Source: a virus
Reading direction: 5' to 3' (one strand)
Length of the DNA: 41,478 nt
IMG/VR virus record: IMGVR_UViG_3300017753_003779
Span: 1-41,478 of that record
In this document: positions 1-41,478 of the stretch, one piece after another
Layout: each line of letters begins with the position of its first letter
How positions within the stretch are numbered: position 1 is the stretch's first letter
Translations under genes and position numbers: made by a program
Notes under the pieces: model-generated
The model's database searches: none
Told to the model about the DNA's origin: nothing
The model's input: only the letters and a program-made list of their open reading frames with translations

Positions 1-51
1 AAATGGGACTTATGGATGTTTGATGACACATGTGAAAACGTGTGTGCATAG
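1..51 (+). CDS. C-terminal end of an upstream gene (partial)
   Basis: An open frame enters at base 1 and ends at a TAG at 49-51, encoding about 16 residues ending ENVCA. The stop lies immediately before the GGAGG ribosome site of the next gene, the tight spacing used elsewhere in this window. Nothing can be said about function from so short a tail. Confidence 0.45.
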   Translation, partial: KWDLWMFDDTCENVCA

Positions 52-60
52 GAGGAATAT

Positions 61-189
61 ATGAATACAATCATGACAGTTATTACAGGTATCGGTGCGA
101 TTGGAATGCTTTTAGTTATGTGTTCCATTCCAGCTTTGATAGCCGGCGGTATCGTTGCTAATCACGGCCAGAAGAATGAAGACAAATAG
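61..189 (+). CDS. Small single-span membrane protein
   Basis: Encodes 42 residues from an ATG 4 bases after AGGAGGA. Residues about 4-33 are almost entirely hydrophobic and small (TVITGIGAIGMLLVMC, then a Gly/Ala/Ile run), followed by a polar tail (NHGQKNEDK), so one inner-membrane helix is likely. The second gene of a cassette begins only after a new promoter that overlaps its stop codon. Function unknown; phage early regions often encode such short membrane proteins, some acting in superinfection exclusion, but nothing here proves that. Confidence 0.7.
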   Translation: MNTIMTVITGIGAIGMLLVMCSIPALIAGGIVANHGQKNEDK

Positions 190-217
190 TGCAACATAAC
201 CAAATGCGCTATATACT
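189..217 (+). promoter_or_regulatory. Early-type promoter 1
   Basis: GTGCAAC at 189-195, 16 bp, TATACT at 212-217. Reads into the gene at 249. Almost identical to the copy at 500-528. Confidence 0.85.
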
Positions 218-248
218 ATATACATAACCAATCAACCAAGGAAACATT

Positions 249-494
249 ATGACGCTAGCACAACAATACGACAACAACATAGAATCGATTGCCGATCGCT
301 TCCGTCAATCAGATGCAGTAGATCAAATCCTCTACGACATTAAGCTACTGCGAAAAAGCATAAACTTAGCAATCAATCAAGAAGTTGTAGAGGACCTGAT
401 TGAAGAAGTCGAGGAATATGTCCACTACGATGAATCGCTGGAATATATCTTAAGACAAATACCCGTTGAGGTCAAAGCTTTACTAGCTGGATAG
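249..494 (+). CDS. Small acidic helical protein, unknown function
   Basis: 81 residues, rich in Glu, Ile and Leu, with no hydrophobic span. The central part (about 40-65) alternates acidic and aliphatic residues in a helix-like pattern (VVEDLIEEVEEYV). The ATG follows CCAAGGAAACATT, a weak AAGGA ribosome site. It is the only gene of its cassette, between two near-identical promoters. No family recognised. Confidence 0.75.
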   Translation: MTLAQQYDNNIESIADRFRQSDAVDQILYDIKLLRKSINLAINQEVVEDLIEEVEEYVHYDESLEYILRQIPVEVKALLAG

Positions 495-499
495 TAAAA

Positions 500-528
500 G
501 TGCAACATAACCAAACGCGCTATATACT
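500..528 (+). promoter_or_regulatory. Early-type promoter 2
   Basis: GTGCAAC at 500-506, 16 bp, TATACT at 523-528, just after the stop of the previous gene. Reads into the gene at 560. Confidence 0.85.
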
Positions 529-559
529 ATATACATAACCAATAACCAAGGAAAATAAT

Positions 560-832
560 ATGTTACCATCATCTCTATATTCACAAAGTGACTGGGCCGA
601 ACTATTCACACTGTGTGCCAGGTATTCAGACTCAGCTCAAGCGGCCGATTATCATGCAATAACTGAATGGCTTACAGAATGGTCAAAGACACATGACTTG
701 CCTCCGCCAGAGGAAACAAATGAGTGGAGCGATACAAGATATGTAATCCAAGAAGCATTGATGTTCCTCGATAAGTTCGCGGAAAACCATCTAGACGACT
801 TCGAAAACAGGAAAAGATCTCAAAACAAATAA
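560..832 (+). CDS. Small cytoplasmic protein, unknown function
   Basis: 90 residues, soluble, rich in Trp, Asp and Glu; the C-terminus is basic (ENRKRSQNK). No recognised motif. The stop codon lies inside the first bases of the structured RNA element at 828-980, so that RNA would be the 3' part of this gene's transcript. Confidence 0.75.
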   Translation: MLPSSLYSQSDWAELFTLCARYSDSAQAADYHAITEWLTEWSKTHDLPPPEETNEWSDTRYVIQEALMFLDKFAENHLDDFENRKRSQNK

Positions 833-980
833 ACTCCGTGGTTGGTGTTAAGCTGACTTCAACACTGAAATAGGCGATCCGGTGTGGAATTGATCATTCT
901 CACTTAGGAGGCGCGTTGAGGTCGGCGGTGCAGTGGCTGGTTACCACTGGGAAAGGGTGGGCGTATCACCAACAACGGAA
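828..980 (+). ncRNA. Structured RNA element, copy A (unknown family)
   Basis: About 150 gene-free bases sharing an organisation with 7767-7885. The first 27 bases (828-854) are identical in both copies, core CTCCGTGGTTGGTG. Then come a conserved GCGGTG (925-930), a hairpin with CAGTGG 931-936 pairing CCACTG 944-949 around loop CTGGTTA, and a GGTG/CACC hairpin (956-959 with 967-970). CCGTGGTTGGTG at 836-847 can also pair with CACCAACAACGG at 967-978 as a closing helix, competing with the last hairpin. In copy B the middle hairpin has different paired bases (CAGAG/CTCTG), so pairing is kept by compensatory change. No known RNA family was recognised. Confidence 0.6.
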
Positions 981-981
981 A

Positions 982-1010
982 ATGTAACACAAACAATAAC
1001 CATATATACT
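982..1010 (+). promoter_or_regulatory. Early-type promoter 3
   Basis: ATGTAAC at 982-988, 16 bp, TATACT at 1005-1010. It begins right after the structured RNA copy A. From the -10 onward it is nearly identical to promoter 4. Confidence 0.8.
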
Positions 1011-1041
1011 ATATACACAACCAACAACCAAAGGAAATAAT

Positions 1042-1386
1042 ATGACTATTACATTATTAGCACACCACATCGAATGGGACACAGATGGTGACATAGATGC
1101 TGGACGAGCACTGCCATCTAAAGTTGCTGTGGAAGTTGATCTACTAGAAGGACCAGATGCAGGCCCGATCAATGACCAGATCTGTAACCAGTTATCAAAC
1201 ATAATCGGCTTCTGTGTGCTGGACTACAAACTCCAGGGATACAGTGCTGCAGCCGACTTTGCCCTGCAAATGACAACTGGGCGCAGCCAATCCGATGTGT
1301 TCCGCAAGACTTGCGAAGAAGCAGAAGAAGAGATGGCCAAAGAAGCTGATGAATACAACCCAGAAGGTGAGTGGTTTAGTAAGTAA
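1042..1386 (+). CDS. Phage hypothetical protein
   Basis: 114 residues. The first 65 (AHHIEWDTDGD, then LPSKVAVEVDLLEG and IIGFCVLDYKL) have the look of a small domain that recurs in unrelated phages, but I cannot name its function. The C-terminal 45 residues are acidic and helical (CEEAEEEMAKEADEY). ATG preceded by AAAGGAAATAAT. Sole gene of its cassette. Confidence 0.8.
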   Translation: MTITLLAHHIEWDTDGDIDAGRALPSKVAVEVDLLEGPDAGPINDQICNQLSNIIGFCVLDYKLQGYSAAADFALQMTTGRSQSDVFRKTCEEAEEEMAKEADEYNPEGEWFSK

Positions 1387-1388
1387 AA

Positions 1389-1417
1389 GTGCAACAAAAA
1401 CAATAACCATATATACT
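1389..1417 (+). promoter_or_regulatory. Early-type promoter 4
   Basis: GTGCAAC at 1389-1395, 16 bp, TATACT at 1412-1417. Drives the gene pair at 1449 and 1718. Confidence 0.85.
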
Positions 1418-1448
1418 ATATACACAACCAACAACCAAAGGAAATAAT

Positions 1449-1718
1449 ATGCCAGGAAAGAAAACAGTAGATGTGCTAATGCTTTTGAAGTGGGCGAACA
1501 AGAACCTTTCACGAGAAGATGAGTTTGCAACCGTCGACTTTAAGTCAGGTATCTGCACAATGATTGAGATGGTCTTGCACGAGTCAGGAAACTATGAAGG
1601 CTTCGGCTTCCACGACAATGATGACAGTGCGACCGGAACACTAGGGTATTACAGTCGAATCTACTGGTACTCAGACAAAATGAGGAAAGAATGCAACAAA
1701 CAATTGAGGATCGCATAA
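1449..1718 (+). CDS. Small protein, unknown function
   Basis: 89 residues, soluble, with several aromatic residues and a Gly/Asp-rich middle (EGFGFHDNDDSATG). ATG follows AAAGGAAATAAT. Its TAA overlaps the ATG of the next gene by one base (TAATG), indicating translational coupling. No family recognised. Confidence 0.75.
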   Translation: MPGKKTVDVLMLLKWANKNLSREDEFATVDFKSGICTMIEMVLHESGNYEGFGFHDNDDSATGTLGYYSRIYWYSDKMRKECNKQLRIA

Positions 1719-1933
1719 TGAAAGACATTAGGGAATGTTATGTTTGGCTTGAATATACTAATGGCCGAAAAGTCAAGTTACCAGTGTGGTTAGATATAGA
1801 CGACTGCGTTGAACGACAAATCCGTGAATCTTTCGAGTCTCCTCCCGGTGCCATAAACGGACTTAAGTTGGCTAGCTTTAAGTGGGACCTCGTTGAACGG
1901 TATCAGACTATTCATAATGAGGATTACTCTTAA
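1718..1933 (+). CDS. Small protein, unknown function
   Basis: 71 residues from the ATG of a TAATG junction; an in-frame ATG 27 bases upstream at 1691 would overlap the previous gene, and the junction start better matches the coupling seen in this region. GAGGA lies 7-11 bases upstream. The sequence looks like a small beta domain (CYVWLEYTNGRKVKLPVWLD). Function unknown. Confidence 0.7.
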   Translation: MKDIRECYVWLEYTNGRKVKLPVWLDIDDCVERQIRESFESPPGAINGLKLASFKWDLVERYQTIHNEDYS

Positions 1934-1940
1934 ACCAAAA

Positions 1941-1969
1941 GTGTAACCTGCCTTCCTGCGTGGTATAAT
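1941..1969 (+). promoter_or_regulatory. Early-type promoter 5
   Basis: GTGTAAC at 1941-1947, 16 bp, TATAAT at 1964-1969 with an extended -10 TGG. Drives the gene pair at 1997 and 2443. Confidence 0.85.
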
Positions 1970-1996
1970 AAATAAGAACCAACCAAGGAGGAAATG

Positions 1997-2446
1997 ATGG
2001 GATTATTCGCAGTGAAATATAAAATAAAAAACCGATGGATAAATACGGGACGTGTTGATGAATACGGTGATGATATACTGGTAGTAAATCCGGATCCAAC
2101 TGTTGTTGTGCTTGCGGGTCATTGGAGTCAAAGAGCCAGAATGGAGGATAGGCATATTGAGCATGAATTGTTCGCAGTATCCTCGAACCGTTTTAGGGAA
2201 ATGACGGGGATCGTTGTATACGGTGGAAATATAGGAGCTCGAGGCATTATTAAGACGCACGTAAATGATGATGTACACCGTTTGATTATGGAACGGGCGG
2301 GTCAAAAAAGAAGACGCTCCAATAGGAAGACCCGGGACGATGTGATGAAAACGCCCCAGGAAATAAGAAGATTGCGGGCAATACGAGACGGCAAGCCGCT
2401 GGTTCGAACTGATGTAAAACCGATAAGAAGAAGGAAAGCAAAATGA
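1997..2446 (+). CDS. Basic phage protein, unknown function
   Basis: 149 residues. Two ATGs are adjacent (1994 and 1997); AGGAGG at 1986-1991 is better spaced for 1997. The N-terminal 80 residues resemble a beta-rich domain, while the C-terminus is strongly basic (GQKRRRSNRKTR, then VKPIRRRKAK), so nucleic-acid binding is plausible. It ends in a 4-base ATGA overlap with the next gene. Confidence 0.75.
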   Translation: MGLFAVKYKIKNRWINTGRVDEYGDDILVVNPDPTVVVLAGHWSQRARMEDRHIEHELFAVSSNRFREMTGIVVYGGNIGARGIIKTHVNDDVHRLIMERAGQKRRRSNRKTRDDVMKTPQEIRRLRAIRDGKPLVRTDVKPIRRRKAK

Positions 2447-2811
2447 AAATAGGCGAGCTATACATGATTGAATACAAGGGCGGTGAAGAAGCTCTGGAAA
2501 ATATGTGGAATGGAGGGCTAATCACATTCAAGCAACTCCAAAAGATGAAAGTACCGAGCCCTGGTGTCCTGTTAGGGTTCAAAGATGATAGCCTTTCACA
2601 GGAAGCAAGGGCTGTGCTGGAAGCAAGACTCAAAGAGATGAATGTAAAGGCTTCGAAGCGGAAGCAAATGCCCGGGTTTTATCTGCGCCGAGATGCGTTT
2701 GCTAAGAAGCTTGAAAAGCAATCAAACCCACAACAGTATGGTATCTTTATGTATGATGGTGAAATACAATGTAAGATTAAGCTGTCAGATGTGATACTAA
2801 CAAAAGTGTAA
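2443..2811 (+). CDS. Phage hypothetical protein
   Basis: 122 residues, soluble and slightly basic, coupled to the preceding gene by ATGA. The middle is helical and charged (EARAVLEARLKEMNVKASKRK), followed by a short beta-like C-terminus (YGIFMYDGEIQCKIKLSDV). No family recognised. The stop overlaps the GTGTAAC box of promoter 6. Confidence 0.75.
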   Translation: MKIGELYMIEYKGGEEALENMWNGGLITFKQLQKMKVPSPGVLLGFKDDSLSQEARAVLEARLKEMNVKASKRKQMPGFYLRRDAFAKKLEKQSNPQQYGIFMYDGEIQCKIKLSDVILTKV

Positions 2812-2834
2812 CTGCACTAAATGTGTAGTATACT
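2806..2834 (+). promoter_or_regulatory. Early-type promoter 6
   Basis: GTGTAAC at 2806-2812 (it contains the stop of the previous gene), 16 bp, TATACT at 2829-2834. Confidence 0.85.
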
Positions 2835-2859
2835 AATAACACAACCACTAGGAGATAAT

Positions 2860-3078
2860 ATGAAAAGAGATAGAAGCTACGAAGTTGGAGACACAGTTCG
2901 ATATGAGACTTTCACTGGAGAGTTGAGGACTGTTAGAGTCACAGCGAAGCATGATGAGATTAAGAATGGTAAGCCTGGTTTTGATGGCCACATTCACCGT
3001 AATGAAGATGATACTGTCTGGGGATATGATCATCAGATTATTAGAGTTTTCAAAGTGAAAGAAGGCCGATGGCAGTAA
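2860..3078 (+). CDS. Small beta-barrel-like phage protein
   Basis: 72 residues from the ATG after AGGAGATAAT; an in-frame start 39 bases upstream would lie inside the promoter. The sequence (YEVGDTVRYETFTGELRTV, then GKPGFDG and VWGYDHQIIRV) matches a short SH3-like protein type that I recognise from many unrelated phages and some bacteria; its function is not established. Sole gene of its cassette. Confidence 0.8.
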   Translation: MKRDRSYEVGDTVRYETFTGELRTVRVTAKHDEIKNGKPGFDGHIHRNEDDTVWGYDHQIIRVFKVKEGRWQ

Positions 3079-3079
3079 A

Positions 3080-3108
3080 GTGTAACTACCACAAAAGAAT
3101 GGTATACT
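3080..3108 (+). promoter_or_regulatory. Early-type promoter 7
   Basis: GTGTAAC at 3080-3086, 16 bp, TATACT at 3103-3108 with extended -10 TGG. Reads into the micro-ORF leader. Confidence 0.85.
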
Positions 3109-3128
3109 ATAACCATAAGGAGGAAATA

Positions 3129-3146
3129 ATGAAAATCCCCAAATAA
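3129..3146 (+). CDS. Five-codon micro-ORF (MKIPK) in a structured leader
   Basis: ATG-AAA-ATC-CCC-AAA-TAA sits 5 bases behind a near-perfect AAGGAGG site and directly after a strong promoter. The next 100 bases are gene-free and structured: GGCT/AGCC and CCGGCG/CGCCGG pairings, and CCCACG (3207-3212) pairing CGTGGG (3221-3226) just upstream of the next gene. A similar arrangement occurs at 5724. It could be a leader peptide that tunes downstream expression, or the 5' remnant of a deleted gene. Confidence 0.4.
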   Translation: MKIPK

Positions 3147-3250
3147 GGGCGTGAGGCTACCGGCGCTGAGCCCGTTTCAAAAGTCCGGCGATAACAATAA
3201 CAACCCCCACGGCTTGTGACGTGGGTCTTTACCCCAACCAAGGAAATGAC

Positions 3251-3478
3251 ATGACTAAAGCACAGTTCAACAAGATTATGAAAGAAGTGCATTCGATCTG
3301 CCTAGACGGTCCAATGAGTGACGAAGCGGCGTACGATACAACAGACTTTATCTTGGGCGACAATCCAGGTCTCAGAGAATATATTCAAAAACACGTCGGA
3401 GCTTATGACGCGCAAGGCTGGCTGATGTGTGAGATCATTCAGCTAACCAGATATAGTGCAACACCATACAAAGCCTGA
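3251..3478 (+). CDS. Small protein, unknown function
   Basis: 75 residues. The ATG at 3251 follows CCAAGGAAATGAC, the spacing used in this region; a GTG 30 bases upstream lies in the leader hairpin and is less likely. Soluble, mostly helical composition (FNKIMKEVHSICLDG). The stop lies within the 16-bp spacer of promoter 8. No family recognised. Confidence 0.7.
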   Translation: MTKAQFNKIMKEVHSICLDGPMSDEAAYDTTDFILGDNPGLREYIQKHVGAYDAQGWLMCEIIQLTRYSATPYKA

Positions 3479-3484
3479 TATACT
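3456..3484 (+). promoter_or_regulatory. Early-type promoter 8
   Basis: GTGCAAC at 3456-3462 inside the end of the preceding gene, 16 bp, TATACT at 3479-3484. Drives the four-gene cassette 3511-4112. Confidence 0.85.
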
Positions 3485-3510
3485 ATATACAACCAACCAA
3501 AGGAGATAAT

Positions 3511-3612
3511 ATGAGTTTAGTAGGACTACTTATGATCGCAGCATTTGCATATATGACTTGTAATGTGATTGGAACAGCAATTGAAAAGAACAAAGCGCGG
3601 AGAGGTGAATAA
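3511..3612 (+). CDS. Small membrane protein
   Basis: 33 residues from an ATG after AAAGGAGATAAT. Residues 3-23 form one hydrophobic span (LVGLLMIAAFAYMTCNVIG), then a basic tail (EKNKARRGE), which predicts the C-terminus in the cytoplasm. The TAA shares a base with the ATG of the next gene (TAATG). Function unknown. Confidence 0.7.
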   Translation: MSLVGLLMIAAFAYMTCNVIGTAIEKNKARRGE

Positions 3613-3803
3613 TGGGAAAACTTATGGAACAGACTATCATCAAAACAGTAGAGGAAATGATTGTTGTTGATGGAGATATGCAGTGGATTAGAGAAGAGGT
3701 TGAGTGTATGTTCGACCGCCAGTTCACTGAAAAGGAATGGGAAGGTATCACCCTCCAAGCACTCATCAGACGTGCGTTTACTCGACCCTTACCGGAGGCT
3801 TAA
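3612..3803 (+). CDS. Small acidic helical protein
   Basis: 63 residues, soluble, acidic and helical (IKTVEEMIVVDGDMQWIREE). Coupled by TAATG at both ends, so it is the second of four genes translated in series. No family recognised. Confidence 0.7.
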   Translation: MGKLMEQTIIKTVEEMIVVDGDMQWIREEVECMFDRQFTEKEWEGITLQALIRRAFTRPLPEA

Positions 3804-3949
3804 TGAGTTTGAATGACAGTCTCTTCGGAGAAGAAGACCGCAGGTGGGAAGAATACTACCTCCTACTCCAGTCACAAAAGCAAAAGGAAGAAGATAATGA
3901 GCAAGAGAACAATAGACTTTCAGATACCACTCACAAACAAAGTGCTTAA
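3803..3949 (+). CDS. Very small hydrophilic protein
   Basis: 48 residues from an ATG in a TAATG junction, with GGAGG 6 bases upstream. Highly hydrophilic and Glu/Gln-rich (LLLQSQKQKEEDNEQENN). An in-frame ATG at 3737 exists but has no ribosome site and overlaps the previous gene. The last 53 bases overlap the next gene in another frame. Confidence 0.6.
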   Translation: MSLNDSLFGEEDRRWEEYYLLLQSQKQKEEDNEQENNRLSDTTHKQSA

Positions 3950-4112
3950 AGTTGAGGATGGTCTGGCTTATGTGTTCGCAACTATCTCACCGGTGATTAT
4001 CATAATAGGTACATTCGGTCTCTTTGGAACATACGGATTATTGGTTCTAAGTTCTTTGGCGGGTGGATACGTGTTGTATGACGGAATAAGTCTGACTGAC
4101 AAAGAAGAATAA
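3897..4112 (+). CDS. Two-span membrane protein
   Basis: 71 residues from the ATG at 3897 (AAGGAAGAAGAT upstream); the frame is open further upstream but reads through the previous gene. Residues about 24-42 and 45-60 are hydrophobic (VFATISPVIIIIGTFGLFG, then GLLVLSSLAGGYVLY), giving a helical hairpin with an acidic C-terminus. Last gene of its cassette. Function unknown. Confidence 0.65.
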   Translation: MSKRTIDFQIPLTNKVLKVEDGLAYVFATISPVIIIIGTFGLFGTYGLLVLSSLAGGYVLYDGISLTDKEE

Positions 4113-4141
4113 GTGCAACAGTTCCAATAATATAGTATACT
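4113..4141 (+). promoter_or_regulatory. Early-type promoter 9
   Basis: GTGCAAC at 4113-4119 directly after the previous stop, 16 bp, TATACT at 4136-4141. Drives the genes at 4167, 4427 and 4543. Confidence 0.85.
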
Positions 4142-4166
4142 AAAACCACACAACCAAGGAGATAAT

Positions 4167-4427
4167 ATGAAATATGAAGTTCCATTCACATACACAGAAG
4201 ACTTAGACATATTAGAGCTTAGCGAAATGCTCAAAGCAAATAATCTTTCGATACATCCGAGTAATGATCAGCTTGAGAACAGTTTACCTAGATCTGTTGC
4301 TGAGTACCTGATCACAGGAACACAAGATAATCTTGTTTCATTCTTTCGTGAACTAGACGGCCCGGGACAATCATTCCCTATCACAGAGTTCGTCGAGTAT
4401 ATTCAAGACTACAAGCTGGAGGCATAA
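4167..4427 (+). CDS. Small acidic protein, unknown function
   Basis: 86 residues, soluble and acidic, with helical segments (EDLDILELSEMLKANNLS). ATG follows AAGGAGATAAT. Ends in a TAATG junction with the next gene. No family recognised. Confidence 0.75.
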   Translation: MKYEVPFTYTEDLDILELSEMLKANNLSIHPSNDQLENSLPRSVAEYLITGTQDNLVSFFRELDGPGQSFPITEFVEYIQDYKLEA

Positions 4428-4546
4428 TGAAACCCGAACATCAAATCATACTACAAACACTAGGTGAGCTTTGGCTCGTACTTGGCACTTTCGTAATCAT
4501 TGGCTGTGCAATACAATCAATCAAAGACTTTAGGAACATCAAATGA
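4427..4546 (+). CDS. Small single-span membrane protein
   Basis: 39 residues from the ATG of a TAATG junction; GGAGG lies 7 bases upstream. Residues 8-29 are hydrophobic (LQTLGELWLVLGTFVIIGCA), followed by a short basic tail (IKDFRNIK). It overlaps the next gene by ATGA. Function unknown. Confidence 0.65.
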   Translation: MKPEHQIILQTLGELWLVLGTFVIIGCAIQSIKDFRNIK

Positions 4547-4806
4547 AAAAGAAGCAAACAAAATGGATCGTATTGGAAATGTTCTTGGCTGGACCCGGAA
4601 CACGGAAAGAAGTATGGGAGCGAAACCCTGAAGCCATTCAGTGGGAGACATTCAAAAGAGTCTCAGCTGCACTCAGATCGAACGGGCTGCTGGAAACTTG
4701 TGGCCCACAACAGATCCCATCACAATCTGGACAGACTCAAGTTCGACTCACCCTAAAAGGTCGCAGGTCTGTGGAAGGCTGGCGAATAGTCAGAGAACGC
4801 GGGTAG
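4543..4806 (+). CDS. Possible winged-helix DNA-binding protein
   Basis: 87 residues, basic. The order of segments fits a small winged helix: a first helix (KWIVLEMFLAG), a second around ETFKRVSAALRSNGLL, and a beta-wing-like end (TQVRLTLKGRRSVEGW). It could be an early transcription regulator. This is a fold impression, not a family match. Translationally coupled to the preceding membrane protein. Confidence 0.6.
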   Translation: MKKKQTKWIVLEMFLAGPGTRKEVWERNPEAIQWETFKRVSAALRSNGLLETCGPQQIPSQSGQTQVRLTLKGRRSVEGWRIVRERG

Positions 4807-4834
4807 TGTAACTGACACCCAAACAATATATACT
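4806..4834 (+). promoter_or_regulatory. Early-type promoter 10
   Basis: GTGTAAC at 4806-4812 overlapping the previous stop, 16 bp, TATACT at 4829-4834. Confidence 0.85.
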
Positions 4835-4870
4835 ATAAACACAAAATAACCAAAACCAATGGAGGCTCGT

Positions 4871-5368
4871 ATGGGCGGAAAAGCTTTAGACGGAAACAGA
4901 ATAACAAACGAACAAGCACACAATCTCTTTGAAAGTATTGTGCTCAACCATAACCTCGGCTGTAAAGCAGACAAAATACTTTTATGTGGATCAGCGAGGC
5001 GAGGAAGTAAAACAAGCGGAGACTTGGATATAGTCTTTATTGACAGTGAGAACGAAGCAGTCAAAGCTTGGCTACTCGAAGAGTTCGGCACTAAGAAGAA
5101 CGGTAAACCCCAAAACACTGCACTCATTGACGGGGTCCAAGTGGAGTTCTATGAAGCAACTCAAGAGACTTGGGGAACCTGTACTCTAATGTGGACTGGT
5201 TCGAAATGGAACAACATCAAACTCAGGAAAGCCGCCAAAGCGAGAGACCTGAAGTTGAGTCAACACGGTCTGTTTGACGGAGACGGAAATAATCTAGCGG
5301 CAGGCAAAACAGAGAATGAAGTCTTTGAACTCCTTGGGTTTGACTACATTGAACCACAAAAACGCTAG
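4871..5368 (+). CDS. Minimal DNA polymerase X-like nucleotidyltransferase
   Basis: 165 residues from the ATG at 4871, 5 bases behind GGAGG; an ATG at 4859 precedes that site. The palm signature is clear: G40-S41-x-R-R-G, then G50-D51-L-D53. The C-terminal part (WTGSKWNNIKLRKAAKA, GLFDGDG, ENEVFELLGFDYIEP) matches the thumb and end of family X polymerases such as Pol beta. The usual 8-kDa and finger domains are absent, so this is palm plus thumb only. The third catalytic position reads VQVEFYEA, with Glu where family members normally have Asp. Likely roles are gap filling or nucleotidyl transfer in repair. Confidence 0.85.
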   Translation: MGGKALDGNRITNEQAHNLFESIVLNHNLGCKADKILLCGSARRGSKTSGDLDIVFIDSENEAVKAWLLEEFGTKKNGKPQNTALIDGVQVEFYEATQETWGTCTLMWTGSKWNNIKLRKAAKARDLKLSQHGLFDGDGNNLAAGKTENEVFELLGFDYIEPQKR

Positions 5369-5372
5369 TAAA

Positions 5373-5401
5373 GTGCAACTGCCCTAAAAGTGTGATATAC
5401 T
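5373..5401 (+). promoter_or_regulatory. Early-type promoter 11
   Basis: GTGCAAC at 5373-5379, 16 bp, TATACT at 5396-5401. The first 18 bases are almost the same as in promoter 13. Confidence 0.85.
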
Positions 5402-5425
5402 ATATTCATAACCAGGGGAGATAAT

Positions 5426-5668
5426 ATGAAACCAATCAAAGACTTCAAACACAGCACCTTCGCAACAGTGATCGCCATTGCTTGCGCCGAAGCAATCATC
5501 ATTCAAACACTATCAGTTGATATGCTGCCATTCCTAGTCGTGAACTCATTGGTCATTGTCGCAATTGCCAAAAAAGCTTCAATGAAAAATCTCAACACTA
5601 TCATCATCAATCCTAGACAATTATCAGTAACACCTGGATCTGAACTGGCTATGACAACAAGCAAATAA
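5426..5668 (+). CDS. Small membrane protein
   Basis: 80 residues. Hydrophobic residues about 12-52 can form two helices (FATVIAIACAEAIIIQTL, then MLPFLVVNSLVIVAIA), followed by a polar tail. ATG after GGGGAGATAAT. The end, encoded by acaagcaaataacaaaagtg, resembles the 3' ends of the genes at 5855 and 6789, suggesting cassette recombination. Function unknown. Confidence 0.75.
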   Translation: MKPIKDFKHSTFATVIAIACAEAIIIQTLSVDMLPFLVVNSLVIVAIAKKASMKNLNTIIINPRQLSVTPGSELAMTTSK

Positions 5669-5673
5669 CAAAA

Positions 5674-5702
5674 GTGCAACAGCACCAAAATTGTGGTATA
5701 CT
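5674..5702 (+). promoter_or_regulatory. Early-type promoter 12
   Basis: GTGCAAC at 5674-5680, 16 bp, TATACT at 5697-5702 with extended -10 TGG. Reads into the second micro-ORF leader. Confidence 0.85.
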
Positions 5703-5723
5703 AAACACATAAAGGAGGAAACA

Positions 5724-5741
5724 ATGAACATCCCCAGCTAA
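5724..5741 (+). CDS. Five-codon micro-ORF (MNIPS) in a structured leader
   Basis: ATG-AAC-ATC-CCC-AGC-TAA lies 5 bases after AAAGGAGG, repeating the design at 3129 (promoter, strong ribosome site, M-x-I-P-x, stop, structured gap, next gene). The 110-base gap contains GTCC/GGAC and GCTAC/GTAGC pairings. The gap sequence differs from that at 3146-3250, while the ATCCCC codons are kept. Confidence 0.4.
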   Translation: MNIPS

Positions 5742-5854
5742 AGGCACCAAAAGAGCAGTCCAACTTACCGGATGGACGAAGCTACCGCTAAAGCCTGAAC
5801 CAATCCAAGCGTAGCACGATCACAAACCTCAAAACACAAACCAAGGAAACTCAA

Positions 5855-6097
5855 ATGACTTTATTACTAGCACTCATCTCATTCGCTCAAGCAGAACCCC
5901 AAAACATTGAAGCAAAAACTCAAGAAGTCACATATATCGACTTCTCTGATGTGGAACTGACAGCAGAACTCACCAAACCTAGCGTCATCTTTGTGGCACC
6001 AATCAGACAACCTGCCAAGCCAGACTTGCTGATCCCAGATGTACGACAACTCTTCCTCGACAAAGAAGCAGCAAAGCACTCACGAGCAAGCAAATAA
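5855..6097 (+). CDS. Small exported protein, unknown function
   Basis: 80 residues starting with a short signal-peptide-like segment (MTLLLALISFAQA, with AQA at residues 11-13 as a possible signal peptidase site). The mature part is soluble, Pro- and Glu-containing, and ends in KHSRASK. Periplasmic location is likely if the signal works; it is short and lacks a basic n-region, so some doubt remains. Preceded by CCAAGGAAACTCAA. Confidence 0.65.
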   Translation: MTLLLALISFAQAEPQNIEAKTQEVTYIDFSDVELTAELTKPSVIFVAPIRQPAKPDLLIPDVRQLFLDKEAAKHSRASK

Positions 6098-6102
6098 CAA
6101 AA

Positions 6103-6131
6103 GTGCAACTGCCCTAAATGTGTGGTATACT
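6103..6131 (+). promoter_or_regulatory. Early-type promoter 13
   Basis: GTGCAAC at 6103-6109, 16 bp, TATACT at 6126-6131 with extended -10 TGG. Confidence 0.85.
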
Positions 6132-6157
6132 ATATTCACACCCCAACCAAGGTAAAT

Positions 6158-6625
6158 ATGAAAATCAAACTCTACAAACAAGTCAAAACCCCGTTTGGAA
6201 CACGCCCAGAAGAACTTCCTCCCACAACAGTCTTTGTCACGGATGAAGAAGGTGTGATCCACCGTAATCCTGATATCTTAGAACAAGACGGTGACTGTGT
6301 TGTAATCAAATATGATTGGAACCCGGCAGGAGAACCCGAAGAGCGAATGGGAACCGCAGTCGCACTCGCTATGCTCACACCAGCAGAAGCTCTGCGAATC
6401 GCTAAACGAAGTCAGCTTGTTGCACAAATCAATGGCAAACATTTCGAATGGTGGCCAGGAAACAGACGGGAATCACCCCAGTGGTGTGCAGGTTACCGAA
6501 AGAAGCGAGGCACTCGGACACACCTCATCCCAGTTACTGATGAGCAGGCACTAGGTCTCATTCACGGAACACACAAAATCTCATACTGGACTTACACAAA
6601 CCGATGCGAAATCACTGCAGCTTAG
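6158..6625 (+). CDS. Phage hypothetical protein
   Basis: 155 residues from the ATG at 6158 after CCAAGGTAAAT; the frame is open 36 bases further upstream, within the promoter. Two parts are visible: residues 1-70 look beta-rich (IKLYKQVKTPFGTRP, FVTDEEGVIHRN), and 90-155 carry many Trp, Arg and His residues (HFEWWPGNRRESPQWCAGYR). No family recognised. Confidence 0.75.
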   Translation: MKIKLYKQVKTPFGTRPEELPPTTVFVTDEEGVIHRNPDILEQDGDCVVIKYDWNPAGEPEERMGTAVALAMLTPAEALRIAKRSQLVAQINGKHFEWWPGNRRESPQWCAGYRKKRGTRTHLIPVTDEQALGLIHGTHKISYWTYTNRCEITAA

Positions 6626-6634
6626 GAGACACCA

Positions 6635-6760
6635 ATGGATATACTCGGACTACTTCTACTCTTTCCACTCTTCACAATCATATCAAAACGGCTGGTCGCT
6701 CACGAGCAAGCAAATAACGGCGAAACACAAAAGTGCAACTGCTACCAAAGTGTAGTATGA
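6635..6760 (+). CDS. Small membrane protein reading through a promoter
   Basis: 41 residues from an ATG after TTAGGAGACACCA. Residues 3-17 are hydrophobic (ILGLLLLFPLFTIIS). The frame continues over a sequence identical to the 3' end of the 5855 gene (cacgagcaagcaaataac) and through promoter 14, ending in its -10 box. This suggests that recombination replaced the original end. Function unknown. Confidence 0.55.
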   Translation: MDILGLLLLFPLFTIISKRLVAHEQANNGETQKCNCYQSVV

Positions 6761-6761
6761 T
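6733..6761 (+). promoter_or_regulatory. Early-type promoter 14
   Basis: GTGCAAC at 6733-6739, 16 bp, TATGAT at 6756-6761. Embedded in the reading frame of the preceding small gene. Confidence 0.8.
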
Positions 6762-6788
6762 AATAAAGAACCCCAACTAGGAGATACG

Positions 6789-7001
6789 ATGAACGAATAT
6801 ACAGACGAAAGACTCGAAGCAATCTACGGTAACCACACAACTGAGAGACTCGAGGAGATCCTGGCAAACTTCCAGGCAACAATCGAAGAGCTCTCCTCCT
6901 ATATGAACGGAGGCGCGGAACTCCTGCAGATGAGGATCGCCCGCAACAACTCCCACTCAGTGTCATTGGAACTCCACAGACGGAAACGAGCAAGCAAATA
7001 A
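6789..7001 (+). CDS. Small helical protein, unknown function
   Basis: 70 residues with an acidic first half (DERLEAIYGNHTTERLEEIL) and a basic end (LHRRKRASK). ATG follows CTAGGAGATACG. Predicted largely helical; an internal near-repeat DERLEAIY / TERLEEIL is visible. The last codons share the ASK-stop end with the gene at 5855. Confidence 0.75.
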   Translation: MNEYTDERLEAIYGNHTTERLEEILANFQATIEELSSYMNGGAELLQMRIARNNSHSVSLELHRRKRASK

Positions 7002-7016
7002 CCAGAACACTTATTA

Positions 7017-7045
7017 GTGCAACGGAACAGAGAACAGAGTATACT
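7017..7045 (+). promoter_or_regulatory. Early-type promoter 15
   Basis: GTGCAAC at 7017-7023, 16 bp, TATACT at 7040-7045. Confidence 0.85.
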
Positions 7046-7075
7046 ATATCCATAACCAATAACCAAGGAGCTCAT

Positions 7076-7327
7076 ATGCTTATCAAACTCAATACAGTCA
7101 GTTTCGTTACATCGGGACACGGCGCTTCTAAAAAAGTAGACCGCACTATCCTCGAACCAATCTGGATCAACCCCACTCACATCGCTAAAATAGAACTAGA
7201 ACTAGGACCAGCAGACTGTCCCGATATCACTGAAATCACGTGGGGAGCGGGACGACTCGGCGGCCACATTCACGTACTCGAAACACCCGAACAAATCATC
7301 TCTCTCATCTCAGGACTCGCACAATGA
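7076..7327 (+). CDS. Small protein, unknown function
   Basis: 83 residues, soluble, with alternating beta-like segments (LIKLNTVSFVTSGHG, then IWINPTHIAKIELELG). ATG after CCAAGGAGCTCAT. The pattern INPTHIAKIE resembles short phage or bacterial proteins with an LxHI-type strand, but I cannot assign a family. Followed by an ATGA overlap with a possible 37-codon gene. Confidence 0.75.
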   Translation: MLIKLNTVSFVTSGHGASKKVDRTILEPIWINPTHIAKIELELGPADCPDITEITWGAGRLGGHIHVLETPEQIISLISGLAQ

Positions 7328-7437
7328 AAACTTGTACACAACATCAGAACCGCAGTGGTCAAAGAACCACAGTCAGGCTCGTAATAAGGCGGTACCTGGA
7401 GTCTTGGATCACTATGAATAAGGGTATCTACTTTTGA
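7324..7437 (+). CDS. Possible very small basic protein
   Basis: 37 residues (start MKTCTQHQNRSGQRTTVR) from the ATG of an ATGA overlap with the preceding stop. Basic and without a hydrophobic span. The only support is its junction geometry; no good ribosome site is seen. It ends where the GC-richer non-coding region begins. Confidence 0.4.
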   Translation: MKTCTQHQNRSGQRTTVRLVIRRYLESWITMNKGIYF

Positions 7438-7604
7438 CATCCTGTCTCACTGTGTATCTTTGAGATCTGCTCAGTCGTCAGTTCGGACTAAGCGCGCAAG
7501 ATCAGAGGAACTCGGCGAGTCACTTTGCCTAAATCATTACACGACGGACAGTACTTTTATGAGTCTTCGCCGGGGCGGGTTGCCGCAAAAAGTGATTCGG
7601 GATA
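7438..7604. other. Gene-free stretch before the tRNA
   Basis: No ORF with a ribosome site is visible here. The sequence is more GC-rich than its left neighbour and contains several short dyads, but nothing I can name. A promoter of the early family begins at its right edge. Confidence 0.5.
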
Positions 7605-7633
7605 GTGTAAAGCTCGGGGGAGGCGTGGTATAC
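7605..7633 (+). promoter_or_regulatory. Promoter of the tRNA/ncRNA unit
   Basis: GTGTAAA at 7605-7611, 16 bp, TATACT at 7628-7633 with extended -10 TGG. It lies 40 bases before the tRNA and would transcribe the tRNA and structured RNA copy B together. Confidence 0.8.
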
Positions 7634-7672
7634 TAGATATAGGAGATGGAGATGGACCCTTAGAACTCATAT

Positions 7673-7756
7673 GCCTCGGTGGTGGAATAGGTAGACACAT
7701 CAGACTTAAAATCTGACGGCTGTACAGCTGTGCCGGTTCAAGTCCGGCCCGAGGCA
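7673..7756 (+). tRNA. tRNA-Leu (anticodon UAA)
   Basis: A type II tRNA: acceptor stem GCCTCGG (7673-7679) pairs with CCGAGGC (7749-7755), discriminator A at 7756, anticodon stem TCAGA/TCTGA with loop CTTAAAA (anticodon TAA), long variable arm, and T-arm GCCGGTTCAAGTCCGGC. CCA is not encoded. It decodes UUA, a codon common in the AT-rich late genes of this phage, so it may offset a codon-usage mismatch with the host. Confidence 0.95.
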
Positions 7757-7766
7757 CTTACATTCG

Positions 7767-7885
7767 AATAAACTCCGTGGTTGGTGTTAAGCTTCCGCGC
7801 GCTGGAGGACTAGATGTCTCGCGCAAGGGAGCGGTGACAGAGTTGGTAACTCTGGAAGGACAGTGGTGGGTATACACCGACAGGA
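7767..7885 (+). ncRNA. Structured RNA element, copy B (unknown family)
   Basis: Begins 10 bases after the tRNA with 27 bases identical to 828-854. It then has GCGGTG (7831-7836), a hairpin CAGAG (7838-7842) with CTCTG (7850-7854) around loop TTGGTAA, and a GGTG (7865-7868) / CACC (7875-7878) hairpin, in the same order as copy A. Loop YTGGTWA is conserved while the stem bases differ. It carries an insertion with a TCTCGCGC repeat in the variable region. Its location next to a tRNA recalls the stable RNAs C and D in the T4 tRNA cluster, but no sequence relation is claimed. Confidence 0.6.
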
Positions 7886-8457
7886 GGACTAGACAGCTCG
7901 CGCACGTCTGATCTCGCGCCCCGAGGAAAATGTATCTCGCGGATGATCATCTCGCGCACGGCACTTTTTACACGCGAGTCATCTCGCAGAGGAGGCAACA
8001 TTGCAGGACACAAATCATCTCGCGCACGAAGATCCGGGATGTGCTAGCACACTAGCTCGCGCTCTCGCTTGGACAGGAGTGATCGCGCTCTCGGCATATA
8101 TCTACATCACAGACTTCCGGATCTGGGAGCTATGGTAGCGTCATCTCGCGCGGAAGAGGAATAGAGAGTTATGCATAATAGCTAGCACATCAGTTATCTG
8201 ACGCACGAAAACCGTATCACCCCAAGGAGATAATACGGTCACATAGTGCTCTAACGGTTCGGCTATCCCGTGGAAGTGAACAGCCAAGATGATCCCAATG
8301 TATCTCACACCCGATCGATCATCAGACCATTCAATCAAGAATCCCGGTCGGAGATGGGGAGTGAGACGCGGCGGAGGCACGTGAGGAGGTTGCATATCCC
8401 TAAGTATCTCGCGCCCGGACAATGAACACAACACCGTCCTTTCGCTGTCTCGCGCTC
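7817..8457. repeat. Field of TCTCGCGC repeats
   Basis: At least ten copies of TCTCGCGC or close variants, several extended to ATCTCGCGCACG, at irregular spacing: about 7817, 7896, 7912, 7935, 7950, 8018, 8055, 8083, 8144, 8407 and 8448. A longer direct repeat GGAGGACTAGA occurs at 7804 and 7883, each followed within three bases by a TCTCGCGC-like unit. Possible roles are protein-binding sites, RNA processing sites between small RNAs, or a replication-related region; none is demonstrated. Confidence 0.6.
8141..8434 (-). CDS. Possible small SH3-like phage protein
   Basis: The frame encodes up to 97 residues from a GTG at 8434; an internal ATG at 8395 gives 84. The part RPGFLIEWSDDRSGVRYIGI followed by YVTVLSPWGDTVFVRQITD resembles short beta-barrel phage proteins, which argues that it is coding. 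Against it: no good ribosome site, no promoter of the early family upstream, and TCTCGCGC repeats at both ends. Start uncertain. Confidence 0.45.
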   Translation of the reverse strand: MLCSLSGREILRDMQPPHVPPPRLTPHLRPGFLIEWSDDRSGVRYIGIILAVHFHGIAEPLEHYVTVLSPWGDTVFVRQITDVLAIMHNSLFLFRAR

Positions 8458-8495
8458 AGGGAGGAGCGGAGAGCGACTAGTCTCGTACGGAAGCC

Positions 8496-8521
8496 AAAAA
8501 AAACCCCACCTTTCGGTGGGG
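8496..8521 (-). terminator. Rho-independent terminator of the minus-strand gene
   Basis: Read on the minus strand: CCCCACC, loop GAAA, GGTGGGG, then a run of eight T. It lies 27 bases after the stop of the gene at 8549-8962. Confidence 0.9.
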
Positions 8522-8548
8522 TGTGGATCATCTCAGATCCGAGAGGCC

Positions 8549-8962
8549 TTAGCTCTCTTCAGTTGCCTCAACCTCAGTTACCGGGGCGAGCTCAGCAGCT
8601 TCGGCTTGTCCAATACTGTAACGGGTTTGGGCTCCAGTTCCGTGTTTATCAGCGCCCAACAATTCCAAGGCAGCGATCATACGAGGCTTGGCCACACCGT
8701 CACGGAACTTACGTTCTTCAGCGGTCTCTTTGTAACCGTGACAAGGTGCTTTGATCGACATCACACCGAGAACCAGGTCACTGATTTTGTACTGGGTACC
8801 TGGGATCACAAAGGCTACCACCTCTTGGCTCAGACCAACCACCAGGAGGTGTTCGGCTGCCTTGGCTTCGGCGCGTTGGACTCGCTTTTCGAAACGATCA
8901 AACTCAGATTGGGTAAGAACACCTTCAACAAGAAGGTTTGTAAGGGCTTTCATATTAGTCAT
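8549..8962 (-). CDS. Minus-strand protein, unknown function
   Basis: 137 residues, soluble, helical at the N-terminus (FDRFEKRVQRAEAKAAEHLL) and acidic at the C-terminus (AAELAPVTEVEATEES). ATG at 8962 behind ACGGAG. It has its own monocistronic unit: an early-family promoter at 9014-9042, a second at 9108-9136 and a strong terminator, which implies high or specially timed expression. It stands alone against plus-strand transcription. No family recognised. Confidence 0.85.
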   Translation of the reverse strand: MTNMKALTNLLVEGVLTQSEFDRFEKRVQRAEAKAAEHLLVVGLSQEVVAFVIPGTQYKISDLVLGVMSIKAPCHGYKETAEERKFRDGVAKPRMIAALELLGADKHGTGAQTRYSIGQAEAAELAPVTEVEATEES

Positions 8963-9013
8963 AATGACTCCGTTGGTTATGGTTATTGGTTATTTGTCCG
9001 GGTGGACTTATTT

Positions 9014-9042
9014 AGTATACCACAGTTGGAATACTGTTACAC
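9014..9042 (-). promoter_or_regulatory. Early-type promoter, minus strand, proximal
   Basis: On the minus strand GTGTAAC (9042-9036), 16 bp, TATACT (9019-9014) with extended -10 TGG. Drives the gene at 8962. Confidence 0.85.
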
Positions 9043-9107
9043 TTTTGGAGCCGATCCCCTCCGGTGCCTGTCCTATGTGCCCCAGTTCGAGTGGGGTGGA
9101 CATTATT

Positions 9108-9136
9108 ATTATACCACAGGGCGATCCCGGTTACAC
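9108..9136 (-). promoter_or_regulatory. Early-type promoter, minus strand, distal
   Basis: On the minus strand GTGTAAC (9136-9130), 16 bp, TATAAT (9113-9108) with extended -10 TGG. It lies 94 bases behind the proximal promoter with no gene between; a CCCCA/TGGGG hairpin (9080-9096) lies in the leader. Confidence 0.8.
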
Positions 9137-9140
9137 TATC

Positions 9141-9252
9141 GAGGGCCTATTTTGGGCCCCTATTTGAGCCCCTCTCTGACCCCCGGAGGGCGGGCCCTAG
9201 GCGCGCGGGCCCCTATAATGCCCACCGGCAGGGGGCCATAGCCCAGCTGGGC
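9141..9252. other. GGGCCC-rich palindromic block between divergent units
   Basis: About 110 bases, very GC-rich, with GGGCCC at 9154-9159, 9192-9197 and 9207-9212, further GGGCC/GGCCC half sites and a 12-base palindrome GCCCAGCTGGGC at 9241-9252. It separates the minus-strand unit from plus-strand genes. Many alternative hairpins are possible. It could be an origin, a processing site or a structured RNA; 9253-9371 shows nothing further that I can name. Confidence 0.5.
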
Positions 9253-9371
9253 CTAAGTACAATTTTACTACACGGGCATTTTTTGATTAACTTACCGGAA
9301 TATACGAACACACAGCAGCAATAAAAGTTTTAGGGCCTTTTTCTGCACGCCAGACAGTGGACATTGACTAA

Positions 9372-9422
9372 TTTCTCACAAAAATTTCTCCGGAAATTTT
9401 GGGTGCCTTTGAGATAGTTATA
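9372..9422 (+). promoter_or_regulatory. Repeated intergenic element with AGATAGTTATA (copy 1)
   Basis: TTTCTCACAAAAATTTCT at 9372-9389 is followed 40 bases from its start by AGATAGTTATA at 9412-9422, then 19 bases to the ATG. AAAATTTC and GAAATTTT flank TCCG as an inverted repeat. Same layout before the gene at 9832. It probably marks a middle or late promoter distinct from the GTGYAAC family. Confidence 0.6.
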
Positions 9423-9441
9423 GTGTATAGCAGGAGACACG

Positions 9442-9744
9442 ATGAAACTCAACAGAAAACACATTAGAAAAATGATCTTGCAAGAAATGTCAGCGGCTGC
9501 GTACGGCCGCGGTATGAAACAGCAAGATACACTCGCTAGTCAAACTAGCTTCCCAGCGTCGGATGCAGTTATCGAGGGTCTCTTAATGGTTGTGGGTAAT
9601 GATGACAGTCCTGAGACTCAAGATGCAAGAAGCGCGATATATACACTTCAAGATGCATTAAACCCAGATGAACTCAGGGACGCGTTATACGATGTTGAGA
9701 GTTACATATCGATTGCTTTACGACAAAAATATAATCTCATATAA
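9442..9744 (+). CDS. Small leader-bearing protein, candidate packaged internal protein
   Basis: 100 residues. It begins MKLNRKHIRKMILQE, then MSAA; LQE at residues 13-15 fits the (L/I)xE cleavage signature of T4-type prohead proteases. The remainder is soluble and acidic (DAVIEGLLMVVGNDDSPE) with no recognised domain. Six other proteins in the window begin in the same style. By analogy with T4 internal proteins it may be packaged in the capsid, processed and injected. Confidence 0.75.
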   Translation: MKLNRKHIRKMILQEMSAAAYGRGMKQQDTLASQTSFPASDAVIEGLLMVVGNDDSPETQDARSAIYTLQDALNPDELRDALYDVESYISIALRQKYNLI

Positions 9745-9762
9745 GCCTTAAGCATTGCCTAA

Positions 9763-9813
9763 TTTCTCACAAAAATTTCTTTTGAACTTTTGGTGAACCT
9801 TTAGATAGTTATA
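9763..9813 (+). promoter_or_regulatory. Repeated intergenic element with AGATAGTTATA (copy 2)
   Basis: TTTCTCACAAAAATTTCT at 9763-9780 and AGATAGTTATA at 9803-9813, again 40 bases apart, 18 bases before the ATG at 9832. The middle part differs from copy 1, so the two boxes rather than the whole element are conserved. Confidence 0.6.
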
Positions 9814-9831
9814 TACAACATTGGAGATATA

Positions 9832-10119
9832 ATGAGATTAACAAGAAGACAATTACAAAACATGTTATTAGAAGAGGTAAGTGCACTTATAAGCGAAGCT
9901 GATGGTCCACCTTACGACATGTATCGAGAAGAAGAGATGCGTCGTGTATTTGGTGAGTTGGATGGTGACTGGTGGAATGGACCTCCAGATCGTCCGGGTG
10001 TGTTGAGTGATGTAAGTGAGGATGCTTTAAAGTCGTTGGGTGAATTCTTAAAGAAAGACCCAGCTTGGAGAGCATGGTATGAGGGTCTTGCTGACGACGG
10101 AACCGGTGGAACAGCTTAA
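9832..10119 (+). CDS. Small leader-bearing protein, candidate packaged internal protein
   Basis: 95 residues, beginning MRLTRRQLQNMLLEEVSAL; LEE (13-15) and ISE (20-22) are possible processing sites. The rest is acidic with many Trp and Gly (ELDGDWWNGPPDRPGVLSD, ending DDGTGGTA). No known domain. It is the tandem neighbour of the gene at 9442, with its own AGATAGTTATA element. Confidence 0.75.
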   Translation: MRLTRRQLQNMLLEEVSALISEADGPPYDMYREEEMRRVFGELDGDWWNGPPDRPGVLSDVSEDALKSLGEFLKKDPAWRAWYEGLADDGTGGTA

Positions 10120-10127
10120 GCTTTAAA

Positions 10128-10194
10128 TTCTCACAAAAATTTCTCCGGAAAATTTTAAAAAACTATTGTAACCGTGATAGAAACGGTGTATGAT
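10128..10194 (+). promoter_or_regulatory. Third intergenic element followed by an early-type promoter
   Basis: TTCTCACAAAAATTTCT at 10128-10144 repeats the element of the two preceding genes, but instead of AGATAGTTATA there is TTGTAAC (10166-10172), 16 bp, TATGAT (10189-10194). Just downstream, GTTAACGCTAAC (10201-10212) is an inverted repeat that could be an operator. The next 90 bases are a gene-free leader for the viperin operon. Confidence 0.65.
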
Positions 10195-10301
10195 ATTAAT
10201 GTTAACGCTAACACTTTCAGCGACCGTTGGGCGTGCGGTGCCTTGTCAGGGTCATATGGCAAACAATACTATAAACAAAAATTTAAGCATAGGAGATTGC
10301 A

Positions 10302-10898
10302 ATGAAAAATAGTATTCCAAATGACCTCATACAATTGTTAGACATATTCAACACACTGGACGGAATGCCAGTGCAGAACTTTTACACGTGCCGAGTCGGT
10401 GCAATGGGGCGAGTAATCGATCCACATCGTGTTATCGTTTCAGTCGATAGTACAAAAGAAAAAGGAATTCGTGCTGATCGTATCGATGACCTTACACAAC
10501 ATAGCAAGGTCGACCATAATCCACTAGTGGAGCCTTTGTCAGTTGTTGTCGCGTATTTCCCGAAGAAAAATCGCTTTAAGTTTTACGTAAAAAAGAATCC
10601 GGCGAATATCCGGGGAGCCATCGCTAACCTCAGTTTATTGCCTGATTTCAAGAATCACGTGCGTGATGAAGAATATATTGCAAGTTGGAAGATCCACACA
10701 GCGACAAGTAAAATATTTCCGGGCAAGTTTTCTGAACCTGAGATTCTCGAGTTACTACAAAGCGATCACTTCTACACGAAGTGTGCCTCTCAGGTTTCTC
10801 GTTATTTGCGATTGAATAGTGTTCAGGACAAAAGTTATCAGGTCGAGATATCGCCTATAACTGACGTCTCACGTTTTCAGTTCACTTCTAGACAATAA
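10302..10898 (+). CDS. Unknown protein in the viperin operon
   Basis: 198 residues, basic, soluble, ATG after ATAGGAGATTGCA. No P-loop, kinase or other motif was found; segments such as VIVSVDSTKEKGIRADRIDD and LSVVVAYFPKKNRFKFYVKK suggest an alpha/beta fold. It lies 12 bases before the viperin gene and shares its promoter. Cellular viperin operons often include a nucleotide kinase, but this protein does not look like one. It may support, regulate or give immunity to the viperin product. Confidence 0.8.
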   Translation: MKNSIPNDLIQLLDIFNTLDGMPVQNFYTCRVGAMGRVIDPHRVIVSVDSTKEKGIRADRIDDLTQHSKVDHNPLVEPLSVVVAYFPKKNRFKFYVKKNPANIRGAIANLSLLPDFKNHVRDEEYIASWKIHTATSKIFPGKFSEPEILELLQSDHFYTKCASQVSRYLRLNSVQDKSYQVEISPITDVSRFQFTSRQ

Positions 10899-10910
10899 TA
10901 GGGGTGACAT

Positions 10911-11792
10911 ATGAATATACCTACGCAGGGACGAGTGTCCCTTCCTGTCGCACTTAACTGGCATTTCGAGCCTCGTTGTAACTACCGGTGTAAATTCTGT
11001 TTTGCACACTTCGCGGATATAGAAGAAAAATCCGATTATCCTATCCCTAAACTTTACGCAGATCTCTATACACGAGGTGTTCGCAAGATTACCTTTGTTG
11101 GTGGAGAACCCATGTTAGATCGCCGTATTGATCACAGAATCACTTTGGCAGCAGAGATGGGTTTTACCACATGTTTAGTGACTAATGGCACCAAAGTCAC
11201 ACCTCGTTGGCTAGATAAAATGCGTGTGCACCTTCATTGGATTGGTTTTTCTATTGACGCGTCGAATGATCATTTGCATGCTTTGATTGGTCGTGGTCGA
11301 GCTGGCGAGATTAAAAAAGGTTATAGTAAGCATCTTGAGCGTTCTCTTGTTAGTTGGAATGCTGCTAAGGTATTGGGTTATAATCTTAAGCTGAATACTG
11401 TCGTTTGTCGGCATAATCGTTATGATAACATGTCTGAGTTAGTTGCGCGGCTCGCGCCTGATCGCTGGAAGGTTTTCCAGGCATTGCCTATTAAGGGTGA
11501 GAATGATCATGTATGGGATGAGTTAGAGATTTCGAGTGAGGAGTTTTCTGCTTGGGTCAGCCGGCATCGACATTTATTGCCTGTTGTTGAGTCTAATGAT
11601 TTGATGACTGGGAGTTATTGCATGCTTGATGGTAAGTTGAGGTTTTATAATAATGTGGGAGGTGAGTTTAAGCATAGTACTCCGATTCCTGAAGTGGGTA
11701 TGGATCGCGCTTGGGCGGAGATTGAGTCGATGTTTAGTGACGATGTTTTCTCGGGTCGTGGTGGTATTTGGTCTTGGGAGGTGACGAAGTGA
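10911..11792 (+). CDS. Viperin-family radical SAM enzyme
   Basis: 293 residues. The iron-sulphur motif C23-x3-C27-x2-C30 (PRCNYRCKFCF) follows NWHFE, as in animal and prokaryotic viperins. Other family landmarks are FVGGEPMLD, LVTNGTKV, GFSIDAS, IGRGRAG, the block RWKVFQALPIKGEN, VVESNDLMTGSYCMLDGKLR and the C-terminal GRGGIWSW. Viperins convert CTP and, in bacterial members, other NTPs to 3'-deoxy-3',4'-didehydro nucleotides that terminate RNA chains of viral polymerases. Membership is inferred from the full-length pattern. Which nucleotide is used cannot be told. From about 11280 the coding strand is notably G- and T-rich, unlike the neighbours, which hints at transfer. Confidence 0.9.
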   Translation: MNIPTQGRVSLPVALNWHFEPRCNYRCKFCFAHFADIEEKSDYPIPKLYADLYTRGVRKITFVGGEPMLDRRIDHRITLAAEMGFTTCLVTNGTKVTPRWLDKMRVHLHWIGFSIDASNDHLHALIGRGRAGEIKKGYSKHLERSLVSWNAAKVLGYNLKLNTVVCRHNRYDNMSELVARLAPDRWKVFQALPIKGENDHVWDELEISSEEFSAWVSRHRHLLPVVESNDLMTGSYCMLDGKLRFYNNVGGEFKHSTPIPEVGMDRAWAEIESMFSDDVFSGRGGIWSWEVTK

Positions 11793-12139
11793 GTTGTGTT
11801 CATTTAGGATCTGGTCGGCCGATGATGGTATTTTATAGTAAGGCTGATGCGCGACGATATGCTAAGACATGTAAGCGGAAGCATCGTAAGTTAGTGCCTT
11901 ATCGCTGTGCGCGTTGTGATAAGTGGCATTTGAGGACTCGTTTAAATGATGCACATTATCGGGTGTGTAAGTGTCGGGATCATCGAGGTCGATTGAAGCG
12001 TGCTTATTTAGATCGTGATGAGATTGAAGTTGTGTGTGAGAAGATAAATGATAAAGCTAGGTGTGAAGTAGTAAAAGTTTATGAGTGTCCTGAGTATTAT
12101 GATGTTTGGCATTTGACGCATGTAGTGAGGGATGAGTAG
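11789..12139 (+). CDS. Small zinc-ribbon-like protein after viperin
   Basis: 116 residues from a GTG at 11789 in a GTGA overlap with the viperin stop, 6 bases behind GGAGGTGA; a TTG further upstream is less likely. Cys and His pairs suggest zinc binding: YRCARCDKWHLR, then VCKCRDH, and at the C-terminus a related YECPEYYDVWHLTH. The repeat of the xWHLx pattern suggests two modules, the second missing a Cys. Basic overall (KTCKRKHRK). It is translationally coupled to viperin and closes the operon before a terminator. Confidence 0.75.
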   Translation: MSCVHLGSGRPMMVFYSKADARRYAKTCKRKHRKLVPYRCARCDKWHLRTRLNDAHYRVCKCRDHRGRLKRAYLDRDEIEVVCEKINDKARCEVVKVYECPEYYDVWHLTHVVRDE

Positions 12140-12203
12140 AGAGTAGTGAGCTGAGGAGGGCCCGCAGGGGTCCTACTCGGCGTTCATAGGGTAGCCCTAG
12201 CTC

Positions 12204-12228
12204 GCGCCAGTTGACACTGGCGCTTTTT
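12204..12228 (+). terminator. Rho-independent terminator of the viperin operon
   Basis: GCGCCAG (12204-12210), loop TTGACA, CTGGCGC (12217-12223), then TTTTT. It isolates the viperin operon from the next leader-bearing gene. The 65 bases before it (12140-12203) contain GGGCCC and other dyads but no gene. Confidence 0.9.
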
Positions 12229-12271
12229 AATTTTCTCCGAAAAATTTCGCTAGGATTAATGATTGTTTTCT

Positions 12272-12282
12272 AGATAGTTATA
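12272..12282 (+). promoter_or_regulatory. AGATAGTTATA element (copy 3)
   Basis: AGATAGTTATA at 12272-12282, 18 bases before the ATG at 12301, the same distance as before the genes at 9442 and 9832. Upstream, AATTTTCTCCGAAAAATTTC (12230-12249) resembles the inverted repeat of copy 1. Confidence 0.6.
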
Positions 12283-12300
12283 ATGGATACTGGAGTTAAT

Positions 12301-12582
12301 ATGAAATTAAATAGAAGACAATTAAGAAGTTTACTTTTGCGTGAAGTAAGAATTTTATCTGAGAAGAAGGGCGAATCTGCAGCGGCGCAAAAAGAAGCTG
12401 AAGAGCAGTTTGGTGAAGACGGTAAAAAAGCAGTCGGTGTAGGTAAATTAATGAATGATGTTAATATGGCACGACGACTAGCAGAGCAAAAATGTAAGAT
12501 GAAAGGTGGAAAATCTGGTAAAAAGATTGAGCAGATGAAGCACGATGGTGCGACTTACATTGTTTGTATTATGAACAAATAG
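12301..12582 (+). CDS. Small leader-bearing protein, candidate packaged internal protein
   Basis: 93 residues from the ATG after CTGGAGTTAAT; an in-frame ATG 18 bases upstream lies between the promoter element and the ribosome site. Leader MKLNRRQLRSLLLREVRIL with LRE (13-15) and LSE (19-21). The remainder is Lys/Glu-rich, then Gly-Lys-rich (KCKMKGGKSGKKIEQMK), ending with a short beta-like segment (GATYIVCIMNK). No known domain. Confidence 0.75.
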   Translation: MKLNRRQLRSLLLREVRILSEKKGESAAAQKEAEEQFGEDGKKAVGVGKLMNDVNMARRLAEQKCKMKGGKSGKKIEQMKHDGATYIVCIMNK

Positions 12583-12588
12583 AATGTA

Positions 12589-12666
12589 ATGGTATCTGAA
12601 CCTGCGTTTATCATAGGTGTTTTGATTGGGTTAATTTGGTTGTACACAGAATATCGTAGTGTATAA
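12589..12666 (+). CDS. Possible tiny membrane protein
   Basis: 25 residues starting MVSEPAFIIGVLIGLIWLY and ending in a polar tail, a single membrane span. No clear ribosome site, so translation would depend on reinitiation after the stop 6 bases upstream. Confidence 0.35.
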   Translation: MVSEPAFIIGVLIGLIWLYTEYRSV

Positions 12667-12682
12667 TTAATTAAGATTTATT

Positions 12683-12711
12683 TTGTAAAGCGTCTATGTG
12701 TTTGGTATAAT
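12683..12711 (+). promoter_or_regulatory. Early-type promoter, plus strand
   Basis: TTGTAAA at 12683-12689, 16 bp, TATAAT at 12706-12711 with extended -10 TTGG. Reads into the gene at 12762. Confidence 0.7.
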
Positions 12712-12761
12712 GTTAGTAATGGATTTAAATCCAGAAGCACGCAGAGTATAGGAGAAAATAC

Positions 12762-12974
12762 ATGCAATTTACTAAGTCAAAAAACACAAAACGTTTCAAT
12801 TTTAACATCAGTCGTGACTCTAAGTCTCACAAAGCAGGATCAAACACAGTAACAATTACTACTAGTCCATCAGATGATTCTTATTTTACTTCACGTTCAC
12901 AGATTACTATGACTGTTAAAGAAGCAAAAGCGTTCCAGAACTTTTTAAATTCTTATATTGATGGCAACAGCTAA
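12762..12974 (+). CDS. Small basic protein, unknown function
   Basis: 70 residues, basic at the start (FTKSKNTKRFNFNISRDSK) and Ser/Thr-rich in the middle, with beta-like strands (NTVTITTSP, SQITMTV) and a C-terminal helix. ATG after ATAGGAGAAAATAC. Monocistronic between its promoter and the terminator at 13008. No family recognised. Confidence 0.75.
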   Translation: MQFTKSKNTKRFNFNISRDSKSHKAGSNTVTITTSPSDDSYFTSRSQITMTVKEAKAFQNFLNSYIDGNS

Positions 12975-13007
12975 AAATTAATTAAATTTTAAGTCAAGTA
13001 ATATAAA

Positions 13008-13040
13008 CCTCCCATACATAAAAATATGGGGGGTTGTTTT
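13008..13040 (+). terminator. Probable terminator and leader hairpin
   Basis: CCTCCCATA (13008-13016) pairs with TATGGGGGG (13025-13033) around an A-rich loop, then TTGTTTT. Its 3' arm GGGGGG can also serve as ribosome site for the ATG at 13041, so the hairpin may hide that site. Confidence 0.65.
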
Positions 13041-13493
13041 ATGTGGATTGCTTTGCAGATTATTTCAGGTTGGATATATGGACATGCTGCAGAGTATCTT
13101 ATACATAAACACGTTCTACATAATAATAAAAAATTTAAGAAAGTTTTTAAAAGACACTTTGGGACGCATCATAAAATAGCAAGAAAAAATAAAATGTATG
13201 ATGAAAACTATCTTACGCTATCTAAAGAAAGTAGTGCTTTTGAGGTTCTAGGGTTATCTCTATTGCTTCTTTCTCATTCGCCCTTATTGTTTATCATACC
13301 TTATTTTTGGTTAACTCTGTTATACGCTGCTTTGGCTTATTATTATGTTCACCGTAAGTCACACATAGATGTTGAGTGGGGTAAGAAATGGTTGCCTTGG
13401 CATTACGCACATCATATGGAAAAAGATCAACATCAGAACTGGGGTGTTCGTTTGCCGATCTTTGATAAGTTAGTTAAATTGTGGCGGATTTAG
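13041..13493 (+). CDS. Fatty-acid-hydroxylase-like integral membrane protein
   Basis: 150 residues from the ATG at 13041; an in-frame ATG at 13026 lies in the terminator hairpin. Histidine clusters typical of the fatty acid hydroxylase/sterol desaturase superfamily appear in order: HKHVLH, KRHFGTHH, HRKSH and HYAHH, then HQNWGVRLPIFDKLV, a characteristic end. A hydrophobic pair of helices (LLLLSHSPLLFIIPYFW, LTLLYAALAYYYV) lies between. Such proteins bind two irons and hydroxylate lipids. In a phage it might alter host lipid or LPS acyl chains. Substrate unknown. Confidence 0.8.
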   Translation: MWIALQIISGWIYGHAAEYLIHKHVLHNNKKFKKVFKRHFGTHHKIARKNKMYDENYLTLSKESSAFEVLGLSLLLLSHSPLLFIIPYFWLTLLYAALAYYYVHRKSHIDVEWGKKWLPWHYAHHMEKDQHQNWGVRLPIFDKLVKLWRI

Positions 13494-13945
13494 TGTACTG
13501 CTTTCATTATATCATGATGTGAATGTCCTAATCCTAGTGCGTGACCAATTTCATGAAGTACAATGTCTTCCATTGCTTTGTTGTTTTGTGGTATCTGAAC
13601 TTGTGCTGCTTTAATGTAAAGTATTGTGTTTTCATTTTTTTCACCGTAGTAATACCATTTAACTTTTGTTTTTGCGTGTTCTTTGGCGTGATCAATGTTT
13701 CTGTCGCCCATTATTTGTATCACATTTCTTTTTGTAATGTCACAATTTTCCACGTAATTAATACTTGTAATATCAACTTCAACACCTTGATGTTCCCAGT
13801 AAGCAATGCTTTTTGCAACTTCATTGACTGTCATGCTAGAATCTGGGCATATTTCAATTAATGGTGAGGTTTCCCAAACCCAGTTATAATGTAATTCATC
13901 AGCGTTGGCGTTACTAATTAGAAATGTTAGTATGATTGATAACAT
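13490..13945 (-). CDS. Exported matrixin-like (M10) zinc metalloprotease
   Basis: 151 residues with a signal peptide (MLSIILTFLISNANA, cleavage after ANA). The zinc motif is complete: H131-E132-x2-H135-x2-G-x2-H141-S, with the Met-turn M147 in HDIM, as in M10 metzincins. It is short for the family: catalytic core only, with no propeptide or hemopexin part. Expressed from a minus-strand promoter at 13973-14001, and overlaps the hydroxylase-like gene tail to tail by 4 bases. It would act in the periplasm or outside the cell, perhaps on envelope proteins. Confidence 0.85.
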   Translation of the reverse strand: MLSIILTFLISNANADELHYNWVWETSPLIEICPDSSMTVNEVAKSIAYWEHQGVEVDITSINYVENCDITKRNVIQIMGDRNIDHAKEHAKTKVKWYYYGEKNENTILYIKAAQVQIPQNNKAMEDIVLHEIGHALGLGHSHHDIMKAVH

Positions 13946-13972
13946 TATTATTTCTCCTTGTATTATATTTAT

Positions 13973-14001
13973 ATTATAATAAAATTACACGCGTGTTGCA
14001 C
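13973..14001 (-). promoter_or_regulatory. Early-type promoter, minus strand, for the metalloprotease
   Basis: On the minus strand GTGCAAC (14001-13995), 16 bp, TATAAT (13978-13973). It lies 28 bases before the ATG at 13945. Confidence 0.85.
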
Positions 14002-14002
14002 T

Positions 14003-14332
14003 ATGAATGATGCTTTTAAAAAATTTAAAAATTATAGAAAAATAAAAACAAATATTAACGGCCGAGGTCGTTATACCTTGTGGGTTGCTGATACTTCTGC
14101 TAAAAAGTCAAATGGTTTATCTAATATTTCTTTATTACCTAGAAAGCATGGGATGATATTTATATACAACGATGATGTGCAGCATAGTTTTACTATGAAA
14201 AATACATTTATTCCCTTAACCATTATTTTTTTAGATAAAGACTTTAACATAATAGAAGCTTTTAAGTGTAAACCTCACCAAAAAAGAAGTATTGTTCCGT
14301 CTAAAAAATATAGATATGTGATTGAGATATAG
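14003..14332 (+). CDS. DUF192 family protein
   Basis: 109 residues from the ATG at 14003; the open frame upstream runs through the divergent promoter. The family pattern is plain: GLSNISLLPRKHGMIFIY, then HSFTMKNTFIPLTIIFLD, and IVPSKKYRYVIEI at the end. DUF192 is a small beta-barrel protein of unknown function, often exported; here there is no signal peptide. No strong ribosome site is visible, so the exact start is uncertain. Confidence 0.8.
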   Translation: MNDAFKKFKNYRKIKTNINGRGRYTLWVADTSAKKSNGLSNISLLPRKHGMIFIYNDDVQHSFTMKNTFIPLTIIFLDKDFNIIEAFKCKPHQKRSIVPSKKYRYVIEI

Positions 14333-14388
14333 AAAATTTTACTTAATATATATTAACAATGGTTTATTAAAAAATAGGAGGCTATTAA

Positions 14389-15159
14389 ATGCAAGTAAGT
14401 AATGCGCAAAGACGACAAATTAGAAAGTTAATTAGGGAAGAATTCAAAAGACAGGAATTGCTTCATGAACATATTGCTTCTGTTGAAAATAAAATGATTT
14501 TGTTCGAATCTAAAGCAATCAAAAAAGGCTTGACACAGTTTCAAATTAATGAAGGATTAGCGCAACTATTAATTCAAGAAGGATTAATGGACGCAGGTTT
14601 TGATTTAATTAAAAGATATTTGTCTAGTGCAGTTTTAAATTTTCTAGGTGTTAACGAAACTTCTGATCCTATTCTTCATAAGTTTTTTCAAAACGTTTTA
14701 GAAGCTGTTGATTACACAGAACTAGCTAAGTATTTTGGAAGTAACAAATGTGATGAGATTATGGGAATGTTAACCGAAGCAATCACAGAAACCGTTGTTG
14801 AACTTGGTGGTGCAAAAGTAATTTCTTATCTTGCAGGCAAGTTTTTAGATGCAGGTAATGCTGATAAAGTTCAAGGTGCTTTAGAAAGTTCACTTTCAGC
14901 AGTCCCTGCTGAAGCAATAAACGAAGTTGTTGTGGGTTTAGTAAAAGGTTACTTGCAAGAACCGATGAGAGAATTTGTTTGTGAAGGCAAACTTATGGAT
15001 GCAATAAAAGGACTTTTCTCTGGTGGCGGTGAATCTGGTGAGTCTGGTGGTGGAATATTTGGAAGTCTTCTTGGGCTAGGAAAAGATGCCGCTGCTGGTG
15101 GCTTAGGTAAAATGGCAATGTCTGGACTGTCTAGTATGATGGGCGCCAAATCAGAATAA
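14389..15159 (+). CDS. Leader-bearing virion-type protein
   Basis: 256 residues, ATG after ATAGGAGGCTATTAA. Leader MQVSNAQRRQIRKLIREEF with IRE (15-17) as a candidate processing site. The middle is helical with hydrophobic stretches (GGAKVISYLAGKFLDAG, EVVVGLVKGYL). The C-terminal 50 residues are Gly/Ser-rich and amphipathic (GGGIFGSLLGLGKDAAAGG), a composition seen in membrane-active peptides. It heads a run of three large leader-bearing genes and may be a capsid-packaged, ejected protein. Confidence 0.75.
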   Translation: MQVSNAQRRQIRKLIREEFKRQELLHEHIASVENKMILFESKAIKKGLTQFQINEGLAQLLIQEGLMDAGFDLIKRYLSSAVLNFLGVNETSDPILHKFFQNVLEAVDYTELAKYFGSNKCDEIMGMLTEAITETVVELGGAKVISYLAGKFLDAGNADKVQGALESSLSAVPAEAINEVVVGLVKGYLQEPMREFVCEGKLMDAIKGLFSGGGESGESGGGIFGSLLGLGKDAAAGGLGKMAMSGLSSMMGAKSE

Positions 15160-15171
15160 AGTGGGTTGTAC

Positions 15172-17589
15172 ATGTTTTTAAATGAAAACGAAGTTAGAGA
15201 AGTTATAAGAAGACGCTTAATTGTATATGAAGCGACGCGTCATACAAAAGTTCAAGAACTAGTTCTAATGGAGCAGAGTGGTATTGGCGGAACGCTTGCA
15301 ACACTAGCTAGGTCTATCGCAGGTGTTCAGTCGCCCTCTGCAATTAATGAAATATTACCATATGTTGTGGATATTGCTACACTCATAATTGGTGGGTATG
15401 GTGCATATACAATACTCACGCTACCACTTGGTCATTTTGCTGTTTACGTCGGTGCTATTGCTTTATTATCAGGTGGTGTGTATGCTGCTAGAAATTACTT
15501 ACAAGATAAACTTGCAGAGGCCAATATTTTTTCCGAACCTGAAAAACTATTCTTGAAAGATGCAGTAAACAACCCAGTTGTTAATTTTGCAAATGAGTTA
15601 GCAAGAGGTATATCAAGTGGTGAAATAAATATGCCAGAATTACCAGCGACTTTCACAGCTGATTATGGTATACCACCTGGTGAAACTGATCTTAATAAGT
15701 ATCAAACGGAAATAGCAGCAGCAATTGATGATTTAAAGGCACAAGGTTCAGCTGAGAATTTTTTAGGAATACCAAAAGCTGACTTCTCTGGTACATTTCC
15801 CGCTGCCTTTAAAAATCCAAAAGTGGATCCACAGGCAATTGCTGATGAATTTGTTAGAACTTTACACAACAGTGGCACAAGGGATGGTGCAGGATCTGGT
15901 AATGTTAATGACAATGCACCAGAAAAGGCCTTAACTTCAATTTTTACCAATCCAAATTTGACTGTTTATGACTTGCATCAAATAGACATTCGTGTGGGGA
16001 TGATTATTGATGCTGGAACGTATGAATTTAAATGGGACGGTGCTGTGATGTCTGATCATTTTGTTGTTACAATTGATGATTTTAGGGCAGAAAGTTACAA
16101 CAAAACCGACCAAAGCAACATATATTATCTCTGTGAAAAATATGATGTTTCATTTTCTAACTTTAATACAGAGGGTATAAACGATTTAGTTAAGAATAAG
16201 TTTGCAATTGAGGATGCTTTTCTTAAAAAACTATTACCTTTTAAACAAAATATTCATGACAAACTAGGCCCATACTTGATGGGGCGAGATATTTCAATTT
16301 TATCTGGTTATGGTACTTTTGGGAGCGATTTTACTGCAATTGGTAATGAATTTTTTGACGAATTAGAACCTCCATTATTTGACGTGATTATTGCAAAGAT
16401 TAAAGCATTTGCTAGTAAAACGTGGGAAGCAATCAAATACGGTTTAACAACTTCTTATAACTGGGCTGCAGAAAAAATAGATAAAGCTTTTTCTTGGTGG
16501 TCTGGAGTGTTTGTTGGTGGAATCGCAGCCCTTACAGGAGGATTATCAGGATTATTCAGTTACATAGGAAAAAAACTTAGTGAATTTTTCGACTGGTTGA
16601 CCGGTAGTGATGGTGGTGACATTGACGGTAGTGACATTGATGATGGGACAACTGAGGGTGAAGATGACATTCCAGCAACAAGGGGCGGGGATGTTACACC
16701 TGGTAAAAGGTATAATGATGTTGAATCTATGCAAAAAGTTATGAATAGATATTTGCAAAAATACAATTTAACAGCAAGCCCAACTGAAGAAGACGGTAGA
16801 TGGGGTGCAGACACAGACAGACTATGGGATGTTGTTGTAAATCACTCCTTTGATAATCATCCTGTTTTTAGTCAAGATCCGGATCAAGACCGATACAATG
16901 ACGGGCATCACATGTGGGGTGAAATGGCATCAGCACTTCAAGATGATAACGGACCTAATTATGTTGGTTATGTTGCTAGACCTTCTGGTGCGCTAGCAAT
17001 GATTTTAGATATGTATAATGGTAACGTTGAGTTTGGTAATGGTAAGCAGCTACCTGGTTCAGTTGGTCCTGGCACATTACTGGCTGATAGTGAAAAAGCG
17101 CCGAGTGGTGAAGGTGAAACAGAAACGAGTGCACAAAAAGAAGTAGATCCTACTTTAGGAAGTGGTACACCTAAATCAACAAATACAGGAATTGGTGAAA
17201 GAGGTGTCCAGATTAGAGTTGAGACTGGAAAAACTGGGGTTAATACTTTAGAAGACATGGGTTTTGATCCTGGTACAACAAGAGCAGTATCACTTAAAAT
17301 AATTGAAGGTATTAAAAAGCCAAACTTCTCAGGTACAGACAATGAAGGCATTATTCTTAAAGTTTCTTTTAACAGGAACGGAAAAGTAAACGGCCAGATT
17401 CTTTTAGGTAAAGTACAAAAACTATCAGAGCTCCTTGCTTTCAAATTTGGTACTTTAAAAAGTATTAAAGATTTACTAGCAGCGCAAGGTGATACTATTG
17501 ACAAAGATGAAGTTAACTATAAAGGAAGACTAGGCGGCGGAAAGTTTTTCATGACAGTTACTGTTCCAGGGGGCGTTAAAAACGTTTAA
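15172..17589 (+). CDS. Large leader-bearing virion or ejection protein
   Basis: 805 residues from the ATG at 15172 (a TTG two codons upstream is the alternative). Leader MFLNENEVREVIRRRLIVYE, then LVLMEQSGIGG with L32-M-E34 before QSG. Two hydrophobic segments follow at about 60-105 (ATLIIGGYGAYTILTLPLG, then AVYVGAIALLSGGVYA). Around 415-470 are amphipathic helices and a Gly-rich hydrophobic stretch (GGIAALTGGLSGLFSYIG). Residues about 500-580 include a segment (QKVMNRYLQKYNL, DGRWGADTDRLW) resembling a peptidoglycan-binding repeat. This fits an internal protein that inserts into or crosses the envelope during DNA entry; no named family. Confidence 0.75.
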   Translation: MFLNENEVREVIRRRLIVYEATRHTKVQELVLMEQSGIGGTLATLARSIAGVQSPSAINEILPYVVDIATLIIGGYGAYTILTLPLGHFAVYVGAIALLSGGVYAARNYLQDKLAEANIFSEPEKLFLKDAVNNPVVNFANELARGISSGEINMPELPATFTADYGIPPGETDLNKYQTEIAAAIDDLKAQGSAENFLGIPKADFSGTFPAAFKNPKVDPQAIADEFVRTLHNSGTRDGAGSGNVNDNAPEKALTSIFTNPNLTVYDLHQIDIRVGMIIDAGTYEFKWDGAVMSDHFVVTIDDFRAESYNKTDQSNIYYLCEKYDVSFSNFNTEGINDLVKNKFAIEDAFLKKLLPFKQNIHDKLGPYLMGRDISILSGYGTFGSDFTAIGNEFFDELEPPLFDVIIAKIKAFASKTWEAIKYGLTTSYNWAAEKIDKAFSWWSGVFVGGIAALTGGLSGLFSYIGKKLSEFFDWLTGSDGGDIDGSDIDDGTTEGEDDIPATRGGDVTPGKRYNDVESMQKVMNRYLQKYNLTASPTEEDGRWGADTDRLWDVVVNHSFDNHPVFSQDPDQDRYNDGHHMWGEMASALQDDNGPNYVGYVARPSGALAMILDMYNGNVEFGNGKQLPGSVGPGTLLADSEKAPSGEGETETSAQKEVDPTLGSGTPKSTNTGIGERGVQIRVETGKTGVNTLEDMGFDPGTTRAVSLKIIEGIKKPNFSGTDNEGIILKVSFNRNGKVNGQILLGKVQKLSELLAFKFGTLKSIKDLLAAQGDTIDKDEVNYKGRLGGGKFFMTVTVPGGVKNV

Positions 17590-17599
17590 GGGGATTGAT

Positions 17600-19741
17600 A
17601 TGATGATTCACAACGAGAAAGAATTAAGAGAATTAATTAGAACCGCGTTGATTAAAGAACAATCAGAGCGTGCAGGTGGAAGTGCAGAGTTTGGATCTTT
17701 TGGTGGGGTAGGTATTGGTTCTAGTGGTTTCGGTGACAGCGATGATGAAAAAGACGACAAAAAAACCAGTGATAAAAACATTGATATTAGTAATGACGAT
17801 CTTGCAAATATTGACGGTACTGCATTAAACGACAAACTTAAAGCTTCAGGTGCTAAGCGATCTGCTAATATTAAGTCTGTGAGAAAGATGGCTGCTGCAA
17901 CAGGTTTAAGAATTGACTTTGTATATGGTATACAAACTAGAGAATCTGGCGGTAAGGCAAAAGCGATGGCTTTAAACCCACACTTACTTAGTGTGCCTAA
18001 ATCTAGATACGCAACTAACGTGGGTATAACCGAAGAAGAAAGAAAGCGAATTATTAATGCATGGAAAAAAGAGGGCGTTGAGACTAGAAAGCCGTCTGTG
18101 TCGGGGAAAAAGTATTCTGGTTCTTACTTCAATGCTCACACTAAGAATAAACCTGTATTTGAAAAAATGTATAAAATTAGCCCAACAGGAACAATAACAG
18201 GGGCAGCAATAGGTTTATACCAAGTATTAGGGTACTTCATGTTAGGTGAGTACAATAATGATGGTGTGAGATTATATAATGATTTTCAGTCTAACCCTAT
18301 TGATTATTCTCAACGTGCGTTTATTAAGTGGGTTAATCATAAATCTAATTCTAGGTTTAAAAAATTAGTTAACAGTGGCGAGAATAACTGGTCAGATGCT
18401 GTTGCAATGTATTACGGTCAAGGAAGTACTGATTATATAAACCACGTAAAAGAGTACGCAAAATATTTTAGAGAAAGTGTTGATAGCATTAATAAAAAAT
18501 CAGAACTTTCAAGCAACACAAAGAGTGGAAAGGACTCTTGGAAAGGAAGGTTGGGCGAAAGAATAAAGGGCGGAATTAACTTTCATAAAATATTAGATAA
18601 CAAAAACAATTATCGCGCAGGAATCAAGAAAAAACATACAAACCCAACAGTTGACTTCTGGAAAGAATTAAGTGAAGAATATGAAATTAAAAATGTAATT
18701 TCATTGAATGCTGATCAAGGTGGTAGAGCTGCTGCAAATAATGCTGTAAAAGCAGGATTAAATGTTTTTAAAAATTTTATCGGTGAAGACAATATGGGTA
18801 ATCGATCTAAATTTAACAAAGCTAAAGAAATGCTAAAAAAAGGTAACACTTTAATTCATTGCACACACGGAGCTGATAGAACCGGAGCTTATGTCGGTAG
18901 ATATTACATGGAAGAACTTGGTTGGGATTTTGCGAGAGCTAAAGCAGACACAAAAAAATACGGTGGTCACAAATCTGCAGATGGTTACAAGAGTGCTAGA
19001 GACTTTCTTGAATTTGGACCTGGTGGCGGAGGATTAACTGAACAATCTGGTCGTGATTTTAGTTTTGGTTCTTTCGGTGGTGTAGGAATTGGTAACGACA
19101 CTACAAGTATATCAAATAAAAAATCAACTAAATTTAGTAGCGAAAAAGTAAATAGAAGTGTTTTAAACGTTCCAAGTGGAGCTGTTGCTTTAATTGGTGA
19201 CAGTCAAGTTGGCCGTGGCTTAGGTAAGTGGATTAAAAATAGATTCAGTATTGGTAATGAAAGGGTGTGCATGCTCAGCGGTGGTCATGCAGGAACTGTT
19301 GTAAATCAATCTAATTTTAGTAATTCCATTAAAGATGCAGAGTTAGTATTGCTAACTCTAGGTGGTCATCCATCTAACAAAGCATCAAATTGCAAATCGA
19401 TATTAGATAAAATTTATGAATTAGCGCCTAATGCCTCAATTGTTTGGATTGGTGGGCCACCTGCGTTCGAACCAAGCTCAAATAATTCAATGGTTTCTAA
19501 AGAAGAAAGTAGTGAAAAATACTGGTTGAAGAAAAGAGAAAGTCGTTGTAAAAGAAACGAAGAGGTTATTAAACCTGTCGTTAAAGCACACACTAAACAA
19601 CCTACTTATTTTATAAATCCTTGTAGTGATTTGTCTGTTGAGAATTATAAACCTAGATCAGGTGATGGAATACACGTACCAACTGGTTACGGTAAATTTT
19701 TAAGTAAATATTTGGGCGGTTCTACGCCAACGATCTCTTGA
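17600..19741 (+). CDS. Leader plus N-acetylmuramidase, tyrosine phosphatase and SGNH hydrolase
   Basis: 713 residues. Leader MMIHNEKELRELIRTALIKE, then QSE. Residues about 85-290 resemble the N-acetylmuramidase (DUF3380) type: candidate catalytic E115 in TRESGGK, and GAAIGLYQVLGYFMLGEYNN. Residues about 310-470 hold a tyrosine or dual-specificity phosphatase with H420-C421-x5-R427 (HCTHGADRTG). From about 520 there is an SGNH/GDSL hydrolase: G533-D-S535 and D689-x2-H692. The leader's processing region recurs between phosphatase and hydrolase (LTEQSG at 479-484, then FGSFGGVGIG), so the protease could cut it in two. Such a product would act on murein, a phosphoprotein and an acyl ester during entry. 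Confidence 0.8.
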   Translation: MMIHNEKELRELIRTALIKEQSERAGGSAEFGSFGGVGIGSSGFGDSDDEKDDKKTSDKNIDISNDDLANIDGTALNDKLKASGAKRSANIKSVRKMAAATGLRIDFVYGIQTRESGGKAKAMALNPHLLSVPKSRYATNVGITEEERKRIINAWKKEGVETRKPSVSGKKYSGSYFNAHTKNKPVFEKMYKISPTGTITGAAIGLYQVLGYFMLGEYNNDGVRLYNDFQSNPIDYSQRAFIKWVNHKSNSRFKKLVNSGENNWSDAVAMYYGQGSTDYINHVKEYAKYFRESVDSINKKSELSSNTKSGKDSWKGRLGERIKGGINFHKILDNKNNYRAGIKKKHTNPTVDFWKELSEEYEIKNVISLNADQGGRAAANNAVKAGLNVFKNFIGEDNMGNRSKFNKAKEMLKKGNTLIHCTHGADRTGAYVGRYYMEELGWDFARAKADTKKYGGHKSADGYKSARDFLEFGPGGGGLTEQSGRDFSFGSFGGVGIGNDTTSISNKKSTKFSSEKVNRSVLNVPSGAVALIGDSQVGRGLGKWIKNRFSIGNERVCMLSGGHAGTVVNQSNFSNSIKDAELVLLTLGGHPSNKASNCKSILDKIYELAPNASIVWIGGPPAFEPSSNNSMVSKEESSEKYWLKKRESRCKRNEEVIKPVVKAHTKQPTYFINPCSDLSVENYKPRSGDGIHVPTGYGKFLSKYLGGSTPTIS

Positions 19742-20138
19742 GCGATTCGTATATCATTTTTCTTTCAGGAGAACTTTTAGCAAACAATTTAATTAGTTCA
19801 CCTGCTTTTGCATTTGCTTGATCTTCATGAAATCCACCTGCATCCCTAATATTACCTGTTAAAATACCTAACTGGTCCTGCATCATATGTGTCATTTCAT
19901 GTGCAACTGATCTCAACACGTCAGCTAGTGCTCTATTTTTACAATAAACTTTACAACAATTATTTCCAACTTCATAAAGCGCTGTAGTTGATATTCCGTG
20001 AGGTTCCCGAGAATTAACAAGGTGTACTTCAAATTCTCCTTCTATTGGTAAACTATCAGCGCAAAAGAGAATAAACTCTCCGGTTAATTTCATTTGTTCT
20101 GGGCTATATTTTAAGCCCTCATCCAAATATAGTTTCAT
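19722..20138 (-). CDS. HExxH zinc-peptidase-like protein
   Basis: 138 residues. H80-E81-x2-H84 (VAHEMTHMMQDQLG) lies on a helix, with a later acidic segment (FHEDQANAKAGELI) that may supply a third ligand. Similar short proteins with HELxHxxQ motifs are common in large marine phages. No signal peptide; cytoplasmic or virion location. It overlaps the 3' end of the muramidase polyprotein gene by 20 bases in opposite orientation. Protease activity is inferred from the motif only. Confidence 0.75.
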   Translation of the reverse strand: MKLYLDEGLKYSPEQMKLTGEFILFCADSLPIEGEFEVHLVNSREPHGISTTALYEVGNNCCKVYCKNRALADVLRSVAHEMTHMMQDQLGILTGNIRDAGGFHEDQANAKAGELIKLFAKSSPERKMIYESLKRSLA

Positions 20139-20151
20139 TCCACACCTTTTA

Positions 20152-20940
20152 TTAATATATATCTATTTCTTTTTGAACTGTATCTACTAAAGTTTGTATT
20201 AATATTACGTGAGGACCCATTGAAACATTTTCAAAATTAGTGGCAGCTGCAACTAAAACTGATATTAGCTCACCTTTTTCGTTATAAACTGCTGAGCCGG
20301 AGCTTCCAAAAGTCGCAGGTACTGTGTAAATGCATTGAAAATTCTCGCAACCGGCAAAAATACCATCAAACATTAAACGTGTGTGAGGGGACGCCATGCC
20401 ATCAGGTGCAGCAACATTGATTACTCTTTCACCTATTAAAGGCATTTCTTTTGCTAGAATTGTTGTTTTAAATTCCTCTCCATTGTATTTTAGTCCTTGT
20501 AGTAGACATAAATCAGCTTCGGAAGTGTATGTTACAACATCAACTAATCTTTTAGATTCACCTATAAATGCTCTAATTTTAATTTCACCCATTACTTTTT
20601 CAATGTTTGATGTTTCGCAAAAGTGGTTTGCTGTTAAAATAAATATATGTGAAGTAGACGACGATAAAATAAGACCAGATGCTGACGCAACAGGAATCAT
20701 TTCAGGTTCTTCATCGCAACTTGATTCTTCATCAGCAATACATAATGAATGGGATTCTTTTATGAGAAAAACAAAGTTTGATAATTTGTCTGTGTGTTCT
20801 TCAACAAAAACTGGTTTAGCTACTTCTACTTCTTTTTGTTTTCCGTAACAACTTAAAAAATGTGTTAAAATTAAAAAACAAAACCCTGTTATAGACAACA
20901 TACATAACCCCCAAATAATATAAGACTTTATTTTTTCCAT
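20152..20940 (-). CDS. Membrane-anchored trypsin-like serine protease
   Basis: 262 residues from the ATG at 20940 (GAGGGTC upstream); an ATG 15 bases earlier lacks a ribosome site. An N-terminal hydrophobic segment (WGLCMLSITGFCFLILTHFL) is a signal anchor or signal peptide. The chymotrypsin-type triad can be placed: His in ILTANHFC, Asp in SEADLCLL, Ser in FGSSGSAVYN (GxSGS). It would work in the periplasm. Third predicted protease within 7.5 kb, beside virion-type genes; possible roles are envelope damage, release or cleavage of host surface proteins. Confidence 0.8.
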   Translation of the reverse strand: MEKIKSYIIWGLCMLSITGFCFLILTHFLSCYGKQKEVEVAKPVFVEEHTDKLSNFVFLIKESHSLCIADEESSCDEEPEMIPVASASGLILSSSTSHIFILTANHFCETSNIEKVMGEIKIRAFIGESKRLVDVVTYTSEADLCLLQGLKYNGEEFKTTILAKEMPLIGERVINVAAPDGMASPHTRLMFDGIFAGCENFQCIYTVPATFGSSGSAVYNEKGELISVLVAAATNFENVSMGPHVILIQTLVDTVQKEIDIY

Positions 20941-20962
20941 AAAATAGACCCTCATATTTTAA

Positions 20963-21002
20963 GTATACGAAAAGTGCAACAAAATATTTTACATGATATA
21001 AT
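20963..21002. promoter_or_regulatory. Divergent promoter region: UvdE (plus) and serine protease (minus)
   Basis: Plus strand: GTGCAAC at 20974-20980, 16 bp, TATAAT at 20997-21002, reading to the UvdE gene. On the minus strand a TATACT (20968-20963) lies just beyond, 23 bases before the protease ATG; its -35 would overlap the plus promoter. Both cannot easily be occupied at once, so the two genes may be alternately expressed. The minus half is less certain. Confidence 0.7.
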
Positions 21003-21026
21003 AATTTATATCCAGGGAGGAAAACA

Positions 21027-21959
21027 ATGACTATTCGCTTAGGTTACGCATGTATCAATATGCACTTACAAAAAAACTACAAAGTTACTACAAATCGAGG
21101 TATGATTAAAAGAACATTCAAAGCCAAAGGTATTAGATATGCTTCTGAATTGGCAGAGCATAATACTAGAAACTTATTACCAATATTAAAATGGAATCGT
21201 CAAAACAACATTGAGGTATTTCGTATATCATCCTGTTTGTTACCTTGGGGTTCAGAATATGAAATAGAAGACTTACCTGATTATCAAAAAATTAAACAAA
21301 ATCTACATCAAGCTGGTGAGTATGCAAAACAAAATAATATACGTTTATCTTTTCATCCTGGACCTTTTAATATTCTTACTAGTCCTAAACCTCGGGTTGT
21401 TGCTAGCTCTGTTACTGACTTAAGAATGCACGGAAAACTAATGGACTTAATGGGCATGCCAAAAAATAGATGGGCAAAAATAAACATTCATATTGGTGCC
21501 ACTTACGGTGATAAAAGATCAGCAATCGACAGGTGGTGTAAAAATTATGATTTATTACCGGATAATGTTAAGTGTCGCATCACACTAGAAAATGACGACA
21601 AAGCATCAATGTATAGCACAAAAGACTTGTATGAGGTATATCAGCGACTAGGTGTTCCTATTGTATTTGACTATCATCATCACAAGTTTTGTACAGGTGG
21701 GCAAACAGAAGAAGAAGCAGTTAAGTTAGCAGCTTCGACATGGGGCAATGTGACGCCTACATGCCATTTTTCTGAGTCAAAAGCATTAAATGAAAATTTA
21801 AATGTTAAACCTCAAGCACATAGTGATTATATTTTAAATAAAGTCAGTGACTATGGACTAGACTTAGATGTTGTATTTGAGGCAAAAGCTAAAGAGCAAG
21901 CGATACTTAAGTACCGTGAAATGTACGGAGATGAAAATTGTCAATTAGCAGCAAAATAA
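21027..21959 (+). CDS. uvdE: UV-damage endonuclease (UvdE/UvsE family)
   Basis: 310 residues, full length for the family. Family landmarks: RLGYACIN at the start, ASELAEHNTRNLLPILKWN, IEVFRISSCLLPWGSE, RLSFHPGPFN, INIHIGATYGDK, ITLENDD, IVFDYHHHKF. The fold is a TIM barrel with metal-binding His, Glu and Asp residues. UvdE nicks DNA 5' to UV photoproducts, starting an alternative excision repair. ATG after CAGGGAGGAAAACA, from a GTGYAAC promoter. A phage exposed to sunlight would gain repair of its incoming genome. Confidence 0.92.
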   Translation: MTIRLGYACINMHLQKNYKVTTNRGMIKRTFKAKGIRYASELAEHNTRNLLPILKWNRQNNIEVFRISSCLLPWGSEYEIEDLPDYQKIKQNLHQAGEYAKQNNIRLSFHPGPFNILTSPKPRVVASSVTDLRMHGKLMDLMGMPKNRWAKINIHIGATYGDKRSAIDRWCKNYDLLPDNVKCRITLENDDKASMYSTKDLYEVYQRLGVPIVFDYHHHKFCTGGQTEEEAVKLAASTWGNVTPTCHFSESKALNENLNVKPQAHSDYILNKVSDYGLDLDVVFEAKAKEQAILKYREMYGDENCQLAAK

Positions 21960-22642
21960 AACAACACCTACCACATAATGAATTGAGTGTTAAGTTGTGG
22001 AAAGAAGATAAGCTAAAACCTGATATTAGAGAACAACTGCTTGAAATATCCGATGCTTTCGTAGACTACCTAGGTATTTCCATAGACGTCATTGACGTGA
22101 CGTTTACAGGGTCATACGCAAACTACAACTACACACCTTATTCAGACATTGACCTGCATATTATTGTCGATCCAAAGTCTATTAATCGTGATGTGGATTT
22201 AGTTGAGGAATTCTTAAAGGCAAAGAAAAAACTATTTAATTTTCGACACGACATTCGTGTATTGAACATTGAAGTGGAGTTATTTGCACAAGATGTAAAT
22301 ATGAAGTCAGTTGAGAGTGGTGTATATTCAATCAAAGATGACAAATGGTTAACAAAACCTAATAAGTTTCGAAAAAGTTTTGACAAGCAAAACGTTTTAA
22401 AGAAAGTAAAATATCTTAGAAGACAAATTAATATGGAAATTGATGAAGCTAAAAATACTAGAAACACTGCTGACCTCGATAAACTTATAAAAAAGATTAA
22501 TAATATGCGCCAGGCTGGACTCGATAAAGGAGGCGAAATGTCTGACGAGAATATTATTTATAAGATACTGCGTAGCGAGGGAGATATACAAAAACTTTAT
22601 GACATGCGCGACAATGTTTTTGATGTTGACTTAAGTTTGTAA
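21938..22642 (+). CDS. Predicted nucleotidyltransferase
   Basis: 234 residues from a TTG at 21938 behind GGAG, overlapping UvdE by 22 bases; later starts would cut the N-terminus. The nucleotidyltransferase signature is FTGSYANYNYTPYSDIDLHI (GSx10-14DxD), with a third carboxylate likely in VLNIEVELF. A helical C-terminal half follows (LRRQINMEIDEAKN). I recognise this type from marine T4-like phages, where the substrate is unknown. Cotranscription with uvdE may indicate a DNA or nucleotide role, but RNA or protein targets are equally possible. Confidence 0.8.
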   Translation: MSISSKIKQHLPHNELSVKLWKEDKLKPDIREQLLEISDAFVDYLGISIDVIDVTFTGSYANYNYTPYSDIDLHIIVDPKSINRDVDLVEEFLKAKKKLFNFRHDIRVLNIEVELFAQDVNMKSVESGVYSIKDDKWLTKPNKFRKSFDKQNVLKKVKYLRRQINMEIDEAKNTRNTADLDKLIKKINNMRQAGLDKGGEMSDENIIYKILRSEGDIQKLYDMRDNVFDVDLSL

Positions 22643-23536
22643 TTACTTCTTCTTTTTCTTTGGGCAAGTTTTACGTTTCTTTACTGTTGCCCATGATTTA
22701 CTTGGGTTTGCTGAATTAACACGTGCATGAGCCCATTGATGTGCTGACATACCTTTTCTAGAACCTGACGATAAGTAAGCAGCTAGTCCTTTTCTAAATT
22801 CTGAATATACAGATCCTCTTGTTAGACATCTTCGATCAGCTTTTTTATCAAGAGACTTTTTAACTGCAGCGGATAATCCACCACCTTTTTTCTTCTTCTT
22901 TTTCTTTTTACGTTTACGCTTTTCGTCTAGATGTTTTTCTAGATCGTTGAGCATTTCGTCTAAAAGTCTTTCTTCAATCATATCATTGATTAGTTCATTA
23001 AGTTCGTTAATTTGTTTTGATTCTGTTATAGCAGTATCAGCACGCTTTATATTCTTATATCCCTTTTTACTTCTCTCTTTCTTTTCCATATTTCTTCTAA
23101 TCCTAGCTGCTGTTGCAACGTCTCCTCGTTGATATGCTCTTCGTGCTCTATCAAGCTGTGAGTCTCTTTTCGAACCTTCTGGAGCTCCATAATTTGGGTC
23201 GTGTTTTACTTGTTTTTTCTTTCTCTTTTTTGACTTCTTTCTTTTTTTCTTTTCTTCTAAATTTACATTATCTAAAGGTTCATTACACATTTCACAGTTT
23301 GTGTCATCACCTTTTGAAACATGGCCACATGCTGGACACTCTTCTCCCTTTTTTTCATCTAAGTCTTTATCTTTAGCTATTTTTCTTAAAACTTTGTCAG
23401 GAAGAAAGTCCATTTTAGTAACTTTAGGATTATTATCTGCGCCTTTTTTGACACTTCTCATTCCATCAGATTTCTTTTTTTCATTTAATTTTTGTAAATC
23501 TTCTAAAATTATCTTAAATATTTTATTGTCGTTCAT
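22643..23536 (-). CDS. Lys-rich leader-bearing protein with zinc ribbon
   Basis: 297 residues. Start MNDNKIFKIILEDLQKLNE resembles the leaders of the virion-type proteins (ILE at 10-12). A zinc ribbon CPACGH-x8-CEMC lies at about 68-83. Several long Lys/Arg runs follow (KKKRKKSKKRKKKQ, KRKRKKKKKKKK). The C-terminal domain (GLAAYLSSGSRKGMSAHQWA, then HARVNSANPSKSW) has the style of a small basic domain seen in phage and giant-virus proteins. Strong DNA or RNA binding is likely; it may be a packaged nucleoid-type protein. It ends one base after the convergent plus-strand gene. Confidence 0.7.
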   Translation of the reverse strand: MNDNKIFKIILEDLQKLNEKKKSDGMRSVKKGADNNPKVTKMDFLPDKVLRKIAKDKDLDEKKGEECPACGHVSKGDDTNCEMCNEPLDNVNLEEKKKRKKSKKRKKKQVKHDPNYGAPEGSKRDSQLDRARRAYQRGDVATAARIRRNMEKKERSKKGYKNIKRADTAITESKQINELNELINDMIEERLLDEMLNDLEKHLDEKRKRKKKKKKKKGGGLSAAVKKSLDKKADRRCLTRGSVYSEFRKGLAAYLSSGSRKGMSAHQWAHARVNSANPSKSWATVKKRKTCPKKKKK

Positions 23537-23608
23537 AACAAATATACCTTTCTTTATTCTCTTTATTAATTATAATTATATAAGATAAAACTAAGTATAG
23601 GAAAAATT

Positions 23609-24787
23609 ATGTCAGTATTTAAGAATCATAAAACAGTTGCTGATCGATCAGCTTCAGATAGAAGAAGGCACAAAGAAAAGATTGAGAGAGCAATTAAAGA
23701 AGGCATACATGATATTGTCGCTGAAGAAAGTATTATTGGTCAAGATGGTAAAAAGAAAATTAAAATACCTGTTAGAGGTATCAAAGAATACCAGTTCATA
23801 TATGGAACGGGTAATGGTACTAAAGGAGTTGGATCAGCACAAGGTCAAGATATACAAAAAGGTCAAGTAGTAAGAAAACCTAATCAGAAAGGTAAAGGTA
23901 AAGGTAAGCCAGATAAACCCGGTAATGAAGCAGGAGAAGAATACTACGATGTCGAGGTTTCATTAGATGAGTTAGCAAAGTACTTGTTTGATGATTTAAA
24001 CCTACCTGAACTTAGTAAGAAACAGAATAACACTGTGACATCTGAGAGGATAAAAAGAAAAGGGTATCGTTCAAAAGGTATTAATGCCAGATTATCAAAG
24101 AAAGAGACGCTTAAAAACAAGATACGAAGAAAAAGTCAATCAATTAAAAATGGAACATTTAATCCAGATGATGAAGAAGCTAGATTTCCTTTTCATGAAG
24201 ATGACTTAAAGTATAAACACATTGAGGTAACTAAAAAACCAATAACTAATGCAGTAATATTTATGATTATGGATGTTTCTGGATCAATGACAAAGCGCAA
24301 AAAATTCTTGGCACGATCTTTTTTCTTTTTGCTTTACCAGTTTATTAGATACAGGTACCAGAACATAGAGTTAGTATTTATATCTCATACAACAGAAGCT
24401 AAAGAAACAAATGAAGATGACTTTTTTAAAAAAGCTTCATCGGGAGGAACACATATCTCATCAGGTTTAGAAAAAGCTGAACAAGTAATACAAGAGAGAT
24501 TTAACCCATCAAGTTGGAATATTTATACTTTTCACTGTTCAGATGGAGAAAATTGGGTCGAAGATAACAAGAAAGCTCTAGATAAAATGAGAAATTTAAT
24601 CAATATAAGTCAACTTGCTGGCTATATTCAGATTAAAGGTTCACAAGAATCAATGTGGGGAGAAGAGATGGCTAAAGTTTTTGAACCTTTAACTTGCGAT
24701 AAATTTAAAATAGTAAGATTGAGAAATAAAAAAGATGTATGGCCCCAGTTTTCTAAACTATTTGGAGGTAAATATGAGCTTATCTGA
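23609..24787 (+). CDS. yeaH: YeaH/YhbH family protein (DUF444, VWA-like)
   Basis: 392 residues, near the family length. N-terminal RSASDRRRHKEKIERAIK and the region FIYGTGNGTKGVGSAQGQ fit DUF444. The C-terminal half is a von Willebrand A-like domain with MIDAS D222-x-S-G-S-M. In bacteria yeaH is partnered with yeaG (prkA). ATG after TATAGGAAAAATT. It overlaps the SpoVR gene by 14 bases, making a tight operon with it and PrkA. Confidence 0.88.
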   Translation: MSVFKNHKTVADRSASDRRRHKEKIERAIKEGIHDIVAEESIIGQDGKKKIKIPVRGIKEYQFIYGTGNGTKGVGSAQGQDIQKGQVVRKPNQKGKGKGKPDKPGNEAGEEYYDVEVSLDELAKYLFDDLNLPELSKKQNNTVTSERIKRKGYRSKGINARLSKKETLKNKIRRKSQSIKNGTFNPDDEEARFPFHEDDLKYKHIEVTKKPITNAVIFMIMDVSGSMTKRKKFLARSFFFLLYQFIRYRYQNIELVFISHTTEAKETNEDDFFKKASSGGTHISSGLEKAEQVIQERFNPSSWNIYTFHCSDGENWVEDNKKALDKMRNLINISQLAGYIQIKGSQESMWGEEMAKVFEPLTCDKFKIVRLRNKKDVWPQFSKLFGGKYELI

Positions 24788-26102
24788 GTATACAACAAAA
24801 GATTTAAAAGAGTGGGATGATAAAATATGTAATATTGCAGAGGGCTATGGTTTAGACTGGCATGAAATTACATATGAAATCTGTGACTATTATGAGATGA
24901 TTGGACATATGTCATATCACGGAATGCCTAGCCACTACAATCATTGGTCTTACGGAAAAACTTTTGAAAGAACACATTTAAACTACAATATGGGACAAAG
25001 TGGTTTACCTTATGAGATGATCATAAATTCAAACCCGTCGATTGCGTATTTAATGCTTCAAAATCCACTTTACTTGCAGATATTAATTATGGCACATTGC
25101 GTAGGACATAGCGATTTCTTTAAAAACAATAGATGCTTTAAAGATACTGATCCTGAACATATCGTTTCTCGAATGAGAAATGCAAAAAAGAGAATACAAG
25201 GTTATATTGAGGATCCTCTAATAGGACAAGAAAAAGTAGAATCCTTTTTGGATAATCTCCACGCGATAAAATACCAGACAAATCGATACGGTGTACCAAG
25301 ACAAACACGTAAAGAAATAAAAGACAGAGAGATTAGAAGATACAATGTATATAAAGAAAAGGGTATTTTATTGGACTATGAAGGATTAGAAAATAGAAGA
25401 TTACTAAAACCTGATCATGATATGCTTTCTTTTTTTACAGAGTATTATCCGGACAAATTTAGAAACTGGCAGTTAGACTTATTAGAAATTGTAAAACAAG
25501 ACAGTTGGTATTTTATGCCACAAATACAGACAAAAATATTAAATGAAGGTTGGGCATCTTTCTGGCATTACAAAATACTTCATGATTTAAAATTACCAGA
25601 TTCAATGCACTTACCGTTTTTAAAAATGCACAATGCAGTCGTCAGGCCACATCTAGGTGGTGTTAACCCATATCATGTAGGTTTTTATATTTTTCAGAAA
25701 ATGGAAAGAGAACACGGTTTAGAAAAGTGTTTTGAAGTAAGAGATAATCACGACGACGTAGCTGCTTTACGAATGTTATTAGACGAAGAAGATTTTAGAG
25801 AATTAAATTTCTTCGCATATGAAAATAAAAAAGATGGCAGTGCGGTTGTTTCTGAAGTAACAGACCATGACGATTGGAAGACAGTTAGGAATGAAATGAT
25901 TAGAAACACCGGTATTAATATGATACCTCACATATACGTCGACAGAGTAGATAGTGACGGTGCATTAGTTCTTAAACACGAACACGATGGAAGAGACTTA
26001 GACTTAGACTATGCAGATAAAGTAATGGACCATATTAGAGAAGTTTGGGACAAAGAAGTTAAACTTTTTACAATTATTGAAGAAGAAGTTTGGGAAATTT
26101 AA
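24774..26102 (+). CDS. spoVR: SpoVR/YcgB family protein
   Basis: 442 residues from the ATG 6 bases after GGAGG; an ATG 39 bases earlier is within yeaH and has no ribosome site. Landmarks: PSHYNHWSYGKTFERT, MGQSGLPYEMIINSNPSIAY, MAHCVGHSDFFKNN, NEGWASFWHY and HLGGVNPYHVGF, all typical of SpoVR. Its biochemical role is unknown, but genetically it belongs with PrkA and YeaH in stationary-phase and sporulation physiology. Having all three partners in order in a phage argues that they work together here. Confidence 0.9.
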   Translation: MSLSEYTTKDLKEWDDKICNIAEGYGLDWHEITYEICDYYEMIGHMSYHGMPSHYNHWSYGKTFERTHLNYNMGQSGLPYEMIINSNPSIAYLMLQNPLYLQILIMAHCVGHSDFFKNNRCFKDTDPEHIVSRMRNAKKRIQGYIEDPLIGQEKVESFLDNLHAIKYQTNRYGVPRQTRKEIKDREIRRYNVYKEKGILLDYEGLENRRLLKPDHDMLSFFTEYYPDKFRNWQLDLLEIVKQDSWYFMPQIQTKILNEGWASFWHYKILHDLKLPDSMHLPFLKMHNAVVRPHLGGVNPYHVGFYIFQKMEREHGLEKCFEVRDNHDDVAALRMLLDEEDFRELNFFAYENKKDGSAVVSEVTDHDDWKTVRNEMIRNTGINMIPHIYVDRVDSDGALVLKHEHDGRDLDLDYADKVMDHIREVWDKEVKLFTIIEEEVWEI

Positions 26103-26157
26103 GTATTTTACACCCAGAACGTATTAATTAATATATGAAACAGGAGAGGTATATCTT

Positions 26158-28092
26158 ATGGCACGCAAAAATGAATTGTTAAAACTCATACAGAATCAAA
26201 GAAACAAAAAAAAGAAGGAAAAATTTGAAGGTACATTTATAGAGTATTTAGAATTAATTAGAGATAATCCAGATAAAATAAAATTAGCGCACAAAAGATT
26301 GTATGAAACAATTTGTAGTCATGGTATCGATACTGTAGATGTCGACTCAGATGTGTATAGAGATATTTTTAATGGTGATAAAATAAGGACATACGATTAC
26401 TTCAAGAAAGAATTCTTTGGAATGGAATCGGTAATTAATAAGTTAATGAGATTTCTTAAGTCAGCTGCACACAAAGGTGAAGAAAGTAGACAAGTTCTTC
26501 TTTTAATGGGCCCAGTAGGCGCCGGAAAATCAGCACTCACAGAACATATTAAAAGCGCGCTTGATGGCCAAAGATACTTTCATCTAGAAGGAGATCCTCA
26601 GAGAGGTGAACCCCTGCAGTTAATTCCTAGATCTTTACGAAATGACATGGAAGATATTTTAGGGGTAACAATAGAGGGTGACTTAAGTCCAGTTGCTAGA
26701 TGGAAGTTATTAAATGAATACGAAGGTAAATACGAGAATTTTAAAGTTGTTGAATCTACTTTTTCTCAGAGGGGTAGGAGAGGAATTGCTGTAGTTCCTC
26801 CTATGGATGCCAATTCACAGGATACTTCTGTATTAATTGGAACTGAGGACATTAGTAAACTAGATCTTTATCCTGAAGATGACCCACGCGTACTCTCCTT
26901 AAACGGTGCGTTTAACGTAGGTAACAGGGGTATTGTTGAGTTTGTTGAAGTGTTTAAAAACGAAATTGAATTTTTACACACTATGCTAACAGCAACACAA
27001 GAAAAACGTGTTCCAACGCCTGGAAAGCATGATATGGTTTTTTTCGACGGAGTAATTCTCGCTCATTGTAACGAAAGTGAATGGAATAGATTTAAATCTG
27101 AACATACTAATGAAGCAATTTTAGATAGGGTTGTTAAGATAAATGTTCCTTATGTGCTAGAGTTAGATCAAGAAATGAAAATATATCAAAAAATGATAAA
27201 AAGGTCAGACTTTAGAAATGCACACATCGCCCCGCATACTTTAAAAGTAGCGTCAATGTTTTCAGTTATGAGCCGGCTCCAACCTTCTAATAAGTGTGAC
27301 ATGTTGACAAAAATGAAGATATACAATGGTGAAGCAATTATTGAAAAGGGAAGAGTTAAAAAGGTTGACATTAGAGACCTTAAAGATGAAGCAAAGCATG
27401 AAGGGATGGAGGGCATATCCACAAGATTTATTATGAAAGCTTTAGATTCAGCACTTTCAGATTCTGACAACGAAATGATCACGCCTATTAATGTAGTAGA
27501 CTCTCTAATTAAACAAGTCAAAGAACAGATAATTGACGAAGACGCGAAGACAAGATATCTTGAAATTCTACAAAAAGTTATTCGCGAAGAATATTTGAGA
27601 ATTCTAGAAACAGAAATAGCAAAAGCATTTATTACTGCTTATGAAGAACAAGCACAATCGTTATTTGATTCTTATTTAGATAATGCTGAGTGTTATACAA
27701 CAAAGACTAGAGTTAAGGATAAAATCACTAGGGAAGAACGCGATCCAGACGAAAAATTTATGAGAACAATAGAAGAAATGATCAGTGTTACAGGATCTGC
27801 TAGAGACGGATTTAGAAACGATGTAACTGCTTATATGTTTTCTAAAATGAGAAAAGGTGAAACAGTAGACTATAAGTCTTATGGGCCACTTAAAGAAGCA
27901 ATTGAACAGTATCTAATTACATCTGTTAAAGATATAGCGCGTATTGTGACACGTTCAAAGTCAAGAGATGATGATCAGAAAAAGAAATACACAGATATGA
28001 TTGGTACTTTAATTGAAGAATATGGTTATAACGAAAGTTCTGCTGAGGAGATATTAACTTATGCAAGTAACAACCTCTGGCGAGATTCATAA
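26158..28092 (+). CDS. prkA: PrkA (YeaG) AAA+ protein, serine kinase or protease
   Basis: 644 residues, full length. Walker A G118-PVGAGKS-125 and the signature segments GEPLQLIPRSLR, NRGIVEFVEVFKNEIEFLH and DGVILAHCNESEW identify PrkA. The C-terminal part, described as kinase-like in the family, is present (GPLKEAIEQYLI, near the end ILTYASNNLW). PrkA was described as a serine kinase and later in Bacillus as an AAA+ ATP-dependent protease. ATG after CAGGAGAGGTATATCTT. Preceded by 55 gene-free bases that may hold a promoter. Confidence 0.93.
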   Translation: MARKNELLKLIQNQRNKKKKEKFEGTFIEYLELIRDNPDKIKLAHKRLYETICSHGIDTVDVDSDVYRDIFNGDKIRTYDYFKKEFFGMESVINKLMRFLKSAAHKGEESRQVLLLMGPVGAGKSALTEHIKSALDGQRYFHLEGDPQRGEPLQLIPRSLRNDMEDILGVTIEGDLSPVARWKLLNEYEGKYENFKVVESTFSQRGRRGIAVVPPMDANSQDTSVLIGTEDISKLDLYPEDDPRVLSLNGAFNVGNRGIVEFVEVFKNEIEFLHTMLTATQEKRVPTPGKHDMVFFDGVILAHCNESEWNRFKSEHTNEAILDRVVKINVPYVLELDQEMKIYQKMIKRSDFRNAHIAPHTLKVASMFSVMSRLQPSNKCDMLTKMKIYNGEAIIEKGRVKKVDIRDLKDEAKHEGMEGISTRFIMKALDSALSDSDNEMITPINVVDSLIKQVKEQIIDEDAKTRYLEILQKVIREEYLRILETEIAKAFITAYEEQAQSLFDSYLDNAECYTTKTRVKDKITREERDPDEKFMRTIEEMISVTGSARDGFRNDVTAYMFSKMRKGETVDYKSYGPLKEAIEQYLITSVKDIARIVTRSKSRDDDQKKKYTDMIGTLIEEYGYNESSAEEILTYASNNLWRDS

Positions 28093-29308
28093 AAAAGAAG
28101 TATTTATTGGTAATGACGACATTGCATGTATTTTTAAAAAACAGAAAGACGACTTCTTAAATTTAATTGACAAATCAAGTGTTTTATATAATAAAGATGT
28201 TGTTATTAATGATACTGCACTTAATTACTTAAATATTATACCAGAAAACAGCCTGGAAGAGTGTTTAAAAAATATAATACTTAAAGAATACTATAATTGC
28301 GAAAAAATGTATCCTTACTTAGGGGACTATATGCTTCACAAATTATTTCAGATAAAACACACAAAGATCAGTGGTGGGAGTTTTATTTTTTCAAAAAAAG
28401 ATGAGAATAAATTTATCAGTTCTTTAAATTCAAATGTGATTGAAAATATAGCAAATTGGTTTTTTTCAAATACAAATTTAAATAGAAGTATTAACATTGA
28501 AAAATACCGCGGTGACACGTTTCTAGTAGAATGTTTATCTGACTTTATTTTTAATATTGATTATGACTTTTCTTTTTTTAGTAAAATCAAAGGTCAAGAT
28601 ATTAAAAACTACAGATTCATTATTATAAACGGTATTATTGAATCGATTGGTGAGATTCATCATTTATTATATAAAGCTAACAACACAAAAGAACCGTATG
28701 TGTTGTTTTGTTTTGGAATGTCTGAGGAAGTAAAACAGACAATATTGAAGAATAATAATATGGGGAGATTTAGAGTTTTACCAGTGTGTTTAAACGTTAA
28801 TGATGAATCATCCTTAAATATACTCAATGACATTGCTGCAATACACGATTCAAGTGTAGTAACAAGTGACCTAGGTCAAACGATATCACAAGAAGTAAGC
28901 AAGGACTTAGATTTTGGAAAGAAAATATCTTTTTTTAAAAATCACATCGCAATTAACCCTGTCGCGAGTAAAGCAAAGATAGAAAGTCATAGAAAGTTTC
29001 TGAAAAAAAGAATTGAAGAAGCTGAAACAAGGCCTGATGTAAGAATTGATGTGTTACAGAATAGGCTTAAAATGTTCACAGGGAATCGCATAAATTTTTA
29101 TGTTCCGGAGCAGTTATTGAGTGACACAAATTATTCTAGAAGAATTGATTACTTTTTTAGGTTTATTGCCTGTTTAAAATTAAAAATGAGAATCGTCAAT
29201 CTTAACGACCAAAAATTTTACATACCCGACCATTTTATTAATATTGTAGAGAGCAAAAGAAAAAGTTTGATAAGTAAATTTACTAATATTCATGCAGCTA
29301 TTGTCTAG
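28061..29308 (+). CDS. Degenerate GroEL-like (Cpn60) protein
   Basis: 415 residues, overlapping prkA by 32 bases; GAGGAG lies 10 bases upstream of the ATG. Residues about 185-290 follow the GroEL apical domain: FIIINGIIESIGEIHHLLYK corresponds to GroEL ILLADKKISNIREMLPVL, and ILNDIAAIHDSSVVTSDLG to MLQDIATLTGGTVISEEIG. Residues about 325-355 (KKRIEEAETRPD, then LQNRLKMFTGNRINFYV) match the GroEL segment RQQIEEATSDYD / LQERVAKLAGGVAVIKV. The equatorial ATPase motif GDGTTT is absent, and the N-terminus keeps only a faint trace (FIGND). It therefore cannot be an ordinary ATP-driven chaperonin; substrate capture or an adaptor role is possible. Confidence 0.7.
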   Translation: MQVTTSGEIHKKEVFIGNDDIACIFKKQKDDFLNLIDKSSVLYNKDVVINDTALNYLNIIPENSLEECLKNIILKEYYNCEKMYPYLGDYMLHKLFQIKHTKISGGSFIFSKKDENKFISSLNSNVIENIANWFFSNTNLNRSINIEKYRGDTFLVECLSDFIFNIDYDFSFFSKIKGQDIKNYRFIIINGIIESIGEIHHLLYKANNTKEPYVLFCFGMSEEVKQTILKNNNMGRFRVLPVCLNVNDESSLNILNDIAAIHDSSVVTSDLGQTISQEVSKDLDFGKKISFFKNHIAINPVASKAKIESHRKFLKKRIEEAETRPDVRIDVLQNRLKMFTGNRINFYVPEQLLSDTNYSRRIDYFFRFIACLKLKMRIVNLNDQKFYIPDHFINIVESKRKSLISKFTNIHAAIV

Positions 29309-29318
29309 GAGAGAAAAA

Positions 29319-29561
29319 ATGCCAGCAAAGAAAAATAAGAACAATACAAAAGTTATTGATCGATCAAATGTTATGACTTCAGTAGCTACCGTTGTTTCTT
29401 TCATGAAAGAACAAGTAGTTACAGATCTAATTGAAGCAAAAAATAAAGGTGCTGTTGATATATCACAAGATGATTTAAAAAAGATATGTTACTATATAGA
29501 AACTAGTTTAACAAATTCTTTTGTAAAAGCATCAGGTCAGATTGAGAATGCACTAAATTAA
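29319..29561 (+). CDS. Small helical protein, unknown function
   Basis: 80 residues from the ATG at 29319 behind TAGGAGAG; an in-frame CTG/ATG-like extension of 27 bases would run into the preceding gene. A basic N-terminus (PAKKNKNNTKVIDRS) precedes two helices (VATVVSFMKEQVVTDLIEAK, KKICYYIETSLTNSFVK). Follows the GroEL-like gene by 10 bases. No family recognised. Confidence 0.75.
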   Translation: MPAKKNKNNTKVIDRSNVMTSVATVVSFMKEQVVTDLIEAKNKGAVDISQDDLKKICYYIETSLTNSFVKASGQIENALN

Positions 29562-29563
29562 CA

Positions 29564-30043
29564 ATGCCCGGACAACGTCATTTAATCGAGTGTCACTGTG
29601 TGTTACCATTGTACAAAAATACAAAACCTGTAGTGTACCATAAATTTGCAGTTTATAGTTTATTTGATGAAAAAACATCAAAAGTGACACCAAAGTATGT
29701 TAATTGTAACAATTGCGGCGTAACTCATTATGTTGAAGAGTTTTGCAAGTCTAAAATAAAGCTAGGTAAAGAAGACGTTAAAAGTGTCAGATCTATAAGT
29801 GAAGTTTCTTTAAGTTTGCCTGAAAAATTGACAAACTTGCTGAAAGAATACAATTCAACAATTGACATATATGAAGAATCTGAGGAAGTTATTGATAATC
29901 ATTTATTTCCTAAAAGTATCATTATAAAAAGAGAAATTATTGATGACGTCCATCATTTAAAAGTTTTGACTTTAAACAGTGAGGACAAATTTAAAATAGC
30001 ATCAGAGGTTTTAAATAACACAATAGTTGGAGAAGAAATATGA
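29564..30043 (+). CDS. Zinc-ribbon-like phage protein
   Basis: 159 residues, ATG 2 bases after the previous stop. Metal-binding residues occur as HLIECHC near the N-terminus and CNNCGVTH plus a later EEFCKS at about 48-65, forming a probable zinc ribbon. The second half is acidic alpha/beta. I recognise this style of protein (HLIECxC and CNNC) from marine T4-like phages without known function. Overlaps the next gene by ATGA. Confidence 0.75.
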   Translation: MPGQRHLIECHCVLPLYKNTKPVVYHKFAVYSLFDEKTSKVTPKYVNCNNCGVTHYVEEFCKSKIKLGKEDVKSVRSISEVSLSLPEKLTNLLKEYNSTIDIYEESEEVIDNHLFPKSIIIKREIIDDVHHLKVLTLNSEDKFKIASEVLNNTIVGEEI

Positions 30044-30297
30044 GTTATTCTGTTAAGTTAGAAAAATTAGCAAGAGAAAAACAAAAATCTAGAGAAATAG
30101 TACAAGAAATAATTAATTTTGGTGTCACTGAACAACAAAAATATGATATCATTCACGGGATTTGTTTAAGCTTAGAAAATAACGAAGCACTAAAAAATAT
30201 AGTTGAAACATTAAAAAAATATAGAGAAACAATTAACAAAGACGAACAAGCAGATAATAATGTAAAGGACAACAAACCAAAGATTATTCTAGAGTAG
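30040..30297 (+). CDS. Small helical protein, unknown function
   Basis: 85 residues, highly charged and helical (LEKLAREKQKSREIVQEIIN), with a Lys/Asp/Asn-rich end. Translationally coupled to the zinc-ribbon gene by ATGA. Possibly coiled-coil. No family recognised. Confidence 0.75.
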   Translation: MSYSVKLEKLAREKQKSREIVQEIINFGVTEQQKYDIIHGICLSLENNEALKNIVETLKKYRETINKDEQADNNVKDNKPKIILE

Positions 30298-30306
30298 GAG
30301 GAAGGT

Positions 30307-30498
30307 ATGTCAATGAATGAAGCGCTAATTTCGCAGTATGAAGAATTAAAAGTTTTAATTGAAACTTTACAAACAGACGTTGTAAAGAATGCTCAAGGAA
30401 ACAAGTCAGCCGGCGTCAGAGCAAGAAAGGGTTTGCGTCAAGCAAAAAAACTAGCTTCTGATATCGTAAAGACTTCTCTTGACACAAGTAAAGAGTAA
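30307..30498 (+). CDS. Hc1-like histone H1 homologue
   Basis: 63 residues, ATG after AGGAGGAAGGT. After a helical segment (YEELKVLIETLQTDVVKNA) comes GNKSAGVRARKGLRQAKKLA, which follows the pattern of the bacterial Hc1/histone H1-like family (GNKAAGxRARK, then a basic helix). Family members bind and compact DNA. Acidic and basic residues are more balanced here than in chlamydial Hc1. It lies at the end of the PrkA operon before a terminator. It could package phage DNA or act on the host nucleoid. Confidence 0.7.
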   Translation: MSMNEALISQYEELKVLIETLQTDVVKNAQGNKSAGVRARKGLRQAKKLASDIVKTSLDTSKE

Positions 30499-30527
30499 AT
30501 TAAGTTTTTTATACATTCAATATTTTA

Positions 30528-30553
30528 AAAGTCACACTTAGTGTGACTTTTTT
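30528..30553. terminator. Bidirectional rho-independent terminator
   Basis: AAAGTCACAC (30528-30537), loop TTA, GTGTGACTTT (30541-30550), with a T-run after the stem on the plus strand and an A-run before it that reads as T on the minus strand. It separates the PrkA/Hc1 genes from the convergent sigma-like gene. Confidence 0.9.
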
Positions 30554-30554
30554 A

Positions 30555-30809
30555 TTATTCAAAGTTAGAAAATTTATCTTTAAGTTTTTTAATTGCAATT
30601 TTTTCTATTTGACATATCCTCATTCGAGTAACCTTAAATATGTCACCTATATCTTGCAGCGTAAATTTTTCTATTTGTGAATTAATATTATTACTACCAC
30701 TGGAAGCGATTAAGCAACAATTTTTATTAATTTTGCTATTAATCCAGTATCTACAGTTATTTTTACTACAATTTTTATTGTTTTGATTGTTGTATTGAAA
30801 ACATTTCAT
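30555..30809 (-). CDS. Small sigma region 4-like DNA-binding protein
   Basis: 84 residues. The C-terminal half (FTLQDIGDIFKVTRMRICQI, then EKIAIKKLKDKF) is a helix-turn-helix of the sigma70 region 4 type, which contacts -35 elements. The N-terminal half is Asn-rich with six Cys (NCSKNNCRYWIN, then NCCLIASS) and may bind metal. No region 2 is present, so it cannot be a full sigma factor. It could be a late-transcription factor or an appropriator of host RNA polymerase. No promoter of the early family precedes it. Confidence 0.75.
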   Translation of the reverse strand: MKCFQYNNQNNKNCSKNNCRYWINSKINKNCCLIASSGSNNINSQIEKFTLQDIGDIFKVTRMRICQIEKIAIKKLKDKFSNFE

Positions 30810-30877
30810 TATTATACAGCTCCATCTTAATAATTAATATTATATATCGATATGTCCAAATTAACAAAAGGTGATAG

Positions 30878-32224
30878 ATGAACGAAAGAAAAATTTTTAT
30901 TATTGATACTAGTGTTTTATTGTACGACTGCAATTCAATTCATTCTTTTCCAGAAAATGATGTTTTAATACCCTTAGTTGTATTAGATGAACTAGATCGT
31001 TTTAAAGATAAAAAAGGTCTGGTCGGAGAAAACGCAAGGTATATTAATCGATATTTAGATGACTTGCGAAAACAAGGTAGCTTACACAAAGGCATTGAAA
31101 TCGATAATGGGCAAACTATAAGAGTTGCCTTAACAGGTTTCAATCAAGTACCCGTTGGCTTAGATCCAGAATACGCAGACAATAAAATGATATCATTAGC
31201 GCTAAATTTGCAAGAAAAAAATTCATCAAAAGTAATCTTAATTACAAAAGATATTAATTTTAGAGTGAAGTGTGATTCGCTAGGAATTAAATCAGAAGAC
31301 TACTATAAAGACAAAATTGTTTTAGAAAATTCTGAAGTCTTTAAAGGCTTTTTTGACATAAACACTGATGATGCAAGCATAATAAATAGATTATATAGCT
31401 ATTGTATGGGTGAAGAAGGTGATGTTCTAGAAGAGTTCGTAGATCTATGCGAAGAAAAAATAGGTAGAAAACCACACGCAAATGAGTATTTTTGCATAAA
31501 AAGTGGCAGTTCTTCATTTTTAGGAAGGTGGGATCAAGATAAGATTGAAAAAATTAATCAGCCTAAAGAATTTTCTGAAGATTTCCAAAAATTAGGAATA
31601 TCACCCAAAAATAGAGAACAACTGTATGCTCTAAATTCTCTTCTTGATGTTTCTTTACCGTTAGTAACAATTTCAGGACTCGCCGGCAGTGGAAAAACAT
31701 TTATCACTTTAATGTCAGCATACGCACTGGTCACTTCCGGATACTATGATAGAATTGTAATAACACGTAACATTACACCTGTAGGAAGGGATATCGGATT
31801 TTTGCCAGGTACTGCAGATGATAAGATGAGCCCCTGGTTAGCGCCAATAATGGACAATTTTAGAGTGGGACTCAAGGATAATAACTTATCTTTATTTAAC
31901 TCCCTAAAAGAACAAGGGATTATTGAGGTTGCACCTTTATCTTATATTAGAGGAAGGACCTTTAATAACAGCATTTTAATTATGGATGAAGCACAAAATG
32001 CAACAATCCATGAATTAAAAACAGTAATTACTAGGATGGGTGAAAACTCTAAAATTATTTTATTGGGTGACGTTGACCAGATTGACACACCATACATTGA
32101 CGCATTGTCTAACGGTTTAACAATTGTTTCTGAAAAATTTAAAAATGAAGATTGCGCCTCACATATCGCGTTGAAAAGAGGCGAAAGATCATACTTATCT
32201 GCTGTAGCAGCAAGAATTATTTGA
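30878..32224 (+). CDS. phoH: PIN-PhoH fusion (PhoH2-like ATPase with RNase domain)
   Basis: 448 residues. N-terminal PIN domain: IFIIDTSVLLYDC, LVVLDELDRFKD and ILITKDINFRVK carry the acidic active-site residues. From about 230 a PhoH ATPase with Walker A G267-LAGSGKT and Walker B ILIMDEAQNA, plus VEVAPLSYIRGRTF-like motifs. Bacterial PhoH2 proteins are sequence-specific RNA unwinding nucleases; phage PhoH genes are common in marine phages. ATG after AAAGGTGATAG. Confidence 0.92.
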   Translation: MNERKIFIIDTSVLLYDCNSIHSFPENDVLIPLVVLDELDRFKDKKGLVGENARYINRYLDDLRKQGSLHKGIEIDNGQTIRVALTGFNQVPVGLDPEYADNKMISLALNLQEKNSSKVILITKDINFRVKCDSLGIKSEDYYKDKIVLENSEVFKGFFDINTDDASIINRLYSYCMGEEGDVLEEFVDLCEEKIGRKPHANEYFCIKSGSSSFLGRWDQDKIEKINQPKEFSEDFQKLGISPKNREQLYALNSLLDVSLPLVTISGLAGSGKTFITLMSAYALVTSGYYDRIVITRNITPVGRDIGFLPGTADDKMSPWLAPIMDNFRVGLKDNNLSLFNSLKEQGIIEVAPLSYIRGRTFNNSILIMDEAQNATIHELKTVITRMGENSKIILLGDVDQIDTPYIDALSNGLTIVSEKFKNEDCASHIALKRGERSYLSAVAARII

Positions 32225-32232
32225 GGTAAATA

Positions 32233-32592
32233 ATGGCAAAAGCACATATTTTTAAAAAGCGTGATGCAAATAGGTTTAGAAAGGTATACAGTTTCATAAG
32301 AAGAAAACCAATAGACCAATTCGTATCAAGCACAAACTTTAAAATGGTTGTTGGTGAAGTAACATTCACAAATTCTAGTGGTCCTGTGACCTTCACATAC
32401 ACAACAGCCGATCCAACGATTACTTTTTCAAATGCACCTGTCATCACTGCAGTAGCAGTTGATAACCTTTCCAACAGCACAGCAAATGTAAATGTTTTCA
32501 TAACATCGATAACTACGTCGTCTGTTTCTTTTGAAACAAGCGCACCATTTACTGGTAAAGTTAATTTTCAAGTAGTTTCACAGGACCCGTAA
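32233..32592 (+). CDS. Small beta-rich protein, fibre-associated
   Basis: 119 residues. A basic N-terminus (FKKRDANRFRKVYSFIRRK) is followed by an all-beta, Thr/Val-rich domain ending VNVFITSITTSSVSFETS, then FTGKVNFQVV. This last block matches the end of the next protein (VNVFISNKTK, FIGTLYYTVIG), so the two are paralogous domains. Position just before the fibre-like gene suggests a tail-fibre tip or attachment protein. ATG after TGAGGTAAATA. Confidence 0.75.
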   Translation: MAKAHIFKKRDANRFRKVYSFIRRKPIDQFVSSTNFKMVVGEVTFTNSSGPVTFTYTTADPTITFSNAPVITAVAVDNLSNSTANVNVFITSITTSSVSFETSAPFTGKVNFQVVSQDP

Positions 32593-32594
32593 TC

Positions 32595-32825
32595 ATGTCA
32601 ACATCATTACCTAGGATATTTACATGTAGCGATGCAATCAACAATGTTGATTACGTTGATATAAATTATGGTACGTTAGGTTTAATTAATATACCCGCAA
32701 TAACTGCATCAGCTTCTGTTGATGTAAATGTTTTTATTTCTAATAAAACAAAGACAACAGCTAGAATTAATTTTTCTCAAAAATTTATCGGCACATTGTA
32801 TTACACTGTTATTGGATTCAACTAA
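32595..32825 (+). CDS. Small beta-rich protein, fibre-associated
   Basis: 76 residues, nearly all beta-strand (AITASASVDVNVFISNKTKT, RINFSQKFIGTLYYTVIG). It lacks the basic N-terminus of its paralogue at 32233 and begins 2 bases after that stop. A fibre or receptor-contact role is inferred from neighbours only. Confidence 0.75.
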   Translation: MSTSLPRIFTCSDAINNVDYVDINYGTLGLINIPAITASASVDVNVFISNKTKTTARINFSQKFIGTLYYTVIGFN

Positions 32826-32834
32826 GGATAAAAA

Positions 32835-35423
32835 ATGGCAACAAAAGATTTTAGAGCAAGTCAATTAGAAACTAGTAAAATAATCGGTACAGGAAGTCTA
32901 GCCGGCACATCAGCAGGTATTGCAATGTACAGTGGTTCCATTGCGTCAAATCGTGAAGGCGGAACTTCAGATTCAGCAATGTTTAACAATGTAGGTTCTG
33001 ATGTCTTCCTATTTGTATCGGGAAACATTAGTAACAATAACAATTCAAGAACTAACGCAACACTTTTTGGTGGGGATGTAGTAGTTTCTGGTACATTATA
33101 TGCTGAAAGACAAGTAATAGAGGTAGATTCTGTTGCTGACGGTGACTTTTTTGTAACAGGTAATATGTATGTAGAACCAGATACTAATTCAGATGAATCC
33201 GCAGTTTTTAGAAAAGCAGATGGTACTGATGTACTTAAGGTAAATACTAACTCACCAAACGTAAACATTAACGGAGATTTGATTTTGACAGGTAATATTC
33301 ACATGTTATCTGATAATTTTGACGGCGTTAATATTGAAACAGAAAATACTTTTGAGTTAAAAGCACAAAACAATATTGTTATGAAGTTAGATTCAGATAG
33401 TGATAATAGTGGAAACGGATCTTATTTTGGGATCCGAGATGGCGGAGGCAATTACAAGTTAATTGTGTACGAAAACGCTGCAACCACTGTAAACTTCGAC
33501 ATGTCACCCACAACTGACTTTGTTGTAAAAGGAGACACAAACCACTCATTGATATTTGTAGATGCAAGTGAAGAGGCAGTTGCTTTAGGAAGATTTTTAA
33601 GTACAGATTTTGGAACACAATCAGGTGTTGGTACTGATGTCAAGATATTGTTAAGCGGATCAGGAGGTTCAAGAGGTGGATCAACTCGAGGAGTAACCTT
33701 AGCCGCCGGTGATCTCGTTACAAGTGGTTCTAGTGTATTGTTAAGTGGTGTTGATGTAACAGGTGAAGCAAGAGTTAACGGTAACTTATTTGTCACTGGT
33801 AATATAAGAATGCAAAGCGATAATCTCGATGGAATTAAAATTGAGGCAGAAAATAACTTCGATATAAACGCACAAGGTAGTATAATATTAACCATCGACG
33901 GCGATAGTGATTCCTCTGGATCAAGGTTTTTTGGAGTAAGAGATGGCTCCGGAACATACAGTATTGTTGCATATGAACAGGGTGACGTTGTAATTAACAA
34001 TAGTCTGTTAGCAACAAATGACTTTTTTGTAAAGGGTGACACAGACCACTCATTGGTATTTGTAGATGCAAGTAAGGATGCAGTTGCTTTAGGAAGATTT
34101 TTAAGTACAGATTTTGGAAGTGAACCAGGGGTTGGTAATGATGTCAAGGTATTACTAAGTGGTACAGTTGGTAGTCGTGGTACTAGTACAAGAGGTACAA
34201 TATTAAATGCAGGTGATTTAGTTGTTTCCGGAGCTTCGTACTTCTCCGGAGATGTGACCCTCGAGGAAGGTGCTTCTCTGATTACTCCTAGCGGCATCGC
34301 GCACAAGAGCGATACCAATACCAATATTACGTTTAATAATGATAGAATTCGTTTAATCGCTAATAATGCAACAAATGTTGATATATCAAGCACTCAGGTT
34401 CTTGTCATACCTGGCGGAGATTCTACCTCTTCAGAGACTTCGGGGGCAGATATCAGCTTTTACGTTTCCGGATCTTCAGGCAGTAAAGGGACATCAGAAA
34501 GAGGTACATCAGTATTTGGTGGTGATTTAGTTGTAAGTGGTAACATTTTTGACGGTGCAGGGAATTCTGTTGGTGGTATTACTATTGATAATGATGTAAA
34601 CAACAGAATATTGACAGCAAAAGGTGCGACAAATAATATTAACGGAGAAGCTAATTTACTTTTTACAGGAAATATACTTCAGGCCAATGCTTTCATTACT
34701 GCTTCTAATGGATTGCAAGTTCAATATGCTAAAACATCTACAGTAGGTGTCACTGTAGGAAATAGTACCGACTCACCGCCAGTTGTTTTGAATTCTGTCT
34801 TTGACGCTGACATTAGATATGAAACTCCTGCAAACACATATGGAACCGATGTAGGTGTTTTAATTAGCGGATCAGCTGGATCAAAAGGTGTAACAGCATC
34901 AAAATCTGTAACTTTAGTATCAGGTGACTTAGTCGTAAGTGGAAATATATATGATAAAACTAATAAGTCCGTTTTTAAAGACGTTAACAGGGGTGGCGCG
35001 CGACTAAATTTGTCAAATACTACAGAGCAATTTTTAAGTACAACCAGTGGAACAGAGGGTTCAATATCATCAGGGGATAACTTTATTTTTGTTTGTCCTT
35101 TTAGCGGTAGTTTTGACAAACTAACTGTAAGAGGCTCCTTTAACACAGCACTCTCTAGTGTTGGCAATTTACTTGCAAAACTTTACATCTTTGCTGACGA
35201 AGCTGACGCCTCGACACCAGCAAGTGCATACTCAGTTGAGCACGTTCTTGTTTCTGATGCCAATGTCAATGCAAATAAAAATATTAATTTTAACTTCTCA
35301 GGCTCCAACTATAATCCAACTGATGCTTTTATCATAAGCTTAACACCTCAAGGAAACTGGAATGCCGGAGGAACTTGTCAGTTTAATTGGGTGTCTGTTA
35401 ATTCCTTCTTGTATGAAACGTAA
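32835..35423 (+). CDS. Repeat-containing tail-fibre-like structural protein
   Basis: 862 residues, beta-rich, Ser/Gly/Asn/Thr-rich, without Cys in most of its length. A 169-residue unit occurs twice: about 146-314 and 315-480, each with NGxLxxTGNIxMxSDN, a middle FVKGDTxHSLxFVDAS, and LGRFLSTDFG. A shorter motif, LSGxxGSxGxSxRG, then GDLVVSG, recurs four or five times to residue 700. The last 150 residues (GSFDKLTVRGSFNTALSS, then LAKLYIFADEAD) are a different globular tip. Such architecture fits a trimeric fibre or baseplate-edge protein. Confidence 0.8.
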   Translation: MATKDFRASQLETSKIIGTGSLAGTSAGIAMYSGSIASNREGGTSDSAMFNNVGSDVFLFVSGNISNNNNSRTNATLFGGDVVVSGTLYAERQVIEVDSVADGDFFVTGNMYVEPDTNSDESAVFRKADGTDVLKVNTNSPNVNINGDLILTGNIHMLSDNFDGVNIETENTFELKAQNNIVMKLDSDSDNSGNGSYFGIRDGGGNYKLIVYENAATTVNFDMSPTTDFVVKGDTNHSLIFVDASEEAVALGRFLSTDFGTQSGVGTDVKILLSGSGGSRGGSTRGVTLAAGDLVTSGSSVLLSGVDVTGEARVNGNLFVTGNIRMQSDNLDGIKIEAENNFDINAQGSIILTIDGDSDSSGSRFFGVRDGSGTYSIVAYEQGDVVINNSLLATNDFFVKGDTDHSLVFVDASKDAVALGRFLSTDFGSEPGVGNDVKVLLSGTVGSRGTSTRGTILNAGDLVVSGASYFSGDVTLEEGASLITPSGIAHKSDTNTNITFNNDRIRLIANNATNVDISSTQVLVIPGGDSTSSETSGADISFYVSGSSGSKGTSERGTSVFGGDLVVSGNIFDGAGNSVGGITIDNDVNNRILTAKGATNNINGEANLLFTGNILQANAFITASNGLQVQYAKTSTVGVTVGNSTDSPPVVLNSVFDADIRYETPANTYGTDVGVLISGSAGSKGVTASKSVTLVSGDLVVSGNIYDKTNKSVFKDVNRGGARLNLSNTTEQFLSTTSGTEGSISSGDNFIFVCPFSGSFDKLTVRGSFNTALSSVGNLLAKLYIFADEADASTPASAYSVEHVLVSDANVNANKNINFNFSGSNYNPTDAFIISLTPQGNWNAGGTCQFNWVSVNSFLYET

Positions 35424-35499
35424 GACACTAAGAAATTTGCTCATTAAAGTTTAATTTATCAACAAATAGATTATAATTTCTTACAAAGTAGGAGATTGT
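35424..35499 (+). promoter_or_regulatory. Gap before the sugar operon, possible promoter
   Basis: 76 gene-free, AT-rich bases between the fibre gene and the first glycosyltransferase. ATAGATTATAAT at 35465-35476 could be a -10 region. No GTGYAAC box is present, so the operon belongs to another expression class or is read through from upstream. Confidence 0.35.
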
Positions 35500-37410
35500 A
35501 TGGAAAATTTTAGTAGTGCTGATGTTGTATTTGTTGCTGATATGTTTCTTGAAGATTATGGTGGCGGTGCTGAGAGAACAACTGAAGCGTTATTCGAAGT
35601 TTCACCGTATAAAACATGCAAAATAAAGTCAAATGAAGTAACACAAGAAGTAATTCAACAAGGTGCAAGTAAATTCTGGGTATTTTTTAACTACAGGGGT
35701 ATGGATCACAGCCTTATACCTTTAATTGTCGCAAACTGTCATTATGCAATCGTAGAATATGATTATAAATTCTGTCAGTATAGATCAATTGACTTACATA
35801 AAAGAGAAACTAGTAAAAATTGTGACTGTAATGATACACAACTAGGAAAAATTATTTCTGCTTTTTTACACGGATCTGAACATATCTTTTGGATGTCACA
35901 AAGACAGTCTGAAATTTATCATGAGAGGTTTTCTTTTTTAAAAGACAATAAACAGACAGTGCTAAGTTCTATTTTTTCTGTTGATGACTTAGAATATATT
36001 GAAAGGCTTAGAAATTCAAGAGAAACGAATGGTTGGAGTAAAAATCATTGGGCAGTTATAGATGGAAATAGTTGGATTAAAGGAGTTGAAGAGAGTTCAA
36101 TTGCTGTTACTGAAACGTTTCCAGAAAGTACAGTAGAAGTTCTTGGAAGCTTATCCTATTATGATTTATTAAAGTCCTTATCAGAGTTTCACGGATTGTC
36201 ATTTCAACCACTTGGCGGTGATACGTGCCCCAGGACTGTAATTGAAGCTTCACTTTTAGGTTTGGAATTGTTACTTAATGATAATGTACAACACATGAAT
36301 GAAGATTGGTTCACAAGTGACATTGACGAAATCGAATCGTATTTACTTAGTCGACCCCAAGTTTTCTGGGATAAGATATCTAACTTTATTGATAGAGACA
36401 TAATGTTAAGTGGATATACTACTACGAAGAATGTGATATCAAGTGATTATCCTTGGGAAGCATCAATTCAATCTTTGTTAGCTTTTTGTGATGAGGTAGT
36501 AGTTGTCGACGGTGGCAGTACTGATGGCACTTGGGAAGCACTCGAGTCTTTGGCGATGGTAGAAGAAAAGTTAAGAATATATCAGTTTAAAAGAGACTGG
36601 GATCACTACAGGTTTGCAGTTTTTGACGGTCAGCAAAAAGCCGTTGCACGTTCATTATGCAAAGGAGATTGGTGTTGGCAAATGGATATTGATGAGGTTG
36701 TGCACGAAAATGATTATGACAAAGTTAAAAAGCTTGCTAGACAGATACCAAAGTCTGTTAAACTTGTATGCCTACCTGTAATTGATTACTGGGGTAAGGA
36801 GGATAAGGTTAGAGTTGATGTAAATCCATGGAAATGGAGATTATCAAGAAATGATACACATATCACTCACGACATTCCTGCACAACATAGAAGATATGAT
36901 GAAAATGGAAACGTATTTTCTCTAGGTTCAGACGGATGTGATTATGTACATACAGATAATTACCAACCAATTCCGCATATGAATTTTTATACACCCCAGC
37001 ACGAACAGATAAGACAACAAATATTAAATGATAGAAACTTTAGAGATAAGAATTTAGAAAATTATAGTAACTTTATTAATTCTGCTGCTAGAGAATTGCC
37101 AACTGTTCACCACTATTCTTGGTTTGACATTAAAAGAAAAATATACACATACAAAAATTATTGGAGTAAACATTGGGCAAGTATTTATAACAAAGTAACT
37201 GATGATATTCCGGAAAATAACATGTTTTTTGACAAGTGTTGGTCTGAAGTCTCAGATGAAGAAATTGTAAATTTAGCAGAAAAAATGAATAATGAATTAG
37301 GTGGTTGGATATTTCACAACAGAATAGACTTTAGCAGGCCCACACCTTGGTATAAAATAGAATCAGGACATCCTGATTTGATTAAAAATTGGCTTGAGGA
37401 GAGAAAGTAA
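35500..37410 (+). CDS. Two-domain glycosyltransferase (GT-B-like plus GT-A)
   Basis: 636 residues, ATG after GTAGGAGATTGT. The first 300 resemble a GT4-like transferase: GGGAERTTEALFE at about 25 and the C-terminal PRTVIEASLLGLELLLNDN. From about 310 a GT2-like domain follows: VVVVDGGSTDGTWEALES and the metal-binding W-QMDIDEV (DxD-like). Later parts (HMNFYTPQHEQIRQQ, VHHYSWFDIKRK) resemble phage and bacterial GT2 proteins. The fusion could add two sugars in sequence. First of a tight operon of sugar genes. Confidence 0.82.
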   Translation: MENFSSADVVFVADMFLEDYGGGAERTTEALFEVSPYKTCKIKSNEVTQEVIQQGASKFWVFFNYRGMDHSLIPLIVANCHYAIVEYDYKFCQYRSIDLHKRETSKNCDCNDTQLGKIISAFLHGSEHIFWMSQRQSEIYHERFSFLKDNKQTVLSSIFSVDDLEYIERLRNSRETNGWSKNHWAVIDGNSWIKGVEESSIAVTETFPESTVEVLGSLSYYDLLKSLSEFHGLSFQPLGGDTCPRTVIEASLLGLELLLNDNVQHMNEDWFTSDIDEIESYLLSRPQVFWDKISNFIDRDIMLSGYTTTKNVISSDYPWEASIQSLLAFCDEVVVVDGGSTDGTWEALESLAMVEEKLRIYQFKRDWDHYRFAVFDGQQKAVARSLCKGDWCWQMDIDEVVHENDYDKVKKLARQIPKSVKLVCLPVIDYWGKEDKVRVDVNPWKWRLSRNDTHITHDIPAQHRRYDENGNVFSLGSDGCDYVHTDNYQPIPHMNFYTPQHEQIRQQILNDRNFRDKNLENYSNFINSAARELPTVHHYSWFDIKRKIYTYKNYWSKHWASIYNKVTDDIPENNMFFDKCWSEVSDEEIVNLAEKMNNELGGWIFHNRIDFSRPTPWYKIESGHPDLIKNWLEERK

Positions 37411-37715
37411 TGCAATCAGAAAATTTATTTCAAGTTTTTTCACAAGTTTTTATACAAAGTCAGCAATCTTTTAACAAATGTGACGTTGAATTAAGAACTA
37501 AATGTAGAACATTAGCAGAGAAACTTAACAAAGTGGTAGACGAGTTAGAAAAGGATCCTTTTTTAGCAGACTTGAATTTAATATCTACACTTGAAGAAGA
37601 TACTCTTCATATATTAAGAAGTACTTCTGAATTAGAAAGTAGAAGAGAACACATTAAAGAATCAGTAAGGTCACTCCAAGATTCTACACAAATTAAAATC
37701 GGAAGGAGAAACTAA
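37410..37715 (+). CDS. Small coiled-coil protein in the sugar operon
   Basis: 101 residues, starting on the last base of the preceding stop (TAATG). Helical throughout with heptad-like leucines (CRTLAEKLNKVVDELEKD, LHILRSTSELESRREHIKES). No enzyme motif. It directly joins the next transferase, so it may be a subunit or unrelated filler. Function unknown. Confidence 0.75.
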   Translation: MQSENLFQVFSQVFIQSQQSFNKCDVELRTKCRTLAEKLNKVVDELEKDPFLADLNLISTLEEDTLHILRSTSELESRREHIKESVRSLQDSTQIKIGRRN

Positions 37716-38438
37716 ATGAGAAAAACAGTGTGTTTTGTAACACCAACTTATAATGCATCTTTTCACCTCGAAGAATGTTATGAGTCTTTAAAAGAACAAT
37801 CTAACCCTAATTGGGATTGGGTTATTTTAAACGACATGTCGACTGATGATACATTTGAAATTGCTAATAAAATTGTACTTGCTGATGAGAGAGAAAGAGT
37901 AACAGTTATTAATCACGATCACAAAAAATTTGCGCTAAAAGGTATTTATGATTACTTGAAAAATTACAACAAATCATCCCAACAGATAATTGCAATTCTT
38001 GACGGAGACGATTCATTGTGTAATGAAAACACTGTTGAATTAATATTAAAGTCATATGAAGAAGATAAAAATTTAGACGCATTGTGGACATCTCACACGT
38101 GGGATATTAACGGTATGAATATATCGAAAGAACTCCCTGATAATTTAAACCCATACCAATACCCATGGGTAAGTTCGCATTTAAAAACATTCAATGTAAA
38201 TGTTTTTAAAAAAATTAATCCACGCAATTTTCAAGACATGGAAGGTAACTGGTTCGAAAGAGGCTATGACCAAGCACTCTTTCTTCCTATTCTTTACTTG
38301 GCAAGAAAAAGAATGTTTTTAGATGAAATATGTTACTTGTATAGAATTAACTCTAACTCTCTAAAAGTAAGAGATTGGAAAGAAAAGAATCAAATGGATG
38401 CAATACGCTTGGTAAGAGCTAGAGGATATATCACTTGA
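37716..38438 (+). CDS. GT2-family glycosyltransferase
   Basis: 240 residues, about the size of a minimal GT-A domain. Nucleotide-sugar site: VCFVTPTYNASFHLEECYES, DWVILNDMSTDDT, and the metal-binding IIAILDGDDSL (DxD). The substrate cannot be told. Begins one base after the coiled-coil gene and ends in a TTGA overlap with the next transferase. Confidence 0.88.
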   Translation: MRKTVCFVTPTYNASFHLEECYESLKEQSNPNWDWVILNDMSTDDTFEIANKIVLADERERVTVINHDHKKFALKGIYDYLKNYNKSSQQIIAILDGDDSLCNENTVELILKSYEEDKNLDALWTSHTWDINGMNISKELPDNLNPYQYPWVSSHLKTFNVNVFKKINPRNFQDMEGNWFERGYDQALFLPILYLARKRMFLDEICYLYRINSNSLKVRDWKEKNQMDAIRLVRARGYIT

Positions 38439-39346
38439 AAGTTTTCACTCACAATTTCAACCCTGAATCAAATAGTGGACCAAATAAATTCACCAGAACG
38501 CTTTTCAAATCTTTAGTTGAGAAAGATAATGTAACGTTTAGTAATCAAGAAGAAGCCGACGTTGAATTCTGTTTAATTCAACAGCAACTACCTAAGGTTA
38601 AACCTATGCTGCTACGCTTGGATGGAATATGGTTTAATTCTGAACAGGAATATAATAAGCAAAACGCAATTATTCACTATTCCTACAATAACGCAGACGC
38701 AGTAGTTTTTCAATCCCAGTTCAATAAGAAGCTAGTTGAAGCTTGGTTCGGTATTCACAAAAATAGTCACGTAATTAATAATGCAAGTGACAGTAGGTTA
38801 ATAAATTCTGCGAATAAAAGGTTTTGGGATAAAAGGTTCGGTAAAAATACAGAAGTTTGGAGTTGTGCTTCTAGCTGGAGACCACACAAAAGATTGAATG
38901 AGAATATTAGATACTTTTTAGAATTCGCACCTAAAGATGCTATTTTTGCAATTGCGGGCGCAATAGGAATGGACGACGCCAAAGCAATAATCCCAAATGA
39001 TAAACGGATAATTTTAATGGGTGAACTAGACTATATGAGTTTACTATCACTGTATAGACGTTCTTCTACATTTGTTCACTTGGCGTACCTAGATCACTGC
39101 CCTAACGTAGTTGTGGATGCACAGTCTTCCGGCTGTCAAATTGTATGCTCTAGTACTGGTGGAACAAAAGAGGTTGTCAATGATGGGATATTAATAATTG
39201 AAGATGAGTGGGATTTTAAGCCCATCGCATTATATCGTCCTCCACCTATGGATTTTTCAAAATCAGTTAAGATTAAAACTAATAATAGAAATAATTTTCA
39301 AAAATGTGTAAGTAAATATTTCAACATAATGAAGGAATTAAAGTAA
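38435..39346 (+). CDS. GT4-like glycosyltransferase
   Basis: 303 residues from a TTG at 38435 overlapping the previous stop; AGAGGA lies 9 bases upstream. The N-terminus NFNPESNSGPNKFTRTLFKS and QSQFNKKLVEAWFG, then CASSWRPHKRLNENIRYFLE and LDHCPNVVVDAQSSGCQIVC are typical of GT-B transferases, with the last block the donor-binding motif. It probably adds a sugar to the same product as its neighbours. Confidence 0.85.
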   Translation: MKVFTHNFNPESNSGPNKFTRTLFKSLVEKDNVTFSNQEEADVEFCLIQQQLPKVKPMLLRLDGIWFNSEQEYNKQNAIIHYSYNNADAVVFQSQFNKKLVEAWFGIHKNSHVINNASDSRLINSANKRFWDKRFGKNTEVWSCASSWRPHKRLNENIRYFLEFAPKDAIFAIAGAIGMDDAKAIIPNDKRIILMGELDYMSLLSLYRRSSTFVHLAYLDHCPNVVVDAQSSGCQIVCSSTGGTKEVVNDGILIIEDEWDFKPIALYRPPPMDFSKSVKIKTNNRNNFQKCVSKYFNIMKELK

Positions 39347-40203
39347 TGGGTCTTGGTGGTTATTTGACTTGGACAGCAGCAGCTAGAGAAATTAAAAAAG
39401 TTGTTGCCAATAACAATGTAAAAATGTTACCAGTAGAACAACACGGTAATTTTTTAAAATTAATTAAAAGTCCTTCCTTTTATAATAATTCTGATTTTTT
39501 CCAAGGTGATAGCGATGATGAAAACGTTTTTTTGTTTCCTCTTATTTTGAATAATCCTCACGCAAATTACTGCAAAAGTGACACACCAACAAAAGCTCTT
39601 CATAGGTATGATAAGCATATAATTGAACAAATTTGTGAGTGTTATGGTATAAAAGAACCAGAACTAAAATGTGTTGTAAAATTAAGTGACTTAGAAAAAG
39701 AATGGGCAAGAGATTACCACAATTCTATTTTAAAAGGTGAAAAATACATCACAATAGAACCCTTTTCAAAAGATAATTACACGCCAAATAGAAATTATCC
39801 GTTTGAAAAATGGCAAGAAATTGTAAATGCAGTCCACAATAAAATAAAAATCGTCCAGGTCGGTAACGCAGGTACCCCTGTCTTGAACAACGTAGTAGAC
39901 TTAACAGGACAAACATCATTTAGGCAGGCAATATCAGTAATTGAGAGATCAGAATTGTTTTTGGCAACAGAAAGTGGTTTAGTGCATGCAACAACAGCTG
40001 TAAATACAAAGTCAATAGTTATAATAACCGGTTATCAGTCAGAAAAAATGGTGGCTTACCCGCAAAATATCAATGTTAACATATCTTCACACGGTCCGTG
40101 TGGTTTAAAGACAGAGTGTCCTGATTGTAAAAAAGATGCTGAAAATTATGATCTAACTAATATCGTGCGCTTAATTCAGGAAGAATTATGTCTGGAAAAA
40201 TAA
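39346..40203 (+). CDS. GT9-like heptosyltransferase
   Basis: 285 residues from a TAATG junction. The C-terminal half has the GT9 pattern: ITIEPFSKDNYTPNRNYPFE, WQEIVNAV, VVDLTGQTSFRQAISVIER and LFLATESGLVHATTAVNTKS, corresponding to the ADP-heptose:LPS transferase core. The N-terminal domain begins GLGGYLTWTAAAREI, similar to GxGDxLxxTP. The adjoining heptose genes support ADP-heptose as donor. Overlaps the next gene by 16 bases. Confidence 0.82.
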   Translation: MGLGGYLTWTAAAREIKKVVANNNVKMLPVEQHGNFLKLIKSPSFYNNSDFFQGDSDDENVFLFPLILNNPHANYCKSDTPTKALHRYDKHIIEQICECYGIKEPELKCVVKLSDLEKEWARDYHNSILKGEKYITIEPFSKDNYTPNRNYPFEKWQEIVNAVHNKIKIVQVGNAGTPVLNNVVDLTGQTSFRQAISVIERSELFLATESGLVHATTAVNTKSIVIITGYQSEKMVAYPQNINVNISSHGPCGLKTECPDCKKDAENYDLTNIVRLIQEELCLEK

Positions 40204-40586
40204 TTTTTACTAACGGCTGTTTTGATGTTCTTCACAGAGGACATATTGAATTATTAAAATACTGTCATAGTTTGGGTAAAGTTGTAATTGTTGGATTAAA
40301 CAGCGATGCTAGCGTAAAACGGTTAAAGGGTGATAAAAGACCGATAAACAACCAGCAAGATAGAAAACTAATGTTAGAAAGTATAAAATACGTTGACAAA
40401 GTAATTGTATTTAAAGAAGATACACCTTATAATCTAATTAGAGAAGTTAATCCTGATGTCATAGTTAAAGGTGGTGATTATAAACCCCAAGATGTCGTAG
40501 GAAAAGATATTTGTGAGGTAAAGATATTTAATAATGTCCCAGGTTATTCAACAACAAAAGCCATACAAAATATTACTGGTGGGTGA
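40188..40586 (+). CDS. Heptose-1-phosphate adenylyltransferase (HldE C-domain, RfaE2)
   Basis: 132 residues, the length of a stand-alone domain. FTNGCFDVLHRGH (residues 7-19) contains the HxGH nucleotide-transfer motif; VVIVGLNSDASVKRLKGDKR, and DVIVKGGDYKPQDVVGKDI follow, as in RfaE2 or the C-terminal half of HldE. It would make ADP-D-glycero-beta-D-manno-heptose from the heptose-1-phosphate. Encoded separately from and before the kinase, unlike the usual fused HldE with the kinase first. A related cytidylyltransferase (such as TagD-type) is the alternative. Confidence 0.85.
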   Translation: MSGKIIFTNGCFDVLHRGHIELLKYCHSLGKVVIVGLNSDASVKRLKGDKRPINNQQDRKLMLESIKYVDKVIVFKEDTPYNLIREVNPDVIVKGGDYKPQDVVGKDICEVKIFNNVPGYSTTKAIQNITGG

Positions 40587-41319
40587 AATATGCCAAGATG
40601 TTTATGTTTTTGGAGAAGTCAATAGACTTAGTCCAGAAGCTCCAGTACCAGTATTGAAAAAGTCAAGAAAAGAATACAGGTTGGGAATGTCTGGAAATGT
40701 GCATAAAAACATACAGGAGATGTCAAGTAATACGGAAGTTCACTTTTATTGTAATTCAATTAAAAAAATTAAAAAGATTAGGTATATTGATGAAAAATCA
40801 AAATATCAAATTATGAGATATGATATTGAAAAAGAGTTGCTTCCTCTAGATGTTTCTGAAATAACAGATCAAGACTACGATTTAATTGTAATTTCAGACT
40901 ACAATAAAGGTTATTTAAGCGAAAAAACAATAACTTCTTTGTGTGAAAAATTTAAAGATTGCAAAATTTTTGTAGATACAAAAAGACAAATGTTATCCAG
41001 TTTTCAAAACTGTGTAATAAAAATTAACGAAATCGAATCAATCTCGATGAAACATAAAAGTAAAACGGCTGAGTTAATAACAACATTAGGCGCAAGAGGT
41101 TGTACTTATCTAGGTAAAAGCTATCCTGTAGATAAAGTCGAAGTACATGATGTTTGCGGAGCTGGAGATGTATTTTTAGCAGCATTAGCAGTAAGATGGC
41201 TAGAAACTAAAGATATTATTAAGTCGATAAAAACAGCTAACAAATGTGCTTCTTTGAGCGTAACAAAATTAGGTTGTTATACAATCACAAGGACAGAATA
41301 TGAAAACTTACGTGTTTGA
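40534..41319 (+). CDS. Heptose-7-phosphate kinase (HldE N-domain, RfaE1)
   Basis: 261 residues from an ATG within the previous gene (53-base overlap; GAGG 16 bases upstream). PfkB/ribokinase fold. RLSPEAPVPVLKKSRKEYRL is the HldE signature, and VHDVCGAGDVFLAALAV carries the GAGD catalytic Asp. Slightly short, with the middle region (DLIVISDYNKGYL) conserved. Together with the adenylyltransferase it rebuilds HldE from two proteins. Overlaps the next gene by 20 bases. Confidence 0.87.
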   Translation: MSQVIQQQKPYKILLVGEICQDVYVFGEVNRLSPEAPVPVLKKSRKEYRLGMSGNVHKNIQEMSSNTEVHFYCNSIKKIKKIRYIDEKSKYQIMRYDIEKELLPLDVSEITDQDYDLIVISDYNKGYLSEKTITSLCEKFKDCKIFVDTKRQMLSSFQNCVIKINEIESISMKHKSKTAELITTLGARGCTYLGKSYPVDKVEVHDVCGAGDVFLAALAVRWLETKDIIKSIKTANKCASLSVTKLGCYTITRTEYENLRV

Positions 41320-41478
41320 CATTGACGGAACTATTTGCACATTGATAGAAGGCGACTACTCAGAAGCGAAACCAATCATTGAAAGAATTAAAAAAATTAA
41401 TAATCTATACTTAGCGGGACATTATATAATTTTTCAAACAGCAAGAGGTATGGGTAGATTTAAAAATGACAAAGAAAA
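41300..41478 (+). CDS. HAD-family sugar phosphatase, 5' part (partial)
   Basis: 59 residues before the window ends; the ATG lies in the preceding gene. MKTYVFDIDGTICTL has the HAD nucleophile motif DxDGT, and YIIFQTARGMGRFKND fits small capsule/LPS phosphatases. In this operon it may supply the dephosphorylation step between the two HldE reactions (the role of GmhB), although similarity to capsule-type HAD phosphatases leaves other substrates open. Confidence 0.8.
   Translation, partial: MKTYVFDIDGTICTLIEGDYSEAKPIIERIKKINNLYLAGHYIIFQTARGMGRFKNDKE

Follow-up and report, generated by a model that had tools for sequence, protein, structure and literature searches.

A phage-encoded viperin in an accessory two-gene cassette, and viperins in several viral lineages

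Introduction

Few antiviral enzymes are as well conserved between archaea and humans as viperin, which is known as a cellular defence. Which use, then, might a virus make of a gene with the landmarks of viperin? The question is raised by a locus in IMG/VR record IMGVR_UViG_3300017753_003779, a metagenome-derived viral contig of 41,478 nt whose whole length is referred to as the window. An earlier note, made from the letters of the window, had proposed that a phage encodes its own viperin in a three-gene operon with its own promoter, operator-like dyad and terminator.

The enzyme family itself is already known. As described in passages of three articles, viperins convert CTP, UTP or GTP to ddh-analogues that stop RNA synthesis, and they can inhibit T7 RNA polymerase in E. 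coli (PMC9642334, PMC10732462, PMC12926258). Viperin in phages is mentioned as well: one sentence in the available part of a study of the Schizotequatrovirus accessory genome reports "viperins", based on two DefenseFinder runs, one of them without cut-offs (PMC12028318). The partial texts returned by a literature search that covered few subscription journals contain no account of viruses acquiring viperin more than once, of a clade restricted to viruses or of a partner such as gene 3 described below.

The gene product is a member of the viperin family

First, we focus on the identity of the gene. Its product (Table 1) carries C23xxxC27xxC30, NWHFE, GGEP, RWKVFQALPIKGEN, ESN and GRGG, among them the landmarks read in it by the earlier note, and scores 243.6 bits over residues 14-284 against the prokaryotic viperin model NF038283 (curated cut-off 180). 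A search including the pVip clades, as the note had proposed, gives 233.1 bits (E 8.9e-70) with the PADLOC pVip model for "viperins not associated with kinases", and the best match among PDB sequences is a mouse viperin structure (E 7.2e-39). The eukaryotic viperin model TIGR04278 yields 132 bits, below its cut-off of 450, and the MoaA model TIGR02666 (GTP 3',8-cyclase) 52 bits versus a cut-off of 284.

C23, C27, C30 and GGEP (G64-P67) are invariant in an alignment of 15 sequences. The residues of mouse viperin that bind CTP or UTP, which we take to be N77, K120, R194, K220, N222, R245, K247 and Y302, are all kept in the window viperin (N16, K59, R128, K160, N162, R185, K187 and Y236). The position of mouse S124 is occupied by V63 in the window viperin and by A in the fungal enzyme. 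An AlphaFold2 model built with the 15 aligned sequences as input has a mean pLDDT of 88.7. With this predicted model as Foldseek query, viperin chains fill ranks 1-30 (E 1.7e-22 to 1.9e-16), SkfB (3e-12) and MoaA (7e-12, from rank 32) trail behind, and the TM-score on the query is 0.74-0.84 for vertebrate viperin structures.

To place the protein among its relatives, we used a tree of 96 sequences. Its cellular members stem from a scan of 84,980 genomes with two motifs, of which the best 80 of 190 loci were kept, so that the tree holds only part of the distant cellular viperins. MoaA served as outgroup, as it does in two published viperin trees (passages of PMC10732462 and PMC12988326); the "SAND-type" outgroup named in the earlier note is a misnomer, since SAND is a synonym of viperin according to a passage of PMC9642334. 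The window viperin falls inside the viperins with MoaA outside, a placement to be read with a rough root, as the single MoaA outgroup sits on a very long branch (8.85) and the bootstrap had not settled. The window viperin groups with that of viral contig L003 (support 100/99); the pair is joined by the marine archaeal L018 and L019 (98/83) and then by L017 (100/96). The stem of the window group is long (0.83), and identity to L017-L019, which belong to Poseidoniales and unclassified Euryarchaeota, is 42-45%. MoaA, QueE and other radical SAM enzymes are thus ruled out by the family models, the tree and the Foldseek ranking.

The gene is under purifying selection: between the window and L003, the nonsynonymous proportion is 0.115 and the synonymous proportion 0.811, compared to 0.150 and 0.681 for UvdE, a shared comparison gene. 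Judged by sequence and modelled fold, the product is a genuine member of the viperin family (SAND, ddhNTP synthases) with predicted catalytic activity.

Viral location, phage type and host

The viperin gene is located in viral DNA. The 61-kb viral contig IMGVR_UViG_3300020469_005555 is 100% identical to the window over 14,593 bases, and its far end matches T4-like baseplate wedge. Two further viral contigs carry related viperins, L003 (85% identical) and L008 (82%, truncated by the contig end); both have the same next gene after viperin and downstream neighbours common to the window. That the viperin is encoded by a phage is borne out alike by its family matches, its predicted fold and its place in the tree, and by the sister contigs and other related viruses.

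The 136-kb contig of a relative, G029, has genes for a terminase and a portal, for the major head protein and the head maturation protease, and for tail sheath and tube; of the nine proteins annotated, two had no match. Neither terminase nor sheath was detected in the window or in G001-G003, all of them fragments. With the T4-type gene set seen in G029 and the baseplate wedge matches of its own virus, the window virus qualifies as a large T4-type tailed bacteriophage. G029 also carries bacterial-type RecA, DnaB-like and gp32-like proteins. Hence, a bacterial host is likelier than an archaeal one, and an archaeal virus, an idea derived from the Poseidoniales-like viperin, is disfavoured. As the best cellular relatives of the viperin are archaeal and the replication genes of the phage look bacterial, donor and host may differ.

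The window further contains a tRNA-Leu (TAA) gene and consecutive genes for DUF444, SpoVR and PrkA kinase (Table 1). PrkA homologues occur in 16 phage records, 11 being from Thermus phages and 4 from uncultured phages of 595-642 kb.

Table 1. Coordinates of features in the window and in related viral records.
Feature	Record	Position	Strand	Remarks
tRNA-Leu (TAA) gene	Window	7673-7757
Leader-bearing gene (MRLTRRQLQNMLLEE...), upstream of cassette	Window	9832..10119	+	ORF list, leader comparison
Weak sigma70-like promoter candidate, TTGTAA-17-TATGAT, upstream of gene 1	Window	10166..10194	+	Pattern scan, count within chance
Gene 1, orphan	Window	10302..10898	+	198 aa, not part of conserved unit
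Viperin (radical SAM ddhNTP synthase family)	Window	10911..11792	+	293 aa, ATG start, intact ORF
Gene 3, predicted tandem alpha/beta zinc-ribbon-like protein, two WHL motifs	Window	11789..12139	+	116 aa, GTG start, overlaps viperin stop
R1, conserved noncoding element, predicted structured RNA, ~87 nt	Window	12140..12226	+	Directly after gene 3
R1	L003	3003-3083
R1	L008	852-938
R1	L206	2090-2176
R1	L180	629-714
R1	L210	1563-1648
R1	L208	124-203
R1	L209	11689-11768
Intrinsic terminator, 8-bp stem 12204-12223 then T run	Window	12204..12231	+	3' end of R1 element
Leader-bearing gene (MKLNRRQLRSLLLREV...), downstream of cassette	Window	12301..12582	+	ORF list, leader comparison
Conserved 70-aa neighbour	Window	12762..12974	+	Used to find locus in relatives
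DUF444, SpoVR, PrkA kinase genes	Window	23609-28092
Viperin in head/tail block	L119	4456-5355
Viperin in head/tail block	L120	7983-8837
Viperin in head/tail block	L121	1954-2823

Viperin is coupled to a small, predicted zinc-ribbon-like protein

The conserved unit at the locus comprises two genes, viperin and gene 3. The three-gene operon of the earlier note was dropped because gene 1 finds no match in L003; the L008 contig ends before that position, and one scan of viral contigs, suited to close relatives only, matched only the same virus. In profile searches, gene 1 belongs to no family and has a single weak PHROGs match (E 0.035).

Gene 3 overlaps the end of viperin in all three viperin-bearing viruses of the group, where GGGAGGTG followed by a GTG or ATG overlapping the TGA is kept; this places the start in the window at GTG 11789. 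An upstream TTG start would add 7 residues, all with pLDDT under 50. Gene 3 of the window shares 47% identity with that of L003 and 78-80% with that of L008, and one scan of viral contigs found homologues only in these three viruses. Its model (pLDDT 73, three sequences) shows a repeated unit of helix and beta-hairpin with a WHL motif. Family searches with gene 3 gave weak matches only (SprT 19.4 bits, cut-off 113; RYYR-CCHC 14.5 bits, cut-off 27; best PHROGs match E 5e-4), and a structure search of BFVD with the model gave no match at E<=0.001.

A motif scan detected no TMK/CMPK-like P-loop ORF within 2.5 kb of the window viperin; the same scan was positive at 5 of 100 loci, some of them incomplete. 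According to a passage of PMC11249213, only 15% of bacterial viperin genes adjoin a CMPK2-like kinase.

The G/T-rich coding bias ascribed to the operon is real in the window, where the third-position G/T fraction is 0.74 for viperin and 0.82 for gene 3, compared to 0.37-0.69 for the other 25 measured genes. It is weaker in L008 (0.64 and 0.74) and absent in L003 (0.46 and 0.55), and because of this absence the bias is rejected as a functional feature. In the window viperin, C falls from 0.22 to 0.13 between the two parts of the gene.

Expression signals, the R1 element and leader-bearing genes

Of the signals that the cassette had been thought to own, the terminator and the flanking leader-bearing genes are there, whereas promoter and operator are not borne out. 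A promoter scan gave 10 sites where shuffles lead one to expect 7.7 (sd 2.7), a count within chance; TTGTAA-17-TATAAT lies upstream of the L003 viperin. At the place of the operator-like dyad, only short inverted repeats were seen (17 pairs in 221 bases). The terminator scan found one terminator, with 1.6 expected by chance. L008 has a scanned terminator at 919-932, and L003, where the scan gave none on the + strand, has one at that spot by eye only; both have T-rich ends after the same conserved stretch.

This stretch is R1, to which the terminator belongs and which relatives free of viperin carry too. In all 9 records of the phage group that were searched, a covariance model hits R1 once, irrespective of whether viperin is present. 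The records represent 8 distinct viruses, of which 6 built the model and 2 (L208 and L209) lie outside it. R1 has no Rfam match over threshold. Fold z-scores are -4.85, -1.47 and -2.83. Covariation is weak, with 87.4% of cells paired (reached by 3 of 500 shuffles) and a covariation score reached by 110 of 500 shuffles, and the R1 structure is therefore given as a prediction. A role of R1 as part of a viperin system is rejected on account of its presence in five relatives without viperin.

An N-terminal leader resembling MKxTRRQLRRLIxE is common to many otherwise different genes at 9442-10119 and 12301-12582 of the window, and arrays of such genes are also found in L180, L206, L008 and L209 (partly by eye). 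Given the T4-type head protease in G029, the leader may target packaged proteins to the capsid. Repeated palindromes like ATTTCTCCGGAAATTT, exact or diverged, are placed before gene 1 and before leader genes (window 9382, 9760, 10137 and 12229), and boxes like TAGATAGTTATA precede leader-gene starts in the window.

The cassette is accessory

Upstream of R1, the window, L003 and L008 have viperin and gene 3. Leader-bearing genes take this place in L206, L180, L210 and L209, and the L208 record ends there. Viperin over the cut-off is found in none of these five other relatives, whose records are fragmentary; two of them have weaker radical SAM matches (56-57 bits) elsewhere in the record. The cassette is thus accessory, since five relatives are without viperin and four of them have leader genes at that spot. 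From the gene order in these fragments, it seems to be gained and lost at a single place within a series of leader genes.

Viperins in other viruses

Two scans of 2.9 million viral contigs with viperin alignments gave 25 candidate viral records, and 17 of these exceed the viperin cut-off. Partial viperin matches (117-131 bits) are present in G003, G010 and G021, and five further candidates have weaker radical SAM matches. On the 96-sequence tree, the 17 virus rows amount to 6 label changes, a number as low being reached in 0 of 500 shuffles.

Several viral lineages can be told apart. The first consists of the window and L003 with marine archaeal viperins. The second is an all-viral clade (100/100) of nine viral contigs with 47-88% mutual identity (L009, L010, L011, L012, L013, L114, L116, L117 and L123). 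No cellular row lies inside this clade, a result that holds for cellular viperins with the motifs of the genome scan, because one motif is carried by 5 of the 9 clade members and neither by the other 4, and motif-less cellular members would be missed. The records of L009, L010 and L013 match a terminase profile, which also matched 11 of 14 control genomes and is not specific alone. Some records of the clade have terminase-like, thymidylate synthase or Sak4-like genes. The third lineage, L119-L121, stands near Psychromonas and Pseudoalteromonas viperins and lies in a portal/tail gene block. Portal and tape measure are present in L120, and a minor tail protein in L121. In the fourth lineage, L014 is placed beside methanogen-related archaea and its record has a terminase-profile match (E 1.8e-30). 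L115, with a weak terminase match (E 9.5e-4), and L109 would be a fifth and a sixth lineage; their viral status is less sure, coming mainly from the IMG/VR class, and four viral lineages remain without them.

Four queries with viperins against 50,697 phage records matched 10, 0, 11 and 0 of them, with no clear viperin. The matches are partial, and the one that covers >80% of a query has 24% identity. Three partial matches, including this one, were scored and reach 52-66 bits, so that 0 of 3 pass the cut-off of 180. The four queries matched no Vibrio phage; the viperins of Schizotequatrovirus are those reported in PMC12028318. In a plasmid control search with the window query, which returned 14 records, the 10 matches listed share 29-37% identity and 9 of them are annotated as viperin family.

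Discussion

Which use might the phage make of its viperin? By analogy with cellular viperins, we infer an antiviral benefit, and the role most likely to be played by the enzyme would be to block rival viruses with ddhNTPs. Viperin is intact and shares an accessory cassette with a small, predicted zinc-ribbon-like protein coupled to it in translation, the R1 RNA and its terminator coming next. It would remove water from CTP, UTP or GTP by radical SAM chemistry and thereby supply a chain-terminating ddhNTP. The phage itself would transcribe with the multi-subunit polymerase of its host. If this polymerase tolerates ddhNTPs, as it probably does, the product would act on superinfecting viruses or satellites whose polymerases are more sensitive, and would thus serve as a weapon between viruses. 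Gene 3 might act as a regulator, a partner or a protective factor. The N-terminal domain of the RNAP beta-prime subunit is found in none of 9 fragmentary records of the phage group (14 of 14 controls positive), which is compatible with dependence on the host polymerase but, coming from fragments, weak evidence. A search for T7-type polymerases gave 0 of 9 with a control that was silent throughout, and carries no weight here. Exclusion of T7-like phages, as proposed by the earlier note, is a reasonable hypothesis. On balance, we lean towards a T4-type phage with an accessory viperin and gene 3 that makes ddhNTPs against rival viruses.

More tentatively, and with doubt prevailing, this reading might be extended to viruses of bacteria and archaea at large. 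Viperin would have been acquired by them more than once and retained for conflicts between viruses, at least one virus-only lineage being long-lived. In the phage group of the window, the phage-specific protein of gene 3, made together with viperin, would be its partner and might, for instance, control the enzyme or shield phage transcription.

The enzyme might instead be directed at the host, with ddhNTPs or a drain on the NTP pool slowing host metabolism or transcription early in infection. Passages of PMC9642334 describe that ddhCTP inhibits NAD-dependent GAPDH activity and alters nucleotide pools in animal cells, in line with such a use. The position of viperin among leader-bearing accessory genes fits it too, but a phage that relies on the host polymerase would harm its own transcription. 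Moreover, cellular viperins are tolerated by their bacteria. We therefore consider a host-directed role unlikely.

Prophages and satellites are known to carry defence systems, as described in a passage of PMC9122126, and viperin could be ordinary defence cargo of this kind, a cellular gene picked up and useful only in a surviving host, either a lysogen or a carrier state. The viperins of L119-L121, located in a head/tail block, may belong to prophages. For the window virus, the T4-type gene set in its relative G029 argues against such cargo, which seems an improbable explanation as well; no lysogeny gene came to notice in the incomplete genomes.

A changed chemistry, in which the enzyme would act on another nucleotide substrate or help to make a modified nucleotide that the phage needs itself, with gene 3 in the pathway, appears very improbable. 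It could account for the long stem of the window group and for the new conserved partner gene in 3 of 3 viperin-bearing viruses of the group, yet the eight substrate-binding residues presumed from mouse viperin are kept. Finally, misbinned host DNA or a chimeric contig, conceivable because all records are metagenome-derived contigs, can be ruled out for practical purposes given the identical 14.6 kb in a second record and the 82-85% homologues in the same gene neighbourhood of two further viral contigs.

If the preferred reading of a weapon between viruses holds true, viruses themselves would deploy a broad-spectrum nucleotide chain terminator, made by an enzyme that was acquired several times and is under purifying selection. 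Viral viperins may then supply new ddhNTP synthases. This raises the questions of which ddhNTP is made, how the phage tolerates the product and which viruses are excluded.

Comparison with known systems

The window viperin has a full-length match, the cluster motif, substrate-binding residues and a modelled fold in common with prokaryotic viperins (pVip or SAND), but it is encoded by a tailed phage and coupled to gene 3. Vertebrate viperin (RSAD2; PDB 5vsl, 5vsm, 6q2p and 6q2q) shares 36% identity, the same modelled fold and the presumed active-site residues. Vertebrate viperin also features an N-terminal ER-targeting extension, which the window viperin lacks. The viperin of the Poseidoniales locus L018 is overlapped by a TMK/CMPK-like kinase gene (5882-6499), whereas the phage cassette has no kinase neighbour. 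Schizotequatrovirus, as far as the available part of PMC12028318 goes, is alike in that viperin is claimed in large tailed phages. A parallel in organisation is provided by phage-carried defence cassettes such as the P2/P4 hotspots described in a passage of PMC9122126, where an accessory cassette likewise sits at a site that is fixed in related phages but varies in content. They differ in that the effector here is a nucleotide-analogue synthase, predicted from its family, and the phage group is T4-type.
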